This document shows positions 1 through 64,000 of a stretch of DNA of 64,000 bases, in pieces. The stretch's first letter is position 1. Each line of letters opens with the position of its first letter. Location: assembly GCF_902832845.1 (NCBI RefSeq), contig NZ_CADFDB010000011.1, positions 124,001 to 188,000 on the forward strand, written 5' to 3'. The DNA is from Burkholderia metallica (GTDB lineage: Bacteria > Pseudomonadota > Gammaproteobacteria > Burkholderiales > Burkholderiaceae). The position numbers and the translations under genes were made by a program. Below the pieces are notes generated by a model, which worked only from the letters and a program-made list of their open reading frames with translations, was not told the origin of the DNA and made no database searches.

Positions 1-338
1 ACGAGCTCGCGACCGCGATGCAATACGGGCTGAACATCATCGTGATCGTCGTCAACAACGGGCATTTCGGCACGATCCGCATGCATCAGGAGCGCAACTA
101 TCCGGGGCGTGTGCATGGCACCGGGCTCACGAATCCCGATTTCGCCGCGTATGCACGCGCATTCGGAGCGCATGGCGAGACGGTCCGACGCACCGACGAA
201 TTCGCGCCCGCGCTCGAACGCGCGCTGACCTGCGGGCTGCCCGCGCTGATCGAGATCCGCATCCCGCAGGACGCCAGCACGCCGGCCGCGACGCTCGAGC
301 AGATCCGCGAACAGGGCCGCCGCGCGCGCGGCGGATGA
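1..338 (+). CDS. C-terminal end of a ThDP-dependent (acetolactate synthase-like) enzyme, 5' partial
   Basis: The frame is open from base 3 to the TGA at 336-338, so the gene begins outside the window. The fragment reads ELATAMQYGLNIIVIVVNNG and then GTIRMHQER, YPGRV and NPDFAAYARAFGA. This is the C-terminal thiamine diphosphate-binding domain of the acetolactate synthase/pyruvate decarboxylase family; VVNNG supplies the closing NN of the ThDP motif. The family decarboxylates or ligates 2-oxo acids in the cytoplasm. The N-terminal and FAD/CoA-binding parts are not visible, so substrate cannot be assigned. Its stop overlaps the start of the next gene (ATGA), suggesting translational coupling. 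I am confident of the family and unsure of the reaction. Confidence 0.9.
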   Translation, partial: ELATAMQYGLNIIVIVVNNGHFGTIRMHQERNYPGRVHGTGLTNPDFAAYARAFGAHGETVRRTDEFAPALERALTCGLPALIEIRIPQDASTPAATLEQIREQGRRARGG

Positions 339-1432
339 CGGTGAACCCGCACGCCGCACCGCGCGCCGCCGCACTGTCGCACGACGACGCGCTCGCACTC
401 CCCGGCACGCTGCTCGCCCCGGACGGCACGCTCGTCGCGCCTTACGACCTCGAGCACGGCGGCGCGCGTGCCATCGGCCACGTGCCGGCCGCGCCCGCAC
501 GCGGCCTGCTGCACGCCGCGCACCGGCCGTTCCGGCTCGACTACGACCGCGCCCGGCATGTGCACGTGATCAACGGGATGGGCGTCACGCTCGGCGATTC
601 GGTGATCGGGCTCGCCGCGCTCGCCGCACTGCGCGCCGCCCACCCAGGCCTGTGCTTCACGCTGTACCGGCCGGCCCGCGCGCCACGCTACGTCGACGCG
701 CTGTATGCGCTCGCGGCCGACATCGTCGCGCCGTCTCGCGCGCTGCCGTACTCCGCCGACGCGCTGCCGGCACACGCGCCGTGCATCGACGTCGGCAATC
801 ACCTGTACTGGCCTGCGTTCGCGCAGTTGCCGATGATCGATTTCTTCCTCGATGCGCTCGGCGCGGACCCCGCGTCGGTGCCGCCGTCGGCCAAGCGCAA
901 CCGCTGGCTCGCGAAGCTGCCGCTGCCGGCGTTGCCCGCACAGTGGCAACGCCCGTACGTGCTGTTCTGCCCGAGCGCGAGCACCGCATTGCGCGGCGTG
1001 CCGCCCGCGCTGCACGCCATGTTCGTCGAGCAGCTCGCGCAGCGCTACGGCTTGCCGGTGGCCGGGTTCGGGCCCGTCGCGCATCCCGCGTACGTCGACG
1101 TGAGCGCCGACGCGGCCGGCGATACGGCCCGGTTCATCGCGTGGGTCAAGGGCGCCAGCCTGCTGTTTGCACCCGACACGGCCGCGCTGCATCTCGCCGA
1201 CGGTTTCGACGTACCGACGCTCGCGTGCTTCACGACGATCGGGCCGGCGCTGCGCGTGCGCGACTATCCGCATTGCGTGCCGGTCGCGCTCGACGTGCCC
1301 GCCGAATTGCATGGACTGCACCGCAGCGAGCGGCCTGACGATCTTGCGGCCGTTGAGGCCGCCTATCGCGCGTTCGACTGGGATGCGCTCGCGTGGCCCG
1401 CGCCGCGCGAAGCGGCGGCGACGGCCGAATAG
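335..1432 (+). CDS. GT9-like (ADP-heptose:LPS heptosyltransferase-fold) glycosyltransferase, function unknown
   Basis: This 365-residue protein starts at the ATG overlapping the upstream stop by 4 bases. Two regions recall family 9 glycosyltransferases: GVTLGDSVIGLAALAALRAAHP near residues 80-105, like the GD..x..PALxALRxxxP start of heptosyltransferases, and FAPDTAALHLADGFDVPTLA near residue 280, like the donor-binding D(S/T)xxxHLAxAxxxP block. It has no signal peptide or clear membrane segment, so it is probably cytoplasmic or membrane-peripheral. The acceptor is unknown. Coupling to a ThDP enzyme is unusual for a lipopolysaccharide enzyme and hints at a specialised sugar or natural-product role. 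The fold assignment is from motif reading only. Confidence 0.6.
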   Translation: MTVNPHAAPRAAALSHDDALALPGTLLAPDGTLVAPYDLEHGGARAIGHVPAAPARGLLHAAHRPFRLDYDRARHVHVINGMGVTLGDSVIGLAALAALRAAHPGLCFTLYRPARAPRYVDALYALAADIVAPSRALPYSADALPAHAPCIDVGNHLYWPAFAQLPMIDFFLDALGADPASVPPSAKRNRWLAKLPLPALPAQWQRPYVLFCPSASTALRGVPPALHAMFVEQLAQRYGLPVAGFGPVAHPAYVDVSADAAGDTARFIAWVKGASLLFAPDTAALHLADGFDVPTLACFTTIGPALRVRDYPHCVPVALDVPAELHGLHRSERPDDLAAVEAAYRAFDWDALAWPAPREAAATAE

Positions 1433-1534
1433 GGAAACCGGGTGCGGCAGTGCGCTGCGAAGCCGGGAGCGAGGCTGCATGGACGCGCCGCCGGAGCGTG
1501 AGCCTGAACCGCTTCGACGCCTGCTGCCCCGCAC

Positions 1535-2572
1535 TCAACCTGCCGCCACCCTCACCGCGCGATCGCGCAGCGTCTCCGACGGCCGCTTGCCGAACAGCCG
1601 GCGGTAGTCGGTCGCGAACTGGCTGAGATGCCAGAAACCCCACGCCTCCGCGACGTCCTGCACCGAACCGGCCGCGCGCCCGCACAGATCGCGCCGCGCG
1701 CCGTTCAGCCGCAGCGTGCGCAGGTAGGTCGCGGGCGCCATGCCGAGCACGTCCTGGAAGCAGTACTGCAGCGTGCGGCGGCTCACGTGCAACTGCTCGC
1801 ACAGCTCCGGCACGCCGACCGGGCGCGTGCGGTGCGCGAGCACGTAGTCGCGCGCCTGCTCGACGATCCAGCGACGCATCGACGGCGCGCGGCCGGCATC
1901 GTCGTCGGCCGGTTGCGCGCACACGTCGAACAGCGCGGCCAGCACCTCGGCCTGCAGGTCGTCGCGCTGGGCATCGGGCAGCGGGCCGGCCATCGCCACC
2001 GCGCCGTCGAGCCGGCGGCCGAGCAGCGCGCACAGGCGCGCGAGCCGTGCATCGCCGACCTGCATCACGCGCTGCGTGAAGAGCCGCTCGTCGAGTGCGC
2101 GGCGCTCCACGTCCTCCGCATAGCGGCGCAGCACGTCGCCGCGCACGACGATGCCGTAGATCGAGAACTGCGCGGGCGTCACCAGCTCGAATTCGACGTT
2201 GCCGGGCCGGAACGCGAGCGCGCCGGACCCGATACGGCACGCATCGACGCGCGCGGTGCCGTCGCACACGAGCGGGATGCCGAACCAGTACGCATCGCCG
2301 CGCACCTCGCACGCCTGGCGCAGCTGGTGGCTCGTCGATTCGCGAAACAGCTTCATCGTGTCGAGCGGCAGCTCGGTCAGCGTGCCGACGAAGCGGCCGG
2401 CCGCGAGCTGATCGTAGGTCTGCCGCCAGCCGACCAGGTTGCGCGCCTGCTCGTCCGCGTCATGCGCGACGCTGACGACCGCCTGCCCGGCCAGCGCATC
2501 GTCGCCCTGCGCATTGCGTCGCGTGTCTTCCGCCGTCGGTTCTTCGCTGCACGCCACGTGTTGGTCCATCAT
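1535..2572 (-). CDS. AraC-family transcriptional regulator, EutR-like
   Basis: This is a 345-residue protein with an N-terminal sensor region and a C-terminal AraC double helix-turn-helix (VGVPELCEQLHVSRRTLQYCF, then QDVAEAWGFWHLSQFATDYRRLFGKRPSETL). The start is fixed by an AAGGAGG-type ribosome site just before ATGATG. The second ATG (2569) has the better spacing, and a longer reading frame to 2878 lacks support. EutR activates ethanolamine genes in enterobacteria. eutB, eutC and an ethanolamine permease nearby, together with overall similarity, make that the likeliest role here. It lies downstream of a PNPOx gene and exaC on the same strand and may be co-transcribed with them. An aldehyde or alcohol-responsive AraC regulator is the alternative. 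Confidence 0.8.
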   Translation of the reverse strand: MMDQHVACSEEPTAEDTRRNAQGDDALAGQAVVSVAHDADEQARNLVGWRQTYDQLAAGRFVGTLTELPLDTMKLFRESTSHQLRQACEVRGDAYWFGIPLVCDGTARVDACRIGSGALAFRPGNVEFELVTPAQFSIYGIVVRGDVLRRYAEDVERRALDERLFTQRVMQVGDARLARLCALLGRRLDGAVAMAGPLPDAQRDDLQAEVLAALFDVCAQPADDDAGRAPSMRRWIVEQARDYVLAHRTRPVGVPELCEQLHVSRRTLQYCFQDVLGMAPATYLRTLRLNGARRDLCGRAAGSVQDVAEAWGFWHLSQFATDYRRLFGKRPSETLRDRAVRVAAG

Positions 2573-2651
2573 GTCCTCCTTCACCTGCCCGGCACCGCGC
2601 CTGTCACGCAAGTCCCGTGCCGAACCGCGCGGTTCGGCGCACGGCCCGTCA

Positions 2652-2665
2652 TTGCACGTTGCACG
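2652..2665. repeat. 7-bp tandem direct repeat upstream of the AraC gene
   Basis: TTGCACG occurs twice head to tail at 2652-2658 and 2659-2665, about 80 bases upstream of the AraC-type gene start. AraC-family proteins bind direct repeats, so this could be an autoregulatory site. The unit is short and without an independent second copy near eat or exaC this remains a guess. Confidence 0.3.
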
Positions 2666-2768
2666 GCCGGCGCGCGCCATCCGGGCGCACCCGAACGCAG
2701 CGCGCCGCGCACGCCGCCGGTGCGATCCGCGCGGCGACCGCGCATGCCGAACGCCCCGCAGTCGCCGG

Positions 2769-3332
2769 CTACCCGGCCGGCTTGAGCCGCACGACCCGCG
2801 TACCGCAGTTGCCGTACGCGTGCACGATCGCCAACTCGACGATCGCGCTGCCGGCCGGCCAGGGCGCGGCATCCGCATCCGGCAGACCGGCGCGCAGCGT
2901 CGCGCGACCGTTGATCCGGTAGCGCATGCCGCGCACGAAGTCGACGAACAGCAACCCGATGCCGCTGCCGTCGCAGGCCGCCGCGTCGATCCGGCCGCCG
3001 TCGCCGGGCGCGGGCAACGCGAACCGCAGCGTCTTCGTGTCGATCACGCGCACGACCGGCAGCCGGTCACCGTTCGCATCACGCAGGCCCTGCACGATGT
3101 CGCAGGTCACGGACGCATGCGATCCGGATGCGATGCCGACGAACATGAACGGCTGCGACTCGATGAACTGTCGCACGCCGATGCTCATGCGCGTCGTCAC
3201 CACGTCGCTCATCCGCTCGGCTTCGTCGGCCACGCCGAAGCGCTGGTGCGCATCGAGTTCGCCCGCGTGGAACACGGGGTGGCGCGGAAAGGTTCGGGGC
3301 GGTTCTGCCATGCCGGGATCTGTCGTGTGCAT
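2769..3332 (-). CDS. PNPOx-fold (pyridoxamine 5'-phosphate oxidase family) protein
   Basis: The 187-residue reading (from ATG 3332; ATG 3311 gives 180) contains HPVFHAGELDAHQRFGV, a typical opening of flavin-binding PNPOx-family proteins, then SQPFMFVGIAS, IGLLFVDFVRGMRYRINGRA and a C-terminal VELAIVHAYGNCG. Such split-barrel proteins usually bind FMN or F420 and are often annotated only by fold; the substrate is unknown. No good ribosome site is seen for either start. It sits between exaC (upstream) and the AraC regulator (downstream) on the same strand. A distant paralogue sharing LLFVDFVR and GRAT lies at 5417-5869, on the other side of exaC. Confidence 0.75.
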   Translation of the reverse strand: MHTTDPGMAEPPRTFPRHPVFHAGELDAHQRFGVADEAERMSDVVTTRMSIGVRQFIESQPFMFVGIASGSHASVTCDIVQGLRDANGDRLPVVRVIDTKTLRFALPAPGDGGRIDAAACDGSGIGLLFVDFVRGMRYRINGRATLRAGLPDADAAPWPAGSAIVELAIVHAYGNCGTRVVRLKPAG

Positions 3333-3591
3333 CGGCGCGGCAGCCGCCGCAAGCGTGCGGCTGCCGGTATCGTTTTCCGGCGCGGGATGCGACGATGCGC
3401 GGCCCGCGCCGGGTGTCGAATGTCGAAATCGAAAATGGCGAAGCGCCGGACGCCCGGCGTCGGCGCATCGCATCCACGCGCGCACCGCGCCCGCCGTCGC
3501 CGGCAACCGGGAACCGGTCACCGGCAAACCGGTCCGGCCGGCGTCGGGCTGCCGACCGGCCGGGACCGTCACGTCGCCACCGCTGCGGCGC

Positions 3592-5118
3592 TCAGAAGAA
3601 CCCGAGCGCCTCGGCCTGATAGCTCACCAGCAGGCACTTCGTCTGCTGATAGTTCGACAGCGCCATCTTGTGCGTCTCGCGACCGATCCCCGACTGCTTG
3701 TAGCCGCCGAACGCCGCGTGCGCCGGATACAGGTGATAGCAGTTGGTCCACACGCGGCCGGCTTCGACCTCGCGGCCCATCCGGTACGCACGCGTGCCGT
3801 TGCGCGTCCACACGCCCGCACCGAGCCCGTAGAACGTGTCGTTCGCGAGTTCGATCGCTTCCTGCTCGTCCTTGAACGTCATCACCGACGCGACCGGCCC
3901 GAAGATCTCTTCCTGGAACACGCGCATCTTGTTGTTGCCGAGCAGCATCGTCGGCTTCACGTAGTAGCCCGTGCCGAGTTCGGCCGCCGGCGCCGTGCGC
4001 TCGCCGCCCGTCAGGCATTGCGCGCCCTCGCCGCGGCCGATGTCGATGTAGGACAGGATCTTGTCGAGCTGCTGCTGCGAAGCCTGCGCGCCGATCATCG
4101 TCTGCAGGTCGAGCGGGTGGCCGCCCTTGATGCGCTCGACGCGCGCGACGGCCTTCTCGATGAACTTCTCGTAGATCGACTCCTGGATCAGAATCCGCGA
4201 CGGGCACGTGCATACTTCGCCCTGGTTCAGCGCGAACATCGCGAGCCCTTCGAGCGCCTTGTCGAGAAACGCGTCGTCCTGGTCGAGCACGTCGGCGAAG
4301 AAGATGTTCGGGCTCTTGCCGCCCAGTTCGACCGTCGACGGAATCAGGCTGTCGGCCGCCGCGCGCAGGATGTGCTTGCCGACCGGCGTCGAGCCGGTGA
4401 ACGCGATCTTCGCGATGCGCTTGCTGGTCGCGAGCGCCTCGCCCGCTTCCTTGCCGAAGCCGTTCACGATGTTGATCGTGCCGGCCGGGAACAGGTCGCC
4501 GATCAGCTCCATCAGCACCAGCACCGACGCGGGCGTCTGCTCGGCCGGCTTCATCACCACGCAGCAGCCGGCCGCGAGCGCCGGCGCGAGCTTCCACGCG
4601 GCCATCAGCAGCGGGAAGTTCCACGGGATGATCTGGCCGACCACGCCGAGCGGCTCGTGGAAGTGATACGCGACGGTGTTGTCGTCAATTTCGGAAATGC
4701 CGCCTTCCTGGGCGCGGATGCAGCCCGCGAAGTAGCGGAAGTGGTCGATCGCGAGCGGCAGGTCGGCCGCCATCGTCTCGCGCAGCGGCTTGCCGTTGTC
4801 GATGGTCTCGGCCACCGCCAGCAGCTTCAGGTTCTTTTCCATCCGGTCGGCGGCCGCGAGCAACAGGTTCGCGCGCTCCGCGACGGACGTCTTGCCCCAC
4901 TTGCGGCGCGCGGCATGCGCGGCGTCGAGCGCCAGCTCGATATCGTCGGCGCCCGAGCGCGGAATACGGCAGAACGGCTGGCCGTTGATCGGCGACACGT
5001 TCTCGAAATACTCGCCCTTCACCGGCGGAACCCACTTGCCGCCGATGTAGTTGTCGTACTGCTGACGGTACGGGTATTCGACGTCGAGGCCCAGTTGCTT
5101 CAGGTCAAACGGGTTCAT
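3592..5118 (-). CDS. exaC: NAD-dependent acetaldehyde dehydrogenase, ExaC/AcoD type
   Basis: This 508-residue enzyme matches the roughly 506-residue ExaC/AldB/AcoD subgroup of aldehyde dehydrogenases. Visible are the PWNFPL block near 165, the FTGSTPVGK cofactor motif near 240, the general-base Glu264 in VELGGK, and catalytic Cys303 in NQGEVCTC. Start ATG 5118 follows an AGGAG site at 8-base spacing. It oxidises acetaldehyde to acetate in the cytoplasm. With EutBC nearby it would handle the acetaldehyde released from ethanolamine; ethanol or acetoin breakdown are alternative sources. A sigma-54-type promoter lies about 55 bases upstream of the start codon, consistent with sigma-54 control known for acoD-type genes. 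Confidence 0.92.
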
Positions 5119-5184
5119 ACATGTCTCCTGTTCATCGTGCTTGTACGAGTAAAGCGCCGGTTGGATTGCGCTGCACCCGGTTAC

Positions 5185-5199
5185 GCAACATGCGTGCCA
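5185..5199 (-). promoter_or_regulatory. sigma-54 (-24/-12) promoter of exaC
   Basis: On the minus strand the sequence reads TGGCACG-CATG-TTGC, an exact match to the sigma-54 consensus TGGCACG-N4-TTGC. Transcription would start near 5173, leaving a leader of about 55 bases before the exaC ATG. A sigma-54 enhancer-binding activator would be required; none is encoded in this window. Confidence 0.8.
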
Positions 5200-5288
5200 A
5201 ACACGACGAATACGAGACGCCCCCGGCACGCCCGCGTACGCACCGTGCGGTGTTCACCCGCGCAGCACGGCGGGTGTGCCGATTCTGA

Positions 5289-5340
5289 ACAGTGCGACTG
5301 TGCAGCGCGCCGGACCGGTGTTCGAAATTCCCACAGTGCG
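5289..5340. promoter_or_regulatory. Candidate enhancer sites between two divergent sigma-54 promoters
   Basis: ACAGT-GCG-ACTGT forms a perfect short inverted repeat at 5289-5301, and the half-site ACAGTGCG recurs at 5333-5340, 44 bases (about four helical turns) away. Both lie between the exaC promoter and the opposing sigma-54-type promoter, where an enhancer-binding protein could serve both directions. Function is inferred from position and repetition only. Confidence 0.4.
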
Positions 5341-5377
5341 CCACGGCGCGCGGCATGCGGATGCGGGCCGCGACGTG

Positions 5378-5392
5378 TGGCATGTCGCTTGC
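5378..5392 (+). promoter_or_regulatory. sigma-54-type promoter of the second PNPOx gene
   Basis: TGGCATG-TCGC-TTGC keeps the essential GG and GC of the sigma-54 consensus with correct spacing and only one departure (T for C). The predicted transcription start is near 5404, which argues against the ATG at 5402 as the start of the downstream gene and favours 5417 or 5441. Confidence 0.6.
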
Positions 5393-5416
5393 GTGCGCAT
5401 CATGGAATCCCACGCA

Positions 5417-5869
5417 ATGGCCTGCACGCACACTCCCACCATGAACGACCACGGCCCCCTGACCGACGACGCCATCGCGTTCATCCGCGAGCAGGCGTTC
5501 CTGATCGTCGCGACCGCCGACGCGGCAGGCAACGGCGACTGCTCGTACCGCGGCCGCCAGCCGCGCGCCGACGGCTCGTTCGAGCCGCTCGTCGACATGC
5601 CCGACCGCTGCACGCTCGTGCTGCCGGATTTCGCGGGCAACAACCTGTTCAACACGATCGGCAACCTGCTCGTGAATCCGGCGATCGCGCTGCTGTTCGT
5701 CGATTTCGTGCGGCAGACGACCTGGCTCGTGCAGGGCCGCGCGACGATCGACGCGCACACGGAAAGCCGCGCGCACCTGTGGCCCGATGCGCGGCGCCAT
5801 GTGGTCGTTGAAGTCGAGCGCGCACAGGCACGGGCGGATGCGACGCTGCCGTCGCTGGTGCTGGCGTGA
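5417..5869 (+). CDS. Small PNPOx-fold flavoprotein family member
   Basis: The 150-residue protein (142 if started at ATG 5441) begins its folded part at GPLTDDAIAFIREQAFLIVA and contains DCSYRGRQP, LVLPDFAGNN, a LLFVDFVR strand and VQGRAT, a compact split-barrel PNPOx-family protein likely to bind FMN. The start is uncertain because no candidate ATG has a ribosome site. ATG 5402 falls before the predicted start of transcription from the sigma-54-type promoter at 5378-5392. It diverges from exaC and shares strand motifs with the PNPOx gene at 2769-3332. The enzymatic role is unknown; a link to aldehyde or amine metabolism is inferred from context. Confidence 0.75.
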   Translation: MACTHTPTMNDHGPLTDDAIAFIREQAFLIVATADAAGNGDCSYRGRQPRADGSFEPLVDMPDRCTLVLPDFAGNNLFNTIGNLLVNPAIALLFVDFVRQTTWLVQGRATIDAHTESRAHLWPDARRHVVVEVERAQARADATLPSLVLA

Positions 5870-5982
5870 TGGGCATGATGCGCGTGACGTGAGCGCGCGA
5901 ATGAAGCGATGACGCAATGCGAAGGCGCGCCGGCCGCCGTGGCTTGCGCGCCCGTACGCGCCCATGCGCAACGACGCGGCGC

Positions 5983-7596
5983 TCAACGCCCGTGCGTCTG
6001 CGCAGCAGCCGCTTCGATCCGGCCCGGCGCCGGCCGGTCGGCGTGCGCGAGCGCGGCGGTGCCGTCACCCGCTTCGTCCGCCACCCGCCGCCCGAGAAAC
6101 GCAAACACCACACCCGCACACAGCACGGTCACCACCGCCAGCCCGATCAACAATCGATCGAACGCATGCGCGTAGCTCGCCAGCAGCGCCGCATGCCCGA
6201 CACCCGGCAACGCCGCCGCTGCGCCCGCCAGATCGCCGGTCGCGAGCCGCGCGGCCGCGCGCAGCGTCGCGTCGGGCGTACCGTCGGCGCCCGCGGCCTG
6301 CGTCAGCCCCGCTCGCGCGAGCCCGGCCAGCACGGCACCCACGATCGCGAGCGCGATCCCTTCGCCGGCTACCCGCGTCGTGCTGAAGATCCCGGTCGCC
6401 ATCCCGGCACGCTCCTTCGGCACGACGCTCACCGACAGCCCGTCCATCAGCCCCCACGGCATGCCGGCGCCGACGCCGATCGCCAGCATCGGCGCGATCG
6501 CCGCCGGCCCCGCGCCGCCGCGCAGCGCGATGCCCAGCCACACGAGCCCGGCTGCCGCGACAAGCAGCCCGAGCCCCGAGATCACGCCGGCCGACAGCCA
6601 GCGCGTGAGCGTCGCCGCGACGAGCGGCACGACGAGCATCGGCGCGGAAATCGCGAGCATCAGCCAGCCGGCGCCGATCTCGCTGAAGCCGTCGATGCCG
6701 ATGAAGCGCAGCGGCAGCACGACCAGCAGCACGATGTAGCAACAGCAGGTCGACACCGGCAGCACCTGCACGCCGACGAAGCGCGCGATGCGAAACAGCG
6801 ACAGGTCGAGCATCGGCCGCGCGACGCGCGTCTCGATCGCGACGAACGCGCAGGCGCCGAGCGCCGCGCCGGCCAGCAGCGCGATCACGAGCGCGCTCGA
6901 CCAGCCCCGCGCGGGCGCCTCGATCACGCCGAACGTGAACAGCGTCAGCGCGGTGGTGAACGCGGCCGTGCCGGGCCAGTCGAGCCCCGTCGCGTGCGGG
7001 TCGCGCGATTCGTGCATGCGCGGCAGCCCGACGCCGAGCGACAGCACGCCGGCCACCGCGCTCGTCACGAAGATCGCGCGCCAGCCGTAATGCCCGATCA
7101 GCGCGCCGGCGAGCACGGGCCCGAACGCGAGCCCGATCCCGAAGGTCGTGCCGAGCAGGCTGAATGCGCGCGTGCGCGCCGCGCCGTCGAATTCCTGCGC
7201 GAGCGCGGCGGTGCCGCCCGCGAGCGCCGCGGCCGCCGCGAGCCCCTGCGCGCCGCGCAGCAGGTCGACCGCGAGCATCGACGGCGCGAACGCGAGCGCG
7301 CCCGACATCAGCGTGAAGCCGCCGACGCCGATCGCGAACAGGCGCTTGCGGCCGAACTGGTCGGCCAGCGCGCCGGCGGCCATCAGGAAGCTGCCGAACG
7401 CGAGCATGAACGCGTTGGTGATCCAGTTCATCGCGACCGTCCCGCCGTGCAGGTCGCGGCCGATCGCGGGCGTCGCGACCGCGCCGCCCGAAAACGACAG
7501 CGGCAGCGCGACGGCGGCCAGGCAGACGGCGGCCAGCACCCATGCACGCCGGCGTGCCGACACGGCTGAATCGGCTGAAAAAGGGAGATCCATCAT
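5983..7596 (-). CDS. MFS transporter, DHA2 (14-TM drug:H+ antiporter) family
   Basis: The 537-residue protein has many hydrophobic segments spread over its whole length, as expected of 14-TM DHA2 exporters. The motif-A-like ALADQFGRKRLFAIG follows the second membrane helix, and a motif-C-like GPVLAGALIG sits in the fifth. It probably exports a small lipophilic compound by proton antiport in the inner membrane. The start is ATG 7596 or the adjacent 7593, after a GAGGAG site. It is transcribed divergently from the LysR gene at 7753, which probably controls it. It interrupts the ethanolamine genes and need not belong to that pathway. The substrate cannot be read from sequence. Confidence 0.88.
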   Translation of the reverse strand: MMDLPFSADSAVSARRRAWVLAAVCLAAVALPLSFSGGAVATPAIGRDLHGGTVAMNWITNAFMLAFGSFLMAAGALADQFGRKRLFAIGVGGFTLMSGALAFAPSMLAVDLLRGAQGLAAAAALAGGTAALAQEFDGAARTRAFSLLGTTFGIGLAFGPVLAGALIGHYGWRAIFVTSAVAGVLSLGVGLPRMHESRDPHATGLDWPGTAAFTTALTLFTFGVIEAPARGWSSALVIALLAGAALGACAFVAIETRVARPMLDLSLFRIARFVGVQVLPVSTCCCYIVLLVVLPLRFIGIDGFSEIGAGWLMLAISAPMLVVPLVAATLTRWLSAGVISGLGLLVAAAGLVWLGIALRGGAGPAAIAPMLAIGVGAGMPWGLMDGLSVSVVPKERAGMATGIFSTTRVAGEGIALAIVGAVLAGLARAGLTQAAGADGTPDATLRAAARLATGDLAGAAAALPGVGHAALLASYAHAFDRLLIGLAVVTVLCAGVVFAFLGRRVADEAGDGTAALAHADRPAPGRIEAAAAQTHGR

Positions 7597-7660
7597 CGCT
7601 CCTCGAAAAGCCGGCGCGGATGCGCCGCCAGAGCGACAGAAGATAAATCCGATTCAATCC

Positions 7661-7684
7661 GTGAAAAACCATGCGAAGGTTCAC
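7661..7684. promoter_or_regulatory. Candidate LysR operator between the MFS and LysR genes
   Basis: GTGAA at 7661-7665 and TTCAC at 7680-7684 form an inverted repeat with a 14-base spacer in the 156-base divergent intergenic region. LysR regulators typically bind such interrupted dyads next to their own promoter. The surrounding stretch is AT-rich relative to the genome. Confidence 0.4.
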
Positions 7685-7752
7685 ATATAACGGACTAAAA
7701 TTCCGCAATTCACTCGACCATGGACGCGTGTCCACCCACGCCCTTCGACCCG

Positions 7753-8637
7753 ATGGAAAACCTGACCGGCATCGTCGCGTTCGTCCGCACCGCCGAAGCG
7801 CTGAGCTTCGTCGCGGCGGGCCGCGCGCTCGGCATCTCGGCATCGGCGGTCGGCAAGACGATCGCGAAGCTCGAGCAATCGCTCGGCGTGCGCCTGTTCA
7901 ACCGCACCACGCGGCGCGTCACGCTCACCGAAGAGGGGCGGCATTTCTACGAACGCTGCCAGCGCATCCTCGAGGATTTCCGCGATGCGGAAGCGACGGT
8001 GACGGCGTCCGCACAGCGCCCGCGCGGCAGGTTGCGCGTGAGCCTGCCGGTGATCGGCTACCGGTTCCTGCTGCCGGTGCTGCCCGAATTCCGGCAGCGC
8101 TACCCGGACGTCGAGCTCGATCTCGATTTCAACGACCGGATGGTGGATGTCGTCGAAGGCGGCTTCGACGCGGTGATTCGCAGCGGCCCGCTGTCGGATT
8201 CGAGCCTGATGTCGCGGCGGCTCGGCCCGTTCGCGTTCGTGCTGTGCGCGACGCCCGCGTATCTCGCGCAGGCCGGCACGCCGCGCACGCCGCGCGATCT
8301 CGAAGGGCACGAATGCGTGCGCTACTGCTTCCCGACCACCGGCAAGCTGCAGGACTGGGCGCTCGCGGCCGACGACGGCACGCCGCTGAAGCTGCGCACC
8401 GCGCTGACCTGCAACAACATGGAAGCGCTGCGCGGCACCGTGCTCGCGGGGCTCGGCATCGGCTACATGCCCGACTTCCTCGCGCGCGACGCGCTCGAAC
8501 ACGGCGCGCTCGTCACCGTGCTCGACGACTACCGGATCGCGCCGGGGCAATTCTCGATCGTGTGGCCGTCGAGCCGGCAGTTGTCGCCGAAGCTGCGCGT
8601 ATTCGTCGATTTTCTGTGCGAGCGGCTGTTCAGGTAG
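7753..8637 (+). CDS. LysR-family transcriptional regulator
   Basis: From ATG 7753 the protein is 294 residues, the normal LysR length; ATG 7720 would add 11 residues of poor quality. The N-terminal winged helix-turn-helix is clear (FVRTAEALSFVAAGRALGISASAVGKTIAKLE, then LFNRTTRRVTLTEEG). The effector domain follows from about residue 90 (RGRLRVSLPVIGY). It is divergent from the MFS gene and probably regulates it and itself. The effector is unknown. Confidence 0.9.
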   Translation: MENLTGIVAFVRTAEALSFVAAGRALGISASAVGKTIAKLEQSLGVRLFNRTTRRVTLTEEGRHFYERCQRILEDFRDAEATVTASAQRPRGRLRVSLPVIGYRFLLPVLPEFRQRYPDVELDLDFNDRMVDVVEGGFDAVIRSGPLSDSSLMSRRLGPFAFVLCATPAYLAQAGTPRTPRDLEGHECVRYCFPTTGKLQDWALAADDGTPLKLRTALTCNNMEALRGTVLAGLGIGYMPDFLARDALEHGALVTVLDDYRIAPGQFSIVWPSSRQLSPKLRVFVDFLCERLFR

Positions 8638-8710
8638 CCGGTGACGGAAGCCTCGGACGCTAACGCTCGCACCGCTCGAACGGCACGCCTGCCGTCAGGC
8701 CCGCGGCTTC

Positions 8711-9505
8711 TCAGTCCGCCCCGATCCGATCCGCTTCCGCCTGCGGCAGCAGCGCATCGCTGTCGTCCTTCAGACCGACGCCCGTCAGCCCGAGCCGGCG
8801 CGCGTGCGTCATCAGGTAATGCAGCTTGTGCGCGGCCCCCGCATACGGCAGCCCTTCGGGCCGCACGTTCGAGATGCAGTTGCGCAGCGCGTCGTGGCAG
8901 CCGACCTTCGGCGCCCACGTCAGGTACACGCCGAGACTGTCCGGCGAGCTGAGCCCCGGCCGTTCGCCGATCAGCATCGCGACGACCTTCGCGCGCAGCA
9001 GCTCGCCGATCTCGTCGCCGAGCGCGACGCGTGCCTGGGTCGCGACCACCACCGGGCCGATCTGCCAGCCGTCCGCGTCGAGCCGCGGCCGCACGGCCTG
9101 CAGCAGCGGCAGCGCCTGTTTCGCGGCCGCGAACGCCGACAGCCCGTCGCCGACCACGAACACGACGTCGGGCCCGTCGCCGCTCACCGTGTCGCCGTAC
9201 GCGGCCAGCAGCACGCGCCCTTCATCCGACAGCTTGCGGCCCAGGTCGGGCCGGCGCAGATAATGCTGACGATCGGGCGCGGCACTCTGCACGCCGAGCG
9301 TCGCGAAGCCGGCCGCGTGGAGTTCGCGCCGCAGCGCGTCCGCGTCGAGCGGCTGGTGCACCGCGTCGCGCGCCTGCGCGTGCGACAGGTTGAACGCGAG
9401 CAGCGGCGCGGTCGGCAGGCTGTTGCCCGCGCGGCCGAGCGCGATCCGCGCATTCGTGAACGACTTCAGCTGCGCCCACGGGTTCTTTTCGACGGCGTCG
9501 CTCAT
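8711..9505 (-). CDS. eutC: Ethanolamine ammonia-lyase small (light) subunit
   Basis: The 264-residue protein begins MSDAVEKNPWAQLKSFTNAR and contains RIALGRAGNSLPTAPLLAFNLSHAQARDAVH, VVFVVGDGLSAFAA and LIGERPGLSSPDSLGVYLTW, all typical of EutC. With EutB it forms the adenosylcobalamin-dependent lyase that splits ethanolamine into acetaldehyde and ammonia. Its ATG overlaps the eutB stop (ATGA), so the subunits are translationally coupled. Its end faces the LysR gene 73 bases away; a weak hairpin (8687-8700) lies between, without a T-tract. Confidence 0.96.
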   Translation of the reverse strand: MSDAVEKNPWAQLKSFTNARIALGRAGNSLPTAPLLAFNLSHAQARDAVHQPLDADALRRELHAAGFATLGVQSAAPDRQHYLRRPDLGRKLSDEGRVLLAAYGDTVSGDGPDVVFVVGDGLSAFAAAKQALPLLQAVRPRLDADGWQIGPVVVATQARVALGDEIGELLRAKVVAMLIGERPGLSSPDSLGVYLTWAPKVGCHDALRNCISNVRPEGLPYAGAAHKLHYLMTHARRLGLTGVGLKDDSDALLPQAEADRIGAD

Positions 9506-10899
9506 GCCGAAATCCCCATCCAGTCGTTCGCGCCCGCGAGCAGCGGCACGCGCGACGTCGCCGCGCGCAATGCGCCGTGCGCGTCGGCGATCTCCATCGT
9601 CTCCAGCCATTCCTCGAATTCCGGCGCGCGGCGCAGGCCGAGCACCTCGCGCACGTAGAGCTGGTCGTGAAACGACGTGCTCTGGTAGTTCAGCATCACG
9701 TCGTCCGCGCCCGGAATCCCCATGATGAAGTTGATGCCGGCCGCGCCCAGCAGCGTCAGCAGCGTGTCCATGTCGTCCTGGTCGGCTTCGGCGTGGTTCG
9801 TGTAGCAGATGTCGCAGCCCATCGGCACGCCGAGCAGCTTCCCGCAGAAGTGATCCTCGAGCCCCGCGCGGATGATCTGCTTGCCGTCGTACAGGTATTC
9901 GGGCCCGATGAAGCCGACCACCGTGTTCACGAGGAACGGCTCGAACTTGCGCGCGACCGCATACGCGCGCACTTCGCAGGTCTGCTGGTCGACGCCGGAA
10001 TGCGCGTTCGCCGACAGCGCGCTGCCCTGTCCCGTCTCGAAGTACATGAGGTTGTTGCCGACGGTGCCGCGCTGCAGCGACAACGCGGCCTCGCGCGCTT
10101 CGCCGAGCAGCGCGAGCGAGATCCCGAAGCTCGCGTTCGCCTTCTCGGTGCCCGCGATCGACTGGAACACGAGATCGACCGGCGCGCCCTTGTCGATCGC
10201 CGCGATCGTGTTGGTCACGTGGGTGAGCACGCACGACTGCGTCGGCACGCCGTAGCGCTCGCGGAACCCGTCGATCATCGCGAGCAGCTTCACGATCGCC
10301 GCGAGGCTGTCGGTGGCCGGGTTGATGCCGATCATCGCGTCGCCGCAGCCGTACATCAGCCCGTCGAGCATCGACGCGGCAATGCCCTTCACGTCGTCGG
10401 TCGGATGGTTCGGCTGCAGCCGCACCGACATCCGGCCCGCGAGCCCGACCGTGTTGCGAAAGCGCGTGACGACGCGGCGCTTGCGCGCGGCCGCGATCAG
10501 GTCCTGGTTGCGCATCAGCTTCGACACGGCCGCGACCATCTCGGGCGTAAGGCCCGGAGCGATCCGTTCGAGCGCCGCGCCGTCGGCCGCCGGCGACAGC
10601 AGCCAGTTGCGGAAATCGCCGACGGTGAGGTGCGAGATTTCCGCGAACGCGGCCGCGTCGTGGTCGTCGACGATCAGCCGCGTGACCTCGTCGTCTTCGT
10701 ACGGGATCACCGCTTCGTTCAGGAATGCCTTCAGCGGCACGCCCGCGAGCGCGATCTTCGCGGCGACGCGCTCCTCCTCGCTCGCCGCCGCGACGCCGGC
10801 GAGCTGGTCGCCGGAACGCAGCGGGCTCGCCTTCGCGAGCAGCGTCTTCAGGTCCGCGAAGCGGTATGTGCGCGGACCGATCGTCTCCGTGTAGGACAT
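9502..10899 (-). CDS. eutB: Ethanolamine ammonia-lyase large (heavy) subunit
   Basis: From ATG 10899 the protein is 465 residues, close to the 453 of the E. coli enzyme. It begins MSYTETIGPRTYRFADLKTLLAKASP and includes RLQPNHPTDD, MIGINPATDS and FETGQGSALSANAHSG, family hallmarks of the TIM-barrel substrate and radical chamber. The start is set by an AAGGAGG site 8 bases upstream; the reading frame extends to 10935 without support. It is the second gene of eat-eutB-eutC. Neither EutA reactivase nor shell proteins are in the window, so this looks like a cytosolic, compartment-free ethanolamine pathway. Cobalamin must come from elsewhere. Confidence 0.96.
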   Translation of the reverse strand: MSYTETIGPRTYRFADLKTLLAKASPLRSGDQLAGVAAASEEERVAAKIALAGVPLKAFLNEAVIPYEDDEVTRLIVDDHDAAAFAEISHLTVGDFRNWLLSPAADGAALERIAPGLTPEMVAAVSKLMRNQDLIAAARKRRVVTRFRNTVGLAGRMSVRLQPNHPTDDVKGIAASMLDGLMYGCGDAMIGINPATDSLAAIVKLLAMIDGFRERYGVPTQSCVLTHVTNTIAAIDKGAPVDLVFQSIAGTEKANASFGISLALLGEAREAALSLQRGTVGNNLMYFETGQGSALSANAHSGVDQQTCEVRAYAVARKFEPFLVNTVVGFIGPEYLYDGKQIIRAGLEDHFCGKLLGVPMGCDICYTNHAEADQDDMDTLLTLLGAAGINFIMGIPGADDVMLNYQSTSFHDQLYVREVLGLRRAPEFEEWLETMEIADAHGALRAATSRVPLLAGANDWMGISA

Positions 10900-10965
10900 C
10901 GTGCGAGCCTCCTTGCCCCTCTTCGGGCCCGTCATCAGCGCGAACGGGCCCCGACCAAAACCGAC

Positions 10966-10991
10966 GGCGCGCCCGTCGGACGGGGCGCGCC
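10966..10991 (-). other. GC-rich hairpin between eat and eutB
   Basis: GGCGCGCCC (10966-10974) and GGGCGCGCC (10983-10991) pair as a 9-bp perfect stem with an 8-base loop in the 129-base gap between the permease and eutB. On the transcribed strand it is followed by GTCGGTTTTGG, so it could attenuate or partially terminate transcription, or stabilise the upstream message. Confidence 0.4.
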
Positions 10992-11028
10992 GGTTGCCGT
11001 CAGGAACGGCCGTTCGCCTTCACCCTGC

Positions 11029-12441
11029 TCATTCCTCCAGCAGCGCGTCGCCGGGCGCGCTTGCCCGCTGCGAACGCGTCGCGAGGAAGTAAGCGTAACC
11101 GAGCGCGAGGAAACCGATGAACACCAGCGCGACCAGCCCGTTGAAGTACACCATCGTGCCGAGACAGACGAGCGCCGCCAGGATCGCGAACGCCGGGAAG
11201 ACCGGGTACAGCGGCGCGCGGAACGGCCGCGCCATGTTCGGATGCGAGCGGCGCAGCTTGAACAGCGACGCCATGCTCACGATATACATCACGATCGCAC
11301 CGAACACCGACATCGTCACGATATTCGCGGTCAGCGTCTGCCCGCCGAACTGGATCAGCTCGTCGCTGTAGATCGCCGCGATGCCGACCACGCCGCCCGC
11401 GAGGATCGCGCGGTAAGGCGTCTTGAAGCGCGGATGCACCTTCGCGAGCCATTCGGGCAGGTAGCCTTCGCGGGCCAGCGCGAAGATCTGGCGCGAATAG
11501 CCGAGGATGATCCCGTGGAACGACGCGACGAGCCCGAACAGCCCGAGCCACACGAGCATGTGCATCCAGCCGCTGTTCGCGCCGACGATGTACTTCATCG
11601 CCTGCGGCAGCGGATCGTTGATGTTCGCGAGCTTGGTCCAGTCGCCCGCGCCGCCGGCGAACACCATCACGCCGATCGCGAGCGCCACGAGGGTCAGAAT
11701 GCCGGCCACGTACGCGATCGGGATCGAGCGCTTCGGGTTCTTCGCTTCCTCTGCGGCCATCGCGACGCCTTCGATCGCGAGGAAGAACCAGATCGCGAAC
11801 GGGATCGCCGCGAACATCCCGTGGAACGCGCCCACGCTGAAGTGATCGGCGCCCGACCAGCCGCCCTTCGTGAAATTGCTCCACGCGAAGCCCGGCGACA
11901 CGACGCCCATGAACACCAGCAGCTCGAAGATCGCGAGCAGCGTGACGACCAGCTCGAAGGTCGCCGCGATCTGCACGCCGACGATGTTCAGCGCCATGAA
12001 CACGAGATACGCGCCCATCGCCGCGTGCTTCGGCTCGAGGCCCGGGAACTGCACGTGCAGGTAAGCGCCGATCGCGAGCGCGATCGCGGGCGGCGCGAAC
12101 ACGAACTCGACGAGCGTCGCGGCGCCGGCGAGATAGCCGCCGGTCGGGCCGAACGCACGGCGCGCATACGCGAACGGGCCGCCCGCGTGCGGGATCGACG
12201 TCGTCAGCTCGGTGAAACTGAAGATGAAGGTGGTGTACATCGCCGCGACGAACAGCGCGGTAATGACAAAGCCCAGCGTGCCAGCGCTCGCCCAGCCGTA
12301 GCTCCAGCCGAAGTATTCGCCGGAAATCACGAGGCCGACCGCGATGCCCCACAGTTGCCAGGTCCCGAGCGTCTGCTGCAGCGCGGGCTGGCCGGACGAC
12401 TTGGCGCCGGCGGCGGGCCGGCCATTCGACTCTGCTTTCAT
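11029..12441 (-). CDS. eat: Ethanolamine permease (APC superfamily)
   Basis: This is a 470-residue, roughly 12-TM amino acid-polyamine-organocation permease. Its opening (LGTWQLWGIAVGLVISGEYFGW SYGW) and the motifs PHAGGPFAYARRAFGP and AIWFFLAIEGVAMAAEEAKNPKRSIP are characteristic of the ethanolamine permease subgroup. It imports ethanolamine for EutBC, the next genes on the same strand. A GAGGAG site lies 8 bases before the ATG. It heads the eat-eutB-eutC group, so its upstream region probably holds the operon promoter. Confidence 0.93.
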   Translation of the reverse strand: MKAESNGRPAAGAKSSGQPALQQTLGTWQLWGIAVGLVISGEYFGWSYGWASAGTLGFVITALFVAAMYTTFIFSFTELTTSIPHAGGPFAYARRAFGPTGGYLAGAATLVEFVFAPPAIALAIGAYLHVQFPGLEPKHAAMGAYLVFMALNIVGVQIAATFELVVTLLAIFELLVFMGVVSPGFAWSNFTKGGWSGADHFSVGAFHGMFAAIPFAIWFFLAIEGVAMAAEEAKNPKRSIPIAYVAGILTLVALAIGVMVFAGGAGDWTKLANINDPLPQAMKYIVGANSGWMHMLVWLGLFGLVASFHGIILGYSRQIFALAREGYLPEWLAKVHPRFKTPYRAILAGGVVGIAAIYSDELIQFGGQTLTANIVTMSVFGAIVMYIVSMASLFKLRRSHPNMARPFRAPLYPVFPAFAILAALVCLGTMVYFNGLVALVFIGFLALGYAYFLATRSQRASAPGDALLEE

Positions 12442-12853
12442 CGGACTCTCTCCTCAAAGGGCGGGCCTGCCGGCCTGCGCAACTGAGAATCGATGCTAGA
12501 GAGTCATTAAACGACGTGTTATCGAAATTCGGCAAAGATCGAGGCTGACATTTCGCTGACGGAAATGCTGATGCGGTGCGTGGGTTGGAGCTTGGGACTG
12601 CGGCTGTGGCCTAGGGCGGGAGCCGATGTCGATGCGGGAACCCGAGCCGGAGCCGATCAGCAACGTCCCAGCGTTCATCCGGACACGCCGCTGCGACCTT
12701 CGCCCGCGCCGACGCATCGATTTCACACACGCGATGACGCACGACCGGACGCCGCCGCGGGCCGTTCGCGCGTCACGAATACAGGCGATGAAGCGCGCGG
12801 TACCCGTCCAGCCGCGCAACGCAGCGCGGCCGACCGGATACGCAAGCGCAGCG
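12442..12853. other. Intergenic region upstream of eat
   Basis: About 410 bases without a supportable gene separate eat from the membrane protein gene at 12854, which reads toward eat. The first 120 bases next to eat are relatively AT-rich and are the likely place for the eat promoter; a poor -10 (TTTAAT, minus strand) can be seen near 12510, and no sigma-54 consensus. The rest is GC-rich and contains nothing I recognise. Confidence 0.5.
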
Positions 12854-14317
12854 TTACTGCCCGCCGCCGCGCTGGTTGAACCAGCGATCGAGCAGCTTGC
12901 CGGCCGCCTCGCGGCCGCCAAGGCCGAACGACAGCGCCACCGCCACCGCGATCGCGCCGAGCACGAGGCCGAACGCGAGCTGGACGATCTCGTTCGCGAT
13001 ACCCATCGCGCGCAGCCCCATCGCGAACACGAGCCCGAGGATCGCGAATTGCGCGATACGCGCAAACAGCACGCTGTGTTCGCGGTCGGCCTGCTCGATC
13101 ACGCGGCGCGCGAGGCCCGCGAGCCACACGCCGATCACGAGGATCACGCCGCCCATCAGCACGTGCCCGCCGAATTCGATGAACAGCGTGACGACGTCGC
13201 GCACCTGCGAGAAGCCGAGCCGGTTCGCGGCCTCGACCGACGCGAACAGCATCGCGAAGAACACGATCAGCCGCGCGACCAGCACCGACGGCTGCAGGAT
13301 GCCCGAGAACACGCGTTCGACGCCGAGCACGGCCGGCAGCCCGTCGACGCCCGCGGCTTCCAGCAGCTTCTGCGCGAGCGATGCGACGAAGCGCGCGAAA
13401 TAGTACGTCACCAGCACGATCACGATCGCCGCGACGATGTCCGGCACCGCGCCGAGGAACTGGTTCAGCATGTTGGTCGCGGGAATCGAGATCGCGTCGA
13501 TCTTCAGCGCGTCGAGCGCGGAGATCAGCGTCGGCACGAACACGAACACGTAGACGATCGTGCCGATCAGGCTCGACACGCGCACGGGCGTCGGGCTGTC
13601 GATGCCCTGCGTGAGCCGGTCGGCGCCGGCGGCCACCAGCAGGTTCGTCACGAGGCCGCGCAGCACGCGCGCGACGACCCAGCCGACGAAGCCGATCGCC
13701 GCGGCCGCGAACAGGTTCGGCACGATCGCGAGCAGCTTGTCGACCATCCCCTGCACCGGCGACAGCAGCCCCGACAGCGCGAACGACGCGAGAATCGCCG
13801 GCAGGAACATCAGGATCACGAGCCAGAACAGCACGTCGCCGAGATAACCGCTCATCGGCTGCATGCCGGCGCCTTCGGACAGCGTGCTGTCGATCTTGCT
13901 CGCCTTCAGCGCGCGGTTCGCGAGGCTGCGCAGCAGCGATGCGATGAGCCACGCGATCAGCGTCAGCGCCGCGCCGCCGATCAGGTTCGGCAGGTAGTTG
14001 ACGATGTGCGTGACGAGCAGCGAGAACGGATTGGAGACCGCGTACAGGTTGAGCACGTTGAAGATGCCCACCGCGGTGACGAGCAGCACGAGCCAGAACA
14101 GCCCGCCGGCGATGATGCGCTCGACGCAGGCGCCCTGGCCGGTGCTTTCGGTGATCCGCTGATCGACCTTCAGCGCACTGAGCAGGCGCATCGCGCCGGC
14201 CCGCGCCACGACGGCGATCAGCCAGCCGATCACCAGGATGCCGATCGCGCCGGCGATCTTGGGCAGATACCCCCCTAGCGTGGTCTGCAGCGACGTGATG
14301 AAGCTGGAAGCATCCAT
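12854..14317 (-). CDS. Multi-pass membrane protein with TM-helix repeats, mechanosensitive-channel related
   Basis: The 487-residue protein from ATG 14317 (a GGGAG site precedes it) has repeated pairs of hydrophobic helices built on the pattern LPKIAGAIGILVIGWLIA, LPNLIGGAALTLIAWLIA, VPNLFAAAAIGFVGWVVA and VPDIVAAIVIVLVTYYFA. These are the conserved TM-helix repeats (Pfam TM_helix type) found in some MscS-related and uncharacterised bacterial membrane proteins. A canonical MscS beta-domain is not evident; the C-terminus ends soon after the last helix with SFGLGGREAAGKLLDRW. Channel function is therefore inferred by family resemblance only. Confidence 0.75.
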   Translation of the reverse strand: MDASSFITSLQTTLGGYLPKIAGAIGILVIGWLIAVVARAGAMRLLSALKVDQRITESTGQGACVERIIAGGLFWLVLLVTAVGIFNVLNLYAVSNPFSLLVTHIVNYLPNLIGGAALTLIAWLIASLLRSLANRALKASKIDSTLSEGAGMQPMSGYLGDVLFWLVILMFLPAILASFALSGLLSPVQGMVDKLLAIVPNLFAAAAIGFVGWVVARVLRGLVTNLLVAAGADRLTQGIDSPTPVRVSSLIGTIVYVFVFVPTLISALDALKIDAISIPATNMLNQFLGAVPDIVAAIVIVLVTYYFARFVASLAQKLLEAAGVDGLPAVLGVERVFSGILQPSVLVARLIVFFAMLFASVEAANRLGFSQVRDVVTLFIEFGGHVLMGGVILVIGVWLAGLARRVIEQADREHSVLFARIAQFAILGLVFAMGLRAMGIANEIVQLAFGLVLGAIAVAVALSFGLGGREAAGKLLDRWFNQRGGGQ

Positions 14318-14648
14318 TTCTTCTTCTCCCGAAAACGTGGTGTGGCGATGGAACATCGACGAACGACCTGCGTACTTCGAAAAACGTGCTGCCCCGACGA
14401 AGCAACTTACCCGAGAAAAATGACGCGATCACCCGATTTCACCGTCTTTAACTTTAGTCATCAATCTCGGAGGGGCAAGACCCCATTTCGTCAAAATAAA
14501 AAGGGGCGCGATTCGTCGGCGTCCTACGCATTTCCGCACGATTTGTCCGTTCGGCGCGTGCTACCGTGACGTCGGTTTCCGCCCGCGCAGTACCGGCGCG
14601 CAGGCAGCCTGCCGGCCCATCTATCCGCTACAGCAAGGAGAAGAAGAC
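14318..14648. other. Divergent intergenic region
   Basis: These 331 bases separate the divergent membrane-protein gene and GyrI-like gene. The stretch from about 14420 to 14510 is AT-rich relative to its surroundings and contains runs such as TTTAACTTTAG and CAAAATAAAAAGG that could hold promoters for either side. No definite -35/-10 pair or repeat was identified. Confidence 0.5.
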
Positions 14649-15128
14649 ATGTTCAAGCATGAAGTCGAGATCCGGCGGCTGCCGGAACTGCACGGCTATG
14701 CGGTGGCGCACACCGGGTCGTACCTGAAGGTCGGCGAAGCGTTCGCGCGCATCGGTGCGTGGGTCGGGCAGCACGGGCTGATCGGTCCGGGCGCGAAGAT
14801 GATCGGCATTTTCTGCGACGATCCGGACACGACGCCCGAAGCGCAGTTGCGCGCGAAGGCCTGCTTCATGCCGGCCGACGGGGCGCCGGACGTCGAACCG
14901 GTGCCGCCGGTGGAGCGCGTGACGATAGCAGGCGGCGAATACGCGGTGCTGCTGCATACGGGACCGTATGCAGACCTGAAGACCGCCTACCAATGGCTGT
15001 ACGGCGACTGGCTGCGTCACGCCGGCCGCGAAGCCGCCGACGCGCCGCCGTTCGAGCTTTACCTCAATACGCCGATGGACGCGGCGCCGGCCGACCTGCG
15101 GACCGAGATCTACCTGCCGCTACGCTGA
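14649..15128 (+). CDS. GyrI-like (SbmC/AraC effector-binding domain) protein
   Basis: The 159-residue protein starts at an ATG preceded by AAGGAG. It opens with VEIRRLPELHGYAVAHTGSYLKVGEAFARIGAWV and ends with FELYLNTPMDAAPADLRTEIYLPLR, the two-fold repeated beta-alpha-beta pattern of stand-alone GyrI-like small-molecule-binding domains. The E. coli relative SbmC protects DNA gyrase; others bind hydrophobic drugs or act as hydrolases. It has no DNA-binding domain. The ligand is unknown. Confidence 0.82.
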   Translation: MFKHEVEIRRLPELHGYAVAHTGSYLKVGEAFARIGAWVGQHGLIGPGAKMIGIFCDDPDTTPEAQLRAKACFMPADGAPDVEPVPPVERVTIAGGEYAVLLHTGPYADLKTAYQWLYGDWLRHAGREAADAPPFELYLNTPMDAAPADLRTEIYLPLR

Positions 15129-15216
15129 GTGAAGAGCCGGTGCGTGAGCGCCGGCCGTGAAACGAAACGCGCCGGCCGGCATTTCCGCCCGACCGGCGCG
15201 AACGTGCGAACGTGCG

Positions 15217-15253
15217 ACCGGGTGACCGGGTGACCGGGTGACCGGGTGACCGG
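15217..15253. repeat. 8-bp tandem repeat, about 4.6 copies
   Basis: ACCGGGTG repeats at 15217, 15225, 15233 and 15241, followed by a partial ACCGG, ending two bases before the stop codon (minus strand) of the zinc-ribbon gene. It is preceded by two copies of GCGAACGT. A perfect short tandem repeat like this is prone to slippage, but it lies outside both flanking coding regions. Confidence 0.8.
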
Positions 15254-15254
15254 C

Positions 15255-15647
15255 TTACGCGGCCTGAGCGCCGCACCCGGGACAGAAACGCGCGTCAGTC
15301 GCCAACGCCGCGTGACAGCGGCTGCAGGCCTTGCTGCGTTGCGCCGCGCCGCATTGCGCGCAGAAGCGCGCGTCGACCGCATTGAGCGCGCCGCAGCCCG
15401 CGCATGCGAGCTGGCTCAGCGGGACGTTGCCGCCCGGGCCGCCTGGCCCGCCGCCGGCGTCGGCCGACGCCTGCCAGCCCCAGCCGTGGCGATCGCGGCC
15501 GCGCGCATCGTGACCGCCGTGCTGGTCGCGGCGCTGTCCGCCGTGATGGCCGCCGCTACCGCCGTTTCCGCCGCTGCCGTGCCCGCTGCCGTGCCCGCTG
15601 CCATGGCCACCGCCGAGGCCGCCCAGGATCCGTTTCAGAAAGCTCAT
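15255..15647 (-). CDS. Gly/His-rich double zinc-ribbon protein
   Basis: The 130-residue protein starts at ATG 15647 after a GGAG site. Residues 8-70 are low-complexity, rich in Gly and His with repeated GHGSGHGSG. Residues about 80-130 hold four CxxC knuckles (CAGC, CAQC, CSRC, CPGC), that is, two zinc ribbons. Both halves should bind metal ions. It begins 10 bases after the stop of the metal-exporting ATPase, so it is probably co-transcribed and may buffer or deliver the metal. No catalytic domain or signal peptide is visible. The function is inferred from composition and context. Confidence 0.75.
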   Translation of the reverse strand: MSFLKRILGGLGGGHGSGHGSGHGSGGNGGSGGHHGGQRRDQHGGHDARGRDRHGWGWQASADAGGGPGGPGGNVPLSQLACAGCGALNAVDARFCAQCGAAQRSKACSRCHAALATDARFCPGCGAQAA

Positions 15648-15657
15648 CGCCCGCTCC

Positions 15658-18174
15658 TCAACGCGCGGCCTGCGCGCCGCCGAACGCCCCGGAGGACGAC
15701 AGCAGCCGCAAACCGTTGGCCACGACGATCAGGCTCGCGCCCGCGTCGGCGAAGACTGCCATCCACATCGTGCCGAGCCCCGCGACCGTGAGGCCGAGGA
15801 ACACGATCTTCACGCCGAGCGCGAAGCCGATGTTCTGCACCAGCACGCGGTGCGTCGCGCGCGACAGCCGCACGAACGCGGGAATCTTGCGCAGATCGTC
15901 GTCCATCAGCGCGACGTCGGCCGTCTCGATCGCCGTGTCGGTGCCCATCGCGCCCATCGCGAAACCGATATCGGCACGCGCGAGCGCCGGCGCATCGTTG
16001 ATCCCGTCGCCGACCATCCCGACCGCGCCCGCGCCGCCGGCCGACAGTTCCTCGACCGCCGCGAGCTTGTCTTCCGGCAACTGGTTGCCGCGCGCATCGT
16101 CGATGCCCGCCTGCTGCGCGATCGCCTGCGCGGTATGCGGGTTGTCGCCCGTCAGCATCGCCGTGCGAATGCCGAGCGCGTGCAGATCGGCGATCGCTTC
16201 ACGGCTCGTGTCCTTGATCGTGTCGGCCACCGCGAAGATGCCCAGCACGCGCACTTCGTCGACCAGCACCACGACGCTCTTGCCCTGCCGTTCGAGCACG
16301 TCGAGCTTCGCTTCGAGCGCCGTCGAGCAACGCTCGAGCTCCTCGACGAGCCGGTGATTGCCGAGCCAGTAGCGCGTGCCGTCGATCGTGCCGCGCACGC
16401 CGCGCCCGACGATCGCTTCGAACTCCTTGACATCGGCGAAGGCCGTCGTGCCGGCGTCGCGCGCCGCAGTGGCAAGCGCCTGCGACACCGGGTGATCGGA
16501 GCGCGCCGCGAGGCTCGCGCCGAGATACCGGACACGCGCGTCGTCGGCGTCGTCCGCATGCAGGTCGAAGTCGGTCTGCACCGGCTTGCCGTGCGTGATC
16601 GTGCCGGTCTTGTCGAGCGCGAGCCACGCGAGCTTGCGCCCTTCTTCCAGATAGACGCCGCCCTTCACCAGAATCCCGCGTCGCGCCGCGGCCGCGAGCC
16701 CCGACACGATCGTCACCGGCGTCGAGATCACCAGCGCGCACGGGCACGCGATCACGAGCAGCACCAGCGCGCGATAGATCCAGTCTTGCCATGCACCGCC
16801 CGTGACGAGCGGCGGCACCACCGCCACCAGCAGCGCGACCACGAACACGATCGGCGTATAGACGCGCGCGAACTGGTCGACGAAGCGCTGCGTCGGCGCC
16901 TTCGCACCCTGCGCTTCCTCGACCGCGTGGATGATCCGCGCAAGCGTCGAGTTGGCCGCGACCGCCGTCACGCGATAGTCGAACGAACCCGATTCGTTGA
17001 TCGTGCCCGCGTACACGGCGTCGCCGGTCGTCTTGTCGACCGGCAGGCTCTCGCCGGTGATCGGCGCCTGGTTGACCGTCGAACGGCCCGCGACGACTTC
17101 GCCGTCCAGCCCGATCCGTTCGCCCGGCTTCACGCGCACGACCGCGCCGAGCGCCACCTGCGCGGCCTCGATCATGCGCCACGACCCGTCGGTGTCCTGC
17201 ACGGTCGCGGTGTCCGGCGCGAGCTGCATCAGGCCCTGAATCGCATTGCGCGCCCGGTCCAGCGACTTCGCCTCGATCAGCTCGGCAATCGTGAACAGCA
17301 CCATCACCATCGCGGCTTCCGGCCACTGGCCGATCGCCATCGCCCCCGTCACCGCGATGCTCATCAGCGCGTTGATGTTCAGGTTGCCGTTGCGGATCGC
17401 GATCCAGCCTTTCTTGTACGTGGTGAGCCCGCACGCGAGCACCGCCGCGAGCGCGAGCGCCGCCGACAGCCAGACGGGCAGGCCGGCCCACGTCGCACCC
17501 TCGGACGCGATCGCGGCGACGCCGGCCAGCGCCAGCGGCCACCACGGCTTCGCGGGCGCGTCGGCGACGCGCGGCGCCGGTGCGCCCGCCGTTGCCGCCT
17601 CGGGCGTCATCCCGAGCGTGCGGATCGCGCTTTCGATCGCCGGCTGGGCGCCCGGCACGTGCTCGACGGTCAGCATCCGCTGCATCAGGTTGAATTCGAG
17701 CGCCGACACTTCGCTCATCCCGCCGAGCTTCTTGCGGATCAGCGTTTCCTCGGTCGGGCAGTCCATCTGCATGATCCGGAACGCGGAGCGCACGTGGCCC
17801 GACGCGGTCGCCTGCGCGACCGGCAGCGGCGCGAGCGTCAGCGCAGCAGGCGCGCAGCAGTCGCCGGCTGCGTGGTCGTGGTCGTGGTCGTGACCGGCAT
17901 GGTCGTGCGCGGCGTGATCGTGGCCCGCTTCGCCATGCGCGGCATGCCCGTGCGAGCACGACGCTCCGTGCGCATGCGTTTCGTCGTGCGTATGGCCGTG
18001 ATCGTGGTCATGGTCGTGGCCGCGCGATGCGGCCTTGCCGTGCGCGTGCTCGCCGGCCGCCGGCGCCGCATCGGCAACGGTCGCCAGTTGCGTGTCGCCC
18101 TCATCGGCGCAGCATGCATCGGCGCCGCCGGCATGACGGTGTCGTGGGTCGGGGGTACGCTGGGCGTCGGTCAT
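15658..18174 (-). CDS. cadA: Heavy-metal P1B-type ATPase (Zn/Cd/Pb efflux)
   Basis: The 838-residue protein starts at ATG 18174 after a perfect AAGGAGG site. Residues 1-105 are extremely His-rich with Cys pairs (ADACCADE, GDCCAPA), a metal-binding extension. A heavy-metal-associated domain around 130-195 carries MQMDCPTEE rather than the usual GMDCxxC. The core has TGES, the transmembrane ACPCALVISTP motif, the phosphorylation site DKTGTITHGKP and GDGINDAPALA. CPC plus the regulator type point to Zn/Cd/Pb export across the inner membrane rather than copper. The gene is controlled from the CadR-type operator at 18205-18235. Confidence 0.93.
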   Translation of the reverse strand: MTDAQRTPDPRHRHAGGADACCADEGDTQLATVADAAPAAGEHAHGKAASRGHDHDHDHGHTHDETHAHGASCSHGHAAHGEAGHDHAAHDHAGHDHDHDHAAGDCCAPAALTLAPLPVAQATASGHVRSAFRIMQMDCPTEETLIRKKLGGMSEVSALEFNLMQRMLTVEHVPGAQPAIESAIRTLGMTPEAATAGAPAPRVADAPAKPWWPLALAGVAAIASEGATWAGLPVWLSAALALAAVLACGLTTYKKGWIAIRNGNLNINALMSIAVTGAMAIGQWPEAAMVMVLFTIAELIEAKSLDRARNAIQGLMQLAPDTATVQDTDGSWRMIEAAQVALGAVVRVKPGERIGLDGEVVAGRSTVNQAPITGESLPVDKTTGDAVYAGTINESGSFDYRVTAVAANSTLARIIHAVEEAQGAKAPTQRFVDQFARVYTPIVFVVALLVAVVPPLVTGGAWQDWIYRALVLLVIACPCALVISTPVTIVSGLAAAARRGILVKGGVYLEEGRKLAWLALDKTGTITHGKPVQTDFDLHADDADDARVRYLGASLAARSDHPVSQALATAARDAGTTAFADVKEFEAIVGRGVRGTIDGTRYWLGNHRLVEELERCSTALEAKLDVLERQGKSVVVLVDEVRVLGIFAVADTIKDTSREAIADLHALGIRTAMLTGDNPHTAQAIAQQAGIDDARGNQLPEDKLAAVEELSAGGAGAVGMVGDGINDAPALARADIGFAMGAMGTDTAIETADVALMDDDLRKIPAFVRLSRATHRVLVQNIGFALGVKIVFLGLTVAGLGTMWMAVFADAGASLIVVANGLRLLSSSGAFGGAQAAR

Positions 18175-18204
18175 GACAACCTCCTTTGTGGCTTGACGGT
18201 GTAG

Positions 18205-18235
18205 AGTTAACACCCTGAAGCCACTACAAGGTCAA
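18205..18235 (-). promoter_or_regulatory. CadR/PbrR-type promoter-operator of the metal ATPase
   Basis: On the minus strand, TTGACC (18235-18230) and TTAACT (18210-18205) are separated by 19 bases, the over-long spacer that marks MerR-family promoters. The spacer carries the dyad ACC...GGT spanning 18212-18232, with centre sequence AGTGGCTTC close to known CadR/PbrR/ZntR operators. It drives cadA; the leader is short, about 25 bases. Confidence 0.82.
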
Positions 18236-18256
18236 CCCTTACACCGGAGAAAGGTC

Positions 18257-18688
18257 ATGAAGATTGGCGAACTGGCCAAAGCGGCCCGCTGCACGCCCGA
18301 GACGATCCGTTTCTACGAGAAAGAGGGGCTGATGCCGGATGCGGAGCGCACCGATTCGAACTACCGCAGCTACACCGACGTGCACGTCGAACGGCTGCGC
18401 TTCATCCGCAACTGCCGCGCGCTGGACATGGCGCACGACGAGATCCGCTCGCTGCTGCGGCTTACCGACGCGCCGGCCGATCCGTGCGATTCGATCAATG
18501 CGCTGCTCGACGAACACATCGGGCACGTCGACGCGCGCCTCGCGGAACTCACTCATCTGCGCAACCAGCTCTCCGAATTGCGCCGCCAGTGCGTTGGCGA
18601 GCACTCGGTCGAGGATTGCGGCATCGTGCACGGTCTTGCGACGATGGAAACCGCCGCACCGGCCGCGAAGCGTTCGCACCTCGGCTGA
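18257..18688 (+). CDS. cadR: MerR-family Cd(II)/Pb(II)-responsive regulator, CadR/PbrR type
   Basis: The 143-residue protein has the MerR helix-turn-helix at its start (MKIGELAKAARCTPETIRFYE KEGL) and a coiled dimerisation helix near 80-110. Cysteines at positions 77, 112 and 121 (DPCDSI, RRQCVGEH, EDCGIVHGL) match the metal-binding triad of CadR/PbrR proteins. It would activate cadA by untwisting the 19-base-spaced promoter. It is divergent from cadA across an 82-base region. Cd versus Pb versus Zn preference cannot be decided from sequence. Confidence 0.9.
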   Translation: MKIGELAKAARCTPETIRFYEKEGLMPDAERTDSNYRSYTDVHVERLRFIRNCRALDMAHDEIRSLLRLTDAPADPCDSINALLDEHIGHVDARLAELTHLRNQLSELRRQCVGEHSVEDCGIVHGLATMETAAPAAKRSHLG

Positions 18689-18718
18689 AACCCTTGTAAA
18701 ACAAGATAGTCTGATAGA

Positions 18719-18756
18719 GAATAGTTATATTATTACTAGGTATATGATAACTATTC
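18719..18756. promoter_or_regulatory. Perfect 10-bp inverted repeat overlapping the PadR gene start region
   Basis: GAATAGTTAT (18719-18728) and ATAACTATTC (18747-18756) form a perfect inverted repeat with an 18-base AT-rich spacer, ending at the base before the ATG of the PadR gene. The position suggests an autoregulatory operator. No ribosome-binding site lies between it and the ATG, so the message may be leaderless or poorly translated. Confidence 0.6.
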
Positions 18757-19329
18757 ATGTCTACTAGTCGACCGTCCCCGCTCGCGCTGGCCGTCCTCGC
18801 GACGCTCACCGAAACGCCGATGCATCCGTACGGGATGCTGCAGCAACTGAAGGCTCGCGGGTACGACGAAGTCGTCAACGTGCGGCAGCGCACGAGCCTC
18901 TATCAGACGATCGACCGGCTGCTGCGCGACGGGCTGATCGCCGTGCACGACACCGAGCGCGACGGCGCGTTTCCGGAGCGCACGCTGTATGCGTTGACCG
19001 AGGCCGGGCACACGGCCGGGCAGGCGTGGCTGCATGCGCTGCTCGCGGAGCCCGCGCGCGAATTCCCGGCGTTCGGCGCCGGCCTCGCATTCCTGCCGCT
19101 GCTCGACGCCGAAGATGCACGCCATCAGCTCGAGCTTCGGATCGCCCGGCTCGATGCCGAGCGCGAACGTCTCGAAACGCTGCGCGCCACCGCACAGGCC
19201 GACCAGGTGCCGCGCCTGTTCCTGCTGCAGAACGAGCATGCGCTCGTGCTGCTCAACGCCGAACTCGAATGGGCGCGCAGCGTCGTCGAACACCTGAAGA
19301 TCGGCGCGCTGCGCTGGGTGGACGGCTGA
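18757..19329 (+). CDS. PadR-family transcriptional regulator
   Basis: The 190-residue protein opens with the PadR winged helix (LALAVLATLTETPMHPYGMLQQLKARGYDEVVNVRQRTSLYQTIDRLLRDGLI), followed by the wing (TLYALTEAGH) and a C-terminal helical dimerisation domain from about 110 (a VirR/PadR_C-like region). It lacks a recognisable ribosome site. Regulated genes are unknown; the perfect inverted repeat just upstream suggests self-repression. The region before it is unusually AT-rich for this genome. Confidence 0.88.
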   Translation: MSTSRPSPLALAVLATLTETPMHPYGMLQQLKARGYDEVVNVRQRTSLYQTIDRLLRDGLIAVHDTERDGAFPERTLYALTEAGHTAGQAWLHALLAEPAREFPAFGAGLAFLPLLDAEDARHQLELRIARLDAERERLETLRATAQADQVPRLFLLQNEHALVLLNAELEWARSVVEHLKIGALRWVDG

Positions 19330-19374
19330 CGCGTCGGACCGGCCGGCATCCGCCGGCAACGGGCCTCGCCGCGA

Positions 19375-20805
19375 TCAGAGCACCTTGCCGGGATTCAGGA
19401 TGCCGAGCGGGTCCAGCGCGGCCTTCAGGCGGCGCATCAGGCCGATTTCCGCGTCGCTGCGCGTATGCGCGAGATAGGGGCGCTTGAGCACGCCGATCCC
19501 GTGCTCGGCCGACACCGAACCGCCCATGTCCCGCACCACCGCGTACACGCCGTGATCGAGCGCATCGAGGTCCGCGTCGGTCATTCCCGCCAGCGATACG
19601 CCGATATGCACGTTGCCGTCACCCACATGGCCGAAGAACAGGCACGTCGCGTCCGGCCAGCGTGCGCGCAACGCCGCGTCGCAACGCTCGGCGAATGCGC
19701 CGAGTTCGCCGGTCGGCAAGCTCACGTCGAAGTTGACCAGATGCGGCAGCGCATCGATCGCGAGACCTTCGCGCAACGTCCACAGGTCGCGCGCCTGCCG
19801 CTCCGACGTCGCGAGCACCGCATCCTCCACGAGCCCTGCGTCGAACCCGGCCGCCAGAGCGGTTTCCAGCGCATGGTGCGCATCGCCGCCCGGCGCGCTC
19901 GTCGCGCATTCGATCAGTACCGCGAAGCCGTCGTCGCCGACAAACGGCGCCGAGACGCCCGGCGTATGACGCGCGACGTAGTCGTAGAACGCCGGCCACA
20001 TCGCCTCGAAGCTGACGACTTCCGGCTGCGTGCGCATGCCGTTCCACAGCGCGAGCACCGCGTCGTAGTCGCGCACGCGGCAGAGCGCCGTGGCCGGCGC
20101 GGCGAGCAACGGATGCAGCCGCAGCACCGCGCGCGTGACGACGCCGAGCGTCCCCTCGCTGCCGATGAACAGCTGCTTCAGGTCGTAGCCCGCATTGTTC
20201 TTCAGCATCCGGCTCATCGACGACACGACCGTGCCGTCCGCGAGCACGGCCTCGAGCCCGAGCACCTGCTCGCGCATCATCCCGTAGCGGATCGCGCGCG
20301 TGCCGCCCGCGTTGGTCGCGAGCATGCCGCCGATCTGGCACGAGCCGCGCGCGCCGAGATCGACACCGAACGTGAAGCCCGCCGCTTGCGCGGCTTCCTG
20401 CACCGTCTGCAACGGCGTCCCGGCGCGCACGGTGATCGTGCCGGCTGCCGCGTCGAGCGCCTCGATGCCCGCGAAACGCTCCATCGACAGCACGACCTCG
20501 CCGCCGAGCGCGACCGCGCCGCGCGCGAGCCCCGTCAGGCCGCCTTGCGGCACGACCGGCTGGCCGAGCCGCGCGCACAGCGCGAGCGTGCGCGACACGT
20601 CGTCGACGCTGCGCGGGCGCACCAGCGCGCGCGGCCGCACGCCGGCCGGCTCGTTGTACGCGGTGAAGTAACGCGGATCGATGTCGGCCGCTCGCGTGAC
20701 GAGCGCCTCGCCCAGTTCGGCGACGAGCACGGCTTCGAGCGCGTCGCCCGACAGCGGCGCGGCCGCCGGTTCGCCGCTCGCGGCGGCCGTGTTCCGGTTC
20801 TGCAT
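19375..20805 (-). CDS. FAD-binding oxidoreductase, D-lactate/D-2-hydroxyacid dehydrogenase (GlcD-like) family
   Basis: The 476-residue protein (a GTG at 20820 would add five residues) has the PCMH-type FAD-binding fold (PQGGLTGLARGAVALGGEVVLSMERF, GFTFGVDLGARGSCQIGGMLATNAGG, IGSEGTLGVVTRAVLRLHP). The C-terminal FAD-oxidase domain includes LFFGHVGDGNVHIGVS and SAEHGIGVLKRPYLAH. It oxidises a D-2-hydroxy acid with FAD; the natural substrate is unknown. It directly follows a binding-protein gene, whose stop codon adjoins the possible GTG start, in a three-gene minus-strand group with an aminotransferase. Confidence 0.85.
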   Translation of the reverse strand: MQNRNTAAASGEPAAAPLSGDALEAVLVAELGEALVTRAADIDPRYFTAYNEPAGVRPRALVRPRSVDDVSRTLALCARLGQPVVPQGGLTGLARGAVALGGEVVLSMERFAGIEALDAAAGTITVRAGTPLQTVQEAAQAAGFTFGVDLGARGSCQIGGMLATNAGGTRAIRYGMMREQVLGLEAVLADGTVVSSMSRMLKNNAGYDLKQLFIGSEGTLGVVTRAVLRLHPLLAAPATALCRVRDYDAVLALWNGMRTQPEVVSFEAMWPAFYDYVARHTPGVSAPFVGDDGFAVLIECATSAPGGDAHHALETALAAGFDAGLVEDAVLATSERQARDLWTLREGLAIDALPHLVNFDVSLPTGELGAFAERCDAALRARWPDATCLFFGHVGDGNVHIGVSLAGMTDADLDALDHGVYAVVRDMGGSVSAEHGIGVLKRPYLAHTRSDAEIGLMRRLKAALDPLGILNPGKVL

Positions 20806-20820
20806 CGCGCGCGGCTGCAC

Positions 20821-21609
20821 TTACTTCGCCGAGATGTCGATATCGCCGAAATACTTCAGCCCGAGCGACTTCACCGTGCCGTCCGCCTTCAGCTTGTCGA
20901 TCGCCGCATCGAGTTTCGCCTTCAGCGCGCTGTCGCCCTTGCGCAGCCCGAATGCGATGCCGCTGCCGAGGATCTTGTCGTCGTGCACCGGCTGGCCGAC
21001 GAACGCGAAGCCCTTGCCGTCCGGACGCGACAGGAAGCCGCGCTGGCCCGACGGTGCGAGCACGAGCGTCGCGTCGAGACGGCCCGCTACCAGATCCGCA
21101 TACGCCTGGTTCTGGTCCTGGTACGCGACGATCGCGACGCCGGCCGGCTCCCAGTGCGCCTTCGCGAAGGTTTCCTGGATCGATGCCTGCAGCACGCCGA
21201 CGCGCTTGCCCTTCAGCGATTCGGGCGTCGGCAGCAGGCCGCTGCCGGTGCGCGCGATCAGCTGGGTCGGCACGCGATAGATGATCGTCGTGAAATCGAT
21301 CGCCTGGCGGCGCTGCTCGGTCGCATTCATCGCCGAGTTGATCGCGTCGAACTTGCGCCCCTTCAGCGCGGGAATCAGCCCGTCGAACGACGTCTCGACC
21401 CATTTGCACGACAGCTTCGCCGTCTGGCAGACGGCATTGCCGACGTCGATGTCGAAGCCCTGCAGGTCGCCGTTCGGCGCTTTCGATTCGAACGGCGGGT
21501 ATTGCGCTTCAAGGCCGAAACGCAGCGTCTGCGCGTCGGCGAGCGCCGCGCCCGAGCCGATTGCGCACGCGAGTGCGAACGCGAGTTTCAGGGTGGTCGT
21601 GTGCTTCAT
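20821..21609 (-). CDS. Amino acid ABC transporter periplasmic binding protein (HisJ/ArgT-like)
   Basis: The 262-residue protein has a signal peptide (LAFALACAIGSGAALADA), then LRFGLEAQYPPFESKAPNGDLQGFDIDV and LIPALKGRKFDAINSAMNATEQRRQAIDF, typical of family 3 solute-binding proteins for lysine/arginine/ornithine or other polar amino acids. An AGGAG site precedes the ATG. No permease or ATPase genes are adjacent, so it is an orphan binding protein that may feed a transporter encoded elsewhere. It sits between an aminotransferase and an FAD oxidase. Confidence 0.9.
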   Translation of the reverse strand: MKHTTTLKLAFALACAIGSGAALADAQTLRFGLEAQYPPFESKAPNGDLQGFDIDVGNAVCQTAKLSCKWVETSFDGLIPALKGRKFDAINSAMNATEQRRQAIDFTTIIYRVPTQLIARTGSGLLPTPESLKGKRVGVLQASIQETFAKAHWEPAGVAIVAYQDQNQAYADLVAGRLDATLVLAPSGQRGFLSRPDGKGFAFVGQPVHDDKILGSGIAFGLRKGDSALKAKLDAAIDKLKADGTVKSLGLKYFGDIDISAK

Positions 21610-21679
21610 CGTGATCTCCTGTGTCTGGTCGATGCGACGCGCCCGTCGCCGGATGCCCGTCGCCGGTTTTCATACGGGC

Positions 21680-22834
21680 CTACAGCGAACGCAGCCGCCG
21701 CGCGCCTTCGACCAGCGTCGCGTCGTCCTTCGAAAAACTGAGCCGGATCACGCCGGCGTCGGTGCCGTCGGTATAGAACGCCGACAGCGGAATCGTCGCG
21801 ACGCGCGCGTCGCGGATCAGGCGCAGCACGAAATCGCTGTCGCTTTCGTCCGAGAAGTGGCGAAAGCGCGCGAGCATGAAGAACGAGCCTTCGCTCGGCA
21901 GCAGCTCGAAACCGGAATCGGCCAACTCGCGCGCGAGCAGGTCGCGCTTGGCCTGATAGAACGCCGACAGGCCGAGATAGCTGTCCGGCCGCGCGAGGAT
22001 CTCCGCGAACGCGACCTGCATCGGCGTATCGGCCGCGAACACCATGAACTGGTGCACCTTGCGGATCTCGTCCATCAGCTCGGCCGGCGCGAGGCAGTAG
22101 CCGACGCGCCAGCCGGTCACGTGGAACGACTTGCCGAACGACGACACGATCACGCTGCGCTCCGCCAGCTCGCGATGGCGCGCCATGCTCTGGTGCTGCG
22201 CGCCGTCGAACACGACGTGTTCGTAGACTTCGTCGGACAACACCACGATGCCCGTGTCGCGCGTGAGTTGCGCGAGCCGCGCCAGATCGTCGGCCGAGAA
22301 CACCGTCGCGGTCGGGTTGTGCGGCGTGTTGACGATGATCATCCGCGTGCGCGGCGTGATGGCTGCGGCCACTTCGTCCCAGTTCACGCGGAAATGCTCG
22401 GGCGACAGCTTGATCGCCACCGGCGTCGCGCCCTGCAGCCGCACGATCGGCGCATAGCTGTCGAACGACGGCTCGAAGTAGATCACCTCGTCGCCCGGAT
22501 GCACGAGCGCGCTGATCGCCGCGTAGAGCCCTTCGCTCGCGCTCGCGATCACCGTGATCTCGGTGGCCGGGTCGTAGCGCGCGCCGTACAGCGCTTCGGT
22601 CTTTTCGGCGAGCCGCTCGCGCAGCGCCGTGACGCCGGCCATCGGCGCGTACTGGTTGTGCCCGTCGCGCATCGCGCGGGCGACGCCTTCGACGAGCGCC
22701 GGATCGGGCGCGAAATTCGGCGCGCCTTGCGACAGGTTCAATGCATCGTGTCGAGCCGCCAGTTGGCCGATCACCGTGAAGATCGTCGTCCCGACGTCGG
22801 GCAGTTTCGAACGGGGCGCGGTGGCGCTTCGCAT
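21680..22834 (-). CDS. PLP-dependent aminotransferase, methionine aminotransferase-like
   Basis: This 384-residue fold-type I aminotransferase shows NLSQGAPNFAPDP, the NTPHNPTATVF block, SDEVYEHVVFDG and the PLP lysine in SSFGKSFHVTGWRVG. It resembles the YbdL/MtnE-like methionine:2-oxo acid aminotransferases (class I/II). An AGGAGG site lies just upstream of the ATG. It is first in a group with a binding protein and an FAD-linked oxidase, suggesting uptake and deamination of an amino acid, followed perhaps by hydroxy acid oxidation. Exact amino acid specificity is inferred. Confidence 0.85.
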   Translation of the reverse strand: MRSATAPRSKLPDVGTTIFTVIGQLAARHDALNLSQGAPNFAPDPALVEGVARAMRDGHNQYAPMAGVTALRERLAEKTEALYGARYDPATEITVIASASEGLYAAISALVHPGDEVIYFEPSFDSYAPIVRLQGATPVAIKLSPEHFRVNWDEVAAAITPRTRMIIVNTPHNPTATVFSADDLARLAQLTRDTGIVVLSDEVYEHVVFDGAQHQSMARHRELAERSVIVSSFGKSFHVTGWRVGYCLAPAELMDEIRKVHQFMVFAADTPMQVAFAEILARPDSYLGLSAFYQAKRDLLARELADSGFELLPSEGSFFMLARFRHFSDESDSDFVLRLIRDARVATIPLSAFYTDGTDAGVIRLSFSKDDATLVEGARRLRSL

Positions 22835-23044
22835 GACTCCTCCTTCTGATGTCCTTCACGCGGCCCCGCGCGACGCACGCGGCCTGCTTCCACCGCATGA
22901 TTTAGCCCGAGCCAATATCGGCGGACAATCGAAAGTTCGTCATGGCGGCCATGCATTTTTCTCATGGCTCTTGGAAAGCGGCACGCAGCAACAAGGCTCG
23001 CCTGCCGGGGTGGTATGCGAATCAGGCATTACCCCTAGGAGGCT

Positions 23045-23713
23045 TCACGGGCCGGCCGCCGCCAGGTAGGCGAGCAGCACGGCCCGCAGTTCGTTGCGCA
23101 GCGCGGCGATGTCGAACGCGGGCCCGAGCGTCAGCAACGCCTGCGACAGCCCGCCGTAACAGAGCGTGTGCGCCATCCGCGCGAGCCCGTCGAGCCGCGC
23201 AGCCGGCGGCGGATCGGCCGCATGCGCGAGCGCGTCGCGCCACAGCGCGACATACGCGTCGTAGTGCCGGCGATACGCGGTGAGCGGCGACACCTGCCGT
23301 TCCAGCGCGAAGAGCGCGGCCCACAGCGCCGCGTCGGCGCCGATCGCATCGGCCTGGAGATCGACCAGCGCGACGGCGAGTTCGGCCCGCGGCGCGCCGC
23401 GCCGCTGCGCCACGACTTCGCGCAGCCGGTCGGCCAGCGCCTGCACGTACCGGTGGATGCAGAGCGCCGCGAGGCTCTGCTTGTCGCCGAAATACTCGTA
23501 GAAGGTGCCGATGCTCACGCCCGCGACGGCCGCGATCTCGCGGATCGTCGCCTGCGCGTAGCCGCGTTCGAGCAAAAGCTGAACGAACGCCTGCTGCAGC
23601 GCGTCGGAACTCGCCTGCGCGCGCGACTGGCGCGGCCGGCGGCGCAACGCGGGCGCGGGTTGCGCCGCCGGCTGGCCGGGCGGCGCCGGAACCTGAACAT
23701 GTCGCGGCGGCAT
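23045..23713 (-). CDS. TetR-family transcriptional regulator
   Basis: From ATG 23713 the protein is 222 residues. The helix-turn-helix is at about 35-80 (LQQAFVQLLLERGYAQATIREIAAVAGVSIGTFYEYFGDKQSLAALC), preceded by a basic Pro/Arg-rich tail. The ligand domain follows. It diverges from the acyl-CoA dehydrogenase gene and probably represses it and itself; an acyl-CoA ligand would fit the neighbours. A longer frame to 23827 is not supported. Confidence 0.88.
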   Translation of the reverse strand: MPPRHVQVPAPPGQPAAQPAPALRRRPRQSRAQASSDALQQAFVQLLLERGYAQATIREIAAVAGVSIGTFYEYFGDKQSLAALCIHRYVQALADRLREVVAQRRGAPRAELAVALVDLQADAIGADAALWAALFALERQVSPLTAYRRHYDAYVALWRDALAHAADPPPAARLDGLARMAHTLCYGGLSQALLTLGPAFDIAALRNELRAVLLAYLAAAGP

Positions 23714-23723
23714 ATTTGCTACT

Positions 23724-23733
23724 CTGAATTCAG
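23724..23733. promoter_or_regulatory. Palindrome between tetR and the acyl-CoA dehydrogenase gene
   Basis: CTGAATTCAG is a perfect 10-bp palindrome 11 bases upstream of the tetR ATG, in the 119-base divergent intergenic region. It could be the TetR operator or its core. Confidence 0.35.
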
Positions 23734-23832
23734 CAGGGAATGCGTTTACCGGGCGCCGGAACCCGCGCCGAAGCGCGATCCGGGCGGCACCGCGCCGGCT
23801 GCCCGCGAAGCATGAGACCGGAGACAACCTCG

Positions 23833-25485
23833 ATGACCGAAGCGACTCACGCCGTCACGAACCAGTTCGACGAACTGGTCGACTATAACCTCTTCGCGAC
23901 GGACATCGCGCTGCGCGACGCGCTTGCCCGCGCGGGCGCCGACTGGGCCGTGCCGCAGCTCGACGCATACGGCGCGCGGCTCGGCAGCGCCGACAACGCC
24001 CGGCTCGCCGACGAAGCGAACCGCCATCCGCCGGAACTGAACGCGTTCGACCGGCGCGGCCGGCGCATCGACCGCGTCGACTTCCACCCGGCGTGGCACG
24101 CGCTGCTCGGCCAGTACCGCCGCGAGGGCTTCGTGTCGCTCGCGTTCCGCGATACGCGCCGCGGCCGCTGGGCCGCGACGGCCGCCGGCTTTTACCTGCA
24201 TGGCCAGATCGAGGCCGGCACGTTGTGCCCGGCGACGATGACGCAGGCCGCGATCCCCGTGCTGCAGAAGGAACCGGCACTGTGGGATCTGCTGCGCGAC
24301 AAGCTCTACAGCGACGACTACGACCCGCGCGACGTGCCGGTCGCCGACAAGCGCGCGATCTGGTTCGGCATGGGCATGACCGAGAAACAGGGCGGCTCCG
24401 ACGTGCGCGCGAACACGACGCTCGCGACCGCCGTCGGCGCCGGCGGACGCGGCGGCGAATACCAACTGCGCGGCCACAAGTGGTTCTTCTCCGCGCCGAT
24501 GTGCGACGCGCACCTCGTCGTCGCGCGCACCGAAGCCGGCGGCCCGTCGTGCTTCTACGTGCCGCGCTGGCGGCCGGACGGCACGAAGAACGCGGTCGAG
24601 ATCCAGCGGCTGAAGGACAAGGTCGGCAACCGCAGCAACTCGAGCAGCGAGGTCGAGCTGAACGACGCGTGGGGCATCATGCTCGGCGACGAAGGCCGCG
24701 GCATTCCGACCATCATCGAGATGGCCACCTACACGCGGCTGAATTGCGTGCTCGGCAGCGCGGCGATGCTGCGCCAGGGCGTCGTGCAGGCGATCGCCTA
24801 CACGCGCCAGCGCCACGCGTTCGGCCGCGCGCTCGCCGACCAGCCGCTGATGCGCACCGTGCTCGCCGATCTCGCGCTCGAAAGCGAAGCCGCGCTCTCG
24901 CTCGCGATGCGCCTTGCCGACGCGTTCGAGCGCGACGACTCGCCGCGCGAACGCGCGTGGAAGCGAATCGTCACGCCCGCCGCGAAATTCTGGGTGTGCA
25001 AGCGCGCGGTCGAGCTGACCGGCGAAGTGATGGAGGTGTTCGGCGGCAACGGCTACGTCGACGACGGTCCGATCGCGCGGCTGTTTCGCGAAGCGCCCGT
25101 CAACTCGATCTGGGAAGGCTCGGGCAACGTGATGTGCCTCGACGTGCTGCGCGCGGTGTCGCGCGAGCCCGACGCGGCCGCCGCGCTGTTCGCCGAACTC
25201 GCCGACCTCGGCGCGGGCGAACCGCGCATTCGCGCGGCGCTCGACACGCTGCGCGCGATGCTGGCGGCGCCGGCCGACATGCCGGAGGCGTCGGCGCGAC
25301 TGTTCGCGCAGCGGCTCGCGCTGGTCGCGCAGGCGTGCCTGCTGCGGCGCGATGCACCGGCGGCGGTGTCGGACGCGTTCATTGCGACGCGGCTCGGCGA
25401 ATCGTCCTGGGGACGGATTGCGGGCGGCTTCGATCCGCGGGCGATCGACGTCGGGGCGTTGCTGCAGCGCGCGTACCCGGCCTGA
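23833..25485 (+). CDS. AidB-like acyl-CoA dehydrogenase
   Basis: The 550-residue protein begins MTEATHAVTNQFDELVDYNLFATD, a start typical of the AidB group (541 residues in E. coli), in which an extra N-terminal region precedes the acyl-CoA dehydrogenase fold. FAD-binding motifs include GMGMTEKQGGSDVRANTT and EVFGGNGYVDDGPIARLFREAPVNSIWEGSGNVMCLD. E. coli AidB is linked to alkylation response; relatives in a gene pair with a ligase are usually fatty or branched acyl-CoA enzymes. The start is ATG 23833; longer frames lack support. It is followed 29 bases later by an acyl-CoA ligase. Confidence 0.88.
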   Translation: MTEATHAVTNQFDELVDYNLFATDIALRDALARAGADWAVPQLDAYGARLGSADNARLADEANRHPPELNAFDRRGRRIDRVDFHPAWHALLGQYRREGFVSLAFRDTRRGRWAATAAGFYLHGQIEAGTLCPATMTQAAIPVLQKEPALWDLLRDKLYSDDYDPRDVPVADKRAIWFGMGMTEKQGGSDVRANTTLATAVGAGGRGGEYQLRGHKWFFSAPMCDAHLVVARTEAGGPSCFYVPRWRPDGTKNAVEIQRLKDKVGNRSNSSSEVELNDAWGIMLGDEGRGIPTIIEMATYTRLNCVLGSAAMLRQGVVQAIAYTRQRHAFGRALADQPLMRTVLADLALESEAALSLAMRLADAFERDDSPRERAWKRIVTPAAKFWVCKRAVELTGEVMEVFGGNGYVDDGPIARLFREAPVNSIWEGSGNVMCLDVLRAVSREPDAAAALFAELADLGAGEPRIRAALDTLRAMLAAPADMPEASARLFAQRLALVAQACLLRRDAPAAVSDAFIATRLGESSWGRIAGGFDPRAIDVGALLQRAYPA

Positions 25486-25514
25486 TCGCTTTCGTTCGCC
25501 CGCCCGGAGCCCCG

Positions 25515-27026
25515 ATGAACCTCGTCGCTGCCCTCGACCGCGCCGCCCGGGCGACGCCCGGCAAACCGTTCCTCGTCAGCGAATCCGCGACGATCACCTA
25601 TGCCGCCGCACGCGAGCGCTCGCACCGCGCGGCGGCCGTGCTGAGCGCGCTCGGCGTCGCGGCCGGCGATCGCGTCGCCGCGATGTGCTTCAACACGCCG
25701 GCCTTCGTCGACCTGATGTTCGGCGCGTGGCGGCTCGGCGCGACGTTCGTGCCGATCAACCACAAGCTGCAGGCGCCGGAAGTCGACTACGTGCTCGAAC
25801 ACAGCCGCAGCAAGGCGCTGCTGTTCGACGTCGCGCTCGCACCGGTGATCGAGCGCATCGTGCATCCGGCACGGCGGCTCGTGACCGAAGGCGAACTCGA
25901 CGCCGTGCCGTGCTTCGACATGCTGTGCGCGACGATGGACGGCCTCGCGGGCATCGAGCCGGCCGACGGCGACCTCGCGCAGATCCTCTATACGTCGGGC
26001 ACGACCGGCCACCCGAAAGGCTGCATGCACAGCCACCGCACCGTGACGCTCGCGGCGATGCAGGCGGCGCTCGCGACCGGCATCGGCCGCAACGAGCGCA
26101 CGCTGATGGCGATGCCGATCTGGCATTCGTCGCCGCTGAACAACTGGTTCGGCGGCACGCTGATCGCGGGCGGCACCGTCGTGATGCTGCGCGAATACCA
26201 TCCGCTGCGTTTCCTGCAGACCGTCGAGCGTGAGCGCGTGACGCTGTATTTCGGTGCACCGGTGTCGTACCTGCTGCCGCTCGACACGATCGACGCCTTC
26301 GCGGCGTTCGACCTGTCGAGCGTGCGCGCGTGGCTGTACGGGGGCGGGCCGATCGGCCCCGCGCAGGCCGAACGGCTTACGCGGGCGTATCGCAGCGATG
26401 CATTCTTCCAGGTGTACGGCATGACGGAGGCGGGGCCGGCCGGCACGACGCTGTATCCGGACGAGCAGATCGCGAAGGCCGGCTCGATCGGCCGCACTGG
26501 CGGCCCGGGCGTCGACCTGCGCGTCGTGCGCATGGACGGCGTCGACGCGCGGCCGGGCGAGACCGGCGAGATCTGGCTGAAGACCGACAGCATGATGCTG
26601 GGCTATCTCGACGATGCGGCCGCTACACGCACCGCGTTCGCGCCGGATGGCTGGTACCGCACCGGCGACATCGCGCGGATCGATCAGGATGGCTACCTGT
26701 TCATCGTCGACCGGCTGAAGGACATGATCGTCACGGGCGGCGAGAACGTGTATTCGAAGGAAGTGGAGGACGTGCTCGGCGCGCACCCGGACATCGCCGA
26801 GGCGGCCGTCGTCGGCGTTCCGCATCCGGATTGGGGCGAGACGGTCGTCGCGTACGTCGTGCTGCGCGCGAACACGGCACCCGACGCGGATGCGCTGCGC
26901 GCGTTCTGCGGCGAGCGGCTCGCCGCATACAAGATCCCGCGTGAATTCACGTTCGTGCAGGCGCTGCCGCGCACACCGACGGGCAAGCTGCGGAAGTTCC
27001 TGCTGCGCGTGCGTCCGAGGGACTGA
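25515..27026 (+). CDS. Acyl-CoA ligase (AMP-forming), class I adenylate-forming family
   Basis: From ATG 25515 the protein is 503 residues. It shows the P-loop-like ILYTSGTTGHPKGCMHSHR (about 155-175), FQVYGMTEAGPAGTT, the hinge DGWYRTGDIARIDQDGYLFIVDRLKDMIVTGGENVYS, and the C-terminal catalytic lysine in PTGKLRK. It activates a carboxylic acid to an acyl-CoA for the upstream dehydrogenase. It is close to the carnitine/crotonobetaine-CoA and medium-chain ligases, but chain specificity cannot be read. The pair is presumably controlled by the divergent TetR protein. Confidence 0.9.
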   Translation: MNLVAALDRAARATPGKPFLVSESATITYAAARERSHRAAAVLSALGVAAGDRVAAMCFNTPAFVDLMFGAWRLGATFVPINHKLQAPEVDYVLEHSRSKALLFDVALAPVIERIVHPARRLVTEGELDAVPCFDMLCATMDGLAGIEPADGDLAQILYTSGTTGHPKGCMHSHRTVTLAAMQAALATGIGRNERTLMAMPIWHSSPLNNWFGGTLIAGGTVVMLREYHPLRFLQTVERERVTLYFGAPVSYLLPLDTIDAFAAFDLSSVRAWLYGGGPIGPAQAERLTRAYRSDAFFQVYGMTEAGPAGTTLYPDEQIAKAGSIGRTGGPGVDLRVVRMDGVDARPGETGEIWLKTDSMMLGYLDDAAATRTAFAPDGWYRTGDIARIDQDGYLFIVDRLKDMIVTGGENVYSKEVEDVLGAHPDIAEAAVVGVPHPDWGETVVAYVVLRANTAPDADALRAFCGERLAAYKIPREFTFVQALPRTPTGKLRKFLLRVRPRD

Positions 27027-27272
27027 ATACCCACGATTGTGCCAACGCACTTGCAACTTGCGCACTCATATTCCCCTCGCGCCCTCTTTCATCAGCTGGA
27101 GCAACTGGATTTTTTACGCGGGACCATCAAGACGAGCGCTCGCGTCTATTCGCATGGCGACGTAGACGATGGGCGGCGTGTGGAAATTTCCTTCCTGCCC
27201 GATTGCCCCAACAAGTGCTGTGACGGCAAGTAACGTCATGCTGTCGCCAGTCACGGCGATAACTGCTTCACC
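27027..27272. other. Intergenic region after the ligase gene
   Basis: About 250 bases with no supportable gene. Small reading frames on both strands (for example 27039-27233 plus) have no ribosome site or recognisable motif. A weak stem with a run of six T near 27115 could slow the ligase transcript. The convergent binding-protein gene ends to the right of its own terminator. Confidence 0.6.
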
Positions 27273-27308
27273 AAAGAAAAAGCCACCCGGCCCAACGGCC
27301 CGGTGGCT
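27273..27308 (-). terminator. Intrinsic terminator of the Liv-type binding protein gene
   Basis: On the minus strand AGCCACC and GGTGGCT pair, continuing past one C-C mismatch with GGCC/GGCC around a short loop, followed by TTTTTCTTTGG. It lies about 60 bases after the stop codon at 27371. Confidence 0.85.
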
Positions 27309-27370
27309 TGTTCGCATGATCGGCGTGGCAGCGGCATGCGCCGCCGCCCGCGCGTCACATCACTGGCGGC

Positions 27371-28510
27371 TTACTTCCCGCCGATGCTCTTCAGCGGCTT
27401 CCACTCGCCCTTCTCGACCTTGTACATCGTGATGCCGCCGTTCTTCAGGTCGCCCTTCGCGTCATACGCGACGTGCGTCGACGTGACGCCCGCCATGTCG
27501 CTCTTCGCGAGCACCGGCAGGTACTTCGCCGGATCGGTCGAATCGGCCTTCTTCATCGCGTTCAGCATCGCCATCGCGCCGTCGTACGCGTACGGCGAAT
27601 AGGTCTGCACTTCTTCGCCGAAACGCTTCTTGTACTTGTCGGCGTAGGTCTTCCCGCCCGGCATCTCCTCGAGCGGGAGGCCAGCCAGCGAAGCAATCGT
27701 GCCTTCCGCCGCGTTGCCCGCGATCTTCAGGAACGTCGGCGTCTTCACCATTTCGCCGCTCATCAGCGGAGCGCTGATGCCGAGCGTCTTCATCTGCTTG
27801 ACCATCGGCGCTGCCTGCGAATCCGCGCCGCCGTAGTAGACGAGGTCCGGCTTCGTCGCCTTGATCTTGGTCAGGATCGCCTTGAAGTCGACTGCCTTGT
27901 CGTTCGTGAATTCACGGTCGACGATCGTCGCGCCGCCGGCCTTCGCGGCCTTCTCGAACTGGTCGGCGAGGCCCTGGCCGTAGGCCGTGCGGTCGTCGAC
28001 GATCGCGATCTTCTTCAGGCCGAGATCCTTCGACGCGAACGTGCCCGCCACCGAGCCCTGCTGCGTGTCGGACGTCATCATGCGGAAGGTCGTCTTGTAG
28101 CCTTGCTGCGTGTATTCCGGCGCCGTCGCCATCGCGATTTCCGGAATGCCGGCGTTCGCGTAGATGCGCGATGCGGGGATCGTCGTGCCCGAGTTGAAGT
28201 GGCCGAGCATGCCCTTGATGCCGTCGTCGACGAGCTTCTGCGCGACCGTCGTGCCCGTGCGCGGGTCGGCCTGGTCGTCCTGCGTGCTCAGCACGAACTT
28301 CACGGGCTTGCCGCCGATCTTCGGGTTCGTCGCGTTGAAATCTTCCAGCGCGAGCACGATCCCGTTCTGCATATCCTTGCCGTAGTGCGCCTGCGCGCCC
28401 GTCATCGGCCCTGCGTAACCGATCTTCACGTCATCCGCATGGGCCGTCCCCGCCAGCGACATGACCGCGACGAACGTCGCGCCTGCCACCTTTTTCATCG
28501 TGTGTTGCAT
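27371..28510 (-). CDS. Branched-chain amino acid ABC transporter binding protein (LivJ/K-like)
   Basis: The 379-residue protein starts at ATG 28510 behind AAGGAG. It has a signal peptide (MKKVAGATFVAVMSLAGTAHA) and the Leu/Ile/Val-binding fold: VKIGYAGPMTGAQAHYGKDMQNG, GHFNSGTTIPASRIYANAGIPEI, VDDRTAYGQGLADQF and YSPYAYDGAMAMLNAM. It is periplasmic and probably works with a Liv permease encoded elsewhere. It lies 84 bases downstream of putA on the same strand, so the two may be co-transcribed. Confidence 0.92.
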   Translation of the reverse strand: MQHTMKKVAGATFVAVMSLAGTAHADDVKIGYAGPMTGAQAHYGKDMQNGIVLALEDFNATNPKIGGKPVKFVLSTQDDQADPRTGTTVAQKLVDDGIKGMLGHFNSGTTIPASRIYANAGIPEIAMATAPEYTQQGYKTTFRMMTSDTQQGSVAGTFASKDLGLKKIAIVDDRTAYGQGLADQFEKAAKAGGATIVDREFTNDKAVDFKAILTKIKATKPDLVYYGGADSQAAPMVKQMKTLGISAPLMSGEMVKTPTFLKIAGNAAEGTIASLAGLPLEEMPGGKTYADKYKKRFGEEVQTYSPYAYDGAMAMLNAMKKADSTDPAKYLPVLAKSDMAGVTSTHVAYDAKGDLKNGGITMYKVEKGEWKPLKSIGGK

Positions 28511-28594
28511 AGCATCTCCTTGGTACCAGGGTAAATGGAGCGGCTTCGGGATCGCCTTGCCGCTTCCTTTGTTTGATCCGAACGGCAAGGATGG

Positions 28595-31500
28595 TCAGCC
28601 GATCGTCATCAAATTTGCATTGCCGCCGGCCGCCGCCGTATTCACGCTCACCGAGCGCTCCGTCAGCAGCCGTTCCAGCGCGTAATCTTCCGCATCGCCG
28701 TTCTCGAACGCGCCCACCGATACGCCCTGCACCGATACGATCGGGCCCGGCCGCTGCGCGACGTCCTTCACGAGCGTCTGCAGTTCGTCGCTGTCGCCTT
28801 CGAACAGCACCGCGTCGAACGGCGCGTCGGCCTGCTTGCGCACCGCCGCGTGCGCCTTCAGCGACGCGGGCAGCGCGGCGACCAGCGCCTCGCCGGCAGC
28901 ACCGGCGAACAGCGCGCGGTTGCCGGTGGCCAGCACCGCGGCGAACTGCGCACGCGCGCCGCCCGGCGTCGCCGCGACACACAGCACCGTGCCGCGCGGG
29001 CCGAGTGTATACGTGTTTCGCTCGCCCGTCGGCCCGGTCAGCACGGCCGTCGCACCGGCCGGCACCTGCGCGAGATAGCCGTCGCACCGTGCGGCCAGCG
29101 CCGGTTCGCGCTGCTCGATCAGCCAGTCGCGCAGCGTCGTGAGCGCTGCCGCCGGGTTGCCGCGTGCATCGCCTTCGACCGCGCCGTCCGCGATCAGCAT
29201 CTGCGCGAGCGAGCGCGGCAGGCCCGACGGACGCGTCGCGAGCAGGCGCTGCAGGTACAGCGCGCCGCCGGCCTTCGGGCCGGTGCCCGACAGCCCTTCG
29301 CCGCCGAACGGCTGCACGCCGACCACCGCGCCGATCACGTTGCGGTTCACGTAGATGTTGCCGACGTGCGCGTTCGAGATCACGTGCGCGATCGTCTCGT
29401 CGATCCGCGTGTGGATGCCGAGCGTCAGCCCGTAGCCGGTCGCGCGGATCTGTTCGAGCAGCTTGTCGAGCTGGCTGCGGCGATAGCGCACCACGTGCAG
29501 CACGGGGCCGAACACTTCGCGCTTCAACTCGTCGATGCTGCCGATCTCGATCAGCGTCGGCGGCACGAACGTGCCGTGCGCGCATGCATCGGGCATCGGC
29601 AGTTGCGTGACCGCGTGGCCCTTGTCCTTCATCGCCGCGACGTGCGCGTCGATCGTCTGCTTCGCTTCACCGTCGATCACCGGGCCGACGTCCGTCGACA
29701 GCCGGTCCGGGTTGCCGAGCGCCAGCTCGTGCATCGCGCCCTTGAGCATCGTCAGCGTGCGGTCCGCAACGTCGTCCTGCAGACACAGAACGCGCAGCGC
29801 CGAGCACCGTTGACCGGCCGAGTCGAACGACGACTGCATCACGTCCGCGACGACCTGCTCCGCGAGCGCCGACGAGTCGACGATCATCGCGTTCTGGCCG
29901 CCCGTTTCGGCGATCAGCGGGATCGGCTTGCCGTCCGGGTCGAGGCGCGCGGCGAGCGTCTTGTTGATCAGGCGCGCGACTTCGGTCGAGCCGGTGAACA
30001 TCACCGCCCGCGTACGCGGATCGGCTACCAGCGCCGCGCCGACGGTCTCGCCCGTGCCCGGCAGCAGCTGCACCGCGCCGGCCGGCACGCCGGCCTCGCG
30101 CAGCAGGCGCACGGCCTGCGCGGCGATCAGCGGCGTCTGTTCGGCCGGTTTCGCGAGCACCGTGTTGCCGGCGGCGAGCGCCGCGGCGACCTGGCCCATG
30201 AAGATCGCGAGCGGGAAGTTCCACGGGCTGATACAGACGACCGGGCCCAGCGGACGGTGCGTGTCGTTCGAGAATTCGTCGCGGATCTGCGCGGCGTAGT
30301 AGCGCAGGAAGTCGACCGCTTCGCGGATCTCCGCGATCGCGTTCGGCAGCGACTTGCCGGCTTCGCGCACGATCAGGCCCATCAACGTGTGCATCTGCGC
30401 TTCGAGCAGGTCGGCCGCGCGCACCAGGCAATCGGCGCGCGCGTCGACCGGCGTCGCCTGCCAGATCGGCGCGGCGGCCACCGCGTGCGCGAGCGCCGCG
30501 CTCACGTGTTCGGCCGTCGCTTCGCTGACCGTGCCGACCAGGTCGCGCTGGTCGGCCGGATTGCGCACGTCGCGGGCCGGTGCGTCGGCGAGCGTGTCGT
30601 CGGCGAGCATCGGCGCCGCGCGCCACGGGAAATGCGCGCTCGCGAGCAGCGCGGACGACAGCGACGCGAGACGGTGTTCGTTCGACAGATCGAGGCCCAT
30701 CGAGTTGGGACGCTCGTCGCCGTACAGGTTGCGCGGCAGCGGGATCTTCGCGTGCGGCGCGCCGAGCGGCACGACCTTCGACGCTTCGTCGACCGGATCG
30801 GCGACCAGTTCCTTCACCGACACGGTTTTATCCGCGATGCGGTTCACGAACGACGTGTTCGCGCCGTTCTCGAGCAGGCGGCGCACCAGGTACGCGAGCA
30901 GCGTCTCGTGCGTGCCGACCGGCGCGTACACGCGGCACGGACGATTCAGCTTGTCGCGGCCGGTGACTTCCTCGTACAGCGGCTCGCCCATCCCGTGCAG
31001 GCACTGGAATTCGTACTGGCCCGGGTAGTAGTTCTGGCCCGCGAGATGGTAGATCGCGGCCAGCGTGTACGCGTTGTGCGTCGCGAACTGCGGATACACG
31101 GCATCCGGCGCCGCGAGCAGCTTCTTCGCGCATGCGAGGTACGACACGTCGGTGTAGATCTTGCGCGTGTAGACCGGATAGCCTTCGAGGCCGTCGACCT
31201 GCGCGCGCTTGATCTCGGTATCCCAGTACGCGCCCTTCACGAGCCGGATCATCAGGCGGTGACGGCTGCGGCGCGCGAGATCGATCAGGTAGTCGATCAC
31301 GAACGGGCAGCGCTTCTGGTAGCCCTGCACGACGAAGCCGATGCCGTTCCAGCCGGCGAGATCCGGATCGAAGCACAGCGCCTCGAGCAGGTCGAGCGAC
31401 AGTTCGAGGCGGTCGGCCTCTTCGGCGTCGATGTTCAGGCCGATGTCATAGCGGCGTGCGAGCAGCGCGAGTGCGCGCACGCGCGGCAGCAGCTCGCTCA

Positions 31501-32527
31501 TCGTGCGGTCCTGCTGCGAGCGCGAGTAGCGCGCATGCAGCGCCGACAGCTTGATCGAGATGCCCGGGCCTTCGTAGATGCCGCGGCCGCCGGCCGCCTT
31601 GCCGATCGCGTGGATCGCCTGTTCGTACGACGCGTAATAGCGCTGCGCGTCCTCTTCGGTCGTCGCCGCTTCGCCGAGCATGTCGTACGAGTAGCGAAAG
31701 CCGCGCGCTTCGTACTTGCGGCTGTTCGCGAGCGCTTCGGAAATCGTCTCGCCGGTGACGAACTGCTCGCCCATCAGGCGCATCGCCATGTCGACGCCCT
31801 TGCGGATCAGCGGCTCGCCGCCGCGCCCGATCAGGCGCGTGAGCGCCGACGACAGCCCGGCTTCGCTGTTGGTCGTCACGAGCTTGCCGGTGATCATCAG
31901 CCCCCAGGTCGCCGCGTTCACGAACAGCGACGGCGCGTGGCCGACGTGCGAGCGCCAGTCGCCCTTGCTGATCTTGTCGCGGATCAGCGCATCGCGCGTC
32001 GCCCGGTCCGGAATGCGCAGCAGCGCTTCGGCGAGACACATCAGCGCGACGCCTTCCTGGCTCGACAGCGAGAACTCGTGGATCAGCCCTTCGACGCCGC
32101 CGCCCGAGCTTTTCTCGCGCAGCGCCTCGACGAGCTTCGTCGCGAGCGCCTGCACGTCCGCCTGCAGGTTCGCGGGCAGACGCGCCTGGCCGAGCAGGAA
32201 CGGCACGCATTCCGGCTCGGGCCGGCGGTACGCGGCCGTGATCGCCGCGCGCAGCACCGATTGCGGCTGCACGTTCTGCGCGAACTCGAGGAACGGATGC
32301 GGCGAGTTGTCGTCGTCGCCGTCCGCCCCCTGACCGTCGGCAAGCTCCGTCACGCCGCTGTGCCCCGACAGCTCGGGCGGCAGCTGGCCGTGCTCGATCC
32401 GCTCGAGATACGCGAAGATCGCCTGCTTGATCAGCCAGTGGGGGGTGCGCTCGAGACGCGCGGCGGCGTCCTTGAGGCGCGAGCGGAGAAGGTCGTCGAC
32501 TTTGACGCCGAGAGTCGTGCTTGCCAT
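28595..32527 (-). CDS. putA: Trifunctional proline dehydrogenase / P5C dehydrogenase / transcriptional repressor PutA
   Basis: The 1310-residue protein starts at ATG 32527. It opens with a ribbon-helix-helix DNA-binding domain (STTLGVKVDDLLRSRLKDAA, residues 2-47). The FAD proline dehydrogenase barrel follows (YSYDMLGEAATTEEDAQRYYASYE, LVKGAYWDTEIKRAQ, FATHNAYTL). The aldehyde dehydrogenase half has ETGGQNAMIVDSSA and catalytic Cys in SAGQRCSALRVL. It oxidises proline to glutamate at the membrane and represses its own gene when soluble. GTTGCA operators lie just upstream. No ribosome site is evident before the ATG. Frame extension to 32638 would put the promoter inside the gene and is rejected. 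Confidence 0.97.
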   Translation of the reverse strand: MASTTLGVKVDDLLRSRLKDAAARLERTPHWLIKQAIFAYLERIEHGQLPPELSGHSGVTELADGQGADGDDDNSPHPFLEFAQNVQPQSVLRAAITAAYRRPEPECVPFLLGQARLPANLQADVQALATKLVEALREKSSGGGVEGLIHEFSLSSQEGVALMCLAEALLRIPDRATRDALIRDKISKGDWRSHVGHAPSLFVNAATWGLMITGKLVTTNSEAGLSSALTRLIGRGGEPLIRKGVDMAMRLMGEQFVTGETISEALANSRKYEARGFRYSYDMLGEAATTEEDAQRYYASYEQAIHAIGKAAGGRGIYEGPGISIKLSALHARYSRSQQDRTMSELLPRVRALALLARRYDIGLNIDAEEADRLELSLDLLEALCFDPDLAGWNGIGFVVQGYQKRCPFVIDYLIDLARRSRHRLMIRLVKGAYWDTEIKRAQVDGLEGYPVYTRKIYTDVSYLACAKKLLAAPDAVYPQFATHNAYTLAAIYHLAGQNYYPGQYEFQCLHGMGEPLYEEVTGRDKLNRPCRVYAPVGTHETLLAYLVRRLLENGANTSFVNRIADKTVSVKELVADPVDEASKVVPLGAPHAKIPLPRNLYGDERPNSMGLDLSNEHRLASLSSALLASAHFPWRAAPMLADDTLADAPARDVRNPADQRDLVGTVSEATAEHVSAALAHAVAAAPIWQATPVDARADCLVRAADLLEAQMHTLMGLIVREAGKSLPNAIAEIREAVDFLRYYAAQIRDEFSNDTHRPLGPVVCISPWNFPLAIFMGQVAAALAAGNTVLAKPAEQTPLIAAQAVRLLREAGVPAGAVQLLPGTGETVGAALVADPRTRAVMFTGSTEVARLINKTLAARLDPDGKPIPLIAETGGQNAMIVDSSALAEQVVADVMQSSFDSAGQRCSALRVLCLQDDVADRTLTMLKGAMHELALGNPDRLSTDVGPVIDGEAKQTIDAHVAAMKDKGHAVTQLPMPDACAHGTFVPPTLIEIGSIDELKREVFGPVLHVVRYRRSQLDKLLEQIRATGYGLTLGIHTRIDETIAHVISNAHVGNIYVNRNVIGAVVGVQPFGGEGLSGTGPKAGGALYLQRLLATRPSGLPRSLAQMLIADGAVEGDARGNPAAALTTLRDWLIEQREPALAARCDGYLAQVPAGATAVLTGPTGERNTYTLGPRGTVLCVAATPGGARAQFAAVLATGNRALFAGAAGEALVAALPASLKAHAAVRKQADAPFDAVLFEGDSDELQTLVKDVAQRPGPIVSVQGVSVGAFENGDAEDYALERLLTERSVSVNTAAAGGNANLMTIG

Positions 32528-32606
32528 GGTGGGTTCGTGCGCCGGTGCGAGCCCGGCAATGTGGTGTGAGAGGATGCGCGAAATCCTACGGCACGCAATA
32601 AAAAGG

Positions 32607-32678
32607 TGCAACCAAATTGCGAGGCAGGTTGCACCCATGAGTTAGCCAATATAATCAGCCACTTATGTGGTTGCAACC
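32607..32678 (-). promoter_or_regulatory. PutA operator cluster and putA promoter
   Basis: The PutA operator core GTTGCA occurs at 32607-32612 (as TGCAAC), 32628-32633 and 32670-32675, the last within the palindrome GGTTGCAACC at 32669-32678. On the minus strand TTGCAA (32676-32671), 17 bases, then TATATT (32653-32648) make a good sigma-70 promoter whose -35 box overlaps the palindromic operator. GTTGCA is the consensus established for E. coli PutA. The leader would be about 115 bases. The rest of this 382-base gap (32679-32887) is GC-rich with nothing recognised. Confidence 0.8.
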
Positions 32679-32887
32679 TAGGAGTTGCCCGTGGTCGGAG
32701 GATCGGTGTTTTCCCTGAGCGGCCCGGTTCGGCACACGTGCGCCGCCTTCCGCGCCGGTGGCGGCGGTCGAAAACGGGTTGCACTGGGGTGACGGCGGGT
32801 GCGGCGCTCGGGTGCGCCCGGGCGGCGAGAGACGATTCGACGGCGCCCGGCCCGGCGGCCGGGGCGTCCATGCGGCAGCACGAAAGC

Positions 32888-32909
32888 GCGGCGCTCGCGC
32901 GAGCGCCGC
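32888..32909 (-). terminator. Perfect 22-bp palindrome directly after priA
   Basis: GCGGCGCTCGC followed by its exact complement abuts the priA stop codon at 32910. On the minus strand it is followed by GCTTTCG, with only three T residues, so it may act as a weak terminator or an RNA end protecting the message. Confidence 0.45.
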
Positions 32910-35171
<2,262 letters not shown>

Positions 35172-35621
35172 TGCGGCGCTCCGGCGGCATGCGCCGCACG
35201 CGTGTGGACGGCCGGGAGCCGCGCCCGCGGCGAGGCGGCGAACTTAAAGTAAAACTTCAGATTCCGCGCTAAGTTTTGGATTCGCATTAGGAATCGCCGT
35301 ATACCCTGCCCAGCCTGTGGATAACTTTGTTGAGAACTCGACGCTCGCCGGCCGCAACGCGCGCGGGGCCGCGCTTTCCGTTGATTTTGGCCGCGTGTTG
35401 CGGCGCCCCGCGGAGCCTTATTCCATAAGGCTGCTATTCAAATGACCGAACCATAGCAAGACGAATTGACCGATACGGGGCTCTACCGCGCTGCAACGTG
35501 GAAAATGTGTATAAGTCAAGTCTTGACAAGCACTGAAGTGGCGACCGGTGCGGGGTTGCGCCCTGTTTAGTTGCAACAACGAAACGCCGTCACGCCGCAG
35601 CGCAACACGACGGCGCCGCGA
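35172..35621. other. Intergenic region between hemE and priA with DnaA-box sequences
   Basis: This 450-base gap has lower GC than its neighbours. It contains a perfect DnaA box (TGTGGATAA, 35316-35324) and a consensus-like TGTGTATAA (35506-35514). It also has a hairpin AGCCTTAT-TCC-ATAAGGCT (35414-35432). With TTATCCACA inside priA (34579-34587) there are three good boxes within about 930 bases. It probably contains the priA promoter; whether the boxes bind DnaA is unknown. Confidence 0.5.
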
Positions 35622-36716
<1,095 letters not shown>

Positions 36717-36865
36717 GGTAGGAGCGACGATGCGAGGGCAAAGCGGCATTTTACCGGACAGCCGCCGCCAGGCCGCGCATGCCGACGCAATGGCGGCCAT
36801 ATGACGCGCGCGATGGCTCCGTTATGATCGGACGCTCATATCGAACGCAACGAAGGAGGAGACCG

Positions 36866-37687
36866 ATGAAGCCATTCGCCACACTCGCCGCGACCGCATT
36901 GCTTTGCTGCGCCGCCGCGCACGCGCAGACCGGCGCGGGCGCCGCCGCACCCGCTTCCGCGGCGGCCGCTTCCACGGCGGCCGGCGCGTCGCGGCTCGAC
37001 GACGTCATCGCGCGCGGCACGCTGCGCGTGTGCACGACGGGCGACTACAAGCCGTATTCGTACTATCGTGCGGACGGCCGCTTCGAGGGCATCGACATCG
37101 ACATGGCCGAATCGCTCGCGAAGTCGCTCGGCGTGAAGACCGACTTCGTGAAGACGAGCTGGCCGAACCTCACCGGCGACTTCGTTGCGAAATGCGACAT
37201 CGCGGTGGGCGGCGTCTCGACGACGCTCGAGCGCCAAAAGCGCGCGTTCTTCACGCAGCCGTACGTCGTGGACGGCAAGACGCCGATCGTGCGCTGCGCG
37301 GATGCCGACAAATACCAGACCGTCGCGCAGATCGACCGGCCCGAAACGCGCGTGATCGTGAACCCGGGCGGCACCAACGAGCGGTTCGCGAAGCAGTTCT
37401 TCACGCACGCCACGCTGTCCGTCTATCCGGACAACGTAACGATCTTCAAGCAGATCCTCGCAGGCAAGGCGGACGTGATGGTGACGGATGCGTCCGAGAC
37501 GCTGCTGCAGCAAAAGCTGAATCCGGGCCTGTGCTCGGTGCATCCGGACAAGCCGTTCCAGTTCGGCGAGAAGGCGTACATGGTGCCGCGCGGCGACGTC
37601 GTGTTCCAGCAGTACGTCGACCAGTGGCTGCATCTCGCGCTGTCGACCGGCGAATACCGGGCGGTTTCGGACAAGTGGCTGAAGTGA
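36866..37687 (+). CDS. pheC: Periplasmic cyclohexadienyl (arogenate/prephenate) dehydratase, PheC-like
   Basis: The 273-residue protein starts at an ATG behind AAGGAGG and has a signal peptide (MKPFATLAATALLCCAAAHAQ). It follows the PheC pattern: LDDVIARGTLRVCTTGDYKPYSYY, TSWPNLTGDFVAKCDIAVGG, NPGGTNERFAKQFF and GKADVMVTDASETLLQQKL. PheC is a solute-binding-fold enzyme that makes phenylpyruvate from prephenate or phenylalanine from arogenate in the periplasm. A plain amino acid-binding protein is the main alternative, but the TTGDYKP and NPGGTNE blocks favour the dehydratase. Confidence 0.85.
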   Translation: MKPFATLAATALLCCAAAHAQTGAGAAAPASAAAASTAAGASRLDDVIARGTLRVCTTGDYKPYSYYRADGRFEGIDIDMAESLAKSLGVKTDFVKTSWPNLTGDFVAKCDIAVGGVSTTLERQKRAFFTQPYVVDGKTPIVRCADADKYQTVAQIDRPETRVIVNPGGTNERFAKQFFTHATLSVYPDNVTIFKQILAGKADVMVTDASETLLQQKLNPGLCSVHPDKPFQFGEKAYMVPRGDVVFQQYVDQWLHLALSTGEYRAVSDKWLK

Positions 37688-38066
37688 GCGGGTTCGCGCG
37701 CGGCGGTCGGTAACGGGCACCGACCCCGCCGCCGCCCCGCGAAAGTCGCTGCGCGGCGGCGGTCGAAGGGCCGCCGTTACACTTCGACGCGGTGCGCCGG
37801 CGCCGCCAAACCGGCCCGAAGCCGCCGAATCGGCCGAACGGCCGACTTTCGCGGCCGCCGATCACGTTTCAAAATCTTTCCGACGAATGAATCGTCATGC
37901 GCGATATCGGCCGAACCGCGCATTTTCTCGCGTGCAAATCGGCAGTTCGTCGAGCCGGATACGCATGAAAAACGCATCGCGTGCATGCGCTGAAAACGCT
38001 GCGGAAAATATGGGTAAAAATGACTCTTTTCGCGCCCTCAAAAACAGCAAAAAATCCCGGAAAGCC
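37688..38066. other. Intergenic stretch after pheC
   Basis: The first 200 bases are GC-rich with palindrome-like GCGGC repeats. From about 37860 the base composition drops sharply, with several A-runs. A plus-strand frame at 37887-38120 (77 codons) has no convincing start or family. No promoter was identified with confidence. Confidence 0.5.
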
Positions 38067-38281
38067 TTATCTGGCGGGCGTTACAACCTGAAACACTTTG
38101 TTACCGCGACGGGTCATTAATTCGCCCACAATGGCCTCAACGGTTTCAACACGGATGCGGTCTCGTGTGCCAAGTGTGAGCGGACGCGAAGCGCTGCGAG
38201 CCAGTCGGTCACGTACCGAAGCCCTTCCGGGGGGCATCCCTGTTGGAGTCGTTTCCGGCCCCCCGCCGGATTCGGTTTCAT
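38067..38281 (-). other. Possible small gene split between two reading frames
   Basis: ATG 38281 has an excellent GAGGAG site 7 bases before it and starts MKPNPAGG. The more protein-like part, RIRVETVEAIVGELMTRRGN continuing to VFQVVTPAR and a TAA at 38067, is in the -1 frame. That frame is open from just upstream of the ATG but has no start of its own until ATG 38237 (56 codons). Runs of six G (38261-38266 region) and six C (38229-38234 region) lie between and also pair with each other. A one-base shift there would give about 71 residues. This may be a decayed gene, a frameshifted one, or coincidence; the family is not recognised. Confidence 0.3.
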
Positions 38282-38321
38282 CTTTGGTCTCCTCGCGCTA
38301 ACCCCGTAGCGTGTGGTTTTT

Positions 38322-38347
38322 AGCGGGCTAATAAGCCCGCTTTTTTT
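38322..38347 (+). terminator. Strong plus-strand intrinsic terminator
   Basis: AGCGGGCT-AATA-AGCCCGCT followed by TTTTTT is a textbook terminator for plus-strand transcription. A second small hairpin (CGCTA...TAGCG then TGTGGTTTTT) lies just before it. The nearest upstream plus-strand gene is pheC, 630 bases away, so it may end a separate short transcript. On the minus strand it is not followed by T residues. Confidence 0.85.
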
Positions 38348-38405
38348 CGTCCGTCGAAAGCGCAACGGCCCGCAGGCCGCCGCGTTTTCCCGCCTGCATG
38401 CCGCG

Positions 38406-40133
38406 CTATGCGGTCTTCTGCACGTCGAGCTTCAGTTCCTCGATCATCCGGTCGCGCATCACGAACTTCTGCACCTTGCCCGTCACCGTCATCGGCAGCT
38501 CGTCGACGAAGCGGATGTAGCGCGGAATCTTGTAGTGCGCGATCTGCCCGGTGCAGAACGCGCGCACGTCGTCCTCGGTCATCTGCTCGTCCGCGCGCAG
38601 CACGATCCACGCGCACAGCTCCTCGCCGTATTTCGCATCGGGCACGCCGAACACCTGCGCGCTCTGGATCTTCGGATGCCTGAACAGGAATTCCTCGATC
38701 TCGCGCGGATAGACGTTCTCGCCGCCGCGAATCACCATGTCCTTCAGCCGGCCGACGATATTGCAGTAGCCGTGCGCATCGAGCGTCGCGAGGTCGCCCG
38801 TATGCATCCAGCCGTCCACCAGCACCTCGCGCGTCTTCGCGTCGTCGTCCCAGTAGCCGAGCATCACCGAATAGCCCTTCGTGCACAGCTCGCCCGTCGC
38901 GCCGACCGGCACGATGTCGCCGCTCGGATCGATGATCTTCACTTCCAGATGCGGCTGGATTCGCCCGACCGTCGTCGTGCGCTTCTCCAGCGGATCGTCG
39001 GTCGAGCTCTGGAACGACACGGGGCTCGTCTCCGTCATCCCGTACGCGATCGTGATTTCCGACAGGTGCATCTGCGATACCACACGCTTCATCGTCTCGA
39101 TCGGGCACGGCGAGCCGGCCATGATCCCGGTGCGCAGCGTCGACAGGTCGAATTTCGCGAACTCGGGATGATCGAGCTCCGCGATGAACATCGTCGGCAC
39201 GCCGTGCAGCGCGGTGCAGCGTTCGTCGGCCACCGCCGCGAGCGTCGCGACCGGGTCGAACGCTTCGCCGGGGAACACCATCGTCGCGCCCGTCGACACG
39301 CATGCGAGCACCGCCAGCACCATCCCGAAGCAGTGATACAGCGGCACCGGGATGCACAGCGAATCCTGCTCGGTAAAGCGCATCGCCATCGCGATGAAGC
39401 GCGCGTTGTTGACGACGTTGCGATGCGTGAGCGTCGCGCCCTTCGGGCTGCCCGTCGTGCCGCTCGTGAACTGGATGTTGATCGGCTCGCCGGCCGCGAG
39501 CGTCGCGCCGATCGCATCGAGCAACGCGGGATCGACGGCCTGACGGCCGCGCGCCATCACGTCCGCGAAGCGGAACATGCCGGCCGGCGCAACGTCGCCC
39601 ATCGACACGATCGTGCGCAGGCTCGGCACGCGCGCCGCGTGCAGGTCGCCCGGGGTCGCGGTCGCGAGCTCCGGCGCGAGGGTCTGCAGCATCTCGACGT
39701 ACGCCGACGTCTTGAAGCGCTCGGCAGCGATCACCGCCTTGCAGCCGACCTTGTTCAGCGCGTATTCGAGTTCCGACAACCGGTACGCAGGATTGATGTT
39801 GACGAGCACCGCGCCGATCCGCGCGGTCGCGAACTGCGTGAGCAGCCATTCGCTGCGGTTCGGCGACCAGATGCCGACACGATCGCCCTTCACGATGCCG
39901 AGCGCGGCGAGGCCCGCCGCGAGCACGTCGACCTCGTTCGCGAACGCGCGCCAGGTCCAGCGCACCTGCTGCTCGCGGAACACGACGGCCGGACGTTCGG
40001 GAAAGCGGCCCGCCGTGTCGAGCAGGAACCGGCCGATCGTCGCTTCGGAGAGCGGCACGTCGGTTGCGCCGCGCACGTACGACAAGCCGTTTTCGGGCGC
40101 GATCAGCGCCCCCACGCCAAGGTCTGCTGCCAT
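38406..40133 (-). CDS. Fatty acyl-CoA synthetase, AMP-forming (ACSF2/FadD-like)
   Basis: From ATG 40133 (GGAG upstream) the protein is 575 residues. It has the motifs [34 protein letters not shown], the hinge [42 protein letters not shown] and the C-terminal TVTGKVQKF. The extended N-terminal region and [17 protein letters not shown] are typical of the medium-chain ACSF2-like synthetases common in Burkholderia. It activates fatty acids for beta-oxidation in the cytoplasm. It lies downstream of the atp operon terminator and has its own transcription unit. Confidence 0.92.
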
Positions 40134-40340
40134 GAATGTCTCCGTCCTTTTTGTCTGATCGGGCCGCGTGCGCGTACCGCACCCACGTCCGCCGCCTGGG
40201 TCGCAACGGACCGCCCTCACCGCGGAGATGATGCCGCGCTCCGCTGACGACACTCTGACATCAATTCGCGGCGGACGGATGAAATAGCACGACCGGACGG
40301 AATGATCCGGCCCGCAAAAAACCGACGAAACCGACGGGCG

Positions 40341-40367
40341 AAAAAAAAGCAGCCCGAAGGCTGCTTT
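40341..40367 (-). terminator. Terminator of the atp operon
   Basis: On the minus strand AAAGCAGCC-TTCG-GGCTGC is followed by TTTTTTTT. A 9-bp stem with a stable UUCG loop and eight T residues lies 25 bases after the atpC stop, a very strong intrinsic terminator. Confidence 0.95.
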
Positions 40368-40391
40368 CTTTCGCGGGATACGCGGCGTGGC

Positions 40392-40817
40392 TCAGTGCCG
40401 GCTGCGGATCTTCGCCAGACGCTGGATCGCCTCGAGCTGCGCCATGGCGGTCGCGAGCTCCGATTGCGCCTTTGCGAGGTCGAGGTCCGACTTCGCGTTC
40501 TGCAGCGTTTCCTCGGCACGCTTGCGCGCTTCCTCGGCTTTCGCCGCGTCGAGGTCCTTGCCGCGGATTGCGGTATCGGCGAGCACCGTCACGGCGCCCG
40601 GCTGCACTTCGAGAATGCCGCCTGCGACGAACACGAATTCGTCGTTGCCGCCCTCGACTTCGATGCGCACCGCACCCGGACGAATCCGGGTGATGAGCGG
40701 CGTGTGGCCCGGCAGAATGCCCAGCTCACCCGTTTCGCCCGGCAGCGCGACGAATTTCGCCTCGCCCGAGAAGATCTGCTCTTCCGCGCTGACGACGTCT
40801 ACTTTGATGGTTGCCAT
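40392..40817 (-). CDS. atpC: ATP synthase F1 epsilon subunit
   Basis: The 141-residue protein starts at ATG 40817 ([23 protein letters not shown]). It has the N-terminal beta-sandwich ([24 protein letters not shown]) and the C-terminal helical hairpin that inhibits ATP hydrolysis. It is last in atpI-B-E-F-H-A-G-D-C, directly before the operon terminator. Confidence 0.97.
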
Positions 40818-40934
40818 ATCGACTCCAATCTCATCCACGGGTTGAGCGTTTTGCGGCCGGCGCGCTCGGCCGGGATATACAGTCGGACTGTTAATCCCGG
40901 CCGGCACGCGCCGGCGTGCGACTCACTCAAGCCG

Positions 40935-42395
<1,461 letters not shown>

Positions 42396-43271
42396 TTAAA
42401 CAGCGGCTGCGCCGCCGACGATCTCCGACAGTTCTTTCGTGATCGCGGCCTGACGGCTCTTGTTGTATACGAGCTGCAGTTCGCTGATCACCGTCTTCGC
42501 GTTGTCGGACGCGGCCTTCATCGCAACCATGCGCGCCGATTGCTCGGACGCCATGTTTTCCGCGACGGCCTGGTACACCAGCGCCTCGACGTAACGCACG
42601 AGCAGTTCGTCGACGACTGCCTGCGCGTCCGGCTCGTAGATGTAGTCCCACGACGTGGCCGGCGTACCGTCATCGGCTTCGAAGTGTTCCGACGACAGCG
42701 GCAGCAGCTGCTCGATCACGGCTTCCTGCTTCATCGTGTTGACGAAGCGCGTGTACGCGATATAAACGGCAGACAGCTTGCCTTCCGAGTACAGGTCGAG
42801 CTGCGTCTTCACCGCGCCGATCAGCTTGTCCAGATGCGGGGTGTCGCCGAGGTGCACGACCTGCGACATCACCTTCGCGCCGAAGCGGTTCAGGAACCCG
42901 AGGCCCTTGCCGCCGATTGCGGTGGCTTCGACCTTCTGGCCCTTCTCTTCCAGCTCCTTGAACTTCTGCACCGTCGCACGCAGCACGTTGGTGTTCAGAC
43001 CGCCGCACAGCCCCTTGTCCGTCGTGACGAGGATGATGCCGGCCGTCTGCGCGCCTTCGTTCGCCACCATGAACGGGTGGCGGTACTCCGGGTTCGCACG
43101 GCTCATGTGCGCGGCGATGGCACGGACCTTGTCCGCATACGGACGAGCGGCGCGCATGCGTTCCTGCGCGCGACGCATCTTCGATGCGGCCACCATCTCC
43201 ATCGCCTTCGTGATCTTGCGCGTGTTCTGCACGCTCTTGATCTTGCCGCGAATTTCCTTCATTCCAGCCAT
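42396..43271 (-). CDS. atpG: ATP synthase F1 gamma subunit (central shaft)
   Basis: This 291-residue protein starts [36 protein letters not shown] and ends [28 protein letters not shown], both conserved termini of gamma that form the rotating coiled coil. [13 protein letters not shown] is the conserved surface region. Rotation of gamma drives catalysis in beta. Confidence 0.98.
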
Positions 43272-43390
43272 AGCTTGCTCCTTTGCGCCCCGAGTTAGCG
43301 CTTTGGCGCTTTACTCGGGGCTCATGCATCGCTCACCGAAGCGGCACGGGCGCGTCAGCACCCGCGCGGCCTCGGTGTGTCACTCGCGGA

Positions 43391-44932
43391 TCAATAGGCA
43401 CCGGACTTCTTGAAGGATTCGATCGCCGAGCGCAGTGCGCCTTCGTCGTCCTTCGAGAGATCCTTGGTGTCTTCGATGCGCTTGATGAGGTCAGCGTGGC
43501 TGGTCTTCAGGTTTTCGCGCAGGCCCTTCTCGAACGGCAGCACTTGCTTGACATCGAGGTCGTCGAGGTAGCCGTTGTTCGCGGCGTACAGCGACACGGC
43601 CAGTTCCCACACCTGCAGCGGCTGGTACTGCGGCTGCTTCAGCAGTTCCGTCACGCGGCGGCCGCGCTCGAGCTGCTTGCGGGTCGCTTCGTCGAGGTCC
43701 GATGCGAACTGCGCGAATGCGGCCAGTTCACGGTACTGTGCGAGGTCGGTACGGATACCGCCCGACAGCTTCTTCACGACCTTCGTCTGAGCGGCGCCAC
43801 CGACGCGCGACACCGACACGCCGGCGTTGATTGCCGGGCGGATGCCTGCGTTGAACAGGTCGGTTTCCAGGAAGATCTGGCCGTCGGTAATCGAGATCAC
43901 GTTCGTCGGAACGAACGCGGTCACGTCGCCAGCCTGCGTTTCGATGACCGGCAGTGCCGTCAGCGAGCCGCTCTTGCCCTTCACTTCGCCGTTCGTGAAC
44001 TTCTCGACGTACTCTTCCGACACGCGAGCTGCACGTTCCAGCAGACGCGAGTGCAGATAGAACACGTCGCCCGGGTACGCTTCACGGCCCGGCGGGCGGC
44101 GCAGCAGCAGCGAGATCTGACGGTATGCCCACGCTTGCTTGGTCAAGTCGTCATAGATGATCAGCGCGTCCTGGCCGCGATCGCGGAAGTATTCGCCCAT
44201 CGTGCAGCCGGCGTACGGTGCGAGGTACTGCATCGCTGCCGAATCCGAAGCCGAAGCGGCGACGACGATCGTGTATTCCATCGCGCCCGTTTCTTCGAGC
44301 TTGCGAACCACGTTCATGATCGACGAAGCCTTCTGGCCGATCGCGACGTAGATACAGATCAGGTCCTTGCCCTTCTGGTTGATGATCGCGTCGAGCGCCA
44401 CCGCGGTCTTGCCGCACTGACGGTCGCCGATGATCAGCTCACGCTGGCCACGGCCGATCGGCACCATTGCGTCGATCGACTTGATGCCCGTCTGCACCGG
44501 CTGCGACACCGACTTACGCCAGATCACGCCCGGGGCGATCTTTTCGATCGCATCGGTCAGCTTCGCGTTGACCGGGCCCTTGCCGTCGATCGGGTTGCCG
44601 AGCGCGTCGACCACGCGGCCGACGAGTTCCGGACCGACCGGGACTTCGAGAATGCGGCCCGTCGTCTTGACGACGTCGCCTTCCGAGATGTGTTCGTATT
44701 CGCCGAGAATCACCGCGCCGACCGAGTCGCGCTCGAGGTTCAGCGCGAGGCCGAACGTGTTGCCCGGAAACTCGAGCATTTCGCCCTGCATCACGTCCGA
44801 CAGGCCGTGGATACGCACGATACCGTCGGTCACGGAGATCACGGTGCCCTGGTTGCGAACGTCTGCGCTCGCTTCAAGGCCCTGGATCCGGCTCTTGATC
44901 AGCTCGCTGATCTCAGAGGGATTGAGTTGCAT
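43391..44932 (-). CDS. atpA: ATP synthase F1 alpha subunit
   Basis: The 513-residue protein starts [20 protein letters not shown]. The nucleotide-binding loop is GDRQCGKT at 169-176 and the alpha/beta signature [17 protein letters not shown] is present. It provides the non-catalytic nucleotide sites and the arginine that acts on the beta site. Confidence 0.98.
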
Positions 44933-44976
44933 TATTCGCTCCTGATAGTCAATTCTGTTGCGTGCCGGCGTGGCGC

Positions 44977-45516
44977 TCAGGCGGTCAACGCAGCCTGCAT
45001 CGATGCAAGGCGCGCGCGAACCGAGGTGTCGAGCACTTCGTCGCCGACCGTCACGCGTACGCCGCCGATCAGCGACGAATCGACTTCGACCGTCGGTTTC
45101 AGCTTGCGCTTGAACTTGCGTTCGAGGCCCGAGACGAGACTGTCGAGATCCGCGCCGTTCAGCGGGAACGCGCTCACGATCTCGGCGTCGGCGGCACCTT
45201 CACGTTCGTTCTTGAGCGCCTCGAACTGCTCGGCAATTTCCGGCAGCAGCGCGATGCGATGATTGTCGACCAGCATCTGCACGAAGTTCTTCGCTTCCGC
45301 ACCGGCCGCGAGCGGCGACTTGACCGCGGCAAGCAGCAACTCGGCTACTTGCGTGCGCGTCACCTTCGGGCTCGACGCGACCGACAGGACTTCCGGCAGA
45401 CGCGCAACCTGGGCCAGCTCTTGCACGAGCGTGGACCAGGCGGCGATGTCACCGCCCTCGGCCACGCGGAACAGCGCTTCTGCGTAAGGGCGGGCGATGG
45501 TTGCAAGTTCGGCCAT
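44977..45516 (-). CDS. atpH: ATP synthase F1 delta subunit
   Basis: The 179-residue protein starts [21 protein letters not shown], the conserved N-terminal helix region, and ends with the [25 protein letters not shown] motif. It joins the b-subunit stalk to the top of F1. Its ATG comes two bases after the atpF stop. Confidence 0.97.
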
Positions 45517-45518
45517 GA

Positions 45519-45989
45519 TCAGAGCTCGGCTTTCAGTTGATTCAGCAGTTGGGCGTGGGCCGTTTGATCGACTTCGCGCTTCAGGATCTGCTCGGCGCCC
45601 TTCACGGCCAGCGTAGCGACTTCGCCACGCAGCGCTTCGCGCGCCTTCACGATTTGCTGTTCTGCTTCCGCCTTCGCCTGGGCGACGATGCGGGCGGCTT
45701 CAGCCTGGGCGTTGGCCTTGATTTCCTCGGCGACCGCCTGTGCACGCTTTTCAGCGTCGGCGATGCGCTGCTGGCCGTCGTTGCGGGCCTGCGCGAGTTC
45801 CTGGTCCACGCGCTTGTGCGCTGCGTCGAGTTCCGCCTTGCCCTTTTCGGCGGCGGCGAGGCCGTCGGCGATCTTCTTCGAACGTTCGTCGAGGGCGTTG
45901 ATCAACGGCGGCCACACGAATTTCATCGTGAACCACGCGAGGACCAGGAACACGACCATTTGCGCAAACAGAGTTGCGTTGAGATTCAC
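45519..45989 (-). CDS. atpF: ATP synthase Fo b subunit
   Basis: The 156-residue protein has one N-terminal membrane helix ([23 protein letters not shown]) followed by a long charged helix rich in Ala, Glu, Lys and Gln. It forms the peripheral stalk as a dimer. 156 residues equals the E. coli length. Confidence 0.97.
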
Positions 45990-46118
45990 GGTGTTTCCTT
46001 ATCTGCTATTCCGGAAAAATGAAACGGTAAGGCGCTCATCGAGTTGCATTCGATCAGCGCCCCAAGTCTCCGTTCCGCCCTGCGCCGGCTCACGCCGGAC
46101 GCATATTTCCGAGGAACC

Positions 46119-47949
<1,831 letters not shown>

Positions 47950-47990
47950 CGCAATCTTCCGCAAAATCCTTGAACCCGGCCCCAAGCTTT

Positions 47991-48004
47991 CTGAAAGCTT
48001 TCAG
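47991..48004. repeat. Palindrome in the atp operon leader
   Basis: CTGAAAGCTTTCAG is a perfect 14-bp palindrome flanked by CCCC/GGGG, about 42 bases upstream of atpI in the transcribed leader. The leader also carries a second copy of AAGCTT. It could form an RNA hairpin; its role is unknown. Confidence 0.6.
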
Positions 48005-48030
48005 GGGTGCCTAGCTAACAAATCCGGGCG

Positions 48031-48059
48031 ATTGTAAGCGATAGTTGCAAGTGATTCAA
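48031..48059 (-). promoter_or_regulatory. sigma-70 promoter of the atp operon
   Basis: On the minus strand TTGAAT (48059-48054), a 17-base spacer and TACAAT (48036-48031) form a good sigma-70 promoter. Transcription would begin near 48024, giving a 75-base leader for atpI. Confidence 0.75.
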
Positions 48060-48489
48060 GGCTTTAGACGCGACAAAAACCTGCGTAAAACGACGCCTCA
48101 TCATGTGAAAAAAGCCGCGATTCGACGACGTACGATGACAGTTGTAAGGTCGCCTTTTCGCGCCGGTATTTCTTGCCCAAAAAAGTCCGGCGACGACGAA
48201 ATGGCGAGGAAACGATGCCCGATGCGGGCGCTGGAGAGGTGGCACGATCGCCGCTGAAAATTCAATGTGGCGCGGTTCGCGGGCTCGCGCTGCGCGCGAA
48301 GCGCCGGGCAGGCAAAACCGGGGGATCGACAGTCGTGCCGAATGCGCGAAATCCGGACCGACGCCGGCGCGTCGAATCATCCAATCAGTTGTCATGCCGC
48401 CACAGTCGATCGACTCTGGATTGCGGCACTTATCGACAGCCCCGTCACCCGCGCGAATGCCGTGCGCCCCGTACCCACTTCCGCCCCGC
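48060..48489. other. Intergenic region between the permease and the atp promoter
   Basis: About 430 bases with no supportable gene. The part near the atp promoter is AT-rich, with TTTTTT runs that may aid promoter strength. The rest is GC-rich. No terminator for the permease gene was found. Confidence 0.5.
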
Positions 48490-49620
48490 TCAACCGAGCG
48501 CGAGCAGCCACGCGGCAAGTGCGGCGCTCGCGAACGCGAACGGAATCGAGACCAGGTGGAACGGCAGCCACATGCGCGGCTCCTTCGCGAGACGCACAGC
48601 GATCAGGTTCGCAAGCGAACCGATCGCAAAGCCGAAACCGCCGACCGAGACACCGAATGCGAGCGCGCGCCAGTCATGCGTGAACTCCGACAACAGGATC
48701 GCCGCCGGCACGTTGCTGATGCCCTGCGACAGTACGGCACCGGCCGCGAATACACGCAGCGGCGAATCGAGACTCGCATGCGCGATCGCATCGTGGATGA
48801 CCGGCAGCGCAGCCGCGCTGCGCAGCACGACGAACATCAGCACGAAGATCAGCAACAGCAGCCAGTCGATCTTCAGGACTGCATCACGTTTGACGGCGAG
48901 CAGGACGACGGCGACACCGACGAGCCCCGGCAGCGGATGATGTGCATCCGCGAGCAGCACGAACGCCGCGAACAGCACGGCCGCGATCAGCGCGTGCATC
49001 CGTTGCACGGGAACCGTGGCGGCATCGCCGGACAGGTCGAGCGGCTTCGCGCGAAACATGCAGGCGGTCACCACGAGCAGCAAAGCCATCAGCGCAATCG
49101 CGAGCGGCCCGAGCGTGACCACGAAGCGGCCGAACGACACGCCGCTCAATTGCCACAGGAAAAGATTCTGGGGATTGCCGAGCGGTGTCGCGACGGACCC
49201 CGCGTTGACGGCCAGCGCAACGACGATCACGAGGCGCCGGAACGGCAGCGGCGTCAGCGCACGCAGCGACACCATCAACGGCACGACGACGAACAGGGCG
49301 ACGTCGTTGGTGAGCCACATCGACAGCACTGCGGCGAACCCGACCAGCAGCATCGCGAGCCCGCGCTCGGAATGCACGTGATGCACGATGCGGTGCGCGA
49401 GCCACATCAGGCAACCGGACAACTCGAGTGCCTTGGTCAGCATCAGCAGGCCCGCGAGCGTTGCGACGGTCTGCCAGTCGACGCGATCGGCCAACACGGA
49501 AAATGGTTGCGGGCGCAACCATTGCAGCAGGATCAGGCCCAGCGCGAGCACCGACAGCACGGGCTCCTGCGCAAGCCATCCCAACCACCGGCGCGGCACC
49601 GACGTGCTCGTCTCCCCCAT
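48490..49620 (-). CDS. SLC13/ArsB-superfamily permease
   Basis: From ATG 49620 the protein is 376 residues with about ten membrane helices. It shows AVLSMWLTNDVALFVVVPL, VNAGSVATPLGNPQNLFLWQLSG and SNVPAAILLSEFTHDW, the two-fold TND/SNxPA pattern of the ion-transporter superfamily (SLC13, ArsB, NhaD). It is short for SLC13 (usually over 430). It likely moves an anion or antiports an ion. It begins 10 bases after the parB stop, as the last gene of mnmG-rsmG-parA-parB, an unexpected place for a permease. Confidence 0.82.
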   Translation of the reverse strand: MGETSTSVPRRWLGWLAQEPVLSVLALGLILLQWLRPQPFSVLADRVDWQTVATLAGLLMLTKALELSGCLMWLAHRIVHHVHSERGLAMLLVGFAAVLSMWLTNDVALFVVVPLMVSLRALTPLPFRRLVIVVALAVNAGSVATPLGNPQNLFLWQLSGVSFGRFVVTLGPLAIALMALLLVVTACMFRAKPLDLSGDAATVPVQRMHALIAAVLFAAFVLLADAHHPLPGLVGVAVVLLAVKRDAVLKIDWLLLLIFVLMFVVLRSAAALPVIHDAIAHASLDSPLRVFAAGAVLSQGISNVPAAILLSEFTHDWRALAFGVSVGGFGFAIGSLANLIAVRLAKEPRMWLPFHLVSIPFAFASAALAAWLLALG

Positions 49621-49630
49621 GTGCGGCCCG

Positions 49631-50524
49631 TTACTCTTCAGCCGCGACGTTGCCGCGCAGCCGCGCGAGAATGCCCTCGAGCGCATCGAGATTGCCGAAG
49701 TCGATCGTCACCTGCCCTCGCCCGCGGCGGCCGAGCTTGATCTTCACGGTCGACGCGAGCAGGTCGGACAACTCCTCCTCGAGACGGCGCGTATCGCGGC
49801 CGCCGTCGTCCTTCGCCCGCGCCTTCACGGCCGGCGCTTCCTTCGTCGTATGCGCGACGAGTTTCTCGGTTTCGCGCACCGACATGCGCTTGTTGACGAC
49901 CTGATGGGCGAGCGTGATCTGCGTGGCCGCATCGACGGCGAGCAGCGCGCGCGCGTGCCCCATGTCGAGATCGCCGGCGAGCAGCATCGTCTGCACCGGC
50001 GCTGCCAGGTTCAGCAGGCGCAGCAGGTTCGACACCGCGCTGCGCGAACGGCCGACCGATTCGGCCGCCTGTTCGTGCGTGAAACCGAACTCGTCGAGCA
50101 AGCGCTGGATACCGTGCGCTTCTTCAAGCGGGTTCAGATCCTCGCGCTGGATGTTCTCGATCAGCGCCATCGCAGCGGCGGCCTGATCCGACACATCCTT
50201 CACGAGCACCGGCACTTCATCGAGGCCCGCGAGGCGCGCCGCGCGGAAACGGCGCTCGCCTGCGATGATCTCGTATTTGTCTGACGAAATGGGGCGTACC
50301 AGGATCGGCTGCATCACGCCCTGCGCGCGAATGCTCGCCGCGAGCTCCTGCAGGCTGCCTTCGTCCATCCGCGTGCGCGGCTGGTATTTGCCGGCCTGCA
50401 GCTTGCCGAGCGTGAGCGTGTTCGGCGCCCCTTCGATCTTCACCGCTTCGGTGATATCGGCACTGCCGCCGAGCAGCGCTTCGAGGCCACGTCCCAAGCC
50501 CTTCTTCTTTGGTACCGCGTTCAT
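49631..50524 (-). CDS. parB: Chromosome partitioning protein ParB (Spo0J)
   Basis: From ATG 50524 the protein is 297 residues. It begins with KKKGLGRGLEALLG (the ParA-stimulating tail). It has the CTPase/ParB box GERRFRAARLAGL at 89-101, the helix-turn-helix FTHEQAAESVGRSRSAVSNLLRLL, and a C-terminal dimerisation domain. It loads at parS (TGTTTCACGTGAAACA, present at 54563 and nearly at 52607) and spreads to organise the origin region. Confidence 0.97.
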   Translation of the reverse strand: MNAVPKKKGLGRGLEALLGGSADITEAVKIEGAPNTLTLGKLQAGKYQPRTRMDEGSLQELAASIRAQGVMQPILVRPISSDKYEIIAGERRFRAARLAGLDEVPVLVKDVSDQAAAAMALIENIQREDLNPLEEAHGIQRLLDEFGFTHEQAAESVGRSRSAVSNLLRLLNLAAPVQTMLLAGDLDMGHARALLAVDAATQITLAHQVVNKRMSVRETEKLVAHTTKEAPAVKARAKDDGGRDTRRLEEELSDLLASTVKIKLGRRGRGQVTIDFGNLDALEGILARLRGNVAAEE

Positions 50525-50555
50525 GTCTTTCTTCCTCGCTTCGCTCATATCCGGA

Positions 50556-51335
50556 TCACGACACTTCGAACGCACGGACGCGGTCGATCATCTCGGCACC
50601 GAACTGGAGATACGCTTGCGCACCGCGCGAGCTGCGGTCGAACACGACGCCCGGCAGCCCGTAACTCGGCGCTTCCGCCAGGCGTACGTTGCGCGGAATC
50701 ACCGCGTCGAACACCTTGTCGCCGAAGTGCGCTTTCAATTGATCGGAGACCTGCTGCTGCAACGTGATACGCGGGTCGAACATCACGCGCAGCAAGCCGA
50801 TGATCTTCAGGTCGCGGTTCATGTTCGCGTGAACCTGCTTGATCGTGTTGACGAGGTCCGACAGCCCTTCCAGCGCGAAGTATTCACACTGCATCGGGAT
50901 CACGACGCCATGCGCCGCGCACAGCCCGTTCAGCGTCAGCAGCGACAGCGTCGGCGGGCAGTCGATCAGCACGAAATCGTAGTCGTCGGCCACGCGCTCG
51001 AGCGCCGCCTTCAGCCGGCGCTCGCGGTTGTCGATGCCGATCAGTTCGATCTCGGCGCCGGACAGCTCGCGGTTCGCGGGCAGCACGTCGTAGGTCACGC
51101 CTTCCGGACGCACGCGCGCATCGCTCACCGACACGCCGTCGACCAGCACTTCGTACACGGTCGATTCGCACGCGGCCTTGTCGATCCCGCTGCCCATCGT
51201 CGCGTTGCCCTGCGGGTCGAGATCGATCAGCAGGACTCGTTGCTCCTGCGCTGCAAGGCTTGCGGCGAGATTGACCGATGTCGTCGTCTTGCCGACGCCC
51301 CCCTTCTGGTTCGCAACGCAGAAGATCTTTGCCAT
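50556..51335 (-). CDS. parA: Chromosome partitioning ATPase ParA (Soj)
   Basis: From ATG 51335 the protein is 259 residues. It has the deviant Walker A KGGVGKTT at 11-18, LLIDLDPQGNATMGSG, and FVLIDCPPTLSLLTLN. It forms ATP-dependent DNA-bound gradients that pull ParB-parS complexes apart. The small, direct-binding length (no N-terminal helix-turn-helix) is typical of chromosomal Soj. Confidence 0.97.
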   Translation of the reverse strand: MAKIFCVANQKGGVGKTTTSVNLAASLAAQEQRVLLIDLDPQGNATMGSGIDKAACESTVYEVLVDGVSVSDARVRPEGVTYDVLPANRELSGAEIELIGIDNRERRLKAALERVADDYDFVLIDCPPTLSLLTLNGLCAAHGVVIPMQCEYFALEGLSDLVNTIKQVHANMNRDLKIIGLLRVMFDPRITLQQQVSDQLKAHFGDKVFDAVIPRNVRLAEAPSYGLPGVVFDRSSRGAQAYLQFGAEMIDRVRAFEVS

Positions 51336-51386
51336 CGTTGGTGTGTTCCCTTTACCTTCAAACAAACAGCGCGCTAACGCGCGCCT

Positions 51387-52073
51387 TCAATCCGCCTCGT
51401 CGACGGCCACTTCGAACAGATGCCGTTCGGCATCGAGCATCGGCACCGCCAGCCGGATCGTCTGCTTCACGCGGCTGCCTTCCGGCAATCGTGCAATCTC
51501 GTCGTCCGGGTGAACGCCCTTCATTGCCCAGATCGATCCACCCGGCGCGACCAGATGTCGAGCAAGTTTAACGAAGTCGGACAGATCAGCGAAGGCGCGG
51601 GAGACGATCATGTCGAATTTTTCCGGCACTTCGACACCCGGCTGCAGCGATTCGACCCGCCCGGTGACCACCGACAGATTCGCGAGCTTCAGCTCCGCGC
51701 GCATCTGGGTCTGGAATGCAGACTTCTTCTGCACGATATCGTTCAGTGTGACCTGCCAGTCCGGCTCGACGATCGCCAGCACGATGCCCGGCAACCCGCC
51801 GCCCGAGCCGACGTCGAGCACGCGGGCCGAGGCACGGCCACGCAGATGCGGGACGATGGAAAGCGAATCGAGGATGTGCTGAATCAGCATCTGCTTCGGG
51901 TCGCGGATCGCGGTCAGGTTGTAGACCGCGTTCCACTTGCCGAGCAGCCCGACGTAGTCGAGCAACTGGTTGCGTTGGGCATCCGTCAGTGCGAGGTCGA
52001 GCGCCGTCGTGCCTTCGACGAGCATCTGTTCCAGTACGTCCCGATTAACCGCCGGCGCGCGACGCGCCGTCAT
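51387..52073 (-). CDS. rsmG: 16S rRNA (guanine-N7) methyltransferase RsmG
   Basis: From ATG 52073 the protein is 228 residues, with the SAM motif [11 protein letters not shown] at 86-96 and [14 protein letters not shown] near 46. It methylates N7 of G527 of 16S rRNA. Its start overlaps the mnmG stop by four bases, as commonly seen for gidA-gidB. Confidence 0.96.
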
Positions 52074-54040
52074 TGTTGCGTCGGGACGGTACCGTCCCCC
52101 TGCTCCGTTGCCGCTTCGGCAGTGCCAGGACGGCGGCCCAGGCCGCGGCGCTTCAGGTGCACCATCAGCAGCGAGATCGCCGCCGGCGTGACACCCGAGA
52201 TGCGCGATGCCTGCCCGATCGTCTCCGGCCGGAATTCGTTGAGCTTCTGGCTCACCTCGAACGACAGGCCGCGGACTTCGCGGTAATCGATACCGTCCGG
52301 CAGGCGCGTGTTCTCGTTCGCATCGTTGCGTTCGATCTCCGAAGCCTGGCGCTCGATGTAGCCCTGATACTTGATGCCGATCTCGACCTGCTCCTTGATC
52401 TGTTCGAGCAGCACCGGATCGTCGGCCAATGGTTCTGCGGGGCCACATTCGCCGCCCTTCAGGCCGCACACGCCGTCATAGCTGATACCCGGACGGCGCA
52501 GCAGCTCCGCGAGACTGTATTCGTGATCGATCGCCTTGCCGAGCAACGCGGTCGCCTCTTCCGGCGGCAACGTCTTCGGCGTCACCCACGTCGACTTCAG
52601 GCGTTCGGTTTCACGTGAAACAGCGTCGCGCTTCCGGCTGAACGCATCCCAGCGCGCGTCGTCGACGAGGCCCAGTTCGCGGCCGATCTCGGTCAGGCGC
52701 ATGTCGGCATTGTCTTCACGCAGGCTGAGGCGATACTCGGCGCGGCTCGTGAACATCCGGTACGGCTCGGCCACACCCCGCGTCACGAGATCGTCGACCA
52801 GCACGCCAAGGTAGGCTTGGTCGCGGCGCGGGCACCATGCGTCCTTCTCCTGCACATAGCGCCCTGCATTGAGGCCGGCCAGCAAACCCTGGGCGGCCGC
52901 CTCTTCATAGCCGGTCGTCCCGTTGATCTGGCCCGCAAAGAACAGCCCGTTGATCGCCTTCGTTTCCAGCGACGCCTTCAGCGCGCGCGGGTCGAAGTAG
53001 TCGTACTCGATCGCGTAGCCGGGGCGCAGGATATGCGCGTTCTCGAGGCCGCGCATCGAGTGCACGAGTTCGAGCTGAACGTCGAACGGCAGGCTCGTCG
53101 AGATCCCGTTGGGATAGAACTCGTTGGTCGTCAGCCCTTCCGGCTCCAGGAAGATCTGGTGCGATTCCTTCGATGCGAACCGGTGGATCTTGTCCTCGAT
53201 CGACGGACAATAGCGCGGGCCGACGCCTTCGATCACGCCTGTATACATCGGCGATCGGTCGAGGCCGCCGCGGATGATGTCGTGCGTGCGCTCGTTCGTG
53301 TGCGTGACCCAGCACGGCAGTTGCTGCGGATGCTGCTCCGCGCGGCCCAGGAACGAGAACACGGGGATCGGATCAAGATCGCCCGGTTGTTCGTCCAGCT
53401 TCGAGAAATCGATCGAACGGCCATCGATACGCGGCGGCGTACCGGTCTTCAGGCGGCCCTGCGGCAGCTTCAGTTCCTTCAGGCGCGACGACAGCGACAC
53501 GGCCGCCGGATCACCCGCGCGGCCGCCCGTGTAGTTGTTCAGGCCGACGTGGATCTTGCCGTCGAGGAACGTGCCGGCGGTCAGCACGACCGCACGGGCG
53601 CGGAAGCGGATGCCGATCTGCGTGACGGCACCCACCACGCGGTCGCCTTCGACCATCAGGTCGTCGACGGCCTGCTGGAACAGCCAGAGGTTCGGCTGAT
53701 TCTCGAGCCGGTGGCGGATCGCCGCTTTGTACAGGATGCGATCGGCCTGCGCACGCGTCGCGCGCACGGCCGGCCCTTTCGACGAGTTCAAAATCCGGAA
53801 CTGGATGCCGCTTTCGTCGGTTGCGGCGGCCATCGCGCCACCCAGCGCATCGACTTCCTTGACCAGATGGCCCTTGCCAATGCCGCCGATCGACGGATTG
53901 CAGCTCATCTGCCCGAGCGTTTCGATGTTGTGAGTCAGCAGCAGTGTCTTTGCGCCCATGCGGGCAGACGCCAGCGCAGCTTCCGTGCCGGCGTGACCGC
54001 CACCGACGACGATGACGTCAAATTCTGTGGGAAAAAGCAT
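52070..54040 (-). CDS. mnmG: tRNA uridine-5-carboxymethylaminomethyl modification enzyme MnmG
   Basis: This 656-residue FAD protein has GGGHAG at 13-18, [14 protein letters not shown] and [11 protein letters not shown]. With MnmE it makes the wobble-uridine cmnm5 modification. It heads the rsmG-parA-parB group. A parS-like sequence at 52607-52622 is embedded in the codons for SRET. The -10 TATAAT at 54097-54102 lies just upstream. Confidence 0.97.
52607..52622. other. parS-like site inside mnmG
   Basis: GGTTTCACGTGAAACA matches the 16-base parS consensus TGTTTCACGTGAAACA at 15 positions and the symmetric 14-base core exactly. It is inside the mnmG coding region, as parS sites often are, about 2 kb from parAB. 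Confidence 0.9.
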
Positions 54041-54096
54041 GGTGGATTCCGTACGCAGGACGGCGCACGAACCTATCTGAGAAATGTATGGGCCGA

Positions 54097-54124
54097 ATTA
54101 TAGCGGGTTCGCTTTTCAACCGAA
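54097..54124 (-). promoter_or_regulatory. Promoter of mnmG
   Basis: On the minus strand TATAAT (54102-54097) is a perfect -10; the -35 (TTCGGT, 16-base spacer) is poor. It lies 57 bases before the mnmG ATG. Confidence 0.5.
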
Positions 54125-54546
54125 TGCCGTCCGAATGGTAGGGTCTGTGCATTTCGACGATTTTCGGCGACGGGCCGAGGAATCTGTGGCCCGGAACCCG
54201 CGCCGGCAGTGCGTCTGGACTTCCCGGCCGCACCTCGCGGCGCCTGTGCAAAGATCCGGCTGCCGGGAAGACTCTTGTGGAACACGCGGCCTATTCGATG
54301 CCTGTGACCAGCACGGCGCCCCGGACGAACCACCCTGTGCGACCGCACCACCCTCGTCCCCACAGAATTTTCGTCGGTTCGCCCGGCATTTATCCCCTGT
54401 GACCCGGCACCCATCGATCTGTGGAACACTCGGCAACCCTGCCGAACGGCCCCTCTTCCGGCTCCGCTGCACAGAACTTCCGACTGCTTTCCTGATACTT
54501 ATCCCCGGGCTGCGACCCGCTAACGCATCGGCATCACACCCCACCC
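54125..54546. other. Intergenic region rich in TGTGG/TTATCCCC motifs
   Basis: Between mnmG and livF there is no supportable gene. CTGTG/TGTGG-type motifs occur at about 54144, 54183, 54243, 54277, 54301, 54334, 54358 (reverse), 54398 and 54420. TGTGGAACAC is repeated exactly at 54277 and 54420, and TTATCCCC at 54390 and 54499. These resemble degraded DnaA boxes; none is a perfect TTATCCACA. An origin role is possible but unproven. Confidence 0.4.
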
Positions 54547-54583
54547 GAAAACAAAAACGGCGTGTTTCACGTGAAACACGCCG
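54547..54583 (-). terminator. Terminator of the livF operon formed by parS
   Basis: The 26-base perfect palindrome 54558-54583 (CGGCG, parS, CGCCG) is followed on the minus strand by TTTTTGTTTT. It lies 27 bases after the livF stop and has the shape of a strong intrinsic terminator, with a loop at the parS centre. Confidence 0.8.
54563..54578. other. Perfect parS site
   Basis: TGTTTCACGTGAAACA is an exact match to the bacterial chromosomal parS consensus recognised by ParB/Spo0J. It sits about 3.2 kb from parAB and is extended to a 26-base palindrome. Confidence 0.95.
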
Positions 54584-54610
54584 CCCGTTTCCCGCCACCT
54601 GCGCCATCGA

Positions 54611-55366
54611 TCAGGCCGTCTTCTTCGCCAACCCAAGGTAGGTTTCGATCACACGCGGATTCTGCGCGAGTTCGGCCGCGGGCCCTTCGAGCGCAAACTC
54701 GCCCGTCTCCAGCACATAGCCGTAATCGGAGATCTGCAGCGCCGCCCGCGCATTCTGCTCGATCAGCAGCGTCGCGACGCCCGTACCGCGCAACGCGCTG
54801 ATGATATGAAAGATCTCTTTGACGATCAGCGGCGCCAGCCCGAGGCTCGGCTCGTCGAGCATCAGCAAGTCGGGCTTGCCCATCAGCGCGCGGCCCACCG
54901 CAAGCATCTGCCGCTCGCCGCCGGACAGCGTGCCGGCAGCCTGCTTGCGTCGCTCCTTCAGCCGCGGAAACAGCGCAAACACGTGATCGAGCTGGTCGAG
55001 GAAGTTCGCTTCACCGGCCTGCTTGCGCCGATACGCGCCCAGCACGAGGTTGTCTTCGACCGTCATCGTGCCGAACAGCTCGCGTTTTTCCGGGACGAGG
55101 CACATCCCGCGCGCGACGCGCTGCTCGACCGGCAATGCACCGACGTCGTGGCCGCGATACACGACCGCGCCCGACGCATGTCCTGTCACCGGCAGCGCGC
55201 CCATGATCGCGTTCAGCAGCGTCGATTTGCCGGCCCCGTTCGGGCCGATCACGCTGACAATCTGCCCGGCCCCCACCTTGATCGCCGCGCCGTGCAGCGC
55301 CTCCACCTTCCCGTACCGGACCGCCAGCCGGCGTACTTCGAGAATCGGCATCGTCGTGTCCGTCAT
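54611..55366 (-). CDS. livF: Branched-chain amino acid ABC transporter ATPase LivF
   Basis: From ATG 55366 the protein is 251 residues. It has GPNGAGKST at 41-49, [19 protein letters not shown], the signature LSGGERQML, Walker [14 protein letters not shown] and the C-terminal ETYLGLA. It powers uptake of Leu/Ile/Val or related compounds with LivG. Its ATG overlaps the fused livM-livG stop by one base. Confidence 0.95.
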
Positions 55367-57150
55367 CACTCCACCCCGCCCAGATATGCTTCGAGCACCG
55401 CCGGATCCTGCTGCACGTCCTGCGGCAGCCCTTCCGCGATCCGTGTGCCGAACTCCATCACCACCAGCCGGTCGGTGAGATTCATCACGAAATCCATGTC
55501 GTGTTCGACGAGCAATACGCTCATCCCTTCGGCCTTCAGCCGCCGCAGCAGGTCGGCAAGTTGCTGCTTCTCCTGGTAACGCAGCCCGGCGGCCGGTTCG
55601 TCGAGCAGCAGCAGCGTCGGATCGCAGCACAGCGCCCGCGCGATTTCGAGAATCCGCTGCTGGCCCAGCGCGAGGCTCCCCGCTTCGTCGTACATGTGCT
55701 TTTCGAGCCCGACGCGGCGGATCTGGCGCGCGGCCTCGGCCAGCAACTGCGCTTCCTCACGGGCATTGAGCCGCGCCACGCTGCGCCACACGCCCGTGTG
55801 GCCGCGCAGGTGCGCACCGATCGCGACGTTCTCGAGCACCGTCATCGCCGGCAGCAGCTTCACGTGCTGGAACGTCCGGCCGATGCCGCGGCGGACGATC
55901 TGGCGCGATGTGAGCCCGTCGATGCGTTCGCCACGGAACGTGATCGTGCCGCCCGTCGGCTTCAGCACGCCCGTCACGAGGTTGAACGTGGTCGACTTGC
56001 CGGCGCCGTTCGGGCCGATCAGCCCGATAATCTGCCCCGCTTTCACGTCGAAGCTGACGTCGTTGACGGCCACGAGCCCGCCGAACTGCTTGCGCGCGTT
56101 GTCGACGACGAGCAGCGGCTCCCCGGCCGCCGGCTTCGCGCGCTGCGGCAACGGATCGGCGTGCTCGGGCACATGCGCACGCGGCCCGCGCGGGAACAGC
56201 CTCGCGACGAACGGCCACACGCCCTGGCGCGCGTACTGCAGTAGCAGCACCATCAGCACGCCGAACACGATGATCTCGAAGTTGCCTTCCGAGCCGAGCA
56301 GTTTCGGCAGCAGCGTCTGCAGGTAGTCCTGCAGCACGGTCAGGATCGCCGCGCCGAGCACCGCGCCCCACACGTGCGACACACCGCCGACCACGGCCAT
56401 GAACAGGAACTCGATCCCGTGGTTCAGCCCGAACGGCGTCGGGTTCACCGCGCGCTGCAGGTGCGCGTACAGGAAACCCGACACGGCCGCGAGCACGGCC
56501 GCATAGACGAAGATCACGACGCGCATCCACGCGGTGTTCACGCCCATCGCCTCGGCCATCACGCCGCCGCCGCGCAGCGCGCGGATCGCGCGGCCCGGGC
56601 GGCTGTTCAGCAGGTTCTGCACCGACACGATCGCGGCCAGCACGACGGCCCAGATCAGGAAGTACAGGCTGCGGCCGCTTTCGAGCGCGATGCCGAACAG
56701 GTTCAGCGCCGGAATCCCGTTGATCCCGTCGTACTTGCCGAGCAGTTCGAGGTTGCCGAACAGGTAGAACAGCGCGAGGCCCCACGCGATCGTGCCGAGC
56801 GGCAGGAAGTGGCCGGACAGCCGCATCGTCACGGCGCCGAGCACGAGCGCGACGAGCGCCGTCAGCACGACGCCGACGATCAGCGCAAGCCATGGCGACA
56901 CGCCGTACCGCGTCGTCAGGAACGCGGTCGCGTACGCGCCGATGCCGACGAACGCGGCCTGCCCGAAGCTCGTCATCCCGCCGACTCCCGTCAGCAGCAC
57001 GAGCCCGATCGCGACGATCGCGTAGAGGCCGATGTAATTCAGCAGCGTGATCCAGTATTCGGGCACCTGCAGCGCGCCGGGCAGCACCGGCAGCGCGAAC
57101 AGCACCACGAGAAACACCCAGAAGGTCTTGTTGCGCACTATCGTCTTCAT
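55366..57150 (-). CDS. LivM-LivG fusion: ABC permease plus ATPase
   Basis: The 594-residue protein joins a LivM permease (residues 1-330, about nine membrane helices, [23 protein letters not shown] and [19 protein letters not shown]) to a LivG ATPase (from about 345, [25 protein letters not shown] and [16 protein letters not shown]). An AGGAG site precedes the ATG. A linker rich in Pro/Arg ([15 protein letters not shown]) separates the halves. It forms the inner-membrane pore with LivH. Confidence 0.93.
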
Positions 57151-57154
57151 CGTG

Positions 57155-58210
57155 TCACTCCTCTTCTTCTTCCGCGTGCGGCGTGGCGAAGCTGCGCCAC
57201 AGCAGCACCGGAATGATCAGCGTGAACACGATCACCTCCTTGTACGCGCTCGCCCAGAACGACGAATACGATTCGAGCACGCCGACGAGCAGTGAGCCGG
57301 CGGCCGCGAGCGGATAGCTGACGAGCCCGCCGATGATCGCGCCGACGAACCCCTTCAGGCCGATCAGGAAGCCCGAGTCGTAGTAGATCGTCGTCAGCGG
57401 GCCGACGAGAATCCCGGACAGCACGCCGAGCCCCGCCGCGAACGTGAACGCGAGCCGCCCCGCGTCGGTCGTGCCGATGCCGACGAGCCGCGCGCCGAGC
57501 CGGTTCACCGACGTCGCGCGCAGCGCCTTGCCGGCGATCGTGCGGCCGAAGTACACGTAGAGCGCACCGATCAGCACGAGCGCCGTCACGACGACGAGGA
57601 TGCTCTGCACCGACACGGTCATGCTGCCGATCGCGAGCGATGCGTCCGAGAAGCCGTTGGTGCGCGAGCCTTCCGCGCCGAACATCACGAGCCCGAGGCC
57701 GACCATCGCGAAGTGGACGGCGACCGACACGATCAGCAACAGCAGCGTCGTGCCTTCGGCGATCGGCTGGTACACGAGCCGGTAGACGAACGGCCCCATC
57801 GGCACGACGATCGCGAGCGTCAGCGCGATCTGCGCGAGCATCGGCATCGGCTGCGCGGCGAAACTGCGCGTGATCGCGAACACCGCGAGCGGCAGCAGCA
57901 CGTAGCGGCTGCCGAGCGTCGCCAGCGTGCGGCCGAGCTGATGGCGGCGCTCGCGATGCCGGATCAGGCCGCCGACTTCGAGCAGGAAGCACGCGATCCC
58001 CATCACGAACAGCAGCCAGCAGGTGGCGGGAAATTTCTGCGCCTGCAACGCGGCAAGCGTCAGCGCGCCATAGGCGACGAATTCGCCCTGGGGAATGAAG
58101 ATCACCCGCGTGACGGAAAACACCAGTACGAGCGCCAGCGACAGCAATGCATAAATGGCGCCGGTCGTGATGCCGTCTTGCGCGAGGATCGCTGCAATCG
58201 AGAGATCCAT
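57155..58210 (-). CDS. livH: Branched-chain amino acid ABC permease LivH-type
   Basis: From ATG 58210 the protein is 351 residues, longer than usual LivH (290-310). An insertion ([38 protein letters not shown]) follows the third helix. The start [45 protein letters not shown] is typical. It pairs with the LivM half of the next gene, 4 bases downstream. Upstream frame to 58390 is rejected. Confidence 0.9.
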
Positions 58211-58394
58211 ACGTTTCGTGTATCGAGAAGGCTGCGGGGAAACGAAGACGGGAACGGCCGGGGCGCGGGCGGCATGGTCGGCGCGATGGGCGCCATGCCG
58301 GCGGCCCCGGCGGTTCCGGGCGACACGGGCGCGGCGCGTCAGGCCCGCCGCCCTGCCGACGGCGCGCACGGCGCCATTCGCGCCGCGCACGCCG

Positions 58395-58408
58395 GTTTCA
58401 CGTGATGC
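58395..58408. other. Degenerate parS-like sequence
   Basis: GTTTCACGTGATGC differs from the 14-base parS core GTTTCACGTGAAAC at two positions. It lies directly after the stop of the binding-protein gene. Binding by ParB is doubtful. Confidence 0.25.
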
Positions 58409-59566
58409 TTACTCGGCCTGCAGCTTCCACTTGCCGTCGACGATCTGCACCATCACGCGCGCACGCGTGTCGAAGCCGTTGTGGTCGGTCGGCGTCATGT
58501 TGATCACGCCGTGCGACACGGGCAGATCCTTCACGCTCTCGATCGACGCGCGCAGCGCTTCGCGGAACGCCTCGGTGCCCGGCTGGCCCTTCTTCAGCGC
58601 GTCCGGAATCGCACGCTGCAACAGCAGCCCGGCATCCCACGCATGGCCGCCGAACGTCGCCAGCGAACCCGCGCCGTATGCCTTCTCGTACGCGGCCTTG
58701 TAGCCGAGCGCCGGCTTCTTCACCGGGTTCGAATCGGGCAGCTGGTCGGTCACGAGCACCGGGCCGGCCGGCAGGATCTCGCCTTCGCAATCCTTGCCGC
58801 ACACGCGCAGGAAATCGTTGTTCGCGACGCCGTGCGTCTGGTACACCTTGCCCTTGTAGCCGCGCTCCTTCAGCGTCTTCGCCGGCAGCGCCGCCGGCGT
58901 GCCCGAGCCGGCGATCAGCACCGCATCCGGGTTCGAGCCCAGCAGCTTCAGCACCTGCCCCATCACCGATGCGTCGGTGCGGTTGTAGCGCTCGTTCGAC
59001 ACGACCTTCAGGCCGTTCTTCGCGGCCGCCGCGCTGAACGTGTTGTACCAGCTGTCGCCGTACGCATCGGCGAAACCGATGAAGCCGACCGTCTTCACGC
59101 CGTGCTTCGCCATGTAGCCGGCGATCGCGTCGGCCATCAGCTGGTCGTTCTGCGGCACCTTGAACATCCACGCGCGCTTCGCATCCATCGGCGAGATGAT
59201 CTGCGCGCTCGCCGCGAGCGAGATCGTCGGCGTCTTGCCCTGCGACACCGGATCGAGCATCGCGAGCGAGTTCGGCGTGACGGACGACCCGATGATCGCG
59301 TCGACGTGATCCTCGTCGATCAGCTTGCGCACGTTCTGCACCGCGCGGCTCGTGTCGGATGCGTCGTCAAGCACGATGTACTGCACGCTCTTGCCGGCGA
59401 TTTCCTTCGGCAGCAGCGCGATCGTGTTCTTCTCCGGAATCCCGAGCGACGCGGCCGGCCCGGTGGCCGACAGCGTCACGCCGATCTTCACCTGCGCCGA
59501 CGCCGTGGCCGCCGCGCACACGAGGCCCGCGGCAAGCACGGCCTCCATCCATCGATTCATCTTCAT
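58409..59566 (-). CDS. Branched-chain amino acid ABC binding protein
   Basis: From ATG 59566 the protein is 385 residues, with a signal peptide (MKMNRWMEAVLAAGLVCAAATASA) followed by VKIGVTLSATGPAASLGIPEKNTI and IDEDHVDAIIGSSVTPNSLAM. A GGAGA site lies upstream. It is the periplasmic receptor of the operon SBP-livH-livMG-livF. Similar proteins bind aromatic or other carboxylates, so Leu/Ile/Val specificity is not certain. Confidence 0.92.
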   Translation of the reverse strand: MKMNRWMEAVLAAGLVCAAATASAQVKIGVTLSATGPAASLGIPEKNTIALLPKEIAGKSVQYIVLDDASDTSRAVQNVRKLIDEDHVDAIIGSSVTPNSLAMLDPVSQGKTPTISLAASAQIISPMDAKRAWMFKVPQNDQLMADAIAGYMAKHGVKTVGFIGFADAYGDSWYNTFSAAAAKNGLKVVSNERYNRTDASVMGQVLKLLGSNPDAVLIAGSGTPAALPAKTLKERGYKGKVYQTHGVANNDFLRVCGKDCEGEILPAGPVLVTDQLPDSNPVKKPALGYKAAYEKAYGAGSLATFGGHAWDAGLLLQRAIPDALKKGQPGTEAFREALRASIESVKDLPVSHGVINMTPTDHNGFDTRARVMVQIVDGKWKLQAE

Positions 59567-60391
59567 ATACGTTGTCTCCAAACGCTGCTCGAAAAAGCCA
59601 CGGGTCGCTCGGGCGGCTCCCGGCCCCCAAAACAAGTTAATAATTTAACTATCTCGTGTTGCCACGCCTACGCTCGTTTTCCCGTGAAACGCCGTACCCC
59701 GCGACGGCGCCCGAAATGCGGCACCGCGCACGGAGGCACCGCCGCCCGCTCGACACGGTCGTTCGACCGTCACGATGCGCGGCAGCGGTGTCGTCAGGAT
59801 GAAGAAAGCGGGGAAATGCGCAATCGCGCGCGCACTCGATGCATGCGCAACGACCGACGAAAGCGCCGTCGATCCGGCCTGAAACGGCCAGGCCCGCGAG
59901 CGGCGCACGATCGGAAAGCCGGCCGCTCATGCGGATGCGGATGCGAAGACCGATACGGATGCGCGCGCAACGACCGGCGACGACGCGGGAACGCGCCGAC
60001 GGGCCGCAGAACGGCTCGGGAAGGCCGCAGCGACGCCAGGCCCACCCCATGACGAACGAGCGGCACCTGCCGCCCTTCCTGCCCCGCACCATCGTCCTGC
60101 GCTGCTCATCCAACCGTACTCCCTCTTCTGCATTCTGCTTGTAGGAGAACTGCCGACCGTTTTTCCCGACCGCGCGGTCGGCGAAAGCCGAGTGTAACGG
60201 ACGCGTTTTACGCACGCCAACCGGGTTAGCCCGAACGGCCGGCGTGCGAACGCGCGTCGTCTGCGAACGGATGGCGGAAAACGGAAAAACGGAAGGGAGC
60301 GGCGAAGCGCGGAAGAAGCGCGGTGCGAACGCAAGCGCGGGATACGGCCATTGCGCAGGCCGATGCACCATCGGCGGAAATCCGTGCACGC
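59567..60391. other. Intergenic region between two liv operons
   Basis: About 0.8 kb without a supportable gene. GTTAA-TAAT-TTAAC (59636-59649) lies near the promoter region of the binding protein at 59566. A nested inverted repeat CGCACGCC (60211-60218)/GGCGTGCG (60241-60248), with CGGG-TTAG-CCCG inside, could form a stable RNA or DNA structure. Otherwise GC-rich, unremarkable. Confidence 0.5.
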
Positions 60392-60507
60392 AAATGAAAA
60401 AGCGCTGTTGGATTCCGTCCAACAGCGCTTTGGGGTCCGGGCACTTTGTGCCTCGATTGTCTCCTCGTTCTCCACCTGCAAATTCGTTTCGCGGTGCATC
60501 AGAACTG
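60392..60507 (-). ncRNA. Candidate small RNA ending in a strong terminator
   Basis: On the minus strand TTGTCG (60542-60537), 17 bases and TAATCT (60519-60514) form a weak promoter. Transcription would start near 60507 and end at the terminator 60399-60431, giving about 115 nucleotides. A hairpin GGCAC-AAA-GTGCC lies inside. Alternatively this is simply the 3' end of the liv operon transcript. The sequence family is not recognised. Confidence 0.35.
60399..60431 (-). terminator. Intrinsic terminator downstream of the second liv operon
   Basis: AAAGCGCTGTTGGA (60399-60412) and TCCAACAGCGCTTT (60418-60431) form a perfect 14-bp stem with a 5-base loop, followed on the minus strand by TTTTTCATTT. 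It lies about 260 bases after the livM stop at 60690. Confidence 0.95.
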
Positions 60508-60689
60508 AAACGAAGATTAAAGGACCTTTCACCCTGCGACAACTTAGCATTTACCCCTATGGTGCATCGCCGCACGAAAATGGGGCACCAGCGAGCCGCG
60601 CGGCGCCGGCCCGTGCCCGTTGCGACGCCCTTCCGGTGCATGGCCGATGGTGCTTCGCATCAACAAGCGGCACCCTGCGCGGCGCGCAT

Positions 60690-61667
60690 TCATGACGCCC
60701 TGAGCGGCTTGATCCGCGCGACCATCTCGCCGACGATGCCGCGCCGGAACGCGAGCACGCACGCAATGAAGATCAGCCCCGTGACGATCGTCGCCGATTC
60801 GCCGAGCGAGTGGAACCACGCGACGCCCGTCGCCGACGCGAGCCATTCGCCGATGTCGCCGAGCCGGTCTTCGAGCGCGACGATCAGCGCCGCGCCCAGG
60901 AGCGGCCCGAACAGCGTGCCCATCCCGCCGACGAGCGTCATCAGCACGACGAGGCCCGACATCGTCCAGTACGCGTCCGACAGCGTCTCGAAGCCGAGCA
61001 CGAGCACCTTCAGCGAGCCGGCCAGCCCCGCGATGCCGGCCGACAGGATGAACGCGAGCAGCTTGAAGCGGTCGGTGTCGTAGCCGAGCGAGATCGCGCG
61101 CGCTTCGTTCTCCTTGATCGCGACGAGCACCTGGCCGAACGGCGAATGCACGACCCGCACGATGAACGCGCACGCGGCGACGACCACCGCGAGCACGACG
61201 TAGTACAGCGCGACGTCGTTCGACAGGTCGAGCAGCCCGAACAGGCGGCCGCGCGGCACGCCCTGCAGCCCGTCCTCGCCGTGCGTGAACGGCGCCTGCA
61301 GGTAGATGAAGTAGACCATCTGCGCGAACGCGAGCGTGATCATCGCGAAGTAGATGCCCTGCCGGCGGATCGCGAACAGCCCGACGACGAGCCCGAGCAG
61401 CGTCGCGGCGACGGTGCCCGCGAGCACGCCGAGCTCCGGCGTGAAACCGAGCGTCTGCATCGAATAGCCGGTCGCGTAGCCGGCCGTCGCGAGGAACATC
61501 GCATGGCCGAACGACAGCAGCCCCGTATAGCCGATCAGCAGATTGAACGCGGCCGCGAACAGCGCGAACGTGAGCACCTTCATCACGAACACCGGATACG
61601 CGCCGATGAACGGCGCGGCGAGCAGTGCGGCGAGCAGCACGCCGTAGAGCACTTTTCTCTGCATCAT
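60690..61667 (-). CDS. livM: Branched-chain amino acid ABC permease LivM-type
   Basis: The 325-residue protein (ATG 61667, or 61664 which is better spaced from AAGGAA) has about nine membrane helices with FNLLIGYTGLLSFGHAMFLATAGYATGYS, RRQGIYFAMITLAFAQMVYFI and IKENEARAISLGYDTDRFKLLAFILSAGIAGLAG, typical of LivM. It overlaps the livH stop, indicating coupling. The ATPases are not downstream, so they must lie upstream beyond the window or elsewhere. Confidence 0.94.
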   Translation of the reverse strand: MMQRKVLYGVLLAALLAAPFIGAYPVFVMKVLTFALFAAAFNLLIGYTGLLSFGHAMFLATAGYATGYSMQTLGFTPELGVLAGTVAATLLGLVVGLFAIRRQGIYFAMITLAFAQMVYFIYLQAPFTHGEDGLQGVPRGRLFGLLDLSNDVALYYVVLAVVVAACAFIVRVVHSPFGQVLVAIKENEARAISLGYDTDRFKLLAFILSAGIAGLAGSLKVLVLGFETLSDAYWTMSGLVVLMTLVGGMGTLFGPLLGAALIVALEDRLGDIGEWLASATGVAWFHSLGESATIVTGLIFIACVLAFRRGIVGEMVARIKPLRAS

Positions 61668-62548
61668 TTTTCCTTGCCGAAGAGGCCTGCCGGGCGGAAC
61701 AGCAGCACGATCGCCATGATCACGAACACGACGGTGGCCGACGCTTCGGGGTAGAACACGCGCGTGAAGCCCTCGATCACGCCGAGCAGCAGGCCCGTGA
61801 CGATCGAGCCGAGAATCGAGCCCATCCCGCCGATCACGACCACCGCGAACACGGTGATGATCATCGGCTGGCCCATCAGCGGCGACACCTGGATCACCGG
61901 CGCGGCCAGCACGCCCGCGAACGCGGCGAGCGCCACGCCGAAGCCGTAGGTGAGCGTGATCATCATCGGCACGTTCACGCCGAACGCCTCGACGAGCTTC
62001 GGGTTCTCGGTGCCCGCGCGCAGGTACGCGCCCAGGCGCGTCTTCTCGATCACGAACCATGTCGCGAGGCACACCGCGAGCGACGCGACGACCACCCACG
62101 CGCGGTAGTTCGGCAGGAACATGAAGCCGAGGTTGGTCGCGCCGGACAGCTGCGACGGCACGTCGTACGGCTGGCCGGACGAGCCGTAGATCGACCGGAA
62201 CACGCCTTCGACGACCAGCGTGAGGCCGAACGTGAGCAGCAGCCCGTACAGGTGATCGAGCTTGTACAGCCAGCGCAGCATCGAGCGTTCGATCAGGATG
62301 CCGAACGCCCCGACGACGAGCGGCGCGATCGCGAGCATCGCCCAGTACGGCAACCCGAAATACGACAGCCCCATCCACGCGAGCATCGCGCCCAGCATGA
62401 ACAGCGCGCCGTGCGCGAAGTTGATCACGTTGAGCAGCCCGAAGATCACCGCGAGCCCGAGGCTCAGGATCGCGTAGAACGAGCCGTTGACGAGCCCGAG
62501 CAGCAACTGGCTCAGCATCGCCGGCAACGGAATGCCAAAGATTTCCAT
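61664..62548 (-). CDS. livH: Branched-chain amino acid ABC permease LivH-type
   Basis: From ATG 62548 the protein is 294 residues, normal for LivH. It begins MEIFGIPLPAMLSQLLLGLVNGSFYAILSLGLAVIFGLLNVINFAHGALFMLGA and includes ENPKLVEAFGVNVPMMITLTYGFG and VFAVVVIGGMGSILGS. Its stop TGA overlaps the livM ATG. It is downstream of a binding protein in the same operon. Confidence 0.95.
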   Translation of the reverse strand: MEIFGIPLPAMLSQLLLGLVNGSFYAILSLGLAVIFGLLNVINFAHGALFMLGAMLAWMGLSYFGLPYWAMLAIAPLVVGAFGILIERSMLRWLYKLDHLYGLLLTFGLTLVVEGVFRSIYGSSGQPYDVPSQLSGATNLGFMFLPNYRAWVVVASLAVCLATWFVIEKTRLGAYLRAGTENPKLVEAFGVNVPMMITLTYGFGVALAAFAGVLAAPVIQVSPLMGQPMIITVFAVVVIGGMGSILGSIVTGLLLGVIEGFTRVFYPEASATVVFVIMAIVLLFRPAGLFGKEK

Positions 62549-62677
62549 CGACTTAGCCGTCAGAATGAGTTTCGTTGCGCACGCAACCTTCCGGCATCGC
62601 GTACGCGGGCGGCGCAGCGGGCACATCGCTGCGGCCGCCACCGTGCGGCGCGCGCGTCGCGCGCCGCTACGCCCCGC

Positions 62678-63877
62678 TTACTTCCACAGCGCGCAGCGCG
62701 ATTCCTGCTTGGTCGCGAACGCCTGTTCGCCCGGAATCGTCGCGAGCACCTTGTAGTAATCCCACGGCTCCTTCGATTCCGACGGCTTCTTCACTTCCAT
62801 CAGGTACATGTCGTGGATCATGCTGCCGTCCGTGCGGATGTAGCCCTTCGCGTAGAAGTCGCTGATCTTGATCTTCTTCAGTTCGGCCATCACCTTGTCG
62901 GAGTCGGTCGTGCCGGCGGCCTGCACGGCCTTCAGGTAGGTCGTCACCGACGAGTAGTCGGCCGCCTGCAGGCTCGACGGCATCTTCTTCATCTTGCCGA
63001 AGTAGCGCTGCGCCCACTGGCGCGACGCCGCATCGCGGTTCCAGTACCAGCTGTCGGTCAGCACGAGGCCCTGCGTCGTCTCGAGGCCGAGGCTGTGCAC
63101 GTCGTCGATGAACATCAGCAGCGCGGCGAGCTTCATCGTCTTCGTGATGCCGAATTCCTTCGCGGCCTTGATCGAGTTGATCGTGTCGCCGCCCGCATTC
63201 GCGAGGCCGAGGATCTGCGCCTTCGACGCCTGCGCCTGCAGCAGGAACGACGAGAAATCCGACGCGGACAGCGGGTGACGCACCGCGCCGAGCACCTGGC
63301 CGCCGTTCGCCTTCACGACGTCCGACGTGTTCTTCTCGAGCGCCTTGCCGAATGCATAGTCGGCGGTCAGGAAGAACCAGCTCTTGCCACCCTGCTTCAC
63401 GACGGCCGAACCGGTGCCCTTCGCGAGCGCCATCGTGTCGTATGCGTAGTGGACCGTGTACGGCGTGCACTGCTCGTTGGTCAGCGTGTCGGCGCCCGCG
63501 CCGATGTTGATGTAGACCTTCTTCTTCTCGGCCGCGACCTGGTTCATCGACAGCGCGGTGGCCGAGTTCGTGCCGCCCACCAGCAGGTCGAGCCCGCCGC
63601 GGTCCATCCATTCGCGCGCCTTCGACGCGGCGATGTCGGCCTTGTTCTGGTGGTCGGCATAGACGACCTCGATCGGCTTGCCGAGCACCTTGCCGCCGAA
63701 GTCGGCGACCGCCATGCGGATCGCTTCGAGGCCGCCCTGCCCGTCGATGTCCGCGTAAAGCCCCGACATGTCGGTGATGAAGCCGATCTTCACGGTATCC
63801 GCGGCCTGCGCGGCGCCGGCAGTGAACGCGGCAGTCGCGAGCGCGAGACAGGCGTGTGCGAGGGTCTTCATTTTCAT
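62678..63877 (-). CDS. Branched-chain amino acid-type ABC binding protein
   Basis: From ATG 63877 (AGGAG upstream) the protein is 399 residues. It has a signal peptide (MKMKTLAHACLALATAAFTAGAAQA), then VKIGFITDMSGLYADIDGQGGLEAIRM, WFFLTADYAFGKALEKNTSDVV and SDFYAKGYIRTDGSMIHDMYL. The C-terminal pattern resembles receptors for aromatic acids or urea-like ligands in the Liv family, so the true ligand may not be an amino acid. Confidence 0.92.
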   Translation of the reverse strand: MKMKTLAHACLALATAAFTAGAAQAADTVKIGFITDMSGLYADIDGQGGLEAIRMAVADFGGKVLGKPIEVVYADHQNKADIAASKAREWMDRGGLDLLVGGTNSATALSMNQVAAEKKKVYINIGAGADTLTNEQCTPYTVHYAYDTMALAKGTGSAVVKQGGKSWFFLTADYAFGKALEKNTSDVVKANGGQVLGAVRHPLSASDFSSFLLQAQASKAQILGLANAGGDTINSIKAAKEFGITKTMKLAALLMFIDDVHSLGLETTQGLVLTDSWYWNRDAASRQWAQRYFGKMKKMPSSLQAADYSSVTTYLKAVQAAGTTDSDKVMAELKKIKISDFYAKGYIRTDGSMIHDMYLMEVKKPSESKEPWDYYKVLATIPGEQAFATKQESRCALWK

Positions 63878-63954
63878 TGACGTCTCCTGTTGTTCTGATG
63901 CGTTGTGGTTGTTCGATGTCCGCCACGGCCAGCGGCAAGGGAAACGGGGCGGCG

Positions 63955-64000
63955 TCACACCCCGAGCAGGTCGTGCAGGGTCGGCATCTTGCTTTCCAGT
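63955..64000 (-). CDS. C-terminal 14 residues of an upstream gene, partial
   Basis: The minus-strand frame reads LESKMPTLHDLLGV and a TGA stop at 63955-63957, 77 bases before the binding protein start. The DLLGV ending recalls Liv-type ATPases (usually YLG), which would supply the missing ATPase, but the fragment is too short to identify. Confidence 0.5.
   Translation of the reverse strand, partial: LESKMPTLHDLLGV

Follow-up and report, generated by a model that had tools for sequence, protein, structure and literature searches.

A chromosomal parS palindrome as a probable intrinsic terminator of the liv genes in Burkholderia metallica and related genera

The window, a stretch of 64,000 nucleotides from the genome of Burkholderia metallica, contains a palindrome that probably performs two functions: as DNA it would be a chromosomal parS site, and as RNA the intrinsic terminator of the liv genes. 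This dual role had been proposed in the initial annotation and is well supported at the sequence level, since core, arms and T-run are kept together in most genomes of the genus and the arms change in pairs around a fixed core. From the paired arm changes, the fixed core, the positions of tolerated core variants and the contrast with genomes that have lost livF, it looks as if the core is held by ParB binding and the arms by RNA pairing. One short sequence is thus apparently under two selections separable letter by letter, with a fixed core and free-but-paired arms. It offers a natural setting for asking how ParB loading at a bacterial centromere and the termination of transcription there influence one another, and relatives with a lost livF, a lost T-run or a changed core are ready-made controls.

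The palindrome and its gene neighbourhood

The 26-nt perfect palindrome (54558..54583) reads CGGCG-TGTTTCACGTGAAACA-CGCCG, and its halves, 54558-54570 and 54571-54583, are 100% complementary with a gap of 0, which bears out the initial annotation. In the minus-strand RNA it corresponds to an 11-pair stem with an ACGU loop, and further pairs reach into the tail. The parS core TGTTTCACGTGAAACA (54563..54578) matches the chromosomal consensus printed in the available text of PMC5450999 with 0 mismatches and lies less than 5 kb from the parAB pair. The outer arm on the livF side (54579..54583) pairs with that on the T-run side (54558..54562), and both show paired changes across genera. The T-run TTTTTGTTTT (54548..54557, minus strand) follows the stem on the livF strand and appears as an A-run on the plus strand, and the stop of the livF-type ORF (54611, minus strand) is separated from the palindrome by 27 nt; both the T-run and this distance are as had been noted.

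At up to three mismatches, the window contains the 16-mer two times where 0.07 occurrences were expected, and none of 100 shuffles had two. In the 7.55 Mb genome TTTCACGTGAAA is found only twice, at the livF-side site and inside mnmG. The latter (52607..52622) is a second parS with one mismatch and is devoid of pairing arms plus a T-run. Of the 94 loci with a usable neighbour, 82 likewise have a parS in mnmG, and its position there seems to be shared. A site of the TTTCACGTGAAA type was found in each of the 61 genus genomes searched, and 49 of them contain two, usually 1.3-2.2 kb apart among the matches listed. The exact 14-mer was absent anywhere in 11 of 100 family genomes.

The minus-strand gene order, according to the ORF list and profile matches, is liv genes, livF, hairpin, mnmG, an ORF that we take to be rsmG, parA, and parB. 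The livF-like ABC transporter ATPase gene (54611..55330, minus strand), the start codon of which is not fixed, ends 27 nt before the hairpin; the best NCBIfam match of its product is LivF (1.3e-67, below the curated cut-off). The ORF upstream of livF (55366..57150, minus strand) is LivG-like in its C-terminal part, also below the curated cut-off. It encodes 594 amino acids, its N-terminal part is permease-like by eye, and LivM and LivG may be fused in it. The next gene downstream of the hairpin is mnmG (gidA) (52070..54040, minus strand; TIGR00136 above the cut-off), followed at some distance by a parA-like gene (50556..51338, minus strand; ParA_partition, 5.5e-31, below the curated cut-off) and parB (49631..50548, minus strand; TIGR00180 above the cut-off).

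A -10-like element, TATAAT, can be read before mnmG (54097..54102, minus strand) and is a putative promoter element of this gene; a similar neighbourhood, AAAAGCGAACCCG.TATAATTC, is present in loci L248, L250, and L252. The search of the hairpin-mnmG gap for DnaA boxes gave four words at up to two mismatches against 0.4 expected and none at up to one mismatch; a DnaA-box cluster in this gap is mentioned as a side remark only. The long gap from the hairpin to the -10-like element (54101-54556) contains many CCACA and GCACAG words in addition to these four, and the gap in L248 and L250 is short and free of the DnaA-box-like and CCACA stretch.

Folding and conservation by gene context

The minus-strand RNA was predicted to fold at -27.2 kcal/mol (z = -5.4), and none of 200 shuffles was as good. 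Terminator-like matches in an 8-kb stretch numbered 4 versus 4.4 expected, i.e., not above chance, so that the case for a terminator rests on stem length, place, and comparison. The stem was counted at 14 pairs, seven of them G-C, and the T-run follows it directly. In a separate scan of the window, which gave 21 T-tailed candidates on the two strands, the hairpin had the second-best folding energy; in two scans, it was the only terminator-like hairpin between livF and mnmG. A gene on the same strand precedes it, and this placement, at most 100 nt after livF, is found in 48 genomes.

For comparison by gene context, 205 exact-core sites from 94 of 95 fetched loci were taken (L185, without mnmG or livF, was omitted); 48 of them, each from a different locus, follow livF by at most 100 nt, 82 are inside mnmG, and 75 lie elsewhere. 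A strong hairpin with a T-rich tail, defined as a dG below -15 with at least six T of eight, was found in 46 of the 48 sites after livF, in none of the 82 inside mnmG, and in two of the 75 elsewhere. The two post-livF misses, L169 and L189, are both without a T-run, and the two passes away from livF are L056 and L184. By a stricter count requiring consecutive Watson-Crick pairs and T-runs, 41 of the 55 sites in the mnmG-livF interval, at whatever distance from livF, qualified, compared with 0/82 in mnmG, 1/65, and 0/3 in the other contexts. The 14 misses include an extra site in L032; sites more than 160 nt from livF in L194 (four), L204, and L211; and L169 and L189. The others are L059, with a G-U in the arm, and L052, L155, L197, and L198, whose T-runs were partly scored as paired. 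In L194 (four cores) and L204, parS lies more than 1 kb from livF and the arms are absent. In genus g25, three of four regions have no exact core in the gap, and the core of the fourth is 166 nt from livF and without arms. The genome collection contains 47 stretches with an exact core, arm and T5, and their record titles all give Burkholderia, Paraburkholderia, or Caballeronia; this count may omit records of the window's own genome.

Within the genus, the comparison across relatives suggested in the initial annotation found the 32-mer that spans T-run, arms, and core, with at most three mismatches, in 60 of 65 genomes. The core is thus not conserved apart from its T-run and flanks; the three are kept together, and between genera the arm changes are paired. 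As mismatches were allowed anywhere, this comparison gives a less biased view of the core, as do the gap variants in genomes G009, G105, and G042. Among the 60 matched genomes, the 16 core columns showed one change and the 10 arm columns three. The T nearest the stem was changed in eight genomes and the outermost letter of the motif in four, and the other four T were unchanged in all 60. At the T nearest the stem, a substitution can create an additional G-C pair.

The ready-made palindrome was most likely co-opted as a terminator stem in the common ancestor of the four genera with the element, namely the window's genus, Caballeronia, and those coded g13 and g20. ParB would load on the core TGTTTCACGTGAAACA as DNA. 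When liv transcription crosses parS, the RNA stem would form and the polymerase would be released at the T-run, ahead of the -10-like element that precedes mnmG; termination would then shield mnmG and parA-parB, downstream on the same strand, from liv read-through. Both termination by RNA polymerase at this hairpin and ParB binding to it are predicted to occur in the cell.

Paired arm changes, livF loss and core variants

The window and 28 of the 48 post-livF sites, near copies being left out, were aligned in 29 rows from six genera. The aligned sites, like those of the gene-context and livF-loss counts, were picked by an exact 12-base core, and invariance of the core among them is built in. 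In the 29 rows, 98.9% of cells pair, and changes on both sides occur at five pairs and in 12 cells; none of 500 shuffles reached any of these measures, and sliding the partner by one to three columns gave at most two pairs and two cells. Two of the five double-changed pairs came from the T-run-less sites L169 and L189. Without these, in the 27 rows with a T-run, 99.7% of cells pair and three pairs and eight cells are double-changed, with shuffles at least as high in 0/500 (cells), 0/500 (score), 3/500 (pairs), and 44/500 (pair types). The eight cells belong to L163, L164, and L167 (g10), L197, L199, and L200 (g20), and L214 and L216 (g13), and are not independent events because the aligned sequences are related. 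The stem is thus kept by paired changes, and the fold predicted on the alignment was the same stem with two further pairs. G-U wobbles were considered as evidence for the RNA strand and rejected as too few, with two on the livF strand (L059 and G009) and only one on the other (G105).

At least six arm pairs beyond TTTCACGTGAAA, with G-U allowed, were present in 48 of 51 sites with livF versus none of the five with livF missing or disrupted (Fisher p 1.5e-5, uncorrected for kinship). The five genomes without an intact livF beside the site, G154, G057, and G032 of the window's genus and G152 and G104 of genus g8, have 1, 5, 3, 2, and 2 arm pairs, respectively. Their sites retain T-runs, by which they were recognised. 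Judged by taxonomy, they perhaps represent three separate losses. The five pairs of G057 (L056) amount to a single mismatch, and this site was still scored as a strong hairpin with a T-rich tail. The three sites of the 51 with livF in place and weak arms are L169, L248, and L250; genomes G042 and G105, with no exact core, are outside the 51. Weaker arms beside a present livF were seen in G029 and G044. G066 (L169) has neither long arms nor a T-run, and G076 (L189) has arms and no T-run.

According to the available text of PMC5450999, ParBc1 of B. cenocepacia binds the 16-mer; symmetric changes abolish this binding, except at positions 1-16 and for the T5C transition, and some single-arm changes leave it intact in the same assay. 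Core variants in the livF-mnmG gap were found at outer position 1/16 in G009 and G154 and as T5C in G105 and G042, all four at positions that ParBc1 tolerates in that text. The core thus appears constrained as ParB binding demands, within a small and rough test: the variants are chance finds among the exceptions examined (four genomes) and are mostly one-sided, and the published list is symmetric. In G105, arms and T-run are kept around the T5C core. In L252 (G042), two inverted T5C parS copies replace one, giving a longer hairpin after livF with the T-run kept.

Multiple parS copies were also observed elsewhere. In genus g11, four copies lie upstream of mnmG in L195 (G090; 4942-5888) and in L194 (G137; 4870-5648); those of L195 are in near-repeats 234-467 bp apart, and the flanks of L194 differ. 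Extra TTTCACGTGAAA sites occur among the liv genes of L160 (1501-1512, inside the LivG match), L044, L046, L050, L053, and L064, with the outer letters departing from the parS consensus on one side.

Alternative explanations, known systems and reach across the phylum

The palindrome might be a parS site only, its arms and T-run being an extended ParB recognition site or due to chance. A long palindrome could suit a dimer reaching past 16 bp, and the core is unchanged in the aligned sites; however, the arm letters vary with pairing kept, which fits pairing and not letter reading, and the published ParBc1 binding assays used the 16-mer in a different flanking context (PMC5450999, available text). 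The hairpin with a T-rich tail is also missing from every mnmG-internal parS, and at the 55 mnmG-livF sites at least four T follow the stem on the livF strand in 42 cases versus three on the other side, so that this explanation is regarded as very unlikely. A terminator resembling parS and not used by ParB appears equally improbable, at the same very low level. The second parS in mnmG and the three g25 regions lacking an exact core in the gap would suit it, but a pure stem could drift by paired changes, and among the 60 genus genomes its 16 core columns show just the one change. In addition, the four core variants fall at ParB-tolerant positions, and the 16-mer is the exact consensus, close to parAB.

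The preferred dual role could be extended if ParB on parS acted on termination or on read-through to mnmG and parA-parB, providing par feedback. The hairpin precedes parAB on the strand that they share, and ParB at the intergenic parS3 and parS4 of P. aeruginosa represses the neighbouring genes according to the available text of PMC5521831. Against this, mnmG has its own -10-like element beyond the hairpin, and an effect on a promoter is not an effect on termination, which leaves such feedback an unlikely addition. Similarly improbable is a wider scheme in which ParB would set the strength of the terminator and so link the segregation complex, liv transcription, and ParA/ParB supply in a loop, with parS taken over repeatedly in Pseudomonadota. 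On the core, polymerase may clear ParB or ParB may hinder polymerase, a question made real by the lowered transcription of neighbours that is reported for P. aeruginosa ParB (PMC5521831, available text).

The element shares with chromosomal parS of the Spo0J/ParB family the exact 16-bp consensus, the proximity to parAB, and variants at tolerated positions, and differs in lying within an RNA stem with paired changes and with a T-run at a gene end. With intrinsic (Rho-independent) terminators it shares a GC-rich stem base, a T-run directly after it on the right strand, a position 27 nt past the stop codon, and paired stem changes; it differs in its upper stem, which hardly drifts, being a predicted protein-binding sequence. 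Like parS3 and parS4 of P. aeruginosa, it is a parS between genes, and in those two cases ParB is reported to lower nearby transcription; the latter concern promoter repression, and terminators are mentioned only as parts of constructs in the available text of PMC5521831. Searches of the open-licence literature turned up no description of a chromosomal parS that serves as a terminator, which is weak evidence of absence. parS and terminator are each known kinds; what is possibly new is that one palindrome combines them under separable constraints.

Across the phylum, T5 at 0-8 nt after parS was found in 40 of 398 genomes versus 33 of 398 for the wrong-side A5 control, and a T-run after parS was rejected as a phylum-wide rule. 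The arms were compared outside the clade at T-side loci from 30 of the 40 matching genomes, minus four loci of the window's family (L224-L227), and at A-side loci from 30 of the 33 genomes. At least four Watson-Crick arm pairs were found in six of 27 T-side sites (five loci) versus none of the 32 A-side sites (Fisher p 0.007, uncorrected for kinship). Given these counts of arms and T-runs, parS may have become a terminator stem on more than one occasion, but this is not general. With the neighbouring genes identified by Pfam matches, the hairpin of L237 is symmetric and lies between convergent inositol-phosphatase and TetR-type genes, that of L222 has alcohol dehydrogenase and rho genes converging on it, and that of L233 comes after an amidohydrolase gene and faces a methyladenine glycosylase gene. 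The hairpins of L228 and L232 are not after a gene end, which speaks against a gene-end terminator role for all such hairpins. Within the window's family, L184 (genus g2) has a parS hairpin, also symmetric, with a SET-domain gene on one side and mnmG on the other.
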